A stretch of DNA of 64,000 nt from Arthrinium phaeospermum (lineage: Eukaryota; Ascomycota; Sordariomycetes; Amphisphaeriales; Apiosporaceae). Both the position numbers and the translations under genes were made by a program. The notes below the pieces were generated by a model. It made no database searches. It saw only the letters and a program-made list of their open reading frames with translations, and was not told where the DNA came from. Positions 1 through 64,000 of the stretch are shown piece after piece. The DNA lies in contig QYRS01000002.1 of NCBI GenBank assembly GCA_006503535.1, positions 2,666,001-2,730,000 on the forward strand, read 5' to 3'. Position 1 is the first letter of the stretch, and each line of letters begins with the position of its first letter.

Positions 1-1106
1 CCCGTCCAGCTTGAGGCCTCGGCTCTTTGCAACACTACTGGCAGCTCCGACTCATCGAAAACCTCGCAAACATCCGACTGGTAATGCTTGCTCAGTGTTG
101 AACCGAATATGGAGAGGCTGTGTAACCGAATCAGCAATCAAACACCACCCTTGCTGATGGATATGTACTCACATGGCATAGGTTTCCTCGAAATATTTGC
201 CAAAGAAGGAGTTCCATCCGGGAGTATTGCGCCTTGAATTTATCAGGGCGCGCATAGCATGGAGATGGTAGCGCCATGATTGCCTCCCCTCTTGCTGCAG
301 AGCGTCGTTCCAGATAAACAGGAGAACTAACGCCACGATGGCTTCATGCTGGTCATTCTTGGCGATAGCCTCACGAAGCCCCTTGATGGCCTTTTGCTCA
401 TGGACAAGGCCGTCCAGCATGAATTCACGCTTCTTAGACGAAAGCGTGATGGCCCCGTTTGAATTGCGGCGATGACTGGCCGAGAGAGCAATGATGACAT
501 GACGCAGAGCCTCATTCTGCGGAATCAAGGTGATGAAGCGTTTAAAGGGGTTTTCTCTGTCGTAGATGACGCATTCACTGCAACACCGATGCAAGACTTG
601 ATGATGGGAACCAACGTTCAGTTTCGTTCTCGGGCCAACGGGCGGGCAACGTGCGCAGAGTGGCATGTCGCGCGACTGGAAGAAGACTCACAGTATTCAA
701 GATGCCTCATGTCCGGCTCGTTCCGCGGTTCTGACAACGGCCACTGTACCATCAAGCTCTTGCCAAAGCTTTCCGGGCTAGGAGACGCGGCTGCTGCAAC
801 CGCCACGGCGTTGGCGTTGGCGTTCGCATTGGTGCTGGAGTTGGAGTTGGAGTTGGAGTTGGGCGCAAAAGTGGTCCGGCCGGCCATCTTGCCTCTGCTG
901 GCCATGCCCGTCACCCATATGACGGGCTTCTTTTCGCCATAGCCCAAGCATTCGCGGCCCGACTTTGTGCATTTGACGCAGTGCGGGAGGCGCGTATCAC
1001 ACACGACGCGCCTTTGGCGACATGTCCAACAGGGGCGGCTGGCGAACTCTGAAGGTGGAGACGAGACCTGCTGCCGGATCATAGGCACCATCGTGGTGGT
1101 TGTCAT
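1..1106 (-). CDS. Zn2Cys6 transcription factor (3' end off the window)
   Basis: Fungal binuclear zinc-cluster regulator. I read three exons: 692-1106, 173-596 and 1-117, with introns 597-691 and 118-172 (both GTGAGT donors). Joining them keeps the frame and gives a continuous sequence through HLEYF/LHRCC and EETYA/ILSIF. The cluster CWTCRQRRVVC...CVKCTKSGREC lies near residues 27-55. A simple-sequence linker follows (SNSNSNS, NANANAN), then a helical region typical of the Fungal_trans_2-type middle domain. The start ATG at 1106 is the first in frame that keeps the zinc cluster near the N-terminus. The C-terminal part lies beyond position 1. Targets cannot be inferred. Family confidence is high; exon 3 is fairly sure from frame and splice signals. 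Confidence 0.88.
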
Positions 1107-2541
1107 ATTACGGTGTTCAATGTGGAGGATATGGCCGGGGCTGCATGCTAAATTGCCCACGTAGGCGGATCTGCGTGATAAATACGGAAAATGCCAGATG
1201 ACAGGCAAGAAGAAGCGGGATGAGGAGTGCTGAAATGGGAGTGGAATTGATTGAATGCAAATGGCGCTCTGGTCATTATCTTGTCATGAAATAATGTTGT
1301 TGCACTTGATGTAGACTAGAAGGTTTCAGCGTGGGCCCGCGCTATGCCTGCTTGACCCTAGTGAGACGCCCGTTAAGCATACAAGGGCCAAGCCAGGCGG
1401 GCGTGGGGAATGGAATGCCAATGACGAGTTCCTTCAGGGTCTTTTCGTGAAAATCCCCCAATCCAAGAATCGCCATTTCCCCCCTACCAGTACCTCACTC
1501 AGCCGACTACCATTACTAATCCAGACGAGACGGCACCAATATCAAGATGGAGGAATAGCATATACCTCCTTGACACATGCTTAACTATGTTTAGCGAACC
1601 TGACTCGACCCGGGCAGGGCCCCTGTCGCGTCTGTCAAAGCCAGGACCTGCGGTGGTCTGTGACCGGTTTATTTTCGATCAGGGTGTGTACCTTAGGTAC
1701 ATACCGCTATTTAGCAGGCACGTACTGTAAGTCTGCATTGCAGGCAGTAGGCATGTAGATAGAGACTGCCAATCGAACTGTGTCGATCCCTTACATCACT
1801 GTAACAAATGACACTCCACCATATTAAATATATTGCGCCGCCCTTGTCAATAAGCCACACGGTTCGGGGATGATAGGGCAGAGAAGACTCCATGCCCCCC
1901 GGATCGGAGTGTCGGATGTCATAGCCGGGGGTCCGCAGCAAGCGGTTCTTCCCGGGGCCGCCAGACCCGTCCAGAAGGCCATGAGGCACTTCGCCTAGGA
2001 TCCGGACACTTCGGGATTTGACACTCTTGAGTCAAATCAGATGCAGCACTGGCAGAGAGGTGATTACAAACACGTCCAGCAAACCCCGAACACAATCCGG
2101 AAAGCATCACGAGTCGTCTTGACAACCCATCTCCCATCTGAACGAATCGTTCGTTGCCTGGTCTGTCAGCGCCTGGCCCGATGACAGAGGTTGTAAAGTG
2201 AGCAATAAACGTGCCACTGATGTTTCTATCGTCGATGATACTGCGCTTGAAATCCCAGAACGAACGGTACGACCTGACTTTGAGGCTGGTTTGATTACCT
2301 AAGTAGGTAGAGATTATGTACAAAAAGCATACGTCACACTTCCCGAACTCCCAAACGACAAAGAGCGAAGAGCCCCATACACACAAAGTTAAGCCAACGC
2401 CAGGCAATGCATAAAATGATCGACTTGAATGAAGCGCCTGCTGGTTTCCCACTGCCACCCACCATTCCAGTGCAGGGCCATCCACGGGTGTCCGGTTCTT
2501 GGCAGGCTTCGCTCTCGCCATTATACTGTGGTCTGAAGCAT
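1107..2541. other. Gene-free spacer
   Basis: About 1.4 kb between the promoter of the zinc-cluster regulator and the 3' end of the FYVE gene. Open frames here (for example 1919-2584 minus) are short on ATG starts and have no recognisable domain. I see no RNA gene or repeat. Confidence 0.5.
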
Positions 2542-4643
2542 CTAGACCATCCCAGGGCCACCACTGGCGTACAACCCTTGCCATCTCTCTTCTACACCGC
2601 TGACTTTCGATTTGATGGCCTCGATCTCCTGATCGAGCTCGTCCACATTCCTGGTTAGCGCGCTGACCTCCTCGAACCGTCGCGCCCCTTGCGACGACGT
2701 GATCATCTTTTGCACCATGTATCTCTGCTCCTCTAGCACGATAAGACGTTCGCGAAGATCTTTCTCCTCGGTTTCAAGCGTCGAGATGACGGTGCTGGTC
2801 TCGCTTGTCTGGCTTGCTGTTTCGAGATAGCCGTCCGTGTGATGGTTGCGCAGGGGACTTGCGGTATGCCCGTTCGGCTGAAGGAGCTTTCGGGACCCGG
2901 ACGAGGAAGACGACGATTGCTTCAGCATGCGAGGTAGGTTCTTCAGAGGAAGCATGTGCATGTGCAGAAACGAGCTGGCGCCTTGATAAATGGCTTTCTG
3001 TAAGCGCTGCTGTGTGGGGCTGTCTGTTTTCAGATCTCGAATCCGCCTAGCCGCCATGTCGTATTTCGTGAAGCTATCTATCAACCTCTTGCGCAGCTTA
3101 GATGCCTCCTTGATCTGGGCATGACTGGGCGTGCTCTGCCCATCCTGTAGGGGCATCAAAGCCCTCTGGAAGCTTGGCATGAGTTGCTGGATGCCCCGCT
3201 CAAATTGGCGTAACGTCTCATAGGCCCGTTGGTCTGGCGGTTTGTGCACGATGCTCTCGACAAAGTCGCGCTTCGCGAAGATGGTGAACTTGCATTCCCG
3301 GCACATCCGTATATCTAAACTGATCGAGTTTTCGTCCGGTTTCTCCGACGAAAGCACCGTCGGGTTCGCAACATTCAATCCGATATCCGAGGAACAAGCT
3401 GTTTGCGGGTCTGCGCAGACCACCCGCCCGCAAATCCTGCAGTGGTGTCTCCTGAAGGTCCACGATCCGAACTCTTGCTGGCAAAAGGGGCACTTGGATA
3501 CTTTAGCATCATCTTCCCATGTAACCACGGACTGCTCGATGGCCTTCCTTTGGGTTTTCTGTCCGGATAAAGACGCTACTGGCGATAGTAGACTGCTGCC
3601 ACTGTTACTTGCTGCTGTGATATCCGCGGGCGGATTGGCTAATAGTTGTGTGAGCTTGGTCAACCTTTTCTCTAGCCTGGAGATCTCTAGTGTTTGCCTC
3701 TCTACCCTCTTTTTCCGTATTGTTGCAAATGCTTCCGTATGGTCTCTCGTGAGCCCGCTGTGATCGTTGTAGCCTTCTCTTGATTTGTAACAGGTTTCGC
3801 AGACCCTGTACCAGTAGCCCCTAATCGGTTCATGCGTAGCTGATCTCGACAGCTTCATCTGGTACATGGTATGGTCTTCGCAGAACAGTCTGCCACAGTT
3901 CCTACAATTTATGCTGCCGTTCACCGCGCCTAGGCGCTTGTCGCACGAAGGCTCTGTACAAGGGTCGTTCATGGTCGGTCGTTGCCAGTGTGATTTCGTG
4001 ATTATATCGTCCGGGTCGAAGGGGATCTCCGGCAAGACGGCAGGGGCCTTGGGACCGGTGGGCGCAGCGTAGAAAGGAGGGGGCAAGCTCTCATTGGACT
4101 CGAAAACCTCGAGGCCGCGCAGTTTCTGGTTGATTATGGATAGCGGCTGAAATCGCTTCGCTTTGTCGACTTGTTTATCAAACCACGTCTTCACCTCGTC
4201 TTGCTGGAACTCGGGCAATTCTTGATGGTTGTCGTCGATATGTCGATTCAGTTGGAGGAGCGTCAACTACAACGTCTTGTTCAGCATTTCTCCGCCAGCA
4301 GGGTAATATTTGGACCGTGAGCAGCACCACGTACCATCTCCTCTTCACATATGGGACAGACAAGTTTGCTGCCATTAGAAGCGCCGGCGCTGGGCCCTGC
4401 GAGGCTGACTCTGGAGGTGAGGTCTTGGGGGAAGTCGGGCAGCGGACTTGAGGACCCTGGCGACCCGGAAGCAGGCGATGCCAGCGAGTCGCCAATGGAA
4501 CCCAGAGACGCGGTACTGTCGGATTGTGCATAGTAACTGGTGGCCCGCTGCACGGAAGGCGACGCGGCTGCTGCTGTCGGCGGTGGCTGCAGTCCCTTTC
4601 CACTCCCCAGGACGCGACCCCCGCCGAGCTTACGGCTCGCCAT
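2542..4643 (-). CDS. pep7: Vac1/Pep7-type FYVE endosomal tethering protein
   Basis: Two exons, 4335-4643 and 2542-4266, with a 68-nt intron (GTACGT...TAG) that splits the N-terminal C2H2 finger: CPICEEEM ends exon 1 and LTLLQLNRHIDDNH opens exon 2. About 676 aa. Domains in order: a low-complexity Ser/Pro N-terminus, the C2H2 finger, a first FYVE-like zinc domain (CTEPSCDKR...CRNCGRLFC...CETCY), then a second FYVE domain with the phosphoinositide-binding core RRHHCRICGRVVC, and finally coiled-coil helices resembling the Rab-binding part of Vac1/rabenosyn-5. In yeast, Vac1/Pep7 binds PI3P and Vps21 on endosomes and works with Vps45 and Pep12 in Golgi-to-vacuole traffic. The domain order makes orthology likely. 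Confidence 0.9.
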
Positions 4644-5609
4644 GACGTCGGTTTCGAAGGTCTCCTAGAATCTGAACCTGCCTATGGGCGACGCCAAGCG
4701 TGCCATGATGTTGCTACCCAGCTCACGCTCTGGCAATGGTCGATGGGAAGCAAGAGAAGTGAGAGGGGAGGTTCAGATACAGTTAAGGTTAGAAGAGGCC
4801 AGTGGTCTGGTATGGTTGGTTGTTCATGATGCCTAGGCAGATCGGGAACGGGACGGAGTTCACAAGGCTACCGACAGCACCCCCTGCACTGCAGACCAAC
4901 AGCCAAAAACTGGGTACATCGGCGAGCGTACAGCTACAAGCCAGCTACTGGCTGCACACACCTGAGGTAGCGGGCGGGGGCGCCCCTAAGCTACCTGGTT
5001 AGGCGTAAGTCCTAATAAATTCAGCCCATGGTTAGCATGGTCCGCTTCTAATCTGCCCTATCGAAATGAAGTAACCTAGCCTGGGGGGACGGAGAGGCTA
5101 ACTGCATGTATGCAGTGAGTGAGCACTTGTGAACTAAAACTGAAACAAGTCTCGAACTCTTGCGATCGAAGAGATGCACTGATCAGTAAGTATATCCAAA
5201 TTGATATAGACGGCTGACTACGAGATAAGGTGCTGATGTACATTGATTACTTGCCTAATCGTGCTATGGCCCGGCATCTTACCTATCGAATCCACAGCCC
5301 GTTTTTATCGAAGTTTCCCTGTTGATAAATCACTTTCTTGCATTCAGCTGCTGGCTACAACGAACCGAAGGTTTGGTACGTTGCGATGCGGGGTCCTTTG
5401 GCTGCCATGATTTCGACAGGGATCCTCGCGTGCCAACGTGCCTCCAGAATTTTTTGAAGCTCCCCCGATGGTGCCGTCATAGCACCGGTGTCGCAGCATC
5501 ACCAGTTGATATGGCTTGAAATCCATATTATTATTATCATTAGTTCGGGAACTGATGCTATACCCAACCATTACATTCTGACGCGTCTAACTCTCGTCTC
5601 ATCGCAGCC
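4644..5609. other. Divergent promoter region
   Basis: Nearly 1 kb between the divergently transcribed FYVE and Met8 genes. No coding potential or repeat recognised. It should hold both promoters. Confidence 0.5.
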
Positions 5610-6530
5610 ATGTCTGAGTCCACAGAGAAGTTCCCGGAGGTCCAAGGCGGTGGCAGCTTGATTCTTGCCTGGCAGATCAAGAACAAGCACGTTCTCGTCG
5701 TCGGCGGCGGTGAGGTGAGTCTGGAACCACCTCCCTCTCTCTTCCCAGGCGAATGTCCTTCCTCGACGCATGCACAACTACTGACCAGGGACCCTCGCCA
5801 TCGCCTTTAGGTCGCCGCCGGCCGCATCCTCAACCTCCTCAACGCCGACGCCCTCGTGACCGTCGTCTGCCCGGCCGAGGGCCTGAACCCCGAGGTGCGC
5901 CACCGCATCGCGCACAACCAGGTGACGCACATCGACCGCAAGTTCGAGCCGACCGACCTCGAGGCCCTGCCGTCGCCCACGACGACCGACTCGCCGCTGG
6001 GCCCGCCCGCCATGGTGCTGACGGCGGTCGACGACCCGGCCGCCTCGACGCAGATCTGGAAGCTGTGCAAGGCGGCGCGGATCCCCGCCAACATCGCCGA
6101 CGTGCCGCCCGAGTGCGACTTCTACTTCGGCAGCGTCCACCGCGACGGCCCGCTCCAGATCATGGTCTCGACCAACGGCAAGGGGCCCCGCCTCGCCGCC
6201 AGCATCCGCAAGTTCATCGGCCAGACCTTGCCCGTCGGCGTCGGCGACGCCATCGAGCGCATCGGCCTGCTCCGCGCCAAGCTGCGCGAGCTCTCGCCCG
6301 CGGTCGAGGACGGGCCCAACCGCATGCGCTGGATGATCCGCGTCAGCGACCGCTACAGCTGGGACGAGATGTGCGACCTGAGCGACGAGGACATGGACAA
6401 CCTGCTCAGCTACTACAAGCCGAAGGAGGTCCCGGATATAGACATCCTCAAGGCCATGAGGGGCGGCGGCATGTCGGCCGACGATATGGATGTTTTCGAC
6501 GGATCTTTCGGATTTAGCCTCGGGGTATAG
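5610..6530 (+). CDS. met8: Met8-type siroheme synthase (precorrin-2 dehydrogenase / ferrochelatase)
   Basis: Exons 5610-5714 and 5811-6530 are joined over a 96-nt intron (GTGAGT...TTTAG), giving 274 aa, the length of yeast Met8p. The N-terminus holds a Rossmann NAD-binding core, KHVLVVGGGEVAAGRI, split by the intron right after GGGE. The rest matches the Met8 layout, including a PANIADVPPECDFYFGS segment followed by STNGKGPRLAASIRK. In yeast the bifunctional enzyme oxidises precorrin-2 with NAD and inserts iron to make siroheme, the cofactor of sulfite (and nitrite) reductase. It is therefore part of sulfur and nitrogen assimilation in the cytosol. Exon 2 is much more GC-rich than the flanks, as in other coding regions here. 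Confidence 0.95.
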
Positions 6531-6830
6531 ACTACATTGGGTTTCCAAAATTGGACCTGGGGGCCGGGTATGATTTCCCCCTTTACATGTACAGGCAGGC
6601 GTCAGGAGTATATGAACAAAAATGCAAATAATTCATTCACCGGCAGATTGCAGTGGGGTGCCTCAAATGAGGGAACTGTTGTCACCACGGCCCCGCTCGG
6701 GAAGACTTGGAGCCACCATGCTGCTGTGGTCTAGAGGTGTCTATTTTCAATCTAGGTACCTCTCTATAACTTCTAACGTTCATTGGTTCAACATGTCTCA
6801 AACTCTTACGGCAGAACCTCCAATCCGCGT

Positions 6831-8630
6831 CTAGGCGAGTTTGCCCAACACACCCTCCCATGGCCGTAGCGGAACCAAGTCCGTCTTGGGCTTCTTGATC
6901 TGGCCCTTGGTGTAGTTGCTGCGGGCCCAGGAGTCAATCTGAAGGTCCGCCGGCATGTGCCACTCGACCTCGCGGCCCGAGAAGTTGAGCACAACGAGCC
7001 ACTTCTCCCCCGTCTTGCTGCCCGTCTTGACATACGCGTACACGTTGGGGTGCTCCGGGCTGAGCTCCTGGAAGCCGCCGTACACAAATGCGTCGGCGTG
7101 CTCCCGGCGGTCCTGGAGGGCCTGCTGCCAGAACTGCCAAGGCGACAGGTTCTCGGAGTCGGTGGCGTTCATCTGCGCCTCGGCGTTCACGGCCTTGTAG
7201 TCCTCCATGACGCGCATCCAGGGCTCGACCCCCGCGTCGCAAAAGCCGGCGTTGGCCTGGGCGTTCCAGTGCATCGGCGTCCGCGCGTGGTCGCGCGCCT
7301 TCATGTCCACGACGGCGCGGCAGTGGCGCAGCATCTCATCGTCGCCCGCGTAGATCTCCTGGCACTTCTTCCAGTAGTTGATGGTCTCACAGTCTTTGTA
7401 CTCGGCCATGTCCCAGCGCTCGGGGTCGATGTTGCGCATGCCGATCTCCTCGCCCTGGTACACGAACAGCGTGCCGCTCAGCGTAGTCTGCATCAGCGCC
7501 AGCAGCCTTGCCGAGATGTGCCGGTACCGGTCGCTGTCATCGGCGTACCGCGTGATGGACCGCGGGTTGTCGTGGTTCTCGATGAAGATGGAGTTCCACC
7601 CATCCTGCTCGCTCATGACCCGCTGCCACTTGGTCACGATGGCCTTCATGTCCTTGACGTCCCACGGCTTCAGCGACATGCGCACGTGTGGCTTGTCGAT
7701 GTCCACGAGGTCGAAGATGAAGATCATGCGCAGCTCCCCCGCGTTGGCGCCGACGGTGCGCAGGATCTCCTTGGGCTCGCTGACACCGGGCATCTCGCCC
7801 ACGGTGATGGTGTCGTACTTGCTCAGGACCTCGCGGTGCATCTCTTGGAGGTAGTCGTGGAGCTTGGGGCCGTTGACGAAGTACTTGAAGGCCGGCTGGT
7901 ACTTGTGGCCAGCGCCGAGCACGACGTCGGCGTCGGGATAGCCTGGTACCTTGGAGATGAGGTTGATGACGTCCATGCGGAAGCCGGCGGCACCTCTGTT
8001 CATCCAAAAGTGCATAACGTCCCACACGGCGGCGCGAACGTCCGGGTTCTCCCAGTTCAGATCGGGCTGCTCCGCGGTGAAGAGGCTGAGATAGTATTCG
8101 CCCGTCTTCTCGTCGTAGGTCCACGCCGAGTTGCCCTCGCCCAGGATCATGGCCCAGTTGTTGGGCGGCTCAGGCTTGCCGTCGGCGCTGATGCTCTTAG
8201 GCTTTCGCCAGATGTACCAGTCCCGCTTGGGGCTGTCTTTGCTGCTGCGGCTCTCGAGAAACCAGGCGTGCTCGTTGCTGGTGTGGTTCACGACCAAGTC
8301 CATCATGAGCTTCATGCCGCGCTTCTTGAGCTCGGCGATGAGCGTGTCCACGTCTTCCAGGGTTCCATATCGGTGGTCGATGTCCTTGTAATCGGCAGTG
8401 TCATAACCCATATCGGCCTGGGGCGACTTGAGGAATGGGGACGACCAGACAACATTGACGCCCAGAGACTCGAGGTAATCAAGTCTGGAAATGATACCTT
8501 TGATGCTCCCCCATCCCGATGTGGCCCCTGGGTGGGACTGAAAGGATGAGGGGTAGATCTGGTACACGACAGCCTCTTTCCACCACTGGGGTGTAGAGAA
8601 TGAAGACACCTGCTGGCTTGCGGTAGACAT
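6831..8630 (-). CDS. GH13 alpha-glucosidase / maltase
   Basis: Single exon, 599 aa, no signal peptide, so probably a cytosolic oligo-1,4/1,6-glucosidase. The four GH13 regions are readable: DLVVNH (111-116), GFRMDVINL with the nucleophile Asp220, VGEMPG with the acid/base Glu279, and ENHDNPR with the transition-state Asp354. The N-terminus WWKEAVVYQIYPSSF and YDTADYKDIDHRYGT are typical of fungal maltases (MalT/AgdC-like, GH13_40). The substrate should be maltose or isomaltose-type oligosaccharides imported by a permease. No maltose permease or Mal-type regulator is seen next to it. Confidence 0.95.
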   Translation of the reverse strand: MSTASQQVSSFSTPQWWKEAVVYQIYPSSFQSHPGATSGWGSIKGIISRLDYLESLGVNVVWSSPFLKSPQADMGYDTADYKDIDHRYGTLEDVDTLIAELKKRGMKLMMDLVVNHTSNEHAWFLESRSSKDSPKRDWYIWRKPKSISADGKPEPPNNWAMILGEGNSAWTYDEKTGEYYLSLFTAEQPDLNWENPDVRAAVWDVMHFWMNRGAAGFRMDVINLISKVPGYPDADVVLGAGHKYQPAFKYFVNGPKLHDYLQEMHREVLSKYDTITVGEMPGVSEPKEILRTVGANAGELRMIFIFDLVDIDKPHVRMSLKPWDVKDMKAIVTKWQRVMSEQDGWNSIFIENHDNPRSITRYADDSDRYRHISARLLALMQTTLSGTLFVYQGEEIGMRNIDPERWDMAEYKDCETINYWKKCQEIYAGDDEMLRHCRAVVDMKARDHARTPMHWNAQANAGFCDAGVEPWMRVMEDYKAVNAEAQMNATDSENLSPWQFWQQALQDRREHADAFVYGGFQELSPEHPNVYAYVKTGSKTGEKWLVVLNFSGREVEWHMPADLQIDSWARSNYTKGQIKKPKTDLVPLRPWEGVLGKLA

Positions 8631-9532
8631 GATGAGATATGATTATCTCGGTGAGCGAGATATGCTCTTGCTGGGCGGTTTCGTCAAGTGGCGTTCGGCC
8701 GAGTAATGTATCTTGAGCGATCCCCGGGGCAGAAGGGTTTGGGATGTAAGTCTAATTCTTGGGTTCAATACTTCTATGAAAGATGATGTTATTACGGTCT
8801 TGCACTTTGTTTACTCTGGGGCAGCTGCGTTGGTTTTAAATATGGCTATGACAGAATGTTAGAAGGGACGTCCTGGACGTTTGCTGTTGGACTTGCGTAA
8901 TGTTGCACTTGGGTAGTGGCGTGGTTTCCCCGAGAATACTACCGGTCATTCTGACCCACGTAATATGCGGGATGATCTTGGCGCCTCCCCACCAGCAAGC
9001 AGCAACCCCATCTGCATCTGGGTTTGCAATTGCCGCAAGCACAGGTTCAGACCGGATAATCCAGACAGGGGTCAATCTGCAATATCAAACTTGGTTTATA
9101 TAACAAATAGTCATGTTACACTTGACACCTCAAGATATATGTACACTTCTACTTTTTGCCGGCTTCGAATTGATCTTGACGGGGGTCCAGCAGGATGGTC
9201 TGGGACTGACAACGAAGTCGAGTTTTGTGGCAGGTTTGGGTTCCTTTGTCTCAGCAAAGGAAGGAGTATGACTCGTTTTCATTGACGACGAGATGTATTT
9301 GCCATTCCACTACTCACTGGCTATGACATATCGTCCGTCATGGGATTTAATTAGATGATACTCATACGTGTTCCCCACCTGCTTTGCCAGCGCAGTTTCC
9401 AACGAACGGTGACGAATTATAGCAAAAAAGAACCCAAAATTGCGTAAAACAAAAAGTTGATTGCCGGCGAAGAATATTGGCCGTTCTCAGGTATGCTATT
9501 CGAAAAGTAAAAATAGAAAAATTAAGTATTTC
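8631..9532. other. Spacer with alpha-glucosidase promoter
   Basis: About 0.9 kb upstream of the alpha-glucosidase up to the tRNA gene. Moderately AT-rich towards 9360-9530. No gene recognised. Confidence 0.45.
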
Positions 9533-9634
9533 CTCTCCCGGACAGGCTTGAACTGTCAACCTCTCGATTGCAGAAGCCCCTGAAGTCAGGGGCAAGTAAC
9601 AGTCGAACGCGCTAGCCAATTGCGCCACGGAAGA
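9533..9634 (-). tRNA. tRNA-Asn (GUU) with 28-nt intron
   Basis: On the minus strand all arms fold. Acceptor TCTTCCG pairs with CGGGAGA, and the discriminator is G. D stem GCGC/GCGC, anticodon stem TTCGA/TCGAG, T arm GACAG-TTCAAGC-CTGTC. The anticodon GTT lies at 9598-9600 and reads Asn codons. The loop is interrupted after position 37 by an intron at 9569-9596, which contains a GCCCCTGA...TCAGGGGC hairpin. That is the canonical position for eukaryotic tRNA introns removed by tRNA endonuclease. The mature tRNA is 74 nt before CCA addition. Confidence 0.93.
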
Positions 9635-10368
9635 CTTGCTGCTGCGTGTTGCTGCTGATGGAACACAATTTCTTTATTGCCATACATATGGTGGGCAACG
9701 ACTTTCGGGCTTGGGTACGGTACCTGTACAATCTAGGTAAGAAACACGGCCTCCTGTTGCTTCTGCGGGTTCCTGGGGAAGGAGGGGATCATTTAGAGGC
9801 TACAATTTGACTTGAGAGTTTGCACGTCCAATATCACTTCTTTCGTCAAAGAAGATGCATTCTGCCGAACAGCGGCCCAGCTCTCAGAGCAGTGCATTGC
9901 AAAAGTCCGAGTATTTGGCTTGCATTTCCACTGGCGCCATGATGTTGACTATTTCGATATAAGGTGAGGGTGGGATTCTTTCTTGATCAGCCGAAAGAAT
10001 GACACTCTCAAGCACACAAAGGCACTCAAAGTTTATCGCGGGAGTGGCAGATGTGAAAAGAAGGGTAGACAAAGCACGTATAATTATATCTCCTTAGTTA
10101 CCGCACAATGGCCTTGTTAATACAATCCAAAAGTTACAAACTCTCCTTGGGCAAGACCATAACAGCTGTGTTGTTCTCGTGGTGTTATGAACAGTATTGT
10201 CTCTATTTGGATATAAAACAAATACACCCTGCCCCGAACTTGACGATGCTTCCTTTTCCCTCCCCATACTAACATTGTTTTACGCGAATCCTCCCCTGTT
10301 TACTATTCTCATTGCTTACTTGCTGCTCACAGATCACAGTAACCCTCTCTACACTGGTAACGAAAGCT
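9635..10368. other. Gene-free spacer
   Basis: About 730 bp between the tRNA and the F-box gene. It contains only short unsupported open frames (for example 10197-10430 plus, which ends at a stop just before the F-box frame). No repeat recognised. Confidence 0.4.
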
Positions 10369-11480
10369 ATGGCTTCCAACCAGGTCATTCTCTACCGCGG
10401 CGCCGGGCACGGCGGCGTAAACCCGGTTGAGATCATTTGCAACGCCCCCCGGAGGTGTTCATCCTGATCCTCGACCGGCTTCCTCTGCCGGACCAGGCGC
10501 GATTGGCTACGGTCAATCGTTCCCTTCGAGCCACCGTGATCCCCGTCCTCAACGGGTGGGCGTGGCGAGACCCCCCAGTCAGCCTGCCGTCCATGATCAC
10601 CTTCGGCATGTTGGGTTGGCAATTCCTGGCACAGGCCGAACAGAAGGCCGCGGCCCGTGGCTTTGTGGCATGCCCCTGGTGTGCCACGATCCACCCACCG
10701 CTAGCCTCGATCGATCCTGACTATTCGGGTTTTGCCTGCCAGGCCACCCCGCGCGCCGCCTATGAGCGCGACAACGGCCGACTGGTCACTCTCTACGAGC
10801 GACCAGCGGACTGGCACCCACTGGTAATCTACGCCTATGTAATGTACTCGCAGAGTAGCTATCCGACCACGACTCTGTGCCGCACCGCCCAGCTGGACTG
10901 CCACCAGCTAACCTTCATGGACGCTGGAGAAGGCACCAGCGTGCAGTGCGCGCATGAGGAGTGGCGGATGGCGTGGCGGCCGGGAACAGGCCTGTTTATA
11001 CGCCATAGAATCTCCGAGATCATCCTCTCGGATGATCAAGGCGGTATGATGGACCGCCCGTGCTGCCCCTGCGAAGCACACACCAAATGGTACGATTATG
11101 ACGCCCTCCGCCAGGAGGACTTCTCATCGGCAGTGGTAACCGAGTTCCAAACCGGCCTACCCGTGCCGCTTGACGTTGTGGAAGAGGACGTTCTTTCGGA
11201 GGCCCACCGTCGGTCCCCTACCCTGCTAGTGGGACCGGTAGGTGGCTGCGCCTATTGCGGAATAGATTGGCAGGCGGCCTGGACCTCCTCGCCCGGCGAC
11301 GGAGAAGCGGGCAGCCTCCATTGGACGGTATGGTACTTCCTAGGAAGTCCCACGTCGGCCTTGGATACAATTAATTCCCTTTTGGACCGCTCCGATCGAG
11401 CGAACCCTGCCAGACCGGCCCTCTTGGGCATCGGCACAGTTGCCGCCCTTTCGGGCATGACCAATGACTACCACAACTAG
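10369..11480 (+). CDS. F-box protein with apparent 1-nt frameshift near the start
   Basis: The open frame from about 10437 to 11480 encodes an F-box helix set (PPEVFILILDRLPLPDQARL, then ATVNRSLRATVIP). F-boxes bind Skp1 and recruit substrates to SCF ubiquitin ligases. The frame has no ATG of its own before the F-box and is closed by a stop at 10428-10430. In another frame, ATG 10369 opens MASNQVILYRGAGHGG and runs into a C6 tract (10445-10450); one extra C there would join it to the F-box as NAPPEVF. I therefore model the start at 10369 with a missing base. The C-terminal part has paired cysteines (CPWC, CCPC, CAYC) but no recognised domain, so the substrate is unknown. An unrecognised 5' exon is the alternative. 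Confidence 0.62.
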
Positions 11481-12150
11481 TCAGGTGAAAGCCATTCTAT
11501 GCTTTGCTAACCAGTAAATTGTGTTACAGATTTGTTTGCTCGCGAGACCCCTAAGCGTTGATTTTTGAAGGCGTCTCCTCGCAGAGAAAGCCTCGAGTAG
11601 AGAACAGACGTTGAGTCGTGTTTCTCTGGTATGTATCTCTCTGGCTGATGATCACTGAAGAACTATCTTTCATAGTAATCTAAGAGATGTGTCACCACCG
11701 AAATGAGTGTTCCGTAATATTGTTTCAGTGCTTGTGATCAAATATTGTGGCTCTTTGAATTCTTCTTCATATAATACTCAGGGGTAGCCAGGACTTTACG
11801 TCCTCGCGGCTTGCCCCGGCCCCTTCCTTATAAAGGGGACGACGCACTTGTTCATTGTTCGACAGGGATTCGAACGCAGTTCTGTCTTTGATGCACGCGC
11901 CCACACTAGTTAATCGAAACTTTCAAAGGTAACCTAGATTAGGGATATCCTGTATCGCCTATTGTGTATTCATTGTCGTTGATAGCTAAGAAAGGTGATT
12001 ATTCCTATGTCTCGCAGTGGGTATCATGAATCGTAACCCATGGGATGTTGTCCAAATCCCCGTAGCCCCAAAGCTCAGACCCCAAACGCCGATTGAAAAC
12101 AGTCTGACTTATATAATAACAGGTAACAACACAATTGGTCGACGACATCT
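11481..12150. other. Gene-free spacer
   Basis: About 670 bp between convergent genes. A GGGATTCGAAC-like string near 11870 recalls a tRNA T-arm but no tRNA folds around it. Nothing else recognised. Confidence 0.4.
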
Positions 12151-12984
12151 TTACCAACCGCCGTGGCTACTATGGTGGCTGTGGTGACTGTGATGTGAAT
12201 GATGACCATGGTGGCCGTGGTGGCCGTGGTGGCCATGGTGCCCATGATGACCTCCGTGGTGGCTCCCGTGGTGCGAGCCCCCGTATTGAGAACCGCCACT
12301 ACTATGGTGCCCAGAGTTCCCGCTCATGAAACTCCCCACGCTGCCCAACAGTCCTCCGCCGCCCGAGCTGCCACCGCCGTAGCCGTAGGGGCTGTGGCCG
12401 CCTCCGCCATGGTGTCCGTGGCCGCCACTGCTGCTGTGACTGTTCCGACGGTTCTTGAACTTGCTCTCGAGGACGTTGGCGGCCACGGCGCCCGCGGCGC
12501 CGCCGAGGAACGTGCTCAGCTTGCCCTTGCCCATCTTGTGGCCGAGGTAGCTGCCAGCGCCGCCGCCGATCAGCGACGCCCCGAGGCCGCGCTCGCCGTC
12601 CTCGCCCTCGGCGCCGTTCGGGTGGTCGCGCCCCCTCTTCTCGTCTTCGGCGTAGTGCCCTCCCCCGTTAGCGTACGGGTCGGCCGAGTGCGGTCGCGGC
12701 GGCGCGTTGTAAGGCGCCAGGTGGCCTCCCTGCTGCTCGTACCGAGGCGGCGCCGCGCCGTACGACGGGGAGCCTACATCCGAATGTGCGGACCCGGGGC
12801 GTGCGTATTGTGGGTGCGACGGGTAGGGCGAGAGGTGGCTACTGGACTGTGCATATTGCTGCTGAGGGGGGTACGGGGACGGTGACTGTCCGTATTGTGG
12901 TTGCGGAGGGTATTGGTTTGGGGGTGGGTAGGCGCCACCAGAACTGCCGCCGCCTCCACCGTTGTAATAATCTGCAGCTGACAT
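12151..12984 (-). CDS. Glycine-zipper protein with His-rich tail
   Basis: Single exon, 277 aa. It has three parts. Residues about 1-120 are a Pro/Gln/Tyr-rich disordered region (PPNQYPPQPQYGQ style). Residues about 133-175 are a glycine-zipper segment (GLGASLIGGGAGSYLG, then FLGGAAGAVAANVLESKFK) like the two-helix glycine-zipper families that pack in membranes. The tail is a Gly/Ser/His region ending in tandem GHH and SHH triplets. The same build is seen in uncharacterised fungal proteins; the function is not known. The His tail could bind Zn, Ni or Cu, but this is inference. The codon repeat also produces a simple-sequence tract on DNA level (about 12160-12300). Confidence 0.8.
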   Translation of the reverse strand: MSAADYYNGGGGGSSGGAYPPPNQYPPQPQYGQSPSPYPPQQQYAQSSSHLSPYPSHPQYARPGSAHSDVGSPSYGAAPPRYEQQGGHLAPYNAPPRPHSADPYANGGGHYAEDEKRGRDHPNGAEGEDGERGLGASLIGGGAGSYLGHKMGKGKLSTFLGGAAGAVAANVLESKFKNRRNSHSSSGGHGHHGGGGHSPYGYGGGSSGGGGLLGSVGSFMSGNSGHHSSGGSQYGGSHHGSHHGGHHGHHGHHGHHGHHGHHSHHSHHSHHSSHGGW

Positions 12985-14798
12985 GTCGTTTTGAACTTTG
13001 AAGATATGTTTTGTTCGTAGAGATCGTAGGAATGATCGGATTAGAGTTGTAGGGATAAAGAGAACAGTAGAGATGAAAAGTCTTGGGCAAGAAGATCTAG
13101 GTTAACAAGATATTGTCTTTGTAAAGGTTGGTTAGGTATTGCGGATGACGATCTTCGTATTGATTGTTACGTCAGATGACTAACTTCGCTAGTAAAGTCA
13201 GATGATGTTAGCGGGATGAGCAGACAGATATCACAAGCGCAATGGCACGCTGAGCAGAATGAGACCTTGGCCGTCACCTTATATAATGCCCAGCTTCCGG
13301 GTTACTCAGCAGACACAGCCAAGGGCGAAGCCTGCCAACCTTTCTGGCGCAACCTTCGCCATCTCTGGTCAGATGCAAGCGTGTGTTGAAAAGCAGCCAC
13401 TAGAACGGAAAGGTGCTCCGCCGCAGCCTCAAATGCTGACGCAAAGTGTGGGGAGGCGGAGCTGACGATGCACGACCGGGCGGTAGGTTCAGATGCACCT
13501 CTGCGAATCATGTGCCCTGAAGCTCATCAGGCTGGTTGCCCTAGCTGTTCGGATAACGGATAGCTATCGGCTACTGTCTTCTGGAAGGGTCAAAGTGGGA
13601 GGCGCTGCTCGTAACCCGGCTGCTGTTGTTGGTGTAAAGTCCGTGGCTATGGCGGGGCGGTGCGTTGTAAGCTTCCCTTACTGCCCTATGCTAAGCCGTA
13701 CGACGTACATGCTGCACAGTAATCGGCTTTGGCAGAATACAATACCTACCTAGGCAGATAAATTAGTGCCATGTCGGCCTTGCCGGCCTGGATCTTCCCA
13801 GTTCGCCTCCATGTGACATGCCGGTTTCCCGATTGATTGGTAATTATGCCACGATGCTTTGGGCTTTTTGCTCTCAATACGCTGCACGGCTCTCGGTCGT
13901 GTAGTTCCATCTGTAATACGGAAGGGAGGCTGATGCAGTATCCGCACGATCTCTGCAAGATTTGAGGCTGCCAGAAGCTAGTTGAGCTGTGACTGCCATT
14001 GCTGCAAATAAAAAGGACTTGAGCTGTCAGTGTACCCCGCGCGGACCGATACAGCGAATAAGTCGCATGTCAGGTACCTACCCCTGGCTGTGAACGGCAT
14101 TGAGCAGGACATCTCAACTGTCAGCGATGATGTGGGATTTCCTGTTAGATCCTCCAAAGCCACCATTGGGCGTAAAGCTGCTTTCCTGCAAGGAGATGAT
14201 GACACCTATCATTGGCTCGGACCAGGCCAGCACCAAACGTGCATACCCTTCGATAGGCACTGCAGAACTCAATTCGATGCGCCAAAAATCGCAAAACGGG
14301 ACGAGGGCCTATCGCGGGGTACTTAGCCATGCCGTCAAAGCTGGTAATACCACGCAGCCACTCGAATGGCAGACGTGAAGTAGAGAGCGACAAGATCCGG
14401 ACTGGGTCTACCCAAGGAGGCTTGGTCTTCTTCATAGACATCAACCACTTTCTCGAAGCACGGAAGAAGGTTTTGGGTCCGATTTTTGGGCGTTTTGTTC
14501 CAGAAGACTATGTACACCCCGAAGGCTTCATGAGCCCATATGAGCCCATAGTTCATCGATGCTCTAATATGTAGTCCGAGAATATGCATGCAGCCATTTT
14601 GCCTCTTGACTCCCGAGATGACTGGTTCAAATGCTGGATATAAGAATCAAGAAAAAAGTCCCGTCATAATCGTAACCACTTCAGCCCGCCCAACCAATGC
14701 AACCAACTCCTACCGACAATAAAAAGCTTCAGGGATATATACGCGAATATTTGAATCATTGAAATGATGCAGAGGAAGTCACCCATCGACTCCACAGC
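12985..14798. other. Gene-free spacer
   Basis: About 1.8 kb containing the upstream region of the His-rich gene (a TATATAA-like site on the minus strand near 13280) and the 3' flank of the Whi5-like gene. Several overlapping 60-100-codon frames lie at 13750-14590 on both strands without domain or splice support. A decayed gene cannot be excluded. Confidence 0.4.
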
Positions 14799-16307
14799 TC
14801 ATGCTCCGATAACTCCGGCACTCCCATGCCGACGGCTCTGTGGAAGTGCGATTTCGCTATCGGAATCTGAGCTGTCGTCTGCAGCGACCCGATCCAGCAT
14901 GCGTTCGATGTCGTCGTCCTGAAGTGCAGGTCTCGATCGCGACGGCCCGCTGAGACCAGCTGGCACGGAAAGGGAGGGCTTCGACCCGATTGTCTTTCGG
15001 CGGGGTGTGCCTCTGATTTGTGGGGAGCCATACGCTTCCTCCATATCCATGTCATCCACTGTGTTTGGGGATTTTTCGAACCCCACGCGTTTGGCCTGTC
15101 GTCCCGTAGGAAGGCTCTTCCGCACTTGGTGACCATCTGTCCCCGGACCCAAACGTGACCCTGGAAGTGCTGTCCTATGTGTGTGTGCTCCGTTTCTGGT
15201 GTGAGAAGAGGGGAAAGCATGTTTTAGATTAGCCGAGTTTCCAGGGCTGCTCATGAACACAAGAGTTTCTAGCGCCTCTTGTTCCCTGACGTTTTGGTGT
15301 GGCGAGAAGATTAGGGGGTCCATATTTGGCGTCCTATTCATATATGTCCCCGGCGTGCTTTGTAGGGGACTCGGTTGGGCTGGAGTGTGTGGCGAGCCCT
15401 GGTTGGATGGTGATAAGAAGGCAGGTGTGTATTTGACGTTCGAATTGCGCCTCGGATTCAGATGGCCTGGTTGGCGAGGCTGGATGGGAGCAGGAGGAGC
15501 CAGAGCCGGCAGTTGTGACTTTGGCGGCGATGCAGACATGCGTGGCCTGGTATTTGATTCCCTCCAAAGGGACTCGTAGGTGCGCCCTGGGGGCACCTGG
15601 CTTATGGGGCTTATTCCCGTACTGCCAATACCCTGGCGTGTTCCTCCTGGTAGCGCAACGCGTGGGCTTGCAGATGCGCCATGCCTGCCATGCAAGGTAG
15701 ACGAGCTCGAGGTAGGAGAGGCAGCCTGCGAGGCCAGCGATTCGACCTCGTCAATGGAATGGCTTTGCCACCCATTGTTGACTTTGAGCATGGCATATGA
15801 GAGCTTCGTCTTCAGCTCCGCCGACAGCTGCAGTGCAGTTTGGTGGTCAGTCACCCGGTAAATTCCAAGAGCCTCTCGGCACGGATTGGGATTTTTTACC
15901 TCGCTCATCCGGCTAGTTGCAGTGGAAGCAACGCTGACGGTGCTCGTGTTTCTCGAATGGCCCATACGGACTGGCGAAGTCAGAGAGCCATTTCTGGAGT
16001 GCTTGACCATGCCATCTGCCATTCTCTTTTTCGATACGCCTGTCTCGACCATCTTCTCTTGAGCAGCAGCAAGCTGCGAGAGCTGTAGCAACTGAGACTC
16101 TTGGCTGGACGTGTTCCCATTTCCAGCCGCAAGACTGCTTCCGCTATCGCTTCCCGGGGGTGTGAAGACGCGGTCAGTGTCGTGGGACGCGGTGGTGTCC
16201 TGGGACTCGTCGTTGCTAGAATCGTTGAGGGGCTGGCTCTGGGTACTGGGGCCAGTCGGGGGATGTACCAGAGGAGGGCCTCCTTGTACTGCTTCGGAAG
16301 TCGCCAT
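14799..16307 (-). CDS. whi5: Whi5/Nrm1-family G1/S transcriptional repressor
   Basis: Single exon, 502 aa. The family motif is clear: AELKTKLSYAMLKVNNGW at about residues 163-180 is the Whi5/GTB motif that docks on Swi6-type SBF/MBF complexes. The rest is disordered and carries many Ser/Thr-Pro sites (FTPPGS, LTSPVR, ISPISQ, RTPNMD, GTPRRK), as expected for a repressor released by Cdk phosphorylation. In yeasts Whi5 and Nrm1 restrain G1/S genes. Most filamentous fungi have a single member, so Whi5 versus Nrm1 cannot be decided from the sequence. A KRVGFEKSP stretch lies in the C-terminal third. Confidence 0.85.
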   Translation of the reverse strand: MATSEAVQGGPPLVHPPTGPSTQSQPLNDSSNDESQDTTASHDTDRVFTPPGSDSGSSLAAGNGNTSSQESQLLQLSQLAAAQEKMVETGVSKKRMADGMVKHSRNGSLTSPVRMGHSRNTSTVSVASTATSRMSEVKNPNPCREALGIYRVTDHQTALQLSAELKTKLSYAMLKVNNGWQSHSIDEVESLASQAASPTSSSSTLHGRHGASASPRVALPGGTRQGIGSTGISPISQVPPGRTYESLWRESNTRPRMSASPPKSQLPALAPPAPIQPRQPGHLNPRRNSNVKYTPAFLSPSNQGSPHTPAQPSPLQSTPGTYMNRTPNMDPLIFSPHQNVREQEALETLVFMSSPGNSANLKHAFPSSHTRNGAHTHRTALPGSRLGPGTDGHQVRKSLPTGRQAKRVGFEKSPNTVDDMDMEEAYGSPQIRGTPRRKTIGSKPSLSVPAGLSGPSRSRPALQDDDIERMLDRVAADDSSDSDSEIALPQSRRHGSAGVIGA

Positions 16308-19027
16308 GTGCGAGCGGTCAACGTCGAAAGGCGACGTGGCCAGGCACGCGACAAAGAGTTGAGGGGGGTGGCGCCGATTCCCGATCCCAGTCAGTAAGTA
16401 ATGCCGCGTCGCGTTCGCCGGCTAATAAGTGGCAGCTCAACTCAATGCGACTCAAAGCACGGCCGATGTCAGTGGGTTCAAGGGCACGTCGCTTGCTCGG
16501 AATAATGCGTCGTCGATGGTTGTCTCGCGTTCCTTTTTATCCGGCACCGACGGGAGAGCAGCAGCAAGAGTGGCAGCGACTGCGAATTCCGCGTGTGCAG
16601 TTATTCCAACCAAATGCGGGTTTTCCGGTCTTTGTGGGAGCGATACAGTGGCAGCCAACCCAACGCGTCAAATCCACATGCTAACAGCTCAACCGGGTTA
16701 GCACGTGCGAGAATCCCAACAGGTCGTGGAGAGACAAGACAAGACGTGCAGCAGACCAGGAACGTGGGAGTATAATGGATGTGGTGAGCAGCGAAAACAC
16801 GGTTGATCCGACTGTGTGTCACTATGAATGGATCGCGGGAGGTTGGAGTTCTTTCTTCGACTAGCCCTTAGCAGATCATGGACATGGGGGGAGGGAACAC
16901 AGATGCGGAAGCCCGGTACAGTATTGCAAGCGCTGTGGTGGATGTATGGGAATGGGGGGGCAATTGATGACTGACTGACTGCTGCACACACACTGAACTT
17001 GCGGTTTACGCGGTCCAGGGTGATATGTACGCGACGACACACACACACTCCACTCGCGGACTGTAGCACCAAGCCAGCACTAAAATTTCCGCGCAGGTGT
17101 AGAGTTACATGCAGAGGTACAAAGGGTTTTTGGGCCATGGCCGAGCTGTTTAAACGCCAGTGCGCTGGGGCCGAGGGTACTTCTCCCCCCCAAATCCACT
17201 AATCCATTGGCCATAGCGCTCTACAGACGTCCATTGCCCAGTTTTTCGGGGCATTGGGGACAAGTCAGATGATGACCAAACATCTCTCCCACTGACAACT
17301 GACTTGTCCGGTTCGACAAGAAATTGCGAATTCCTGTTTCAAATGACGATGGTGTTGATTGCCGACCGCGCGAGCAAACGCTGCTTGCAAGCCACTCCTG
17401 TATAACATTAAGGTCCGTTCCGGAACGTAAAGGGAAAAGGAAGCAAGTACGGGGAACTACGATCATCAAAAATCGACGCGGCGGGGGAGCAGGACCCATA
17501 GCTTAAGTAACCTACTGGCCCTGTCAAGACCACCCACAACGGTGGCGGCAGGTCGCGGGAGCACAAAAAAGCAAAAGAACCCTGTCGAGAGGGCGCGCTG
17601 TTTGGGCCCAAAGACGCCTCAAATCGACCCAAACACGAAGTCACGTGCCCCATGTAAATAATCCTCGTTACCCCACCATTGACAACCCGGTACGCACTCA
17701 ATCTCAATGAATGGAGGGGGGGGCTTGGGGAATCAGTTTCGACGGTCCGCAACCGGAGACAGCTTCAGAGTTATTAGTCATTCGCAGACAAAGAAGAATA
17801 CAGACGGCGGGATAGCCGCGAAGTCAGACTTCAATTGCGACAATGCCAACTTCGTGTGTGATGCGATTGCAGTCGCATCGAAAGATGTGCAGCTCATAGC
17901 GTCAGATTAAGGAGAGCGTACCCATGAAGAAAAAAAGATTGAAATGCTTAACCTACCGCCCAACTGCGAAAAGGAACAAGGAGGTAGCTTTGAAGCCTCC
18001 TTTCCTACATATAATCAATTGGCATCCAATCAAAAAGTATGACTCCTGGTCCATCATTGCCCATAGGGCAATTGCTACCAACACAACTTGCAGCCATTCA
18101 AACTCGCAATGAGCAATGGATCAACAGGCATCCCGAACAGCCTTATTACTTCGTACCGGTTCAACAATGTACGGCCAATTATAGTACAATAGATCCGAGA
18201 TTTGGTAAATGTAATTATAGTATGGCTATATCCTAAAATCGTCGCTATTGTTTGCTTTATGGACCATGGAAATATATTAATTGCCTAAGCTTATACGCAA
18301 TGGAGAATACACTTCTCGCAAAGCCCTATTGCACTCTGCCGGTTTTTATGAAAGACGGGTATTGTGCGGTTGAATATAACGATCAAACACTCTTATAGCC
18401 CTGAACAATAAGTGCTGTAGTCGTCCCAGCCGATAGGAGACGGCATTGTTTTCTTTTTACAGCCCACTGCTTCACGAACAGTTCATGTTGCATTTCATTC
18501 ACAAATTATGTGCTACTCACGCAGACAGCTTGGTTAATGTTTGACCTGGTTACGCCAACGAGTCGTCCTCCTACAAAACAACGTTTCCTAAACTTCACAG
18601 TTACTATGGTTATTCCACATCTTGTAGCAGATAAGCCACTATCCCAGAGATTGCACACTTACCCACGAATTAAACATGGTGCTAGCTGGAGGCCCAACGG
18701 CGTCAATGGACATTCCCTCTGTCAAGCCATCTCCGGCCTCAAAGTCTATGTACGTTCCGGAGATACAGAGAAGCACCCAACATCAGGAAGATGCACCGGA
18801 GAAACGCCCAAGAACACTTATATAACGATCAGTTGATTCCAAGTATCCGACAGCTCACAATCATCTGTTATTGAACATATCATACCCGGCACATACTCTA
18901 CCGAACCCACATTCTGTCGAGCCACTCGTTAGCCAACACAGCATTACTATCGGCTATCCATTCTCTGGCCCATACCCGATACCGAGAACAAGCATACTCT
19001 CTCAGCAGAGCCTATACAGCCACTAAA
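16308..19027. other. Long gene-free spacer
   Basis: 2.7 kb between a minus-strand and a plus-strand gene. It contains short microsatellites (ACAC run near 17035-17048) and an AT-rich stretch (about 17900-18520). No gene, RNA or intact repeat recognised. Confidence 0.45.
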
Positions 19028-19912
19028 ATGACTATCGGTAACTCCCTGGAAGTTGAAATATCCTATATGGCCCCCATGGACCGAGAAGAGGAGCAACAAT
19101 CTCCAGACCAAGCTCCTAAAGGGTCACGTCCTGCCCTTTACCCGGTTCCTTACCACCAGCCGCCGGCTGTCCCACAGCAGCATTGGCATGAGCAAGTTCC
19201 TCTCCAAGTCCACTACGCGCCGAACGTAGGCTACAACAGCCCCGTGCCGCCACACTACGCCGTGCCGCCACCCCCAACGGCCGCACCGCGGGGTCCGCAA
19301 TGGACGTTCGAGTCACGCTTAGCCTACGAGGTCCTCCGGGGCATCGGATACCCCGTGGACCTGTCCCAGTGCATCGCCGGCAGATGGAGCGGCATCCACC
19401 CCTACAAGGGCTTCAACAAGGGGGAGTGGAACGAGGCCAACAGGAGGCTGGTAGACCACTACCCCAGCAGGCTGGAGGGCGAGAAGCTCGTGGAGTTCTA
19501 CTGGTGCATGCGAAGGCAGCGGGAGGCGGACGAATGGAGAAGAGATCAGAAAGACCGCGAGAGGCGGGCGCGGGACAAGGAGGAGGCGGAGTTCAACGCC
19601 GAGACGGCACGTAAGCTGGCGGATATGAACGCCGAGATGGGGGAGGCGCACGAAACCCTCCCTTCGCCACCTGCCGGTCCCAGCGAAGCCCCGTCGCCGA
19701 TGATCGATTGGGCGGAGGAGGTCGAGGAGGCAGCGCCCCAGGCTGAGGTGGCGCCCCAACAAGAAGCCGAGACCTCGCACAGGCGCAACAGCTTGTCCAG
19801 TGGCTCTGAAGGGTCACAGTCTGACGGACAGGCCGGGTGGAACTCTCCAAGGCGCGCGCACGGCCCGCCCAGACGACAGCCCAAGTCGAAAGGCCCGGCA
19901 TCGATCCGCTGA
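19028..19912 (+). CDS. Uncharacterised protein with coiled-coil centre
   Basis: Single exon, 294 aa, function not recognised. The N-terminus (1-85) is Pro/Gln/His-rich and disordered. Residues about 88-165 form a compact block rich in aromatics (WTFESRLAYEVLRGIGYPVDL, then GRWSGIHPYKGFNKGEW), followed by a charged helix WRRDQKDRERRARDKEEAEF that is probably a coiled coil. The C-terminus is acidic, then basic and Ser-rich. ATG 19028 follows a pyrimidine/CA-rich leader. Codon bias and GC content rise sharply inside the frame, supporting a real gene. It is likely lineage-restricted. Confidence 0.7.
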   Translation: MTIGNSLEVEISYMAPMDREEEQQSPDQAPKGSRPALYPVPYHQPPAVPQQHWHEQVPLQVHYAPNVGYNSPVPPHYAVPPPPTAAPRGPQWTFESRLAYEVLRGIGYPVDLSQCIAGRWSGIHPYKGFNKGEWNEANRRLVDHYPSRLEGEKLVEFYWCMRRQREADEWRRDQKDRERRARDKEEAEFNAETARKLADMNAEMGEAHETLPSPPAGPSEAPSPMIDWAEEVEEAAPQAEVAPQQEAETSHRRNSLSSGSEGSQSDGQAGWNSPRRAHGPPRRQPKSKGPASIR

Positions 19913-21284
19913 GCAAGTAGATTCCAGGCACCACGACGGCAGCTGCTAAATGGGCGCTCATGGCGATGAGAGAAGGTCTTGCGTGCTGGAGACACGGCAA
20001 GGCCTGGGACTTCGAAGGGTTGGCATGCACCCACAACGGGAAAGACCAAAAGAGCAAGCAAGGAACATAATTTGTTGGATGGTAATTCAAAGATAAACGC
20101 CTGTACCCCAATGTACCCTAATAGAATGATTATACCACCATGGATTTTGTTCGAATCTTGTTGCTTGGAGAATGTGATAAGAAAGTAGTGAAGCAATTTA
20201 TTATCTTCGTCGTACCTGGAATAGCAAGAGCTTGAGACGTGTAAGTGTTTGGGTGAGTAGGACAATGAGACCATTAGTCTTCCCGTCTTCATTGATACGA
20301 CACCCACAGTCCAACGATTGGCCTCGATGAATTCAGCTTCATTTGGTTCTAGACGGTAGCCCTCGGAAACAATTCTTCTAGAGCCACTTGGTCTTGTAGT
20401 GTAACACGGCCAACCGTTGTCGGTGAGGCAGCCTTGCCACCCCCGTAGAGATTCTCGACTACTATGTGACATGAGCTCACACTGGCGCGCTTGTAAGCTG
20501 GAACCTAATTACCGCCGCTGAGACGGCAATAACTGGGCGAGAAATGGCCATGCACATGGTCAAGAGATAGCAGGCGAGTGCCCCGTAGAAGACAAAGCCT
20601 TGGCCCCCGTCACCGTACCGCCCGTGGTGAAGTAGCTGAAGCTGTCGACGAAAGACTCCCCACGCCGTAGCGACTGGTGTGACACTTAGCAATGTTTCCA
20701 AGGGATATCGCTGATGGGTCAGTCCTTGCGTCGCTAAGAAAGACGGAGATATCCTGGTTCAATCATTTCCTGTGGCTTATTACTAGTTTCGTCGGTATGC
20801 GTGATGGCAAGGTGGGGGTAAGTTGAAATAGGGGTAATATATTCAGCCCCTCCTCTACGTTAGTTTCCCCTAAGAACAATCAGTCCTCCAAGATGATTAC
20901 AACGCTGACCCCCTTTCAAGCGGCTCGCTAATTGGAAAGATCTATACTCGCCAAGATGCAAAGATTTCGGCCCTGACTCTAGAAACTATGGCGTTTGAAC
21001 GTTACACTTGGTCAAGGTGCTAGCATCAGCTATAGCCCCGACCTTAGTGAGACCGTTGCCATGAAACTGGACCAGCCAGTGGTCTGCTATAGAATCTATC
21101 CTGGGAACAGGGATACCGCCCCCTTTATTCTATTTTTTCCCCCTTGGGTTTACAGCAAGCTTTTCCATTACCATAACGCCACCAGCTTCCAGCCTTTAGC
21201 CTTTTGTTGGTTTCCACTGTCGCGAAACAAATGGAAGTAACATATCCCGTCCACACTATTCCTGTCTAAATATCACACATCCAG
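19913..21284. other. Gene-free spacer
   Basis: About 1.4 kb between convergent genes. It has frames on the minus strand (for example 20477-20701) but no domain, ATG context or splice support. Confidence 0.4.
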
Positions 21285-22619
21285 CTATTCTCCAGCGTCG
21301 AGAATGATCGTCTCAACCGTCGCCACCTTCTGCAAATGAGTAAGATTGTTCTTCACGAAACAGGTCCCCGTCACGTTGTAAACCAGGAACTCCCCCGATT
21401 GCAAAGTTTTATTCTCGCCCAAGTCCCACGTGTTGGTGGTGGCGACGCCGAAAGCCTTGGAGCCGCCGCGGCCGAGGGCTACGGTGGTCTGAGACAACGT
21501 AGTGCAGGAACTGTAATCGCCGTTCAGGCCGGGCTGGCTGGTGAACCTCCCGCAGGCCGTCTCGCGGGTCTCGAGGCACGAGATGACGAGCGTGACCAGG
21601 CCCAGGGCCATGATGACCGCCGTGTACGCCTTGTACCAGGCCGCGGTGATGCAGGGGATCACCGTACTTGCCGAGCCGGCAGCGAAGTAAAAGCCGCAGA
21701 TCCCGCTGGTGGCGGCCAGCAGGACGATGTAGAACAGGAGGACCGAGAACGAAGTGGCCGTAAAGCCGACGGTGGCGTACATGGCCTGTCCCGGACTGAA
21801 GCCGATCAGGAACATCAAGGCCGCCGCGAGCATGACAAGGAGCAGCAGCAGATAGAAGGCCCGGAACGCTCGGCTGTACCACAGCGACGTGGACCGGTAC
21901 CGATGACCTGAGAGAGGCAGGTCGCTGGGGGAGTCTATGAGGCTGTCCATCGAGTTCCTGCGGGTAGATTCGCCACCGGGACCAATCTGCAGTAGCTCAG
22001 ATGAATGTTGGGCGGGATGTTTGGTGGTGTAATTGAAGTCGTCGGTCAGCCAAAGCGCACAGAACACCCTGAGAAGCCCAATGAACGCCAACGGGGAGAA
22101 TACAAAATCCACCGCCATGCTGCGGTCGAACGTCTCGTTTTGGGAGCCGCTGGCGAGTGAGCTTGTCAGGGCGAAGATGGTCTGGACTCCCTGGAGCGTC
22201 ACGACCAGGGTTTTGATCATCTCGCCGGAAAAGACGGCGATCCGCGCATGGTCCGGTATGTGGACGCAGTAAGGCAAGCTCCGATCCACCATAGCCTCGG
22301 ATCCGTCCCAGCCCTCCGCCGTCCAAAAGATGGCATTGGCGGCCGCTATGTCAGCCCGGCCCCAAGCCCGAGCGCGGATCCGCCGATCCGCGATAGCTGC
22401 GTAGCGCCACAAGATCGACGTGGGATTGAAGTGGACGAACTGATCGTGCCATTTCGGGCGGCGATTGGACAAGTAGGAGGCGCGCGGCGTGCCGGCAAGA
22501 ATATGGGCGATCAAGGGTGCCAACGCCAGCGTTAGGAGGGTCACCCATTTCGTGAACGAAATGTCCTGGCTTTGATAAGTGAGCGGGAAGAAGAAATAAC
22601 GAGAGTCAGACCGGGACAT
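21285..22619 (-). CDS. Multipass membrane protein, fungal-specific, unknown function
   Basis: Single exon, 444 aa, ATG at 22619. Hydrophobic segments near residues 24-42 (WVTLLTLALAPLIAHIL), 130-150, 165-190, 255-275 (FYLLLLLVMLAAALMFLIGF), 280-315 and 330-350 suggest six or seven membrane helices. The C-terminal roughly 90 residues, with several N-x-S/T sites and four cysteines, probably face the lumen or outside. No transporter or receptor signature is seen. Plasma membrane or endomembrane location is inference. Confidence 0.75.
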   Translation of the reverse strand: MSRSDSRYFFFPLTYQSQDISFTKWVTLLTLALAPLIAHILAGTPRASYLSNRRPKWHDQFVHFNPTSILWRYAAIADRRIRARAWGRADIAAANAIFWTAEGWDGSEAMVDRSLPYCVHIPDHARIAVFSGEMIKTLVVTLQGVQTIFALTSSLASGSQNETFDRSMAVDFVFSPLAFIGLLRVFCALWLTDDFNYTTKHPAQHSSELLQIGPGGESTRRNSMDSLIDSPSDLPLSGHRYRSTSLWYSRAFRAFYLLLLLVMLAAALMFLIGFSPGQAMYATVGFTATSFSVLLFYIVLLAATSGICGFYFAAGSASTVIPCITAAWYKAYTAVIMALGLVTLVISCLETRETACGRFTSQPGLNGDYSSCTTLSQTTVALGRGGSKAFGVATTNTWDLGENKTLQSGEFLVYNVTGTCFVKNNLTHLQKVATVETIILDAGE

Positions 22620-23328
22620 ATTGGCGATGGTCCCGATGATTGATAACTAACAATAGCAACGCAGTCGCAAAACCTTGGGCGCGAAAACGTGGGAATTTCG
22701 AACGATTGAAGGCTTACTATGTGGTTTTGTGTCAGCTGCCAAGCCAACATTGGTATTGCATTGAGGCAGCCGTCGTATACCAGCCTATCGATAGTCCTCT
22801 GAGGCATGCTTACGCCAAGCCCCAGTTTTGAGCAAACTTCTCCGGCGTAGTAAGCGCCATCCCCTGCTCCACGTGTTGCCCTGCCAGGGCGACTTTTTAC
22901 GACACAAAGGAAAGTGGGGGAGAAGAAAAGGCAGAAATAAAAGAAAAGGCAAGAGAAGGGGGAAAAGAAGATAACAGAAGAAAGGGGGAAAGGGAAGAGG
23001 GTACTTCTAGGTCAGCCCCTTAAATTGTGTAAGTCGGGTATTCTTTCTAGTGAAAGAATAGCTTAGCCAATGGTCTATATTTAGTAACTACTATATGCTT
23101 AGTGTCTTACATACCGGGTAATTCTACTAACGGGAACGGATAAAGCCTAAAGTAAGCCTATCTCAACTATAATATAAGAAAGCTGCATCATCGAACTGGC
23201 ATAAGAAACGTATAGGGCCCTTGTTGCTTGCCTTCTCACTTTGGCAACCATATTGATCTAAATTAACACTCAAATTTCATTCTATACTCCATCTTCAGAC
23301 CAGACGACTGTCCCAAACACCAGCCATA
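22620..23328. other. Spacer with purine tract and AT-rich island
   Basis: It holds a purine-rich tract (22906-23001) followed by about 330 bp of AT-rich sequence rich in TA dinucleotides, which may be the relic of a repeat-induced-point-mutated element. No gene. Confidence 0.45.
22906..23001 (+). repeat. Purine-rich low-complexity tract
   Basis: 96 nt with only six pyrimidines on the plus strand (runs such as GGGGGAGAAGAAAAGG). It lies between two minus-strand genes, upstream of the membrane-protein gene. Confidence 0.8.
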
Positions 23329-26313
23329 CTACAAGATAGCAACAGTCTCCATATTGAGCGAACGGGCGGCCAGATCTGTCAGCATGCCCAACTTTAGACA
23401 TCTTTTCCGCAACAGAGGCTCATTGGCAACTGCCCGGCGTCTTCTATCCCCGTACTGCTGAATATGCAAAGCCTTCATTGCAGCTTTCAGAGAGGCCCGT
23501 GATTTGGGAACCTTCCAGTGCGCTTGCCATTCCACCGCGCCCTTCGTGTCCTGCAGATCAACACAGGCAAAGCATGGATTGCTCTCATCTACGCTACACC
23601 TTGGTGAAGAATTGCGACTGCTCGGTGTGGCGGAATCAAGGCCACTGTTGAAGCTCAACGGGGAGGGGGTTTCCAAGGGCGAACTCTTCGGTCTCGATCG
23701 GTTTCCCCCAGCACGACTGGACCTTTTGTGGCGTGACTTTGCTGGTCTGTAAAACTCCCCCAGTCGGCCTGTAACCTGGCCAAATAATCCATCCAGAAAC
23801 TGTCCCTTACAAGTCTTACTATTTGGTGGAGGGGATTCGGCCTCGAAGAGAGACGACGCTAAACCAGCGATATCCGCAATAGCATTCAGCCGGCATATCA
23901 GATTATCGGTCAAGTCCTCCCAAAGAGCAATGATCATGTCGATAGATCTATCCGCATGTAAATGGGAAGAGTCGCCGATGACTGGGTTTGCTCGGGTAGG
24001 CTTGTCTGGCTCCGAAGGCGGATGCTGCTTGTCGGCTAAGATGCTTTCGACGCCAAGCCATCGCTGTCGGATGGTATTGGCAATAATCCATGCGTTCCGG
24101 TGTGTTGATATCATTGCGGGGGAGACGTTGGGCTGAGAGGGCTCGTTCAAATCGCCCCATGCTTTCTTTTGACGCCAATATAAGACACATTCGATGAGCT
24201 GTGCCACCGAACCGTCATCGTCTTTCAAGAATCCACGATTTTGAACCCACTCGCGCATGATGCGATATGGACCACCGTATCTCTCCGAAAGGGCGAGATA
24301 CTGGTTATGAACTTCCTCCAGGTTCATCGCTCGGTAACAAATCAGGTAGGCGGAGCTGTTTGCGTATTGCCGTCGTCTAGCAGACACCAACGTTATGCCC
24401 TTGCTTCCAGAAGGATCAACATATAGCTCCCAGAGCTCACGGGTGCCGATAGACGACTTGCACCATTGTGATATGTGGTCATCGTACAAACAAATTGTCG
24501 TCAATGGACCTTGCCAGTATTTGAGGTCTCGTGGAAGCTCAGAGGATGCCATTGACCCCTGACTGTACTCATATAAAACGAGCATAGCATCCCCTACGAT
24601 GCGATAAGTGCCATCTACTTCCCCCTTTCTCAGATGGAAGAACTTTTGCTGCCTCCGCAGGACCGCCACCGTATCGTTCTCTGCATCCACAGGCTCAGAT
24701 GTTGTGACGACCATTTTCAACGAGTCGCCATTCTCTTCGCTGTAGATGGGGATCGTGCAGGTATTCCACGTGGTTTTCCGAAACAGGTGATATCCATATC
24801 TGAACACAATAGCAACTTCATGGATTAACGCGCCGGTAGGTCCATGGACCTTTGGGGCGTATAGCTGCGCTGATGGTGAAAGTATCGGTGAATTGTGCCC
24901 CTGTAGTCTCACAATACCCAAGCTGTCGCCCAAGTGAAGAACATTCACATCTTTCAGGACGTCCTCCCACTGATCAACTCGAACAAGAGGCTCGTTCTGA
25001 GTTTGGAGATTGCGGAATTGTTCCCAATCGTTCTCCTGCAGGCTCCCCCAATTTGGAACCCAGCTGGGTAAAGTTGACAACCGGGTGCCTCGGAGACAAA
25101 TGATATAGTGAAAGCTGGGATGTTGAAGGTAATATGTGGCCAAGCCAGTGCAAATCTGAGCATATGTAAGATCATAATCTGCCACCAATGCACCGTGTGT
25201 TTGATAATCCCTCACCAAACCTAGTAGAGCAAATATCTTATCGCGAGGATCTGACGACTCAGACTCTTTGGTGTCGACCAAGAGGCGTAGGAGACCTTCC
25301 GGACCTTCATACCGGCTTTCAGACTGGAAAGTCTCAATTTGCGTCTTGAAGCTGTCCATCCAGGCAGGTTTAACCGAAGAAGTATGTTTCAAGAGACGCA
25401 GGTCTGTTGAACGAGATCCGCATGTAACTTCAACCTGTGGAGCAGAAGTGATTTCTTGGATGATCCAGATCCGTCGAAAATAGGGCCGATGAAAAAGATT
25501 GTTAAGTGCATCTCCATGATAAAGGGGCTGCCCTGAGACAAGACCATGATCATCCTTTCCGGCTATCCCATTGACGCGATCAAGCGCTTGATCGCTTCCT
25601 GTCGTCGGTTCGCCTAGATCAATAACACAGCGTATAGACTTGGCGTATATCCTTCGCATCAGTGCGATCTGGCTGGACTTCTCCGAGTTGTTTAGCTGAT
25701 TGATACACACAGCATCAACCCAGATGGGCCTAACAATGTCTTCAAGCCGCAAGCGCCGTAGAGCTCGCGAGCAGCTTCTTGTGATAGGCATGACATCCCA
25801 AGCAGGCCCGATATACATACGCCTGTTCAAACTGGCATCTCCTGACTCGTCCGACCATGTGTATGATAAAGCTTCGTAATGAGGTCGACCATTGAGGTCC
25901 TGGACCTGCAGAAATCCGTGAAGTGGGTGGCCCCATCTTCGTGCAGGCGACAGCAGTAGGACTCGGATGTGATGCCGAGATGGCAAGGGCGGGAAGCCAT
26001 ATCGGGAGAGGTTTTCGAGGCGTCCGCTTTCCGATATTAGTTTAGACGGCCTCCCTAATTGTTTCGCCAAGGTTCCTGTTAGATCCGGTCCGCCATCCCG
26101 CAAAATACACTCCTGCGTGTATTTGACATTTGCAGGCCAGCTCAGATCGAGACAAGTTCGATCTACCGGTTCCTGCGACAATATTCGGAAGTTTCTATGA
26201 TCAGGCAAGGGCGATTGGTGTGAAATTGATTCTTCGCAGGCCTGGCAAGCCAAGTTGTCTTTCTGTGCGCGAACATTGGGCCGGGAGCAAGAGCCCAGGT
26301 GCCAATGAAGCAT
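23329..26313 (-). CDS. HET-domain (heterokaryon incompatibility) protein
   Basis: Large single-exon protein, 994 aa from ATG 26313. The frame is open further up but the first codons there are not ATG. The HET domain spans about residues 145-310 with the hallmark blocks HYEALSYTWSD, RPIWVDAVCINQ and a downstream RIWIIQEI. HET proteins mediate allorecognition in filamentous ascomycetes: meeting of incompatible alleles triggers death of the fused cells. The C-terminal region (about 450-994) has no recognised partner domain such as WD40, NACHT or ankyrin. It has a basic Ser/Arg-rich part near residue 910. Whether this copy acts in incompatibility is unknown. Confidence 0.88.
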   Translation of the reverse strand: MLHWHLGSCSRPNVRAQKDNLACQACEESISHQSPLPDHRNFRILSQEPVDRTCLDLSWPANVKYTQECILRDGGPDLTGTLAKQLGRPSKLISESGRLENLSRYGFPPLPSRHHIRVLLLSPARRWGHPLHGFLQVQDLNGRPHYEALSYTWSDESGDASLNRRMYIGPAWDVMPITRSCSRALRRLRLEDIVRPIWVDAVCINQLNNSEKSSQIALMRRIYAKSIRCVIDLGEPTTGSDQALDRVNGIAGKDDHGLVSGQPLYHGDALNNLFHRPYFRRIWIIQEITSAPQVEVTCGSRSTDLRLLKHTSSVKPAWMDSFKTQIETFQSESRYEGPEGLLRLLVDTKESESSDPRDKIFALLGLVRDYQTHGALVADYDLTYAQICTGLATYYLQHPSFHYIICLRGTRLSTLPSWVPNWGSLQENDWEQFRNLQTQNEPLVRVDQWEDVLKDVNVLHLGDSLGIVRLQGHNSPILSPSAQLYAPKVHGPTGALIHEVAIVFRYGYHLFRKTTWNTCTIPIYSEENGDSLKMVVTTSEPVDAENDTVAVLRRQQKFFHLRKGEVDGTYRIVGDAMLVLYEYSQGSMASSELPRDLKYWQGPLTTICLYDDHISQWCKSSIGTRELWELYVDPSGSKGITLVSARRRQYANSSAYLICYRAMNLEEVHNQYLALSERYGGPYRIMREWVQNRGFLKDDDGSVAQLIECVLYWRQKKAWGDLNEPSQPNVSPAMISTHRNAWIIANTIRQRWLGVESILADKQHPPSEPDKPTRANPVIGDSSHLHADRSIDMIIALWEDLTDNLICRLNAIADIAGLASSLFEAESPPPNSKTCKGQFLDGLFGQVTGRLGEFYRPAKSRHKRSSRAGGNRSRPKSSPLETPSPLSFNSGLDSATPSSRNSSPRCSVDESNPCFACVDLQDTKGAVEWQAHWKVPKSRASLKAAMKALHIQQYGDRRRRAVANEPLLRKRCLKLGMLTDLAARSLNMETVAIL

Positions 26314-28900
26314 CGTAATGCGATTTCTGGCGGTTTGCCAGATTCTGGAAACAAGAGACCTTGATGAGTCGGGCCATCGATGCTTAGTTAATATTGGAAA
26401 GAGCTGATTATATGTGGTCGTCACTTATTTTAAGCATCGTTTACTCGTGTGGACGTTGGAGCGAGCCTCATGGCTGTCAGGCTCTGGCTGGGTTGCACTG
26501 CACTGCCTCCAATTGGTGTTGTCAAGCCAATGAACTGTGTCCAGATATCACGCCATCCATAGAAGTCCATTGGGGTGCATTTTCCTGCATTAGTGTCGTG
26601 CTGCGTCTTCTGTCTTTTGACACCATAGTGCTGTCAAACTTTGGAGGCCATGCCATTGCTTACTTGCAGGGGACAGCCCAAAGGCCAGAATGACCACTGA
26701 TACTCTGTTACCTTCCACGAGTCTCAAACAGTCTCTGGCGGTGTTGGGCTGTGTGCCTCCAATGCGAAAAGTTCGAGTGAGACGCGCATGGAGTATCCTT
26801 AAGCTACGCGATAACTGCGTAATCCATTAAGCGCAGAACGATTGGTGGCAAACACCCAATTGCAAGTAAGAGCCGACAAACATGCTTGGGGGTAATTGAT
26901 AATATCATCCTCAGATTGTATTCCGTCCGTTCCATATGAAGCCAGTTCAATTGTTCGCTGTTATACGATGGGGTTGGCTGAGGAAAGGAAGAATAAACAC
27001 GTGCGTTGGGTTAGGTACTGAGGAAGAACCGCGCGCGGGGCAGGGTAAGCTTGCTGACACTGGGCATGGGGGCTAAGCCCCAGGCGTTGGTAACGAGTGC
27101 CAAAGCTACAGTACTACTACATGTACCTAGAGATCTGCCACGGGACTTTTTAGATAGCGCAACATTCCAATTTTAGCAACAGCTTTGGAGGTATCCTGAG
27201 ATCGTAGTCAGTGGATTTTTGAACACACCATTGCTGACAAATCTACCAGGCGCCCAAGCAGGAAGCAACTACCGGACGGACCCCAGCTTTGGAGCTTAGC
27301 TGACGCACAAAACTGCAAGAAAGCCTGCTTTTGTCGGAGGATCTCCACGTGAAGTCTGCGCCCATGCTGCAGTGGTACGTATCGGAAAGGGCCAAGCCAG
27401 CAGCCCTACGGATTGAAACCCAAGTTCGTGGCCGCAACGTTCGAACTCCACCCAAGATGTTTCCTACTCATGGACTTGAAGGAGACGGTCAATCTTGGGT
27501 TCTGTGACGACTCCGACATTATCCTCTTAGTAAAGTATAGAATGGGGCATAGTTGAAGGAGAACCCGGAGACGCAGAGCATCTGCTACAGTGTCAGGCAA
27601 CGCGAGTGTAAGGAAGGCTAAGTGCCGACACTCTCATGAACGACGAATGTAAGTCGCGGATTGTTATCGGATGGTTATAAATAGAAATGAAATGTTCTGC
27701 TTACGATGCATTAACATCATTATTGTGTTACCCATAGCCCTGCAATCAGTATATCAGTTTTTAGGGTAGCATCGACGAAGCGCGGAGGCTGACAGCCTGT
27801 ACACCTTTTCGCCATGGTGGCTTATCATCAGATACAACCCACAGTCAACTGCCGCCCCCAACCATTTAGGCATCACTCGGCTGGACTGTAGACAGTATAC
27901 TTGATAGTCGTTCGAGACCACATTACCCACTACCGCCCTGTCAGCTATGTGTGTGCATACAGCACCGCAATAGTAGAAAGTTGCTTAAGCGACGCCTCTG
28001 GCATCTTCGGTGGAGTGCATGCTCATAATCATCATCACTGGTTGGCCAAAGTGTGTAGATAGATAAATGCTAGCAAGTACCCAACTCATAATTTTCGAGA
28101 GTTTTGCTCCTTCCATGAACACCCACTTCCTTGCATTCCTGTACGTGTGTATAGGTTCGCAATGCTTGTTTACGACCAAGATAACGGTTATCTGACTGAA
28201 TATACGTCGGAAATGGCCACTGATTATAACTGTGCTTCCTGTTTCTTCTCCAACTTTGATACTTGCAGCGACTGCTTTTCAAATGAGGCACACAGTCTTG
28301 AAAGAGACTTCCTTCTCCAAGGAAATGCCTGATGATATGCACAACAAGAGGTATGCATGTGTTGAAGCCAATGGGAAGAGGGATCAAAGACTTCTCCCTG
28401 ATGTTTAGCGGCTACAGCTCGTCATTAATGCTATATGGACACCAAGTTTAGTCTAGACAGATCAATTGAACATCATAGTAAGTTACTACAAGTACAAATC
28501 GGATAGATATAGGTGCGGGATTCCAGTGTCAATATATCCACGTGACATGGTCTACTACAAGTGTAATGCTTGGCGGGAGCTAGTGAAAGAAAAGGGGCGC
28601 AACCTACGGCTAGTTGTATCCCCCTCATACCTGCCTTCCTCCTTTGAAGATCAAGTGGCAGTTCCTGAAATCATGCATAAGGGTAGGAAATGCCTGATTG
28701 GCTCAAATTGGTAATGCATCTGCCCAGCTACCCCCGCCACTCCACCAAGGGAGAATGGTTCCAGGCAGCAACCACCTTCTGTCCATTTCACGGATTTCAA
28801 TGATTGGAACTCTGTCAACAACCCTGCCCGTCTTTTTACACATGTTGCAGCAAATCTCTCTTGTCAACAGGCAACGTTGGACAACGAAGTGCAAATCAGA
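26314..28900. other. Long gene-free spacer
   Basis: 2.6 kb between divergent genes with only short unsupported frames. The part at 27650-28560 is AT-rich. No RNA gene or intact repeat recognised. Confidence 0.45.
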
Positions 28901-29962
28901 ATGGCGGACAGCCCACAGGTTTCCCACAAGACCATCACAGCCGAATGTTTCTGCAAGGCCGTAAACTACGATCTGATCCTTCCCTCCTCAGCGCTCCCGA
29001 TCCAAGCATACTTCTGCCACTGCAGCCAATGTCGCTACATGCATGGCGCCATGTGTAGCACCCATGCACCACTTCCTCGCGGAGTCCATCCGCAGTTTGT
29101 GCTCCCCTCCAATCTTGAGGAATCAACAACTCTCTACAAGCAAGGGACGAGCAACAACGTCCATTTTTGTAAGACCTGCGGGGCTCACATGGGCGTCTTC
29201 GACACAGGTGGCGATCAATGGTACATATCTACCGCGTTATTTCCAAAGGATGAGGATGTCTTCATCCTGACCCAGCACGTCTTCACCCAGTCTGCGCCGT
29301 GCGGATTGCATGAATGGCTGCCGGGCATTGGCAATCGGGAACTGAAGGCATGGGATCCAAGTGACTACTCAGCAAAGATTGAGACCCCAAAGGCAGTTGT
29401 AGGGGATGATGGAGCAGATCGACTTCTGGCTGAGTGCCACTGCCGCAGCATATCATTCTTGATTGGCCGGCCCGCAGGTGATGTTTTGAAAGACAGCCAC
29501 ATGAAGACATTCATATCTCCTGTCGACACCACAAAGTGGAAGGCGTGCTTGGATGCCTGCAACGACTGTCGCCTGGTCTCTGGCACTCACGTAAGTGCTT
29601 GGATGTACGTCCCTACCATGGTATGCGACCCGCGGAGAAGCGCAAAGCTGTCTACCTACTCGTCCTCGCCTGGGAAAACTCGTGGGTTCTGCGGCACATG
29701 CGGCGCCACTGTTTGCTTCGTGTACGATAGGCCAGGCGCTTCAGCCACAAAGGCTGTTTCGTGCATAGCAGTAGGGCTCCTACACGCACCGGATGGGGTA
29801 AGGGCGGATACATGGCTCACCTGGCGCACGGAAGAGGTGGGCTGGCTAGATACTGGCCGAGAGTACGACAGGGAATTGTACGAAAGCTTGAATACCGCCT
29901 ATCGAGCTTGGGGCGCTGTACAGCATGGCAGAGCTCTGGATTTCCGGCTCATCCAGTCCTGA
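28901..29962 (+). CDS. Tandem GFA/CENP-V-domain zinc protein
   Basis: Single exon, 353 aa, ATG 28901 (the frame extends upstream without another ATG). Two GFA-type domains: the first has C-F-C, FCHCSQC and FCKTCGAH; the second has C-H-C, CNDC and FCGTCGAT. Each matches the CxC...CxxC...CxxC zinc ligands of the Gfa/CENP-V fold. The founding member was named for glutathione-dependent formaldehyde activation, but most fungal members have no proven substrate. A role in thiol or aldehyde detoxification is possible and not shown by the sequence. Confidence 0.88.
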   Translation: MADSPQVSHKTITAECFCKAVNYDLILPSSALPIQAYFCHCSQCRYMHGAMCSTHAPLPRGVHPQFVLPSNLEESTTLYKQGTSNNVHFCKTCGAHMGVFDTGGDQWYISTALFPKDEDVFILTQHVFTQSAPCGLHEWLPGIGNRELKAWDPSDYSAKIETPKAVVGDDGADRLLAECHCRSISFLIGRPAGDVLKDSHMKTFISPVDTTKWKACLDACNDCRLVSGTHVSAWMYVPTMVCDPRRSAKLSTYSSSPGKTRGFCGTCGATVCFVYDRPGASATKAVSCIAVGLLHAPDGVRADTWLTWRTEEVGWLDTGREYDRELYESLNTAYRAWGAVQHGRALDFRLIQS

Positions 29963-30691
29963 GTGTAAACATACGTACCTTAGGTACACACAAGGCTCTC
30001 TACCCCCTTTCCACAGGTGAGATGCATTAACCTATATCTTAGGCACTTGATCATCCTCTCTGTGGAGGTAGCTTGAAAAGGAGAAGTAAGGAAACGAGAT
30101 GCTGGCAGACGAATGGTCGCATGACAAAGCCAACAGCGGGCTGCTCGTTTTCAACGCTCTGGAGAACTCGAGTGACATCGAATGGTCCGCGTTCCACTAC
30201 CGCGACACCTGGTGCTATCGCAGCCACGATCTGCCCACCAGTGCTCAGCTCTTCATGCAGGAGGACCCGCGGCGTCGGAAGTTCGTTGAACGGAAGGTAG
30301 CAAAAGGTGTCGCATATGAAGCGGGATTGGAACAAAGCCGCTCCGTATCAGCAAGCGAGCTCGGGCAAAGATGCCTCCTTTGTTTCTAAGAGCATATTCA
30401 TGCCTAGGCAGGGATGCAACAAGGATGGAAAAAGGAGACAAAGCCACTCCTCCGGTGAATCTCTGCGCTAAAAGAGATACTAAGGTATTGTTTGTGAACA
30501 ATCTTCTTGTTATTCTTTGGAGTTGTTTTCTCCGGGGTTGTTCATAGAGCTTTTGTGGGGGCGGGGGGTTCTCAGCCAGGTATATATATAGGGACATATA
30601 CGCACTCAGTTTTCTAACCACCAACTCATCCCAAGAAAAGATCTCGAACACAATTCACATACAACTTCAATCTCACCACAACAACGCGAAA
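29963..30691. other. Spacer with promoter
   Basis: About 730 bp. A 96-codon open frame at 30099-30389 (plus) has no recognisable domain. The downstream half is the promoter and leader of the next gene, with a TATA box and a CA-rich leader. Confidence 0.45.
30581..30590 (+). promoter_or_regulatory. Probable TATA box
   Basis: TATATATATA about 100 bp before ATG 30692, followed by a CA/CAA-rich leader typical of strongly expressed fungal genes. Confidence 0.55.
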
Positions 30692-31792
30692 ATGTCTGCC
30701 TCAGCTTCTCCCTCCAAGCAGCAGTCCCCGACTGGTTCCCAGCAGCAGTCCCCGACTGCTCCTATCCCGCCACCTCCGACTCCCCTCCTTGAGAAGGGCC
30801 AGACTCCCCACCCCAAGACAGCCCCAGCTCCCCACCCCGAGACAGCCCCAGCTCCCACACATGAGACGGCCCCGGGTTCTCCAAAGAAGTCTGATGAGGA
30901 AGCCGAAACCGCCTCGGGTGAAACGGCCGATACTTCGGACACTACTGAAGCTTCCAAGGAAGTTCCAAGGGAGCAGTGGGACTTTCACGATAGCTCGGTA
31001 AAATTACCCGAGGGAATCCCGTATATCCCGTTCTATGGCCAGAAGAGAAGCAGTAGCTGGCGAGAGACCTCGCGAGAGGTCTCGCTAAAGAATGACGAGA
31101 ACAAGACGGTTGAGACGAAGACGGTTCGCCTGAACTGGGTCTGCAAATACCCACAGGATAGCAACAACAACACGGACGACCACGAGGCGGGCAACCCGAT
31201 CGAGGCCATGGTCGCCGGGTTGGCTGCGTTTTGGGGCTTCGAATACGTCTGGGTAATCCGCGCGCCCGTGAACCCGACGCCCAATATCGGACCCGGCATC
31301 CTGGGCAGCAACGATCCGGCGACGGCCCAGTGGTCCGTCGGGGTCTGTTTCGGCGCCGACGAGAAGACGTGCCAGGTCTACGGCAACATCTACGTCGCCC
31401 TTCACCATGTCAACGAGAACAACAACAGAGTCATCAGTGGCGCCAGGGGCATACAGGACCTGCCTGAGGAGGTGCGCCCGACGGTCGTCCCCGGAGGCCG
31501 GGTCTTTGACCTCTGGGTGGCCAACGAGACCAACATGCCCCGCCCCTTTGCGGCCAAGGAGAAGAAGCAGCGCAAGAAGAAGGGCGCGGCCAAGGCCGGG
31601 ACCAACGACAACAACAAGGCCTTGCAGCCCGGCGCCAATCCCGAGAACCGGATCTCGAAGTCGGCGGCCCGGAGGGCTCGACAGAAAGCGAACAAGGCTA
31701 ATGCGCAACAGCAGGGCGAGAAGGACGTTCAGAGATTTTTTGCGGAGTTCCATGGGGGTGGTGACTGCAACATCAACTTCAAGTCTTTGTAG
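30692..31792 (+). CDS. Uncharacterised protein with Pro-rich repeats and basic tail
   Basis: Single exon, 366 aa, not recognised. The N-terminal 90 residues repeat short Pro/Gln/Thr units (QQSPTGS, QQQSPTAP; then TPHPKTAPAP, APHPETAPAP, APTHETAP). Residues about 95-290 form a folded-looking block with conserved-type aromatics (WDFHDSSVKLPEGIPYIPFYG, then AAFWGFEYVWVIRAP). The tail is Lys/Ala/Asn-rich (KEKKQRKKKGAAK, then SAARRARQKANKAN), which may bind nucleic acid or act as a nuclear signal. The TATA box and leader suggest good expression. Probably lineage-specific. Confidence 0.72.
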   Translation: MSASASPSKQQSPTGSQQQSPTAPIPPPPTPLLEKGQTPHPKTAPAPHPETAPAPTHETAPGSPKKSDEEAETASGETADTSDTTEASKEVPREQWDFHDSSVKLPEGIPYIPFYGQKRSSSWRETSREVSLKNDENKTVETKTVRLNWVCKYPQDSNNNTDDHEAGNPIEAMVAGLAAFWGFEYVWVIRAPVNPTPNIGPGILGSNDPATAQWSVGVCFGADEKTCQVYGNIYVALHHVNENNNRVISGARGIQDLPEEVRPTVVPGGRVFDLWVANETNMPRPFAAKEKKQRKKKGAAKAGTNDNNKALQPGANPENRISKSAARRARQKANKANAQQQGEKDVQRFFAEFHGGGDCNINFKSL

Positions 31793-31957
31793 AGTTGCCA
31801 TACGTTTCCTTGGACACCCGTCGTAGTAGTAGTAGAGTGATAGAATCCCAGTAGTATCCATTATAGAATTCCCATTTCCTTCCTAATACATTGCCCCCAT
31901 AGCTTGTGCAAACTACTTAGTCCCCAAGGGGCCACGCAGCTACATTACTGACCTGGC

Positions 31958-34091
31958 TTACGAAGTCTCTCCATGTCTATCCTTGATAATATCCGCCGCC
32001 TTCTCCGCGACGGCGTACACGGTTGACTGCAGATGCGTACCCGGGATGAGCGGCATGACGGAGGCGTCAACGACCGCGAGCCGACGCACGCCGTGCACGA
32101 GCAGGTCGGCCCCGACGCAGCCCCCCAGCTCCTTGGGCATCATGGCGCAGGTGCCGCTCGGATGTGAGTTGGACGGCTTGATCAGCCCGCCCGCCACCAG
32201 CGCCTCCCAGAGCTCCTCGTCCGTCTGCGTCGCGGGCCCGCCCGGGCTGATCTCGACGGCGCCGTAGCCGGCCAGGAGCGGTGAGGTGCGGTATAGGTCT
32301 CGTAGCCAGCGCAGGGCGGCCACGACGACGGCGCGGTCCGCGGGGTGGGCGAAGGCTTGGTATTGCACGACGGGGGCTGATTCGGCCGTGTTTGTTACAC
32401 TACCGGAAGATGATGGGGCCAAGGTGACAGTCCCGCGGGACAATGGCTTGTTTAATCCACTGGTACCGAACCCGGCGGCCGTAAAGGGGAACTCGATGGC
32501 AGCGGCATCGAAACCCCCAAGGTGCCGTCGCAGGATTGCACGCTGAGCGCGGAAACCCGCCAAGAGCTCAGGGGAAGACCGGTAGACGGCAGGCAGGGCC
32601 TCCTCCTCGTCCTCGTCCCGCTCTCTCTCGCCGCCAACCGCAACGGAGTCCATGATAGCCGCAAAAGCAGCGGCGCCCGTAAAGTTGCGCAGCGGCAGGA
32701 ACGCGGCCGTGTTGCTGAAGGCGACGGTGTAGGGCCCGGTGCCGTGGGCCTCGTACTCTTCCCACGCGCTGGCGTTGTAGCTCGCGTTGGCGGCCAGCGT
32801 GCCCGGGTTCGGGAACGCGAGCCCGCCCGTCAGGTTCCACGCGCCGAACACCTGCGGGTGGTCCTGGAAGTTGGCCCCGACGGCGGGCAGGTCGAGGCGC
32901 AGGGGCACGCCGGCGGCCTCGAGCACGGCGCGCGGGCCCACGCCGCTCAGCTGCAGCAGCTTGGGCGTCGAGATGGCGCCCGCGGCTAGGATGACTTCCT
33001 TGGTCGCGCGGACCTCGAACGTGGTATCGTTGTTAACGCTGCTGCCCAAGCGCGAGGTCACGCTGACGCCAGTGGCGGCCAGGTTGTCGTCCAGCAGGAT
33101 CTTGTTCACCGTGTGGCCGGTCACTAGGTGCAGGTTCAGACGGGTGTTGGCGATGGGGTCGTAATAGGCAGCGCGAGCATGAGACCGCGTACCCGTACGC
33201 GTGTCGAGGGTGTTGGGTGCCCAAAGCAACCCGACGGCACCCCCAGTCGCAGGGTTGTGAGGAGTCGCCACGCCGTACGCGTTCAGGGCGGCCGTCATGT
33301 TCTTCAGGTCTGGGAACATGGTGCTGGGGAAGCCGACATGGAGCGGCCCGTCGGAATAACCTGCAGGGTCGATCTGCATGCCGTACTCGCGGACATGCTC
33401 CGGAGACACCGGGCCCAGCGTCGAGCTTTTGCGGAAGTAGGGCAGGAGCCCATCAAAACCCCAGCCTTCGTTGCCGAGCTCCTCCCAGGCGTCGTAGTCG
33501 GTTTTGGCGCCACGGTCCGCAAACTACCCAGGGAGTCAGTATTATGTTAAGTCCGGGTGCGGGAGCAAAGAGGTCCTCGTTTTGTCTTCTTACCATTCCG
33601 TTCACGACTGAGCCACCCCCGACCACGTCGGCCATCCGCACAGGGTGTCGGTAATTGCCAAGATGCTCGAGCGGCGCCGAGGTCACGTTCCAGAAATCAA
33701 CCCCCAGATTCGGAAACTTGGCTGTGGCGCGCGGGATCTTGGTGTTCGGGTTGTCGTTGATATATCCATGCTCAATCACGAGCACACTCTCTGCACTTGG
33801 TTAGCGTAACCATTCTTATCCATTCCCACACACCTATCATAACTCGGCGAGGGATATACGCCCGAGTCTCGTCAAGGCAATAGAACGGGTTAAAAGGTCT
33901 TCGCACGTACTATTTGGGTCTTCAGACAGTCGATTTGCGACGACGAGCCCGGAAGTTCCGCCACCAATAACTATGTAGTCATAGGACTCCTGTATATCTC
34001 TGTTGTCAGATGATATGGCTGCAGTGGCGTGACCTGATAGTAGCCATAATGCGAGCAGGCCGCGTAGCCCATTGCTCAAGGCCCGACTCAT
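31958..34091 (-). CDS. Secreted GMC oxidoreductase (FAD)
   Basis: Three exons: 33911-34091, 33594-33790 and 31958-33523. The introns are 33791-33910 (GTACGT) and 33524-33593 (GTAAGA), and the phases agree, giving 647 aa. A signal peptide (LRGLLALWLLSGHATA) is followed by the FAD-binding YIVIGGGTSGLVVANRL and NKSVLVIEHG, which is split by intron 1. Later come VVGGGSVVNGM, the second GMC signature AGAISTPKLLQLSGVG, and the C-terminal active-site region SNSHPSGTCAM with the second catalytic His in GTHLQST. It belongs to the glucose-methanol-choline family (AA3-like), which oxidises alcohols, sugars or aryl alcohols and can yield H2O2. The substrate cannot be told. N-glycosylation sites fit secretion. 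Confidence 0.93.
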
Positions 34092-34198
34092 CTTGGCCAA
34101 ACAACCAAGGTACAAGAATGCAATAGAAAAGGATCAAAGAGCAGCACACCCGATAAACAAAATCTCTCAATTCTACTACCGCGCAGCAGCACTCGCTC

Positions 34199-34206
34199 TT
34201 TATATA
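34199..34206 (-). promoter_or_regulatory. Probable TATA box of the GMC oxidoreductase
   Basis: TATATAAA on the minus strand, about 108 bp upstream of ATG 34091. Confidence 0.55.
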
Positions 34207-34222
34207 CCAGCCTAAGCAACAG

Positions 34223-34271
34223 TCTTTCTCCTTTTTTCTTCTTTTTTTTTCTTCTTTTCTTTTCTTTTCTT
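34223..34271 (+). repeat. Pure pyrimidine tract in promoter
   Basis: 49 nt of only C and T on the plus strand (purine on the coding strand of the oxidoreductase gene), just upstream of its TATA box. Such poly-purine/poly-pyrimidine tracts often keep promoters nucleosome-poor. Confidence 0.7.
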
Positions 34272-35071
34272 ATCCCCTGCCACTCCACCTGCCACCTGCA
34301 CGTCCCGACTCACGCAGGCTATTTTGCCGAAATGTTTGCTACCTAACATAGCATACATGTAATGCGCGGTCAGCAATGAAATGACCAACATGTTCGTTGC
34401 GGTAGGCCTAGAAGCGCCTTTTAGGAAGGAGAAATAATGCGCCGTTGGTCAACCCATATGTCGAATGTCCACCAACGTGCATGATCCGATGCGACCTTCG
34501 TAAGTGTATGTGGCGCGAACCCGGTTCCCACCTTGCCAGCGGGTTCCGATTGGCTCGCTTGGCTCGGCATGGCCACGTCGGGATAGTATATCTCACTAGC
34601 AGATGCATTGCAACCCTGACATGGTCGTTACTCTCGCTCAGCCGGCTCCCATTGGTCCCTGCTGAGAAAAAAAACTTTAGATGCGCTGTATATTGCCCCA
34701 GTTCTTCGCCGATATCTGGGCCCTGGACCTCAGCCGCTCGATTGAAGGTAGTTTGATGCGATTAGCCTTAATTAATATACTACATGTACGAGACGACATA
34801 AGCTTACGCGATAGCAGCAATTGCCTCTCATTAATAGGGAAAGGGAGACTATAGGCTGGCACCGGGCATCCAACATATCTTTTTCCTTCCTCGAATCAAG
34901 TCAAGCATCCTGGACAAAATACAAGCTCGTAGGAAAACCGAATCTGCATGTAGTTGAACTATATATCAGCAATCTAGACTCCCATCAACGCCACTACGAA
35001 CGCTCCGCCCAACGGCCTGAATCCCGCTTCCTCTCATCTCTCCCCTTCTACCCTTCTACCCCTTCTCTCCT

Positions 35072-35545
35072 TCACAAAACCGCCGTCAACATCGTAACCG
35101 GGACCTCGAACGTCGCCATCCCCCCATTGATCTCCGCCGACCCCGACGCATTGTTCCGCTGCCCCGACGCCTCCGTCCAGATGTGCGCGACGGAGACCTG
35201 GATGAGGCCGCTGCCCTGCGAGCCGTCGGCCCACGTGGTCTCGACGTGCGAGCTGGGGCTGGCCGGCTCCGTGTGGTCGTCGCAGTCCAGCCAGACGCCC
35301 TTCTGGTTGACGAGCGGGTGGCACGTCGCCGCGAAGGCGGGCGCGCGCGCGACGTAGCCCGCGGCGGCGCTGATGTTGAACAGGGCGATGCAGCCGCCGG
35401 CGTTGGGCGCGCAGCCGGCGGAGAAGTTGATGGCGGGCCACTTCGCGAGGGGCGCCTCTTGTCGCGTGGCGAGGACGGGGGAGGTGCTTGGCGCGGCGGC
35501 GGCGAGGGCGGCGGCGGAGAGGACTGCGATGATAGAGGTGAACAT
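35072..35545 (-). CDS. Small secreted protein, unknown function
   Basis: Single exon, 157 aa. A clear signal peptide (MFTSIIAVLSAAALAAAAPS) leads a mature domain with four cysteines (SAGCAPNAGGC, ATCHP, LDCDD) and several N-glycosylation sites. No enzyme signature. It resembles the many short secreted proteins of fungi, some of which act in surface or host interaction; nothing here proves that. A TATA box lies about 120 bp upstream. The frame is strongly GC-biased relative to the flanks, supporting expression as protein. Confidence 0.8.
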   Translation of the reverse strand: MFTSIIAVLSAAALAAAAPSTSPVLATRQEAPLAKWPAINFSAGCAPNAGGCIALFNISAAAGYVARAPAFAATCHPLVNQKGVWLDCDDHTEPASPSSHVETTWADGSQGSGLIQVSVAHIWTEASGQRNNASGSAEINGGMATFEVPVTMLTAVL

Positions 35546-36560
35546 CTTGGTGGTTTTGGAAGGTTCGTTGTGTAATTGAGGAGTGATTAAGACTTATGAA
35601 GGCTTTCTTGTCTGTCTGTCGATGCTGTTGTGGCATCAGTCAAGACAGCAGTGGCTCTTCTTCAGTTTATATATCTGCCATCTCAGCCACAAAGCAACGT
35701 AACACGCAATTCTCAAGTATATATGTCAGGTATGATATGGTATGGTGTCCCAACGATAAACAGCCACTAAATGCAAGCCACTGGCTGTGCGTCGCTAGTG
35801 TTAAGATGCTTACTCTCCCGTTACCTCGTATTACATGAAGATCGCCACGCTTACGCGCTCCATCCCATAGGCCGCCTTGCCTTAGCTCTCGCCGCACCAT
35901 AAGCCCGCGGCTTTACGAGATGCAGATCTTTCCGAGGCGATGCTGACATCAAAGCCACAATATACTAGCTCGTAAGGTTCATCTCGTAGATCTGACCGGG
36001 GAACGTCCGTACGGTTGATAAAACGTCACATCGGATCCGATACGAAGTCAGTTCAATTCGCCCAGACCTTGGCTCCTTCTTATTGCTGCTATACGGCGTA
36101 TTCTTCCTGGTGAACTCCATGACGCGACAGGGGTGATACTGCAAAGCACGATTGCAATTTGAACACTACGCACCCAACGGAACAATGATATGTCCTCGTG
36201 CCAGTATATGGTTTGTTTACGACTGGCTAAGCGGTAACAACGATGGAGGACGGGAAAATAAACAGTCATGGTGAGTTTAGCAACGAATCATATGTAAGAA
36301 GATATTATGTACGAAAATCCATCCAACTCCTTCGTATATACTTTATCCAATGAAACTCCGGTTGCTTCTCCCGTATATATATACTGTGCAATATAAACAT
36401 AGAGTTTCAAACGCACCGATACCCCTCTCTAGCAACATACGTATCCCATGCATATACGAGATCCCCCCTGAAAGGAAATAAATGCCTTTCACTCCGACAA
36501 GTTGCGCAGTGTAACCCATGGCTATCAAACCCAGTACCGCACACATTTCCGGTGCCTGCC
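35546..36560. other. Spacer with secreted-protein promoter
   Basis: About 1 kb: promoter of the small secreted protein, then the 3' flank of the P450 gene. No gene recognised. Confidence 0.45.
35666..35673 (-). promoter_or_regulatory. Probable TATA box of the small secreted protein
   Basis: TATATAAA on the minus strand, about 120 bp upstream of ATG 35545. Confidence 0.5.
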
Positions 36561-38511
36561 TCAAACAGCCTCGATCAAGCAACGTTGCTTCTTCGGCGTC
36601 ATCAAGAAGTACTGGTTCGGCTCCATGTCCTCGTCGCAGAAGCCGTCGATAGTAGAGACCCGCGGGTTCCGGAAGGTGAGGAAGAAGCGAGCCGCGGCGA
36701 GTCGCAGCTCCATCCTCGCCAAATGCACGCCCATGCAGACTGTAAGTGGGAGATTTTAAGTCAGTACGGCCGAATCCGGGAACCATCGGTATGCAACATA
36801 AGCAAGCCGAGTAATAGTCATGTGTGTAGGTATGGTTGAACTCACCTCGGCTCCCACCGCCAAAGGGGACAAAGCTGTCCTTCATGGCCTGCGTTGGTCT
36901 CTCCCACCTCGAAGGGTCGAACTTGAGCGGGTTGGGGAAGACGTCTGGGTTTCTGTGCATGGTGTATGCCTGCGCGCTAACGGTGGTGCCCCCTGGGATC
37001 CAGTGGCCGCAGAATTCGATACCCTCAGGGGGTACCTGTGATTATGATGAGTTAGCAATCAGCCAGTCTCAACAAAGTGTACTCCTGATAGACAAGTGTA
37101 TGAGTGTGTTGAGAGTGGAGTGCTGGGCACACTTACTGCTCTAGGAAGCCCAGCCGGCACAGACGAGTACAGCCGCAAAGTCTCCTCTATGACCTGGCCC
37201 AAGTAGGGCAGCTTCTTGAGGTCGCCGTCCTCGAACGAGACGGGCAGCGCATCGAGCTCGTCGACGAGCCTGCTCCGGACCGCGTCGTGCTTGCAGACGA
37301 GCCAGATGAGGTATGTCAGCGTGTTGGAGGTCGTGTCGGACCCAGCCACGATGTAGGACTGGGCGTTGGCCCGGACCTCGTCGAACTCGAGGCCCTCCTC
37401 GCCGGCCTTGGGGTGGTACAGTTTGGACAGCAGCGACGGCTTGGCGTCTTCGCCCTCCTCCTCGATCACGCGGTAGTGGCGCTGCAGCAGCTCCGTCGCG
37501 CTCTGTCGGGTGCGGTCCAGCACCTCGGTGCCCTTCCGGATGAAAGGGATGGGGAAGGGGATGTATCGGGAAAGTCTGGTCAAGATGGGAAACGAGATCC
37601 GGATGCTCTGAGCAGTCCCAATCGCAGCAAGGTTTCGCATGTATTCGTTTTTCTGGACTAACCGTTAGTCTTCGCATGCGGTAGAGACGGGATAGACCTC
37701 ACTCACCTCCCCTGTTTCCAGCTGGTTGAAAGACTGGCCGAAGCTCAGCTCTGCGATGATGTCGGTGGTCATGCACATGGACCAGAACAAGACATCCTGG
37801 ACTATGTCAGCTCTCTAAATCAAGTATTCTGGACTGTGTTCGAATCTCGGACGAAGCTTACAGTCGCACCCCGGCGCTGCGTCTCCTCCGCCATGCGCTG
37901 GATCGCCAAGCGGACCTTGCCGTCAATGGTCTGCTTGTGCCTCAGCAGGCCGGTCTCGGACATGGCGGCCGACAGGAGCCTTCGGTACCGGCGGTGCAGA
38001 GCGATGTTGATGGTGCTGAAGACGCTCTCCACATTGACCAGTTGCTTGTACCACGGTGTCTTGGGGAACTCGCCCTTGACCGAGTACATCCTCTGCATGG
38101 CGGCGATATCCTTGATGCTGACCTCGTGCGGACTGGTTCTCACGATCGGGCCTTGGTTGCTTCACGTTAGCATGCAGGCCTTATTCTTTTTCTTCTGAAA
38201 TGCACACTGGACGTCATAAGCAGGGGCTGCTCGTACCATATATCTCGTGGAGTCCATCTATGTAGGCTGGTTTGCGCCCTTTGAGCAAGTGGTACTTCCC
38301 GACAATTTCGGTGAAGTTGGAATACCACGGACCCGGTAGCTTCGCCAGGGGGCCCGTGACAGCGCTGAACAAATACTGCAGATCGCCTTAGTCTAGATCA
38401 TGGCACAACCAACGCATGATGATGGGGGTTCAGAACTTGACCTACCGCAAGAAGCCCCAAAGCAAGCCCGATGAGGGCTAGATAGGTCTGGTGTACACCA
38501 AAAAGCTCCAT
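36561..38511 (-). CDS. Cytochrome P450 monooxygenase (seven exons)
   Basis: Exons 38446-38511, 38237-38375, 37862-38151, 37707-37796, 37137-37652, 36846-37035 and 36561-36739. All six introns have GT-AG ends and matching phases, giving 489 aa. The N-terminal anchor helix (YLALIGLALGLLA) is followed by a proline-rich hinge, LPGPWYSNF. Later: I-helix AGSDTTSN, K-helix ExxR in EETLRLYSS, and heme motif FGGGSRVCMG with the iron ligand Cys432, which is split by the last intron. This is an ER-bound class II P450 needing a CPR partner. Family and substrate cannot be assigned; similar enzymes act in secondary metabolism or detoxification. No backbone synthase lies nearby. Confidence 0.93.
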
Positions 38512-39628
38512 GCTGAGGATCAAATCAATGGTGGGTCGATGTCGGAAGTCTGATTAAAGGAGCGGGGAAGTGCCCAGTAATATTGCAACACCACTCATAT
38601 ATTCTCGGGCGGATATAGTGTTCCCTTCGTGTCTTGAGTGATAGGTTGTCGACAGACAATTGCTGTATGTGAAGATGTGATATTTGGAGTATTGGTCACG
38701 CTGGAATGTGAAGGTGATGCCAACCAAGTCCAACGACGGGATCATGGACTTTTTATGCCTGTCCTCTCGCGCGGCGAGCGCCCCTGAATCGCCAGCGGCC
38801 CCATGTTTGATCAATTGGAGGCACGTCAGGGCCCGCATCCCGCATTTCGGTCTTTCGCGGTGCCGTTGCGGCTAAGGCAAAGATGACTTACCCGGGTTGG
38901 GGCGTTGGGGGGATCGGCAGTAGGGGAAAACAGAGTTCGGTGCTATCGGTACCCGCTCGCGCCCCGATATGCCCTTGTGCGAGATCCCGACGTGGGGATC
39001 CCAACGCTACCCTTGAGGTCATACGGAACAAATCCAACCCGTCTACCACGTCAACACCTTGCACTTTCGTTCTTCTTTTGATGTGTCTGTTGCGATCTTG
39101 GCTGCCAATATTTCCGACAATTGTTTGCGCTCGAGTGCAACGCGGTACCCTGCACCTGCTCCGCCCGATCTCCATGCCTACCCTTAGAGCGGGGGACGGC
39201 TCGCGTTTCAGACTCATGACGATGTCCGCTGGTCCGATCATCATCATTATGAGCAGCTACCACCCTTCCATCGCGTTCCTCCTCACTACGAGTTACAATC
39301 GTTATGCGGAGTATCAAGTGCTATGTAAGTATACTGTACAATCAAAGCAGGGTTGTTCTATTATTAATCGGGCAGGAAATGGGCGGTCTAAATTAAACAA
39401 AGCCAGTCGCGGCCCAAAAGGTATCCTCCACACCACTGCCGCGCTTCCCGGCATTCCCCGCCCTCTGCTACCCCACAACCAAAAGCTTCGCCCGACTTCA
39501 AAGACGGTCTTAGGGGTCGGAGATAAGATTAGGTCAAAACAACGCACTCTATAATAGCGACTTCTTGCTGCGTGGTTGGTTGCGTAGGGGTACGCGTCTA
39601 AAACTACATTACTAAATCATGACCGGTA
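38512..39628. other. Gene-free spacer
   Basis: About 1.1 kb between the P450 start and the Ca2+-ATPase stop. A 223-codon open frame at 38883-39554 (plus) lacks any domain and has low-complexity composition. Confidence 0.45.
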
Positions 39629-42600
39629 CTAAATTCGATTTCTCTCGTCGTCGCTGACAGACCCGATCTGGATCGAAGGAATCGCACTCTCGGACACTAT
39701 CACCATTGGAGGCTGCGTGTCCCGGGGCGCCTCGACGTCCCCTGCGGTGGCCGTGGCTTTTTCTCTCTTGAGCTTGCCGAACACTTGGCCAATTCGTGAA
39801 ATGAACGAGTCCAAGGCATAATAGACAACAACAAAGGGACGTCCGACCACCCCCGAAACCTTTTCGAACCAGATGTCGGGGCACAGTCTTATAACTATCG
39901 CCCATGGCAAGGTCACCAGAGCCAAAACGATGCAGATGGCCCACTGCTCGCCTTGGATGGGGGTAATGGAGAATGCAGCACCGCCGACAAAGATAATGGC
40001 AATCTGCGCCGCAACCATGATGCAATTGATCACAATGAAGAACTTGTTGCGATGAACCCCCTCAAAGATGTTGAACTTGTTGTCGAGTCTTCTGTTATTG
40101 AACTCGTTGAAGATCTGCATCCACACGAAGGTGTTGAAGACCATCGTGTCAACTTCAAGATCGGGGTAGCTCAGGATTTGACGCCCCGCGTAATGCAAGA
40201 TTAGGGTGGCCGTCAGCTGGAAAAAAGCTTGCCCAATTATCATCTTCCACATGTTGACGGTGATCAGGGGCGCCGACTTGGGCTGTGGGAGACGATCCAG
40301 AATCTTTTCGGTTGGCGGGTCCGTGGCCAGGGCCAATGCCGCGAACGTGTCCATGATGAGGTTTAGCCACAGGAGCTGAACGGCAGTGAGGACTGACTTC
40401 ATCTCTCGATTGGAGACCGCACTGATAAAGGCCAGCAGAACGGCGGTGATATTGACCGTGATTTGGAACTGTGAGCCTGGGTTAGTCAAAACATACAATC
40501 GATTTAAAAACATCATTACTTACCTGAAGAAACTTTTGCACCGCGTCGTTAACAGCCCTGCCCCATTTCAACGCAACGATAATCGAGGCAAAGTTGTCAT
40601 CCATCAACACAATCGAGGAAGCCTCTTTCGCCACCTCGGTGCCAGAAATACCCATTGAGAAGCCAACGTCTGATGCCTTGAGAGCAGGAGCATCGTTGGT
40701 GCCGTCACCGGTGACGGCAACTGTCTCGCCACGTTCCTTCAGGCGCATAACCAGGATCCGCTTGTCCTCGGGGGACGAGCGAGCAAGAACCTGAAGATGG
40801 GGGAGCGTCTGATCCATCTCCACATCATTGAGCCTCCTGAAGACTGGACCTTCCATAACGATGCCATCGGTGTAGATGCCGCATTCGGCGGCAATAGCCT
40901 GCGCCGTGACCACGTTGTCCCCGGTGACCATCCTGACGACAACACCGGCATGCTGTGCCTTCTTCACGGCTTCTGGGACACCAGGTCGAACGGGATCCTG
41001 TATACCAACAAGACCAAGGAAAACAAGATCCTCAAGTACCGCAGATAGGTCCACGTGCCCGTCGGTGGCGGGAATCTCAGCTGGCGGCCATTGGCTGAAA
41101 TCTCGGTACACAAGGCTGATCGTTCGGAGAGATTTGCGCGCATACGAGTTGATCGTATCCGTGAGCACACCAATATCTGCCCCCAACAAAGTGCTGGTAG
41201 TCAGTTCAGTAGTAACCAGGTTCGTAGTGACAACTTTGCTGGTGCAGCACTCGAGCAGAATCTCCGAGGCACCCTTGATGAGCAGCCGGTAGCCTCCTGA
41301 GTGGCGCTTGATGACTGCACCCATACACTTTTTGGAGGAATCAAAGGGCATCATCTGTACCACCTGCTCGTTTGCCCGGGCTTGTACCAAAGACTGCATC
41401 CCAAGGTGGTCCTTGCATAGCTGCAACAAGGCCGTCTCGGTTTTCGATCCAATGAATGTAGACTGCCCGTCTTCATCTCCTTCGAATGCGGTTGAATTGA
41501 CGGCTACAGACTGAATGATAGCTTCTTTGGTTGCAGCGGTTAGACCGGGAGCCCATTGGGACACTGTCTGGGTGGTGACCCCCCTGTTGTTGTTGTTCTC
41601 TGGTTTGTCGAAACTTGTTGATCCAAAGGTTCCCGCGACCACGGTCATCTTATTGGTAGTCAAGGTTCCCGTCTTGTCGGTGCAGATGGTTGTTGCATTT
41701 CCCATGGTTTCACACGACCGGAGTACGCGAACGAGATTGTTCTCCTTCAAGAGACGCTTCGTGGCAAATGCGAGGGCCAGTGTCACAGCCAGCGGCAACC
41801 CTTCAGGGACCGCAACCACGATAATGGTGATCGCCACAATCAAGATGTCCGTGAACTCGGCCGCTTTCTCCGCTGGGACCTTATTGTTTGTGGGCAGTCC
41901 CGCAAGGAAACGGAAGAGGAGGATGAAGAAAAGGAGGCCCGCGGCACCTGTACCAAGCTTGGCGATCGCCACAGCCAGTTTCTCAAGCTTTGCCTGCAAG
42001 GGGGTCGATTCGATATCAGTTCGCACAGACATCATGATCTTGCCGAAACTGGAATTGACGCCCACAGAGGTGCAGACAAAGGTACCCATACCCTCGAGGA
42101 CCTTAGCCCCTGAGATGATGAAAGGGTCAAGGTCGTTGACTGATCGGCCACGCTCCAGAAGATCCATCACCTGCTGGCCGCTAGTCTTCTTGATCGCGTC
42201 AGACTCGCCAGTGATCGAAGATTCGTCGCACCTGAGATCGTGGCCGCCGATGAAGATTCCGTCGACAGGAATGAGGTCGCCTGGCTCCAAGTGCAAGACG
42301 TCACCGACCAGGACGTCATGTACATTGATCATATACGACCTTCCTGATCTAATGACTTTGACCTCACGATCCTCTTTCTTCTCGTTCAACTTGACGAAAG
42401 CGCGCTCTTTCTGCCAATCGTTCAATGAACCGACCACGGTAACAATAATGATGGCGATGCATATAGCAACTCCTTCAACCCACTTCAACAGTACATCGTC
42501 AGTGTTGGGTCAATGACATAAAGTAGATAGGTAGCAGATTATAATACGTACGTCAATTGGAGGAGGACTTCCAGGTGGATGAGGTCTCCCAAGAGTTTCG

Positions 42601-43396
42601 TATAGACCAAGTGATAAGGATACAATCGCAGCCCCGGTCAAAACCAAGATGACTTTGTCGTTGTAGGCGTTCCACATAAGCTTCCATAGTCTGTGTACAG
42701 TCATGTTAGCTGACATACACCATACCAAGCGTTTGATGATGACATTGTTATCCTATGAGATACGGAGGCCAAAATTGAGAAAAGAAAAATAGCATGGTAG
42801 CGGCGAGAACATGGTTAGGGGATAAATATCAGGTTTGTTGTTCACTCACGGTGTCGCTTTCTTGGCTGGTAGGACATTCTTCCCGTACACTCGGATACGG
42901 TCAGAGAAGGATTCAGGGGTGCCCACGGTGTTTTCGGCGGACGCTTCATGCTTAGTGTTCTGAATTGCCTCTTCGAGCGTGATCCGTCGTTTTGCTGATG
43001 TCTCGTCGACACTGAGTCCGGTATGGATATCGGTCTGCAGCCCCTTTTCGATTCCGCGCAAGCCGCCAAGCGCCTTAAACACATGGATCGACTTGGGGTC
43101 GATGAGCTTGCCGAGATGCCCCGGGCTGAATGCGAAGGGGTTGTTCTCAACTATGAATGCGCTTTCGGTGCCTGGATCTGGACGCAGCGCATCCTCCGGT
43201 TTGACTGTCGTCGCAACGCTGGATGCGCGACTCCGATTACTAGGGTAAGAAAGGGGTTCGTGTTTGTAGGTGTGAGGAAAGGGTTGGAGACGGTTGAAAG
43301 GCGGGAAGGCGTTCGCGCATCTTCATTTTCGTTATTTTGCCCCTGGTGGGTGTTGACTTGAAGCGTCGGAGGCGCTAAAGTATGCTGACCGGCCAT
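39629..43396 (-). CDS. pmc1: Pmc1-type Ca2+-transporting P-type ATPase, frameshift in exon 1
   Basis: Exons 42850-43396, 42552-42690, 40524-42482 and 39629-40468, about 1161 aa once the frame is mended. Exon 1 breaks near 43243-43245: MAGQHTLAPPT...NPFLT runs in one frame and SNRSRASSVATTVKPED...NNPFAFSPG in another. Exon 1 is 547 nt although its 3' splice phase needs 548, so one base is missing. P-type ATPase marks: SSITGES, AVPEGLP (Ca2+ site), CTDKTGTLTTNKM with the phosphorylated Asp at about 498, MVTGDNVVTA and GDGTNDAPALK. The NPFAFSPG start is typical of fungal vacuolar PMCA-like pumps that load Ca2+ into vacuoles downstream of calcineurin. No clear C-terminal calmodulin site seen. Confidence 0.92.
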
Positions 43397-45467
43397 GATA
43401 ACGAATATGGGGTACTCCACCTGAGTATACCCGATTTGTCTTGTTGAGTATGCAGCGTATAGAAAAAGGCCTTCTCATCAGGTATGCGGTGATGCAAGAA
43501 TGTGTGCCGTTTATCCGTGCCAAAGGGGAAGGCCTCCAGGAAACGGCGACAAGATAGATGTATTATAAGCAAGGCCTTCTGTACTGCCTTGAGGCTTTTT
43601 GGGGGCGCAAAGCGATCAACGGCCAAGGCAGATGGCACCCAATGAATCGCAAGTAGGGGTAACCTCGACCAGAGTACCTCTGCTAAGCGGCAGGTGCGCT
43701 TGGCCGACCCGCCGCCGAGAATGTGCCCATACATGACTACTTGGGTGCGCACATGAGCTGGGCTTGGGATTGGATCTTTGTGAGGCTAGCAAGAAGGCTG
43801 TGCAAGATAGAAGGTGTATTGGACTGCTTGTTGAGGGGTGGTTTCCAGCTGGTGCAACAGCATGAGTCGGCCTCACTGGGACCTTAGCTCCTTCCTCAAC
43901 GAAAAAGTGACAACTCCTACCAAAGAGTGTCATAATCTTTGACCGCACGGAGGCAAATAAGGCCAACTCATGGGTCTCAATAAGCATTCGTTGTTACATA
44001 CGTATTTGCCATGGTCATTTAGGTGGCGGTGTAATGTCAGGTACATTGGGACGGTGTGTGGCTCGCAAGCACAAATGACAAGGGATCAGGCACCCGACAG
44101 CTTGGACGAAATGGCGGGGTGAATTAGAAACGACAAGGCAACAGCAGAAACCCCTCGGCTGGGTATATCTCCGCGTCGGGAGGGCCAAGGCGAGAGAATG
44201 CGAGTCAGTCTAGATCGCCAGCACACCAGAAAAAATGATAGTACAGACAGCTGCGAGTGTGCCAAGCACTGGAACGCCAGTAAGTTGAGGCTGTGTACTA
44301 CTACTTCTTTTTCGCCTGATGGGAGGCCCCAGAATCCGGAAAGTGGGTTGTGCGCTGGGGCGGCTATCAACTGGGTGCTAAACCTTATTCGGACATCGAC
44401 CAATCAGGAGGCCATGATGAACGACATAAGGAACGTGGGTCTCGCTGAATGCGGCAGGAAGAGACGACTCGGTTCAATCCACGAACGTCGGTCTGAAACT
44501 TCCTAGAACCATGCACATGCACAATGGGAATGAAGCAGATTTCTAAAGTCCAAGGTCCGGAGACGATAGCACTTGCAGTCAGCAAAGCGGGCCCATGGCT
44601 CATCTCGACCCGATATGGCTCATTCCACCCACGAGTCTCCACGATCCCGGATCCCCGCGGTATTGGGCCAGCTAAACTAAAGGAGAACCAATCAGAAAGA
44701 AGCAACAAAGGGTTATAGAGAGAAATGATACGGGATCAACACAATCCGAAGCCACGCGTTCTGTATATTGAAAGTTTGATGCTCATGTGTTTTCTCCATT
44801 TCGGTCTTCGTGACGCAGGGCCAAGGAGCTGTGCTGTTCTAGTCCTGGGGCGGGGGAGTTCGAGAAAGAGTTTCAAGAAATGGAGATTGGAAAACAACAA
44901 CAATGGGCGGTACTGCTCCCTCACGTTGGAGGCCTCGATGGGCTATGTATGCTTGGCCCACGTCTTCCGAGCTGTCGTTGTTTCGACCGATTTCGTATCC
45001 ACAGCGGGTCGATCCTCCAAAGTCGGAAGATGCACCGGCAGTGCAATTTTGTACGTTGTGCGTTCTCTTCGTATCATATTGGGAGAGTGGAAAAACAAGG
45101 AAAAAGCAAATATAAGCGAAGTTAAACCCTGTTTCTTCGAATTGGTTCTTATACCAGGCAAGCCTAGTAGAAACGAAGGACCCACACCACCGGTAGGTTG
45201 TCTCGGGGTAATTATAAGATTATCGTGAAGAGTAATATGGGTGCGAAGTGTCTGTCAAAATTTCCGGGTAGGAATCTACATATTTATACGCCGATATCAA
45301 CGTTCCCAAGGAGCAAGTGGAATGATCGTCTTTGCTGTTTTCTTCTGACCGCCTCCTGTTGATTGATATGTAGAAAGAAACACAATACCAGAAAAGGAAG
45401 GATTGGTGCGATGCCACGTTGCATAGGGAGCCCATTCCTTGTAGAAATTTCATCATTCTCGAAACTT
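43397..45467. other. Spacer with Ca2+-ATPase promoter
   Basis: 2.1 kb between the Ca2+-ATPase start and the stop of the next minus-strand gene. It contains a calcineurin-type site at 43602-43609. Frames such as 44725-45228 (plus) have no domain support. Confidence 0.45.
43602..43609 (+). promoter_or_regulatory. Candidate Crz1/CDRE site upstream of the Ca2+-ATPase
   Basis: GGGGCGCA fits the yeast calcineurin-dependent response element GNGGC(G/T)CA and lies about 206 bp upstream of ATG 43396. A GAGGCT core lies a few bases further on. Single short matches occur by chance, so this is suggestive only. Confidence 0.35.
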
Positions 45468-46345
45468 TTACTGATGATGCAGCATATCCTGCCCTGGCCA
45501 AGAGCCGCGGATCGCACACCACTGCAGCAGCTGGGCTAGCTCTTCACTAACCTCCTTGGCCCTCGGTATCTCGTGGCCCCCTCCATGGTTGTAGACCTTC
45601 CGTATGTAGGGGTCGCATAGCCCCGCCAGCTGTATCGATGCTGGAAGCCGGGGGTCCTTCTCTCCGAAGACGTGGACTGTGGGAATCCGGATTTTGAGCT
45701 CGGCGGGGATCCTGTTGAGGTTGAGGCCAAAGCAGTCGTCCGAGTCGAACTGCGCCCGCCGCACGACCGAGGCGTAGTCTGTGAGCTGCCACCTGTCCCT
45801 AGTCACCTCCGCCGTCGTCTTCTCCAGAAGCTGGCCCTTGGTGCGACGGTCCAGCTCCTCAACCTCTTGTGACACCTGCACGCCCAGATCCTTGAGCGCC
45901 GTGATGGGGACTCCCCCGCAGAGGAACATGGCGAACTGGAAAGGGGGCGGTGAGTCGGGCTCATACCACTGCTGGTAGAGCATGTAGCTAGACACCAGAG
46001 CACAGCCCTGTGAGAACATCAGGACTCCATCGTACGGCCCATTCTGCTCCAATACCCCCCGGAGCCACTTGTGGCCAGCTCTGATGCCCTTGATATCGGT
46101 TCCCTCGTAGAAAGCATAGTGGGGCGGCTCGTAGAACAGCGGGGTGTCCGGTGCTGGCGCTGACGGCTGCGGCCCATCAACGAAGTCAAATTCGAACTCC
46201 GGGACTGCCGTTTCCAGCTTGGAACGCAAAGAGGCTACCCAAATCAGTTGATATGCATGGGGGAGGTAGGGGCAGTGAAAATACCTGTCTGAGATTTGAA
46301 AATGCGGCCGCTAGTTCCCTTGCCATGCAAACACAGGATTTTCAT
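45468..46345 (-). CDS. FSH1-type serine hydrolase
   Basis: Two exons, 46285-46345 and 45468-46234, with a 50-nt intron (GTATTT...TAG) giving 275 aa. Exon 1, MKILCLHGKGTSGRIFKSQTG, is the classic FSH opening. The catalytic triad is visible: Ser in MFSQGCALV, Asp in FGEKDPR and His in NHGGGHEIPR. The alpha/beta-hydrolase family includes yeast Fsh1-3 and polyketide-releasing thioesterases such as LovG, but no polyketide synthase is seen here, so a general esterase role is the safer call. Confidence 0.92.
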
Positions 46346-49300
46346 CTTCGGGCTCGTTCTCGGGATAGGGTCTGACCTGAGTGGTCTTAGCAGTGTTATG
46401 TTCGATATTATATTACTGTTGCCTGTTCAATCGGTTTGTGATGGGTTTCTCAGACGCCACGATCTCCGAACAATGCAATATTATCGAGAGTCCGGACATC
46501 CGAAAACATTCGACGGAGCTCCGGCCGACTTACTAACTTACACATCTTTACAAATACTTACTTGTGCCCATGTATAAAAATGCAATGCGGCCTCTTCAAA
46601 CATCAAATTTTCACTTTTCTCCCATTCTCAACTATGTTGATATCATCAGATCTCGGCAGCGTATCTATGTCTCTTCAAATTCCGGGGAAATTGGCATGAC
46701 ATTGGATACATATCTGGTCGACGTTTGCATACGCGTTTCACATTCTAAAGTCCCTTCTACTAAGCCCCTCTGGAGATTTGCCGCAGTCTGGAAGAGGAGG
46801 CAGAGTAGACCAGATTTGCCTTGTTGCCGGCTGCGAGCTCTGATTGGTTGAACGCCACTATACACTGCCACCTTCCGCCAAACATCATGATAGGCTGAGG
46901 ACCGCAAAACGCCTCACGCTATCGGAAATTTGCAAGACGTCGTCGCGTCCCTCATCTGATGGTGTAGCACTATCAGGGAATCAGATCACGTCAGAAAAGA
47001 GGTCAGTCTCGGACTTGTCAGTGCATCGGATAGTTTGGGGCTTGGGCAACCCGCTAGTGCCGTCGTCTGGTACTAAGCCTCCGAAGAAGAACGCTGACTC
47101 GGAAAACCCTGACACCTGATGATTTGACATGCACATCAGTATGGAGATGGGTTTTTGGAATATTTGTCGGATCCGGTCGCCTGGGGCAGTGTGCCGAGCC
47201 ATCCGGGAAGAACCGTGACTCGTCACCCAACTCACGGTGAAGAAGAAGAATACCCCGACCACAAGCCCGGAAGTCAGGGGTTGAGAACGCCATATATCTT
47301 TGTTGGAATGATCAATCGCCCTCTGCGTTGGGAAATAACGAAGGCGCACTAATAGTTGCGCCTTTCATCCTATCAAATATAACCACTCCGTGCGCGCCCT
47401 ACCGCGTACCATAGGTAAAATTGAACATTGCACCTGGTTGGAAAGTCTGTTTCTTCTTAGACATAGGTCCGATTCGAATCGGATGGGATAAGTCACCACC
47501 AAGTGCCCGAGGTTATCGCCCTACACCGCACACGCGCGAGTTGGTTGTGCTAAGAACGGGTGCGTAGTTTGCGGTGTGCAGCATGAAGAGAGCCCGACTC
47601 TGCTCTAGTCGAGTTAGGGAACATAAGACGACTCAGCTGAATCAAGTAGCCAAAGTGAACGTCGGAACACCTGAGGAAGCACGGCGTCGATGTGGTCTTC
47701 CTAGACGGATAATGATGGAAGCCAATGCTGCAACTTTCGTGAGTCAGGTGTGGCGCGCTCGAGACCGGCATTCGCATCGATTCGAGGACTCCCAAAGACA
47801 AATTATTCTTGACCCGGCCATCAAATGAGGAGAGTCTTCCTAAGGATATTCCCGAGTTTCCAAAACCTCGTAGTAGACTGGAAGGATGCCATCGGCTGCG
47901 ATGGGTATCTGGTTCCACTTGGCAGCCAGACCTACTTTCGATTAACTGCTGGCAAAATCTTGTGCAATCTCGGCAACAGCACATCTTTGTCTCGTCCTGA
48001 TCGAAAGCTGTCCGATCGACCGGCGCATCTAATCGCAAGGTAAAAGCAGGGCTTGCATGATCAGCAACGGACGTAATGATGGTTTGTGCATAGTTGAGTC
48101 CATGTTCCCTCCTCCATTCACTGCCTGGGCTACATCTTAGACGATTGAAATATCATGCTTCAAATGAGAGCACTTTCCTTCGCTTGAAGTGCGATCCACA
48201 GCGGCTGCCTGCACGTCATCCGGAAATGGTAAATACTCCTTCTAGCTGTGGGCATGGTGTTGTTTCATACTTATAATGAAGACTACGGGTTGAGCTTGTG
48301 AATAGCCCACGTGGTGAGGGGGGAAAACGTAATCATGGGAACAGTAGTGAGTCCGGTGACTTATGTACATTCACTTGATGTTGTGTTTTGTTGGTTGGCG
48401 AAGGGGTCACCTGCGGCAGGATAATTGGTGACGGAAATCCCGATTACCACGGAGCGACGGTAAACGAATTAGCTGGCAGCCGGATACTCAGTCAGTCATT
48501 CTGAGTAGCACATTGATTGATGATCGCGTTTGCGCCGTCAACGTTTTGAACGTGTGGTTGGCACCGGCCGTCTATTACCGACCGGAGCTTCGGTTACCAA
48601 TGTATTTGATCTTATTGGCACACCCGTGAGCCGGGTAGCAAAGGCAGGGAACATGACGCCAAGGCGCTCGGAAGCGACCTTAACGTTGGGCTGACAGTCT
48701 GGAGGAGATGGGATGCTTTAATGATGCAACTGCGCTATTCCGTCTGCAAGTGCCAAGGCTGGCGAACGGGATGCTGCGAGTAAATTATTCAGAACAGTTC
48801 GATCGGCGCAATCTTCCACCAGCTGCTGACCGAGGAGCCATTTTCTCCCCTTCCTTCTTTCTCGTCCTCTTACTCCTGCCTGGTTCTTCGCATTGTATGA
48901 TCTTCAGTGACCGCCGATCACATATGGCTGGCAGATCAGATCTTGCTTGGCAAATCGCGCGCTCTCACGTGCAGGGCGGGGTACCTATTTTTACGGGTAC
49001 GATGAAAGCTGCGGGCACTTTGTCAAGTAAAACGATGGCCCAGACACATCCATTAGGCCGCCCCAGTCCCCCTCTCTGGGTGCTTGGGGGGCTTGGCTTG
49101 CCGGTTTCTAAGTCATGGGTCTGCTCCAAATGATACGGTTTGAAGCTGTTCAATGCGCTATGCGTGCCAGACCCCAGGAAAAAGGAAAACATTTTGCATC
49201 ATTAAAGGTCTTGGCGTTACCCATCGCTATCATCTATTATTTACCGCCAGTCCTTTATCTAGTAAATTGCGATTGTCAACCTTTGCCCGTTCGTTGGAAC

Positions 49301-49378
49301 CTCCATGCGAACCACCGTACGACCTCACCTGATGGATCAATAGAGCCCTCACTATCACCCCCAATTTTCTAGTCGACC
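46346..49378. other. Long gene-free spacer
   Basis: 3 kb between divergent genes. Open frames (for example 47550-48038 minus) have no domain. It contains a 16-bp perfect palindrome (47468-47483) and a TCACGTG site (48965-48971) in the SulP promoter. Confidence 0.5.
48965..48971 (+). promoter_or_regulatory. TCACGTG (Cbf1/Met4-type) site upstream of SulP gene
   Basis: TCACGTG is the yeast Cbf1-Met4 element of sulfur genes. Here it lies about 410 bp before the ATG of a SulP transporter. E-boxes also serve other bHLH factors. Confidence 0.35.
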
Positions 49379-51864
49379 ATGGCCTCTGGAAGACCTCAGC
49401 CGACGCGGACCAATTCCCGCCAGGCAGGTGATCATGCGCCCATGAACCCGAGCGGTCTTCGTCAGAGCCAGACTCTGTCGTCGACGTCTTTGCATCGAGA
49501 GAACCAACGCGACAGCTATTTTGCCGCTGCGCCAGACGCGACAGACGTCCAAGACCACGAAGTCTCGCGACCCGGCCCGAGCTCTCCAAAGACTCCCGAC
49601 GAATTGAACGAAACGACCTCGCTGCTCCACGAGCATGTGCACTCCGGGCCATGCAACCATGGCACCTTCTCGCCCCGGGCCGGGAGCCCGATGGGAAGCA
49701 GCTATAAAACAACCGACACCGATGCGGGCTCAACCGTAGGTTCGGAGCAGGAGGGCGACCGCGCTGCTAGAACCAACTGGAAAAAGGCCCTGTCGGCCAA
49801 GGTCAAGAGCAAAAAGATGACAAGCTCCCGCGTCCTGGCAGAACAGCATGGATTCAAGGATTCCCCGTTGATGTACCTGTCCTACTATGTCCCTTGTCTG
49901 ATTTGGATGCGACAATACAACTGGACCTGGCTCAAGGGCGACCTCACGGCGGCCATTACGATAGCGTCCATGTACCTCCCCATGGCGCTCTCCTACGCCG
50001 ACAACCTTGCGCATGTTCCTCCGATTAATGGTCTATATGCCTTCGTATTCAATCCTCTCATATATGGGTTGCTGGGAAGCTGCCCGCAGATGGTCGTAGG
50101 GCCCGAAGCTGCAGGCTCGTTGCTGATAGGTTCCATCGTGAAGGGCAGCATCGACGCGGGGGCTGGCGACGACGACAATGGCATCTTGCAAGCCAGGGTT
50201 GCAGGTGTTGCTGTCGGAATCGCGGTGCGACTGTCTTCATCATGGGCGCATTCCGTCTTGGCTTCCTGGATAGCGTGCTTAGTCGACCTTTCCTTCGCGG
50301 TTTCATTTCTGCTATTGGTCTTGTTATCTTCATTGATCAGCTAGTCCCAGTGCTTGGACTGACAAAGGTTGCCGAGCACGCAAGCAGTGTTCAACACCCG
50401 AGCTCTGTGGACAAGCTGAAGTTCTTGTTCAGCCATCTAGGGAAAATCCACAAGCTTTCCGCCGTTGTGGGCGTTGCGAGTTTCACTGTTATTATGGTGC
50501 TTCGGTAAGTACATCGGTCCAATTTAATCCCACCCTGATCGAAGCTCACCATCTCGCAGTGAAGTAAAGAAGCGGGTTCAGCCACGATACCCTTCTATTG
50601 CCTATTTTCCTGACCGTCTCATGGTCGTAGTATTGTCTGCTCTATTAGCCTGGAAACTGGAGTGGGATAGACAAGGCGTCGCAATCCTCGGAAGTGTCGA
50701 AGCCGCATCGGGCCAAACCTTCAGATTTCAAAACCCATTTCAGCTCCAACACATGCCACACATTCGTGAAGCGATGGGAACATCCTTCTTGATTGGCATG
50801 CTTGGCTTCTTTGAATCGTCTGTAGCCGCCAAAAGTCTTGGGACCGGCGACGTCATCGAAGGTATGCAGCTGAGCGCGAATCGGGAGCTCGTTGCTCTCG
50901 GTACCGCCAACCTCGTCGGTTCTTGCTTCATGGCCATTCCCGCCTTCGGTGGCTACGGTAGAAGCAAGGTCAACAAGTCCACTGGCGGCACAAGCCCTAT
51001 GAGCTCCATCTTCGTGAGCATTATCACCGTTTTCTGCATCATGTTCATGCTGCCTTGGTTCTATTACATTCCGGTAAGGGCAATATTCTTTCGCATCAGA
51101 AGATCAACCAACAAACTAATGCTTTCTAGAAACCTGTGCTTTCGGCCCTGATCATCGTGGTAGCGTGGTCCTTGATAGAGGAAGCGCCCCATGATGTCAT
51201 GTTCTTCCTTCGCATTCACGGTTGGTCTGAATTGGCGCTTATGGCTGTTATTCTTCTAGTGACTGTTTTCTTCTCGCTTAACCTTGGTATTGCCATCGGT
51301 ATTGGGTTGTCTCTTTTGCAGGTAATTCAGCATGCCACGCGCCCACGTATCCAGATCTTGGGGCGCATTCCTGGAACGGAGAGGTTTGAGAACGCCGAGG
51401 AAAACCCTGAGCATTTGGAGTTCATCGAGGGCTGCCTCATTGTCAAGATCCCAGAGCCGCTTACTTTTGCCAATACCGGCGAATTGAAGAATCGGCTTCG
51501 AAGGCTGGAACTCTACGGCACGAGCAATGCGCATCCTGCCTTACCACGTCTTCGCCCCCACAAGAGCAATCGTAATGTCATATTTGACATTCACGGTGTA
51601 ACGTCACTCGACGGCTCGGGGGCACAGGTGTTGGAGGAAATTGTAAGGAGCTATCGCGAACGAAACGTCCGGGTCTTCTTCAGTCGCTCGCCAAGCAAGT
51701 CAAACAAGATCTGGGCGCTTCTGCAGCGAAGTGGTATCGTCGAGCTAGTGGGAGGAGAGCGCCACTTTGTTCATGATGTCAAGGACGCTCTACGGATGAC
51801 AGAGTCAGAGGACTTTGAGGAACAGGGCGCCTGCGCAGCGGCAGGCGACAGCACCCCGCTCTAA
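49379..51864 (+). CDS. SulP-family sulfate/anion transporter with STAS domain, frameshift in exon 1
   Basis: Exons 49379-50504, 50560-51073 and 51130-51864, with introns of 55 and 56 nt (GTAAGT, GTAAGG). Total is 2375 nt, one short of a whole number of codons; one added G at 50224-50225 restores about 791 aa and continues AGVAVGIA into VFIMGAFRLGFLDSVL. A long hydrophilic N-terminus (about 170 residues, with ETTSLLHEH) precedes the SulP membrane core (LTAAITIASMYLPMALSYAD, GLYAFVFNPLIYGLLG, VVGPEAAGSLL). The C-terminal STAS domain has FDIHGVTSLDGSGAQVLEE. The long N-terminus recalls yeast Ypr003c more than plasma-membrane Sul1/2; substrate and membrane are not certain. Confidence 0.9.
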
Positions 51865-52165
51865 GGCTTGTCTCGTCTTTGGTTGGACATGATTCCATGA
51901 GCTACATGTTATGTTTAGCATTTTCTGGCGCAAGTTTATTATAGCGGGTTTGCATTTGAAATGCTTGTCCATTATGCATGTATATATCAGACGATAGAGT
52001 AGTTGAGCATAGCGCTGAAACTTCTTTCATGATACCACAAGTGTATTCGCTGTCCATTGCATGCTCACGTTGTATATCGGTTACCTACGGCGTTATGGGT
52101 GAACGTGTACTTCAATTTTCGCTGCACCTTGCTCTTGGCAGCTAATCAATGCTGGCGATCACGGT
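51865..52165. other. Short convergent spacer
   Basis: 301 bp between the 3' ends of the SulP and SET genes; it should hold both polyadenylation regions. Nothing else seen. Confidence 0.4.
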
Positions 52166-53239
52166 CTATTTCGCTAAGCCTTCCTGCGGCAGTCTAAATA
52201 ACCATTTCTCGAAATCCTCGTCGCTCAAATCCTTGGGTATCTTATCCACGCCCTGCTTCCACTGTAGCTTGCCACTGTACAGCGAATGAGATTTGGGGTT
52301 CTTGACATATTGCATCGTCTGCGCCGCCTCGGGGCTGTCCTTGCCCTCGCACGCTACCGTGGCCTCATAGTCTCGCTCGGCGAAGACCTTGGCGCGCGCC
52401 TGGTCGCCGTTGGCGATGGCGATCTGGAAGGCGTCGTGCCAGGCCCGGCTGACCCAGGCGTCGTGGATGCCCTCCTCGCGCAGCAACTTCAGTTTTCGCC
52501 ACGCGTCGTGTAGCATCTCCTCGGCGTGCTTGACGATGCGATTGCCGTCGCCCACCTTCTCGTCCAGCTCGTTGATTTCCTTGCGGCGCCGGTCGCTCGC
52601 GTCGCGCTCCTCGCCGGCCGGGAGGGCGCACGTCGCGCACGCGCACTTGAAGCCGAAGTGATCCTGCAGGATCGTCTGGCGCTCGGCCCAGGGGAACAGC
52701 GCCGGCAGATAGGTGAGGGTGATCTCCTCGCCCGCCGCGATGTCCCGCGCGGCGTGCACCGTCATCCGGCCCAGGTCCTTGCGCCACTTGTTCTGCGCGT
52801 TCGGGACGCAGGCGTGGTTGATGCGGCAGGCGGCCAGGAACAGCCCGGCCTCGGTGGCGCCGCCGCCGCCCATGGGGTGGACGTTGGTGCTGGCGGTGCC
52901 CACGAGGGGCCCGTTGGCCTTGTGGGCGTTGTCGAGGGACAGGAACTCGCGGGCCTGGTCCTTGGTGGCCTTCTTCAGGCCCAGCGCGATGATCTGCTGC
53001 ATCGTCTTGACGTCGTTCACCGTCGTCGGCACGACGAACAGCGGGGCGTCCGCCATGATCCGCTCGCCCCGGGCGATTTTCCGCAGCGCCACCGCACCGT
53101 TTCCGGCGCCCGGGACGGGCTTCACCACCCACATATCTCCGCCCATGTGGTTGGCGGAGATGCTGAGATCGCCCTTCTCCGGGCCTGCTGCGACGTCCTT
53201 GGCGACGTCATCTTTGTTGGGGGCCATGGTCGCTACCAT
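52166..53239 (-). CDS. SET-domain protein (SMYD/Set5-like)
   Basis: Single exon, 357 aa from ATG 53239 (a second ATG at 53227 is equally possible; the frame extends further up without good support). SET motifs are in order: GNGAVALRKIARGERIMAD at the start, RINHACVPNAQNKW (the NHxCxPN block that binds S-adenosylmethionine), GEEITLTYL, and the cysteine-rich post-SET CACATCALP. Members methylate lysines on histones or other proteins. The C-terminal helical part has no recognised domain. The gene is divergent from the ribonucleotide-reductase fusion, about 1 kb away. Confidence 0.9.
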   Translation of the reverse strand: MVATMAPNKDDVAKDVAAGPEKGDLSISANHMGGDMWVVKPVPGAGNGAVALRKIARGERIMADAPLFVVPTTVNDVKTMQQIIALGLKKATKDQAREFLSLDNAHKANGPLVGTASTNVHPMGGGGATEAGLFLAACRINHACVPNAQNKWRKDLGRMTVHAARDIAAGEEITLTYLPALFPWAERQTILQDHFGFKCACATCALPAGEERDASDRRRKEINELDEKVGDGNRIVKHAEEMLHDAWRKLKLLREEGIHDAWVSRAWHDAFQIAIANGDQARAKVFAERDYEATVACEGKDSPEAAQTMQYVKNPKSHSLYSGKLQWKQGVDKIPKDLSDEDFEKWLFRLPQEGLAK

Positions 53240-54242
53240 GAAACTCGGTATGTTATATACAATATATATACTAGTATGTCCGCAGGCGGCAGAGGCAGGT
53301 CGCAAAGAGGTTAGGTCTCTAGCGGGGTTGCGGTACGGTACAATCTCAGCCGCTTCAGTGAATAAAATAATTTGCACCCTGCATGTCTCCACGTGGGGGA
53401 ATCGCTCCACTTTCCCAACCGCCCCTCTACTGCATAATCCTTCTGTTATTTTCACGTTTATTCGACAAAGCACTTACCTCCAGCCATATTTGCAATATTT
53501 GACCATTGGGAACCAGGCCTTGATTGCTTTCGATCGAGACCTCCGTCGCAGGGCGACGCCCAGGATCGGGCGGCATCAATGCCTGAAAGGAACGCTCTCG
53601 TGCCACGCCGACTACTACGCTACGAACTAGACATGCTCGAGTTGATTCCAAGCTAGTCCGGCATTCACCGTACCATTGGATGATCACCTCACCTTACAAT
53701 TGTGGTTTACTTGCTCATGGAATCCCGCGGCCCGCGAGACATGCTGCAGATTGAGCGCACACAACTTGGGGAGGTCGCCGAGACGCGACGATTGATTAGT
53801 TTTATTCCTTCACGCGTGTACCGCGATCATAGGCCACGGGCTTAATCGCTCGACCATTTTTCGTTCTGTCAGCCCATTTCCTCGCCCAAGTCACATGGTA
53901 TCGCGCCCGACTCGCGCGGACTCGACCCCCGAGCCTAGGTCTGTCAGGCGATCGACCAACGCGTCCAGCATCAGATAATCGCACCATGTCTGGAGGCTGA
54001 AATGCATTGGCTGCGCCATGTCGCTGTACGTTGCTGTCATAGTCGCGCCAGAGATATGTTTACGCGCCTGTAGAGATCGAATGCAATGTAACGCGTCAAC
54101 TATCAACACACGTCCAGTAGCTTAAATACGCTGGGATGTCAGCGACAATTGAGAGCTTCAGTGGCACTTTGGGAACGCCGAGCAGACTTTGTGACAGATC
54201 TAATCTCTTTCATTCCACCTCCTAACAGTCACTGGTGCAATC
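53240..54242. other. Divergent promoter region of SET and NrdD-NrdG genes
   Basis: About 1 kb. The end near 54190-54240 is pyrimidine-rich with CTAACAG 14 nt before the ATG, which could be a 5'-UTR intron acceptor or only the leader. No coding potential recognised. Confidence 0.45.
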
Positions 54243-56723
54243 ATGTCGCCGAGCGTTGATCTTGTCGAGGAGTATCTTGCAAAAGGTTCTTGGAAAGGGG
54301 CAGAGAACGCCAACTCGACCTTCTCCCACCAGGGACTGATGCAGTATGTCTCCAATCATATCATCGCGCAGTACTGGGTCGAGAAGGTCTACACGGACGA
54401 AATACGCCAATACGAGCGCGAGAACCGATTCCACATCCACGATCTCGGCTTCCTCAGCGCGTACTGTTCAGGGTGGTCAATCGAGGACATCCTTCTCCAA
54501 GGTTTCGGCGGCGTCGACAACAAGATCCAGTTTCGGCCACCCAAGCATCTCAACACCGCCCTTAACCAGCTCGTCAACTTCCTCTTCACTCTACAGGGCG
54601 AGCTGGCCGGAGCCCAGGCACTTTCCAGCTTCGACACCTACCTTGCGCCCTTCGTTCGGAAGGATGGCTTGACGTACCCTGAAGTCTTCAAGTACGTGCA
54701 GAGCTTCGTCTACTCGCTCAACGTACCTACCCGAAGCGGGTTCCAGGCCCCCTTCACCAACGTGTCGATGGACCTTGTTTGCCCGAAGAAGCTTCGAGAT
54801 CAGTGCGTCGTCATCGGCGGCCAACTCAAGCCTGAATGGGTCTACGCAGACTTTCAGGAGGAGATGGACATGCTCAACCGGGCCTTTGCCGAGGTGATGA
54901 TCCAAGGAGATGGGAATGGCAACATCTTCTCGTTCCCAATCCCGACCTACAACCTCTGGGAGGGGATCGACTGGGAATCCCCGCGATGGAAATCAATTTG
55001 GGAGATGACGGCCAAGTACGGGATCCCATACTTTGGAAACTATTACAACAGCGACTTGGACCCAGAAGATTTTCGATCGATGTGCTGTCGCCTTCGTCTC
55101 GACATCAGCAAATTACACTGCCGAGTGGGTGGCCAGTTCGGTGCAACCCCTTTGACGGGTTCGCTTGGCGTGGTCACAATCAATCTTCCGAATCTCGCCT
55201 ACTGCTCTGGCGGCTCGAAGGACACATTCATTTCGAAGTTATCGGATACTCTGAGGGTAGCGAAGGACTCCCTAGAGATCAAACGCAAGAGGGTGGATGA
55301 GAACGAGGCTCTGTACCCCTACGCAGCGCACTACCTTTCTGCAACAAAGCATCGTACCGGATCCTGCTGGACGAACCACTTCAGCACCATCGGCGTGAAT
55401 GGCATGAACGAGGCTTTGGTTGCTCTGCTTGGCGAGGGCATCGAGAAACAAAAGGACTTCGCACTTGAGGTCTTGGAGTTTATCAAAACGCGACTTCAGG
55501 ATTTCCAGGATGAAACTGGCAACTTGTATAACCTGGAGGCCACTCCAGCCGAAAGCACGTGTTACAAGTTAGCCAAGAGAGACAAGGAGCTGTTTCCTGA
55601 TCAGGATATCCCAACCTTCTACACCAACTCGACCATGCTTCCGGTCGACAGCACAGATGACCTGTTCGAAGCCCTTGGGCACCAAGAGGATCTCCAGTGT
55701 GCATACACAGGCGGTACTGTCTTCCACGCGTTCTTGGGCGAGCAGCTGCATAGCTGGGAACTTGCACGGGACTTGGTCAGGATATTGACAGCTCGATTCC
55801 GCATACCATACGTCACCCTAACTCCGACCTTCAGCATCTGCCAGACACATGGCTATCTGCCTGGAGAGCAACCCCAATGCTCGGTCTGTGGCGATTCGAC
55901 CCTCGTCTATTCACGCATCGTGGGCTACTTCCGTCCGACTCGAGACTGGAACAAGGGCAAGGCGAAGGAATTCGTAGCCCGTAAGACCTACCGGTACATC
56001 ACGAACTCGCCGGCGGTGGATAACGGGAGTGGACTGCTGGATCTCGAGCGTCAAATTGCCGATATCGCCGATCTTCCGGTGGCAGGATACATCAAGAACA
56101 CAGTCAGCGACTATCCCGGCAAGGTGCAGGCAGCGATCATGTTCACATCGCGGTGTAACCTTGCTTGCCCATGGTGTCACAATGGACCGCTGGTTCGCGG
56201 CGAGCGCGATGGGATGACGAGTCTCGATGTCTTCAGGCACGTATCGTCGACCACCCATAAGTCGTTGGTCATCTCTGGAGGCGAGCCGACCATCCACAAG
56301 GGCCTGGTCCCCTTCCTCCGGATTCTCAAGAATGCGGGCGTCAGTGTCAAGCTGGACTCGAACGGCACGGCGCCCGAGGTGCTGCGCCAGGTGTTCGCCG
56401 AGAAGCTCGTCGACTTCGTCGCCATGGACATCAAGTGCGCGCTGGAGAACTACAAGGCGGTGACCGGCAAGAGGATCGACCCGAGCGTGCTCGAGGACAG
56501 CATCGGGCTGATCAAGGCGAGCGGCGTCCCGTACGAGTTCCGGACGACGGTGGTGCCGTCGCTGGTGGACGTCGAAGACCTGTTCGAGGCCAAGCGCTTG
56601 GCCGGAGGGAAGCTCAAGCTGCAGCGATTCCGCAAGGGGGACACTAACTTGGCTAAGCGCTACAGGGACCTGGATCAACACACCGATAAGGAATTCAATG
56701 CGCTGGTCGCGCAGTTGGCGTAG
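54243..56723 (+). CDS. nrdD-nrdG: Fused anaerobic ribonucleotide reductase and its radical-SAM activase (NrdD-NrdG)
   Basis: One uninterrupted 826-codon frame. Residues about 1-600 are a class III (oxygen-sensitive, glycyl-radical) ribonucleotide reductase. It opens directly in the catalytic barrel (GAENANSTFSHQGLMQY, then RFHIHDLGF) without an ATP-cone. Candidate thiyl cysteines lie in MCCRLRLD (280-287). A zinc site is C533-x2-H536 with C546-x2-C549. The glycyl-radical loop SRIVGYFRP has the radical Gly at 561. Residues about 625-826 are the activase: DYPGKVQAAIMF, the iron-sulfur CxxxCxxC at C638/C642/C645 (CNLACPWC) and SGGEPT (678-683), a radical-SAM fold that makes the glycyl radical. 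In bacteria these are separate proteins. The intron-free frame and bacterial-type domains suggest horizontal transfer. It would make deoxynucleotides without oxygen; the electron donor is unknown. Confidence 0.95.
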   Translation: MSPSVDLVEEYLAKGSWKGAENANSTFSHQGLMQYVSNHIIAQYWVEKVYTDEIRQYERENRFHIHDLGFLSAYCSGWSIEDILLQGFGGVDNKIQFRPPKHLNTALNQLVNFLFTLQGELAGAQALSSFDTYLAPFVRKDGLTYPEVFKYVQSFVYSLNVPTRSGFQAPFTNVSMDLVCPKKLRDQCVVIGGQLKPEWVYADFQEEMDMLNRAFAEVMIQGDGNGNIFSFPIPTYNLWEGIDWESPRWKSIWEMTAKYGIPYFGNYYNSDLDPEDFRSMCCRLRLDISKLHCRVGGQFGATPLTGSLGVVTINLPNLAYCSGGSKDTFISKLSDTLRVAKDSLEIKRKRVDENEALYPYAAHYLSATKHRTGSCWTNHFSTIGVNGMNEALVALLGEGIEKQKDFALEVLEFIKTRLQDFQDETGNLYNLEATPAESTCYKLAKRDKELFPDQDIPTFYTNSTMLPVDSTDDLFEALGHQEDLQCAYTGGTVFHAFLGEQLHSWELARDLVRILTARFRIPYVTLTPTFSICQTHGYLPGEQPQCSVCGDSTLVYSRIVGYFRPTRDWNKGKAKEFVARKTYRYITNSPAVDNGSGLLDLERQIADIADLPVAGYIKNTVSDYPGKVQAAIMFTSRCNLACPWCHNGPLVRGERDGMTSLDVFRHVSSTTHKSLVISGGEPTIHKGLVPFLRILKNAGVSVKLDSNGTAPEVLRQVFAEKLVDFVAMDIKCALENYKAVTGKRIDPSVLEDSIGLIKASGVPYEFRTTVVPSLVDVEDLFEAKRLAGGKLKLQRFRKGDTNLAKRYRDLDQHTDKEFNALVAQLA

Positions 56724-57801
56724 ACATGATGGAAGAACAGCAGCTTTCCAGGTTTTCTTGCCGTTGGTGTGTAGTCGGACTTCGCGTTGGGGTTTTGGAA
56801 GCCCAAGTTGGTCATTTCTTGATGATATGTGAACGGGTTTAGGGCGCGACGGGAATGCATGGAGCTTCTCACTCTGTTTGGGCTGCACATTTCTTGGGAA
56901 CAGAGAACAGGATATGGGCATCCAAGTCATGATGTATATACGAATCAATGGGCTATTATATCTGCACTTTACTTCCTTCTGCATCTGTCTTTGAATTTGC
57001 GTTGGGTGGAAGATATGTATTGTCGGTGGGTTTCCGTGACATCAAGTACATGATTCAAGTGATCATACAATTCCAAGCCAGAAGGCATGCCTACGAAACT
57101 GAGTCTTAGTGTACCAAATCTGATTACTTGCTCATTCAATAATCATTGAGATGCTTTCGAAGTGATAGAAAGAAAGTGTTACTAAGCGTGCTCGACTTTG
57201 GTACCTAAGCAAAATACCAGCCCTAATAAGTGCTTTATGCCACCCCCCACACTCAAACATCCCCAACAGTGGTACCAATCTTCCCGTCATCTTCTTCCTT
57301 CGACCTGGCAGATCTCCATTTTCCAATGAGTCCTTCGTCGCCTCATGACGCCTCTCCACGACGAAAGCCAAAAACCACTTGATGCCGAGACTGCCCGGCG
57401 GGCAAATATCTCTTGGAGATGGTTTGGGGTATCCGACTGCAGGCACCCCACTTCCACTTCTTAGACGAAAATGCACACAGGCAGGTGGGAGGAGAGCAAT
57501 GACGGACTCAGGTAATGATTGCGACAGGTACATGTAGTGCCGACTGAATTCGGCTGGGTACTTATTATGGTCACGAAGACACCCCGTCGAGACCGATGGT
57601 GTCAGATGGCAGTGACGCATAAAATTCCGTTGAAGGTGCGGTGCCCCACGACTTCGCATCGTCAGCACGATCTGCATCGGCGGCATCAATATGTACCTGG
57701 ACCTGGACGCCAAGGAAGGTCATCACTGAGGGCCTCAGAACTCCTTCTGCCAAGGGGAGTTGCCAAACTCGGAGGATCGTCTTTTTCTCAATACTGCGGC
57801 C
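56724..57801. other. Gene-free spacer
   Basis: About 1.1 kb between convergent genes. A 193-codon frame at 57132-57713 (minus) has no domain and overlaps other frames; I do not call it. Confidence 0.4.
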
Positions 57802-58716
57802 TCATCCAGGGAGCTTATCGGTCTCATTCGAGTCGATCTGGTCAGGAGGGTTGGGGTCGTTAGAGCGCCCAAGGCTTTGATGAGGATGAAAAATTTGGGA
57901 TAACGGTGGTCCGACTTGAAATCCTGCTGCTGCTCTTCTTGCTCGCTCAGCTTCTAGTATGCGCGGGTTGGCGTTGTACTGGACCGAGAGACACTTTTCG
58001 CTGCTTCCTTTGCTTCTGGTACATTTCGCGCAGCGCTTTCCATCAAACATTATCATACAGGTCGTTTTGGTGTTCTTGCACGCATCGCAGGGGCCATAGG
58101 GATTCTCGATGCCCTCGGCCTCAATCCTCGCGGCGCGTGCGTTCTCGTTTTTTGTCGTGTCACGATGTCGCTGTTCTTTGCTACTTTTCGCGCCGGTGGG
58201 TTTCTTCTTCTCAGGCTTTGTTTTGTCTACACATACTTTCTTGGATGGGGGAGGTTGCGCAACATCTTCGCGGTCGAGCGGCGGTGGTGGTGCACCACGC
58301 TTGGACGAGCTGGAGACCGGTAGGGGTGTCCGGTTGCTTCCTCTGCTGCTCGGAGCTGGGCTCTCGCTGAGTGTCCGTTCTCTGTCGTGGCGATCTTGGG
58401 ACGCCTGTTCAGAGCCCATAGTCGGTTCATGCTGAACCTGCTGCTGGCCTGATGTATATGCTGGCTTGGGTTGCGGGCTTTCGGCAGAGTACAGATGTTC
58501 GGGGCTTTCCTTTTCCAACCTGCCAACCAAAACAGAAGCGGCCACCAGCGATTCCCATCTGCGTTCATCCGGATCATTTATGGTTTCGATTCTGCGGGAC
58601 TCCTCCCTTTCGTCTTCATTCATGGCATCGTGAATCCTCTGCTTGTCGAAAGACCGAGGCGGTGGGTGAAGAGGTGGGAAATAGGTACGAGTTTGGACCA
58701 GGGTTTGAGCCTCCAT
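57802..58716 (-). CDS. Zinc-cluster-like protein, unknown function
   Basis: Single exon, 304 aa, ATG 58716. The first 190 residues are charged and disordered (SER, PPPP and KKK-rich). Around residues 207-241 lies a cysteine pattern CDACKNTKTTC...CAKCTRSKGSSEKC, i.e. C-x2-C-x6-C then C-x2-C-x8-C, the layout of fungal Zn2Cys6 clusters but set near the C-terminus and without the usual basic run. A helical ERARRAAAGF follows. It could be a DNA-binding protein or a small cofactor; no activation domain is evident. Not assigned to a named family. Confidence 0.7.
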   Translation of the reverse strand: MEAQTLVQTRTYFPPLHPPPRSFDKQRIHDAMNEDEREESRRIETINDPDERRWESLVAASVLVGRLEKESPEHLYSAESPQPKPAYTSGQQQVQHEPTMGSEQASQDRHDRERTLSESPAPSSRGSNRTPLPVSSSSKRGAPPPPLDREDVAQPPPSKKVCVDKTKPEKKKPTGAKSSKEQRHRDTTKNENARAARIEAEGIENPYGPCDACKNTKTTCMIMFDGKRCAKCTRSKGSSEKCLSVQYNANPRILEAERARRAAAGFQVGPPLSQIFHPHQSLGRSNDPNPPDQIDSNETDKLPG

Positions 58717-60191
58717 TATGATTCTTGGGATGTCGTTCAGCGAGGAAGAATCAATAGTTTCGGGCTTTTTGGACGTTTTGGGGCTGGATCGTGCAGAATG
58801 AGCTATATCCGCAGAGAGACAAGGGGTGTCACGAGTGTGGATGACTATTGTATGCCTAATATGATGGACTTTGGACTCGTGGAATGGATGAGATGAAACA
58901 GAACATTTATTTTGAGGAAAGGACGTTCCCGACGGTTGAGGACCTGTTTATAAATAATGTAGTACGGGGACTATCTCCGAACACAAATTTGCCATACAGA
59001 CCTTTCCCCGCTGGCGTGTCCATTCTCTAACTCAAATACGATATCCTTCCTGGCTCCAGGTGAAGGCTAAGATGTACAATCTGAAGATCACTCGCAGACC
59101 TTCCAAGTCACCATGGGATTTTGTTCGGCGAAAACGACATCTATAATGTTTGAAAGAACATATCGGAAAGCCCCCTGGGATAAATCTCGAAGACTGAATA
59201 CACACAGGTTATAGGAGATCCGAACTCGTGCACCCTAACGCGGATTTGGCCATCACGAATTAGAGTTTTGAATAACCGGATCACTCGACCAAGAACGGTT
59301 TTCTTTCGAAACGGTGACATTGTGAGCTTTAATTTGTGCCCTTGGACAGGGCCAAGACAAGAAAACACAGACCCTGAAGAGCCCTCGAAAAGGTGTCCAA
59401 GGAGGCATATGCTTGTGAGTTCTATTCCGTGACACCCATAGAGATACCCATACTCATGAACCTAGACAGATTTTAAAGAGGCAACAATGTGTCAACCCCT
59501 ATACTCCACAGTAGAAATTATGTTTTTGCACTGTGAATGATGGCAACTCACGGATACTATGGCTCGATGAAATCCTTGGCGGAACCATATGCTGACGGTT
59601 GCAAGGTCTACGTGATGGCTTACCAGGCTCTCTGTTTCATTACTCTGTTATAGCCACGCAACTACAGCCGATCTTGGAAAGGGTCCTGAGCACATCTGCT
59701 CATTTGAATGGAATAGATACATGCAGCCAAAATGTAACACCTATTTCGCCGATCCATGCTCCGAGGCGTACTTGTGTCTACGGGCTGCGACCAGTACAAA
59801 CGCTGCGTAGTCGCGACCTTCGAGCCGGTGACATTATCAACCCTTCAACTGGGATCCGCCGGAAAAGAAATCACAAGACCACTAGTCTCAATCTACAGCC
59901 AAGCTGTGACTCTTGCTCAGCGATATACACACACACAAATATGGACTTGAGACATCATCAAATATACGTCAAACCCAGGACAGATTCAAGGGGAATTGAT
60001 TTGCAGAAGCTCAACTAAGTCGAGTATCAGTCTACGGGCTCGTTGCCAAGATGGGCGATGGACCCCATCAGCCTCCAATAGACTGTCCGAATTTAGCCTT
60101 CTACTTGTCGGTAGAACCTTGATCCATCTCTCTTGCTTGGCGACAACCTCTCAAAATCTTTCTCCTCCACCAGCGACTCCTGCCAACAGTC
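58717..60191. other. Gene-free spacer
   Basis: About 1.5 kb. Frames such as 59599-60018 (plus) have no domain or splice support. No repeat recognised. Confidence 0.4.
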
Positions 60192-60923
60192 TTAGACGTT
60201 TGAGCAGACGGCCGCCGGATCACCGCGTCCACCCGCGATACCGCGCCCGTATGTCTTGTCCCCAGAGCCCTGAAGGAACCAGCCGGAGGTGAGGTGGCCA
60301 CAGCCGTCGGCAATGGTCTTCATATAACCGAGGTACTCATCCCAGCTGCAGTTCTGGTCGCCGGCGTAATTGCACATGTATGCCAGGTCTTCGTCGGTCT
60401 TCCACCACTTGATGCTGTGGCCGGGCATCATGTTGCCATCGTCGCACCAGCGGCCCATTTTGTTGCCGGCGTCGCTCCAGAAGCCCTCGTCCACAGTCTC
60501 GCCATCGACACACTGTATCAAGAGAAAGAATGTATTGATCAGCAAATCATGGTCAACGCAAACGCAAGGGGTTGCGGAGAAGTGAGGAATAAAACAGAAA
60601 CCGAAGCTGAGAGGTCATTGTGTCTGGGGAAAACTGTTGGGGCAGAGAAGAAAACTTACACCCCACGAATCCTTGGTCTGGGTGCCGTTGGGATGGGTAT
60701 CATGGTCTGTCACATCGGGGGCGGGGATCGGGTAAATCTCGAAGGGTGATCCATTGACCGGGTTGCCATCCAGATCCGTGACGTGGAGAACTCCGTTGCG
60801 GTAGGTCGTCATGTCCGCCATGTAACCGCCGTCTGGGAGACTGCCAATGATGTCACTAAAAGTGACAGCGTTGGCGCCGAGGCCAAGGAGGAAGAAAACA
60901 AATGCGAAGATGAACTGCATCAT
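60192..60923 (-). CDS. Cysteine-rich secreted protein, unknown function
   Basis: Two exons, 60660-60923 and 60192-60512, intron 147 nt (GTAAGT...ACAG), 194 aa. A signal peptide (MMQFIFAFVFFLLGLGANA) is followed by an N-terminal half without cysteines (DIIGSLPDGGYMADMTTYRNG). The second exon carries all six cysteines (CVDGE, RWCDDG, YMCNY, QNCSW, DGCGH, AVCSNV), suggesting three disulfides. No catalytic signature. It could be a cell-surface or apoplastic protein of the effector-like kind; this is inference. Neighbours give no clue. Confidence 0.82.
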
Positions 60924-62940
60924 GTCGGTGGTGCAAGGAGGAAACCGAGACTGAGTATGTTTTGATGGATGAGGGCAGTTCAGTGTTTGTGCTTTGGTGA
61001 AGTCTTCACTTAGTTATGTTGGTAGTGTCGGATATGGTGTTGGTGGTTTGAGGTTGAGAAAGAATGTTGTGAGGAAGGAACGAGTTGAGAGTGAGTGTTG
61101 TGAGGAAGGAAGGATTGACTGGAAAGAGTTGGGGAAACAGAGATCACTTTTTAGGGAGAAAGTAATGATGAATACACCATGCTCGTTGAACATATGATAA
61201 TTATTGAATATAAATGTCGATAATCAATTACAGACTCTCGCTCATTGCCTCCCAGGATCGATAGCGTACATTCAACCCACGATATCCTATACGTCACACT
61301 CACGGTGTTATGGCCACACCCTCTTTTACTGTTCACCTTGAGATTATCGGAGCCTTTAATAGGTAGCTATCCTACCTCTTAGAGCCCTAGCCGTGTTGTA
61401 CTGATTGATATATATATGATGCATCGTAGAGCCTTTGCTAATAGGGTTTATAGAAGTTGCAAGTATGTTAGTTGATAACCGAAATCAGTTTGAACGCAAG
61501 GGATCAAACATTTAGAACGCCTCCCATCGGGCTCTTAGGAGACTAGGATGGCATTTGTTGCATCGATGATGCTGTGATCAAGCCGACGGCAGTTTGCTCC
61601 ACGTAAGGGCTAACTGAAGTTATCGCTACCTTCAATTCACTGTACTCAACAGATCTCTCACCACCATCACATTGCGGCTGACCCAAGGGAATATTTGGAA
61701 GCTTCCAGCCCCTCCTCAAGCAGCGATCGGAGAGGCACCGGGTAGCAGATTAACAGTCCTCTCGAACTCCTAGTACATCCTTTGCGCCTTAGAGCTGCAA
61801 GATACTGCTTTTGAATGCTCGAAATCATGGCGGGGTGTTACGAGCCTCCGGTCGTGCTGGCACTCGATATCAAGACAGTTCACCCAGTGGAATAAGACAA
61901 ATGAGCTCGGTATCAAAGTGTGCATGATATTATAAGGTTGGTATGAATGCCACGAGGGGGCGGAAGCCACCTCCGGGTGAAAGGGGCAAGTCGGTCAAGG
62001 ATATGAACGTCCATCATAATAAGCCTGGGCGTATCAGCAATATCAAGAGTTGACAACATAGCACTCCTCTTTCCATGTCTCGAGTCTCCTGAGCCGGCGT
62101 CTACCAGAAAATCTTTTACATCTTGATAATCAAACGCGGGGATATCTTGATCGCGGGATTATCGTTTGGACTGGATTCAAACGAGTCAAGGGTGTTTTCT
62201 CTGACGTGCGCCGATTGATGCGAGGGGCGCCATTTCGAATTTCAACCAGCTGTGGCACAGGATATACATAACATAGATGCATATATGTGTACGAATAGGT
62301 TCGTTGTCTTTCAGAGATTCTAATATCTCTCTGTTCAAGATTTTCCAAGGGTTGAAACAAAAGGAAAGTAAAACAGCAAGTGTGAGGCAGGCCTCCAAAA
62401 ACGATAAAGTTGCGCCAAGTGCCTGTCCCGTTTGACTTCCCACGCGCGCTAAGAAATCCATCCCAACTTCCAACTGCTTATTTGATTTTACGGCAGGATG
62501 GGTGGCCTATTTGTTCGGCTAACACTACCCGTAACGCTTGCAAAATGGAAATGGGATTCCACGATTAAGGCCTACGCGGAGTTGGCACCGGATAAGACTA
62601 GAACCACGTTTCGGCAATACCACGCCTGCGTCTCATCTCGCCGTCTGACATGGCGACCGAGAACACTGGCGACGGCGGTCTGGCCTGGTCGCCTCGCGGC
62701 TTACCGCACCCGTCGCGGGCCGTCCCAAAGCCAAGATTGGCCTCCTACGTTGCCCAGCCTGCCGTAACGAATATCGACGAGATGTAACTGGCTACCAGTC
62801 TAGGTAGAGCAGACCAAGAAATTGGTTTTACTTTACTTGAATCCAGGTATTGAGTGTCCCGATGCGATCGAGGTATAAAGCAAGATGGCATTGCCGCCCG
62901 GCCACAAGTCCTGTCCTGGTCGTCGTCGTTAATCGCAAAC
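60924..62940. other. Long gene-free spacer
   Basis: 2 kb, AT-rich at 61140-61480, between divergent genes. A 95-codon frame at 62186-62473 (minus) looks hydrophobic but has no domain. No intact repeat recognised. Confidence 0.45.
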
Positions 62941-64000
62941 ATGGCTGCCGGTCCAAAGAAACCAGTCAATATTTTCAAGCTGAAGAGCCTGGGCGAGCCC
63001 AAAAACGTCTGTGAGTATGCCAAGCGGCGAATGGAGCTCTTCTCTTCCTCGACATGGGCTCTCTCAGCTTTCTCCCGTTCCAAAGTCATAACATGCAGCA
63101 GAAGAGAAAGCTGACAAGGGTCTTCCAACAAGTCAACTGGCGATTATGGTTCGCCGTCATCTCATTCGGCCTACTCGGAGCTGCCCGTGGCGTAGATGAG
63201 GGCCTGATTGCAGGAGCCTTTGATTCTGCCGGCTTCCAGGATTCAATCAGGCTCAGTTCCTACAGTCTAGTCGAGCAAACCAACATCAAGGGCAATGTTG
63301 CGGCCATGGTGCAGCTCGGTTCAATTGGCGGTGCCCTTATGTGAGTCAACCCTGGATGCATCACTGCTTGACCAGGAACTGTATGCTGACATGTGAGAAT
63401 TTGCCAGTGCTTTCGTAATCTGCGACCGCATCGGCCGTATCTGGGCTACCCGACAGCTGTGTGTCCTATGGATACTGGGGATCGCCCTCTTCATGGGAAA
63501 TAATGGAAAGCTGAGCGCCATATACGCTGGCCGATTCATCGCTGGCCTTGGTGTTGGGCAGACCGCTGTGGTTGGACCCATCTACATCGCCGAGATCTCA
63601 CCTGCCTCCGTTCGAGGGCTGTGCACATGTATATTCACAGGATTCGTCTATTTGGGCATTGTCTTGGCGTATCTTGCCAACTACGGAGCCCAGGTTCAAT
63701 TGGGTGATACCACGCACGCCCGCTGGGTTTGTCGTCGACTTTCTAGATAAAAGGAGTAAACTCGCTAACGTTCAGTGATAGCTCGCCCCGACCAGCATCC
63801 ACATCATTTTTGCTACAATCATCTTGGTAATGACAATCTTTCAATATGAATCACCCCGTAAGTAACCGGCGCTACTCATCTCAATATGGTGTGCCCATAT
63901 ACTTACCATGCTCATAGGCTACCTTATCAAGATTGACAAGCCAGAAGAGGCCCTGATCAACATGTCTCGCCTCCGGAACCTCGAAACCACAGATCCATAT
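62941..64000 (+). CDS. MFS sugar transporter (3' end off the window)
   Basis: Exons 62941-63010, 63133-63340, 63408-63726, 63782-63857 and 63918-64000 (cut). Introns are GT-AG, 122, 67, 55 and 60 nt, one with the less usual donor GTTTGT. The junctions rebuild family sequence: GEPKNV/FNWRLWFAV, GGALI/AFVICDRIGRI, W/LAPTSIHIIF and ESPR/YLIKI. Sugar-porter marks: DRIGR after helix 2, GRFIAGLGVG and PIYIAEISPASVRG at helices 4-5, and ESPRYL at the end of helix 6. It is a plasma-membrane proton-coupled monosaccharide transporter or a glucose sensor; the C-terminal half is missing. Confidence 0.9.

Follow-up and report, generated by a model that had tools for sequence, protein, structure and literature searches.

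The question raised by the locus described here is whether a mould possesses a class III ribonucleotide reductase (RNR) fused to its own activase, from where such a gene would have come, and whether it could supply deoxyribonucleotides without oxygen; as a rule, eukaryotes obtain their dNTPs through an oxygen-dependent class I RNR. The analysed window, that is, the whole stretch of 64,000 nucleotides to which the coordinates of the fungal gene refer, comprises positions 2,666,001-2,730,000 of contig C2 of Arthrinium phaeospermum, whose genome amounts to 48,449,939 bases in 19 contigs.

The fused nrdD-nrdG gene (NrdDG) occupies positions 54243..56723 on the plus strand and encodes 826 amino acids plus stop in a single unbroken frame, running from ATG to TAG without an internal stop codon. 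In 200 mononucleotide shuffles of the 10-kb stretch surrounding the gene, the longest open stretch was 269 codons, and the 826 codons of the ORF are thus beyond chance. The NrdD catalytic part (residues 21-583; 54303..55991, plus strand) is matched by the Pfam NRDD model PF13597 over the whole profile length (positions 1-562 of 562; E 3.6e-177, 591 bits). The ORF also exceeds the curated cut-offs of the NCBIfam models NF006126, ribonucleoside triphosphate reductase (836 bits versus 548; profile positions 102-682 of 684), and TIGR02487, NrdD (463 bits versus 326). A linker of about 29 amino acids (residues 584-612; 55992..56078, plus strand), lying outside both domain alignments, leads to the NrdG activase part (residues 613-826; 56079..56720, plus strand), which was also modelled separately; here TIGR02495, NrdG2, matches residues 613-785 with 144.3 bits versus a cut-off of 131.15, and Pfam Radical_SAM PF04055 matches residues 633-774 (E 1.8e-13). 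Pfam, NCBIfam, and the motifs described below hence confirm the original prediction in that the key sites of NrdD and NrdG are all found in one frame. The same sharing of an open reading frame is known from the eukaryotic NrdDG clan (Lundin et al. 2010).

The gene is seated in the interior of C2, which measures at least 3.2 Mb, and the NrdDG query finds one match only in the 48.4-Mb genome, at 2.72 Mb of that contig. It is adjoined by a SET-domain ORF on the minus strand (52166..53473 as listed, start uncertain; PF00856, E 2.5e-12), and other eukaryotic genes in the window encode a sulphate permease, a P-type ATPase, and HET, FYVE/Rabenosyn, and Whi5-like proteins; at 2.92 Mb, C2 also encodes a flavodoxin-domain protein resembling TYW1. 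Matches to the large and small subunits of class I RNR are located on C3 and C9, so that domain and genome matches agree with the claim that a fungus with a class I enzyme also possesses a class III enzyme joined to its activase. GC3 of NrdDG is 0.73, compared with 0.70 for the ORF of the host class I large subunit and with 0.52-0.90 for host ORFs generally. The codon usage of NrdDG correlates with that of eight pooled host ORFs at 0.83 (single host ORFs, 0.33 to 0.87) and with that of ten bacterial nrdD genes at -0.63 to 0.61; host and bacterial usage are not cleanly separable by this measure, the highest bacterial value (0.61, L011) falling within the host range of 0.33-0.87. These data bear on the possibility that bacterial contamination was assembled into a fungal contig, which had been named as one of two findings that would overturn the claim. 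The protein is indeed bacterial in kind, and the linkage of gene and host rests on the assembly; yet the position at 2.72 Mb of C2 in a genome of 19 contigs, the adjoining SET-domain gene and further eukaryotic neighbours, and the host-like pooled codon usage all speak for fungal linkage. Moreover, a fused gene is found at none of 42 related loci (two of them unjudgeable), yet the published ascomycete homologues are fused. Contamination is very unlikely, to the point of being scarcely credible. By halves, GC3 is 0.84 for NrdG and 0.70 for NrdD, a gap that is not taken as a sign of two origins; within the NrdG part, the block at 56343-56642 reaches 0.96, compared with 0.64-0.77 in the seven preceding 300-base blocks. 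A Starship element was considered as a neighbour of NrdDG and rejected, since none of the at least 14 DUF3435 matches in the genome lies on C2 among the matches listed.

As a kind, fungal NrdDG has been known since 2010. Class III RNRs were then described from five fungi and three Phytophthora, eight in all (Lundin et al. 2010, PMC3019208); the hosts are Fusarium oxysporum, Gibberella moniliformis, G. zeae, Nectria haematococca, Schizosaccharomyces japonicus, and Phytophthora spp. NrdD and NrdG share one reading frame in all eight, S. japonicus possessing an unfused nrdD in addition, and a single bacterial transfer with later spread is proposed (PMC3019208). As far as the available passages go, a review of 2011 ascribes the fusion to class III RNRs of eukaryotes in general (PMC3267527), and a later study regards the eukaryotic NrdD-NrdG fusions as late in origin (PMC4390871). 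The gene studied here resembles the published fungal and oomycete genes, by description and not by sequence, in its single frame and its inferred bacterial origin, ascomycetes being included among the hosts. A fused NrdD-NrdG of bacterial origin was likewise reported in 2016 from Trepomonas sp. PC1 (PMC4967989, in part), where, however, the eukaryotic host is a diplomonad, and an NRDD domain is mentioned for anaerobic gut fungi in the portion at hand of PMC6712302. The open-licence literature was covered mostly through titles and the beginnings of abstracts, and among the matches listed no enzymology of a fungal or other eukaryotic NrdDG was recognised. The original statement that no characterised fusion is known from a eukaryote must accordingly be divided: the fusion itself had already been reported in 2010, while the word "characterised" may hold. 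Added here are the absence of fused relatives from the 42 loci (two unjudgeable), the prediction of the reductant, two squalene-hopene cyclases, and the absence of PF01228 matches.

The 42 relatives, a sample chosen by similarity and not a survey, comprise 36 loci from prokaryote genomes, two viral contigs, two plasmids, and two phages. In none of them do the two parts share a frame, although L034 and L037, which break off within nrdD, are unjudgeable in this respect. In 34 of them NrdG is encoded near NrdD, and the stretch examined is free of NrdG in the remaining eight, which include L034 and L037. Identity of the fungal protein to its relatives is 43-54% for the NrdD part (17 rows) and 30-40% for the NrdG part (21 rows). 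Phylogeny of each half, proposed along with the original prediction as a check, left the specific donor unnamed. The NrdD tree, rooted at its midpoint, places the fungal row within a starred set of 28 rows (100/98); its terminal branch there measures 1.45, and no sister is resolved. In the NrdG tree the row is unplaced, with a branch of 2.1. Neither tree gives it a starred small group, and no bacterial donor can be named from them. Prokaryotic origin of the NrdDG gene is well supported, and the prokaryotic source was most likely bacterial. In its motifs NrdDG is the same as the bacterial MCCR-type NrdD accompanied by NrdG2 (NF006126/PRK08270 and TIGR02495); these relatives, however, are unfused (two unjudgeable) and carry an ATP-cone in seven of the nine scanned, whereas the fungal protein is fused and without cone.

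Residue counts and the NrdD tree are based on 33 prokaryotic or viral rows out of the 42 loci; the nine left out (L029, L032-L037, L047, and L048) have no single uninterrupted match spanning more than 450 residues, being interrupted or truncated. Identity across the 33 rows reaches 95% or more in 135 NrdD columns, of which the fungal protein keeps 128, departing at residues 16, 46, 150, 227, 242, 298, and 394. The conserved barrel cysteine is Cys75 (54465..54467, plus strand; 33/33 rows), which aligns with Cys125 of Thermotoga maritima, as numbered in the available part of PMC4493059. The finger loop MCCR with the candidate thiyl cysteine(s) is formed by residues 280-283 (55080..55091, plus strand) and is present in every one of the 33 rows. 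Equally invariant is Glu432 (55536..55538, plus strand), which aligns with a Glu of T. maritima NrdD; on the strength of this alignment, it is probably the glutamate found in the active site of NrdD enzymes able to use thioredoxin. Further downstream follow the predicted zinc site of Cys533, His536, Cys546, and Cys549 (55839..55889, plus strand; 32, 31, 32, and 31 of 33 rows, respectively) and, in the C-terminal glycyl loop motif SRIVGYF, the predicted glycyl radical residue Gly561 (55923..55925, plus strand). This loop recurs in the aligned relatives on which the NrdD identity range is based. In the NrdG part, the motif CNLACPWC (56154..56177, plus strand) supplies the cluster ligands Cys638, Cys642, and Cys645, each conserved in 34/34 NrdG rows, and the radical-SAM motif SGGEP is found at residues 678-682 (56274..56288, plus strand), GGEP likewise occurring in all 34. 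A mixed alignment, A1, was discarded; it contained few invariant columns, and its NrdG rows were apparently misplaced.

A glycine aligns with Gly561 in 28 of the 33 rows, although in loci with a detached segment the aligned glycine is not the true site. By pattern search, 23 of the 42 loci have the glycyl loop on the main NrdD ORF, and 13 have it on a small ORF of its own; the pattern missed L051, where the loop is present, and L027, where it resides on a small ORF. Detached segments are found at L005:5747-5881, L006:5722-5889, L014:5754-5918, L016:5774-6061, L023:5706-6083, L031:5809-6042, L032:6251-6415, and L049:3195-3374, and at five more loci. Nine of the 13 loci are labelled candidate-phyla bacteria, and in Azospira (L049) the small glycyl ORF is annotated as an nrdD gene of its own. 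A separate peculiarity concerns L032-L036, L047, and L048, whose NrdD ORFs of 844-1342 amino acids contain insertions; these lie near residue 168 of the query and, at the finger-loop cysteines, near residues 281/282. With Pfam intein models, four of these loci were scanned; L035 and L036 match below the cut-off, and L032 and L048 give no match.

The NrdG half modelled alone (residues 603-826, alignment of 22 rows) reached a mean pLDDT of 92.8, and among PDB structures its three top matches all belong to pyruvate formate-lyase (PFL) activating enzyme. The full-length model, for which the alignment comprised the query and NrdD rows only, averages a pLDDT of 67.2, the finger loop and the entire NrdG half scoring low; it is uninformative on how the halves meet. 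By sequence, the best PDB match of NrdDG is T. maritima NrdD (4coi, 4u3e; E 2.3e-34).

The Pfam scan found no ATP-cone (PF03477) in the fungal ORF, and since the NF006126 match begins at profile position 102, the ORF starts approximately where the cone of the relatives ends. An incomplete gene model, in which an upstream exon would restore the cone, might be suspected from the Pfam cone present in seven of nine relatives scanned (L009, L011, L032, L035, L036, L048, and L051; absent from L050 and L052). This frequency is taken from Pfam and not from a home-made cone profile, which marks 38 of the 42 loci but overruns the cone and counts L050, unsupported by Pfam. A search with the profile of the relatives' N-terminus in all six frames of positions 48000-54400 gave no credible cone match (best E 4.9), however, and the open frame extends only 13 codons upstream of the ATG (839 versus 826); a phage row (L052) and a plasmid row (L050) are also without cone. 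An overlooked exon is thus decidedly improbable. Absence of the cone is not unique to the fungal protein, because the NrdD of T. maritima and that of phage T4 are likewise described as lacking it in the available part of PMC11226230.

Taken together, NrdDG is most likely a single-chain class III RNR, derived from a horizontally acquired bacterial nrdD-nrdG pair and making dNTPs in anoxia. Its function is argued for by family scores above curated cut-offs in both halves, by the retention of 128 of 135 conserved columns together with Cys75, MCCR, Glu432, the cluster cysteines, and GGEP, by the confident model of the NrdG half with its resemblance to PFL activase, and by the published ascomycete precedent of the same architecture; that it is a gene of the host is indicated by the single match, the position inside the contig, the class I RNR elsewhere, and the host-like GC3 and pooled codon usage. 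As judged from the sequence, the seven changed columns and the long branches of both halves count against it, and, along with the missing cone, they would suit a gene that has ceased to act as an RNR, whether it is a relic or encodes a glycyl-radical protein serving some other purpose. Such a gene would hardly be expected to show 826 open codons, intact catalytic motifs, and 43-54% NrdD identity to 17 relatives; conservation over so long a branch suggests selection, and we consider a relic or other role unlikely.

For the single-chain class III RNR, the following course of events can be envisaged. A bacterial nrdD-nrdG pair would have been acquired horizontally in the fungal lineage, with loss of the ATP-cone and merging of the two frames. 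In the absence of oxygen, the NrdG part would bind a [4Fe-4S] cluster and SAM and generate a 5'-deoxyadenosyl radical, which would abstract hydrogen from Gly561 to give the glycyl radical; activation could take place either in cis or across a dimer. From there the radical would move on to Cys281 or Cys282 of the finger loop, which would initiate reduction of ribonucleoside triphosphates, and the cycle would be closed by formate or thioredoxin. As the cone is absent, the enzyme should not be subject to shut-off by dATP at that site. The outcome, dNTP supply in anoxia, where the class I enzyme cannot form its radical, is plausible for NrdDG.

What the fusion itself contributes may be seen differently. 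The covalent tie may hold the activase beside its target. According to the argument advanced in PMC3019208, it is through fusion that the second gene of an acquired operon can be expressed in a eukaryote, an explanation that needs no special chemistry and is at least as good as tethering. This expression argument from Lundin et al. 2010 (PMC3019208) also enters a further alternative, to which the present analysis adds a cut: one chain would be made and then cleaved at the linker, with NrdD and NrdG acting apart and the fusion serving expression. The linker of about 29 amino acids outside both domains and the vicinity of NrdG to NrdD in 34 of 42 relatives would agree with this. Separate expression of NrdD and NrdG finds no support in the sequence, and cleavage of the chain appears rather unlikely. 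We know of no cleavage site in an NrdDG linker. A class III RNR that functions in the mould would account for how DNA can be replicated in anoxic soil, sediment, or host tissue; fused NrdDG would lend itself naturally to studies of the encounter between an activase and its glycyl-radical enzyme.

The same fungal genome encodes two squalene-hopene cyclases that exceed the equivalog cut-off (595 and 586 bits versus 431), at C17:40971-41975 (L061) and C6:672166-673149 (L062); two further proteins pass only the general squalene/oxidosqualene cyclase cut-off. Together with NrdDG, these cyclases are consistent with an oxygen-poor phase of life and growth at little oxygen, without proving it; other fungi possess hopene cyclases as well. 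For S. japonicus, an acquired squalene-hopene cyclase and anaerobic dNTP synthesis are named together as adaptations in the available part of PMC8520639, where the printed "Class-I" RNR is taken for class III; both kinds of gene, NrdDG and squalene-hopene cyclase, are thus shared by S. japonicus and the present genome. It is conceivable, if on balance doubtful, that a self-activating one-chain RNR without dATP off-switch and the two squalene-hopene cyclases constitute acquired bypasses of two oxygen-dependent steps, those to dNTPs and to sterols, which would jointly permit DNA replication and growth of the mould without oxygen, activation proceeding within the polypeptide or dimer and not through a diffusing activase.

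Regarding other radical enzymes, the glycyl-radical model PF01228 has no match in the fungal genome, so that PFL is an unlikely source of formate and another source would be needed. The idea of a partner for NrdDG, whether a second glycyl-radical enzyme or a PFL activase, was dismissed: beyond the lack of a PF01228 match, five of the six other radical-SAM places resemble MoaA, LipA, viperin, TYW1, and Elp3, and the sixth received no NCBIfam name. The viperin-like protein (C1:4691325-4691786, L042) scores 247 bits, above the NF038283 cut-off of 180, and stays under the cut-off of TIGR04278. Matches to dihydroorotate dehydrogenase and to Fe_hyd_lg_C also occur in the genome, the latter presumably representing the cytosolic iron-sulphur protein Nar1.

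As to the reductant, PMC9669993, in the available part, distinguishes two types of class III RNR, MGCR and MCCR, and argues that enzymes of the latter type, where the methionine is present, seem to be equipped for formate or thioredoxin. By the criteria for the subtypes NrdD1-3 set out in the accessible text of PMC4493059, NrdDG has the features of thioredoxin-capable NrdD2, a further finger-loop cysteine (Cys281/Cys282) and the probable active-site Glu432. From Met280, Cys281, Cys282, and Glu432, either formate or thioredoxin is predicted as reductant. T. maritima NrdD shares with the fungal protein the double-cysteine finger loop and the lack of an ATP-cone, but its loop reads SCCR instead of MCCR and its NrdG is a separate protein; it is thought to be restricted to thioredoxin or another protein reductant (PMC4493059, PMC9669993, both in part). 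A different arrangement is encountered in the phage NrdD at L051:2470-4899, which has nrdG upstream and carries a C-terminal glutaredoxin/thioredoxin-like domain (PF00462, E 1.1e-8); judged by its sequence, this fused domain, possibly a built-in reductant, favours a protein reductant for the phage enzyme.
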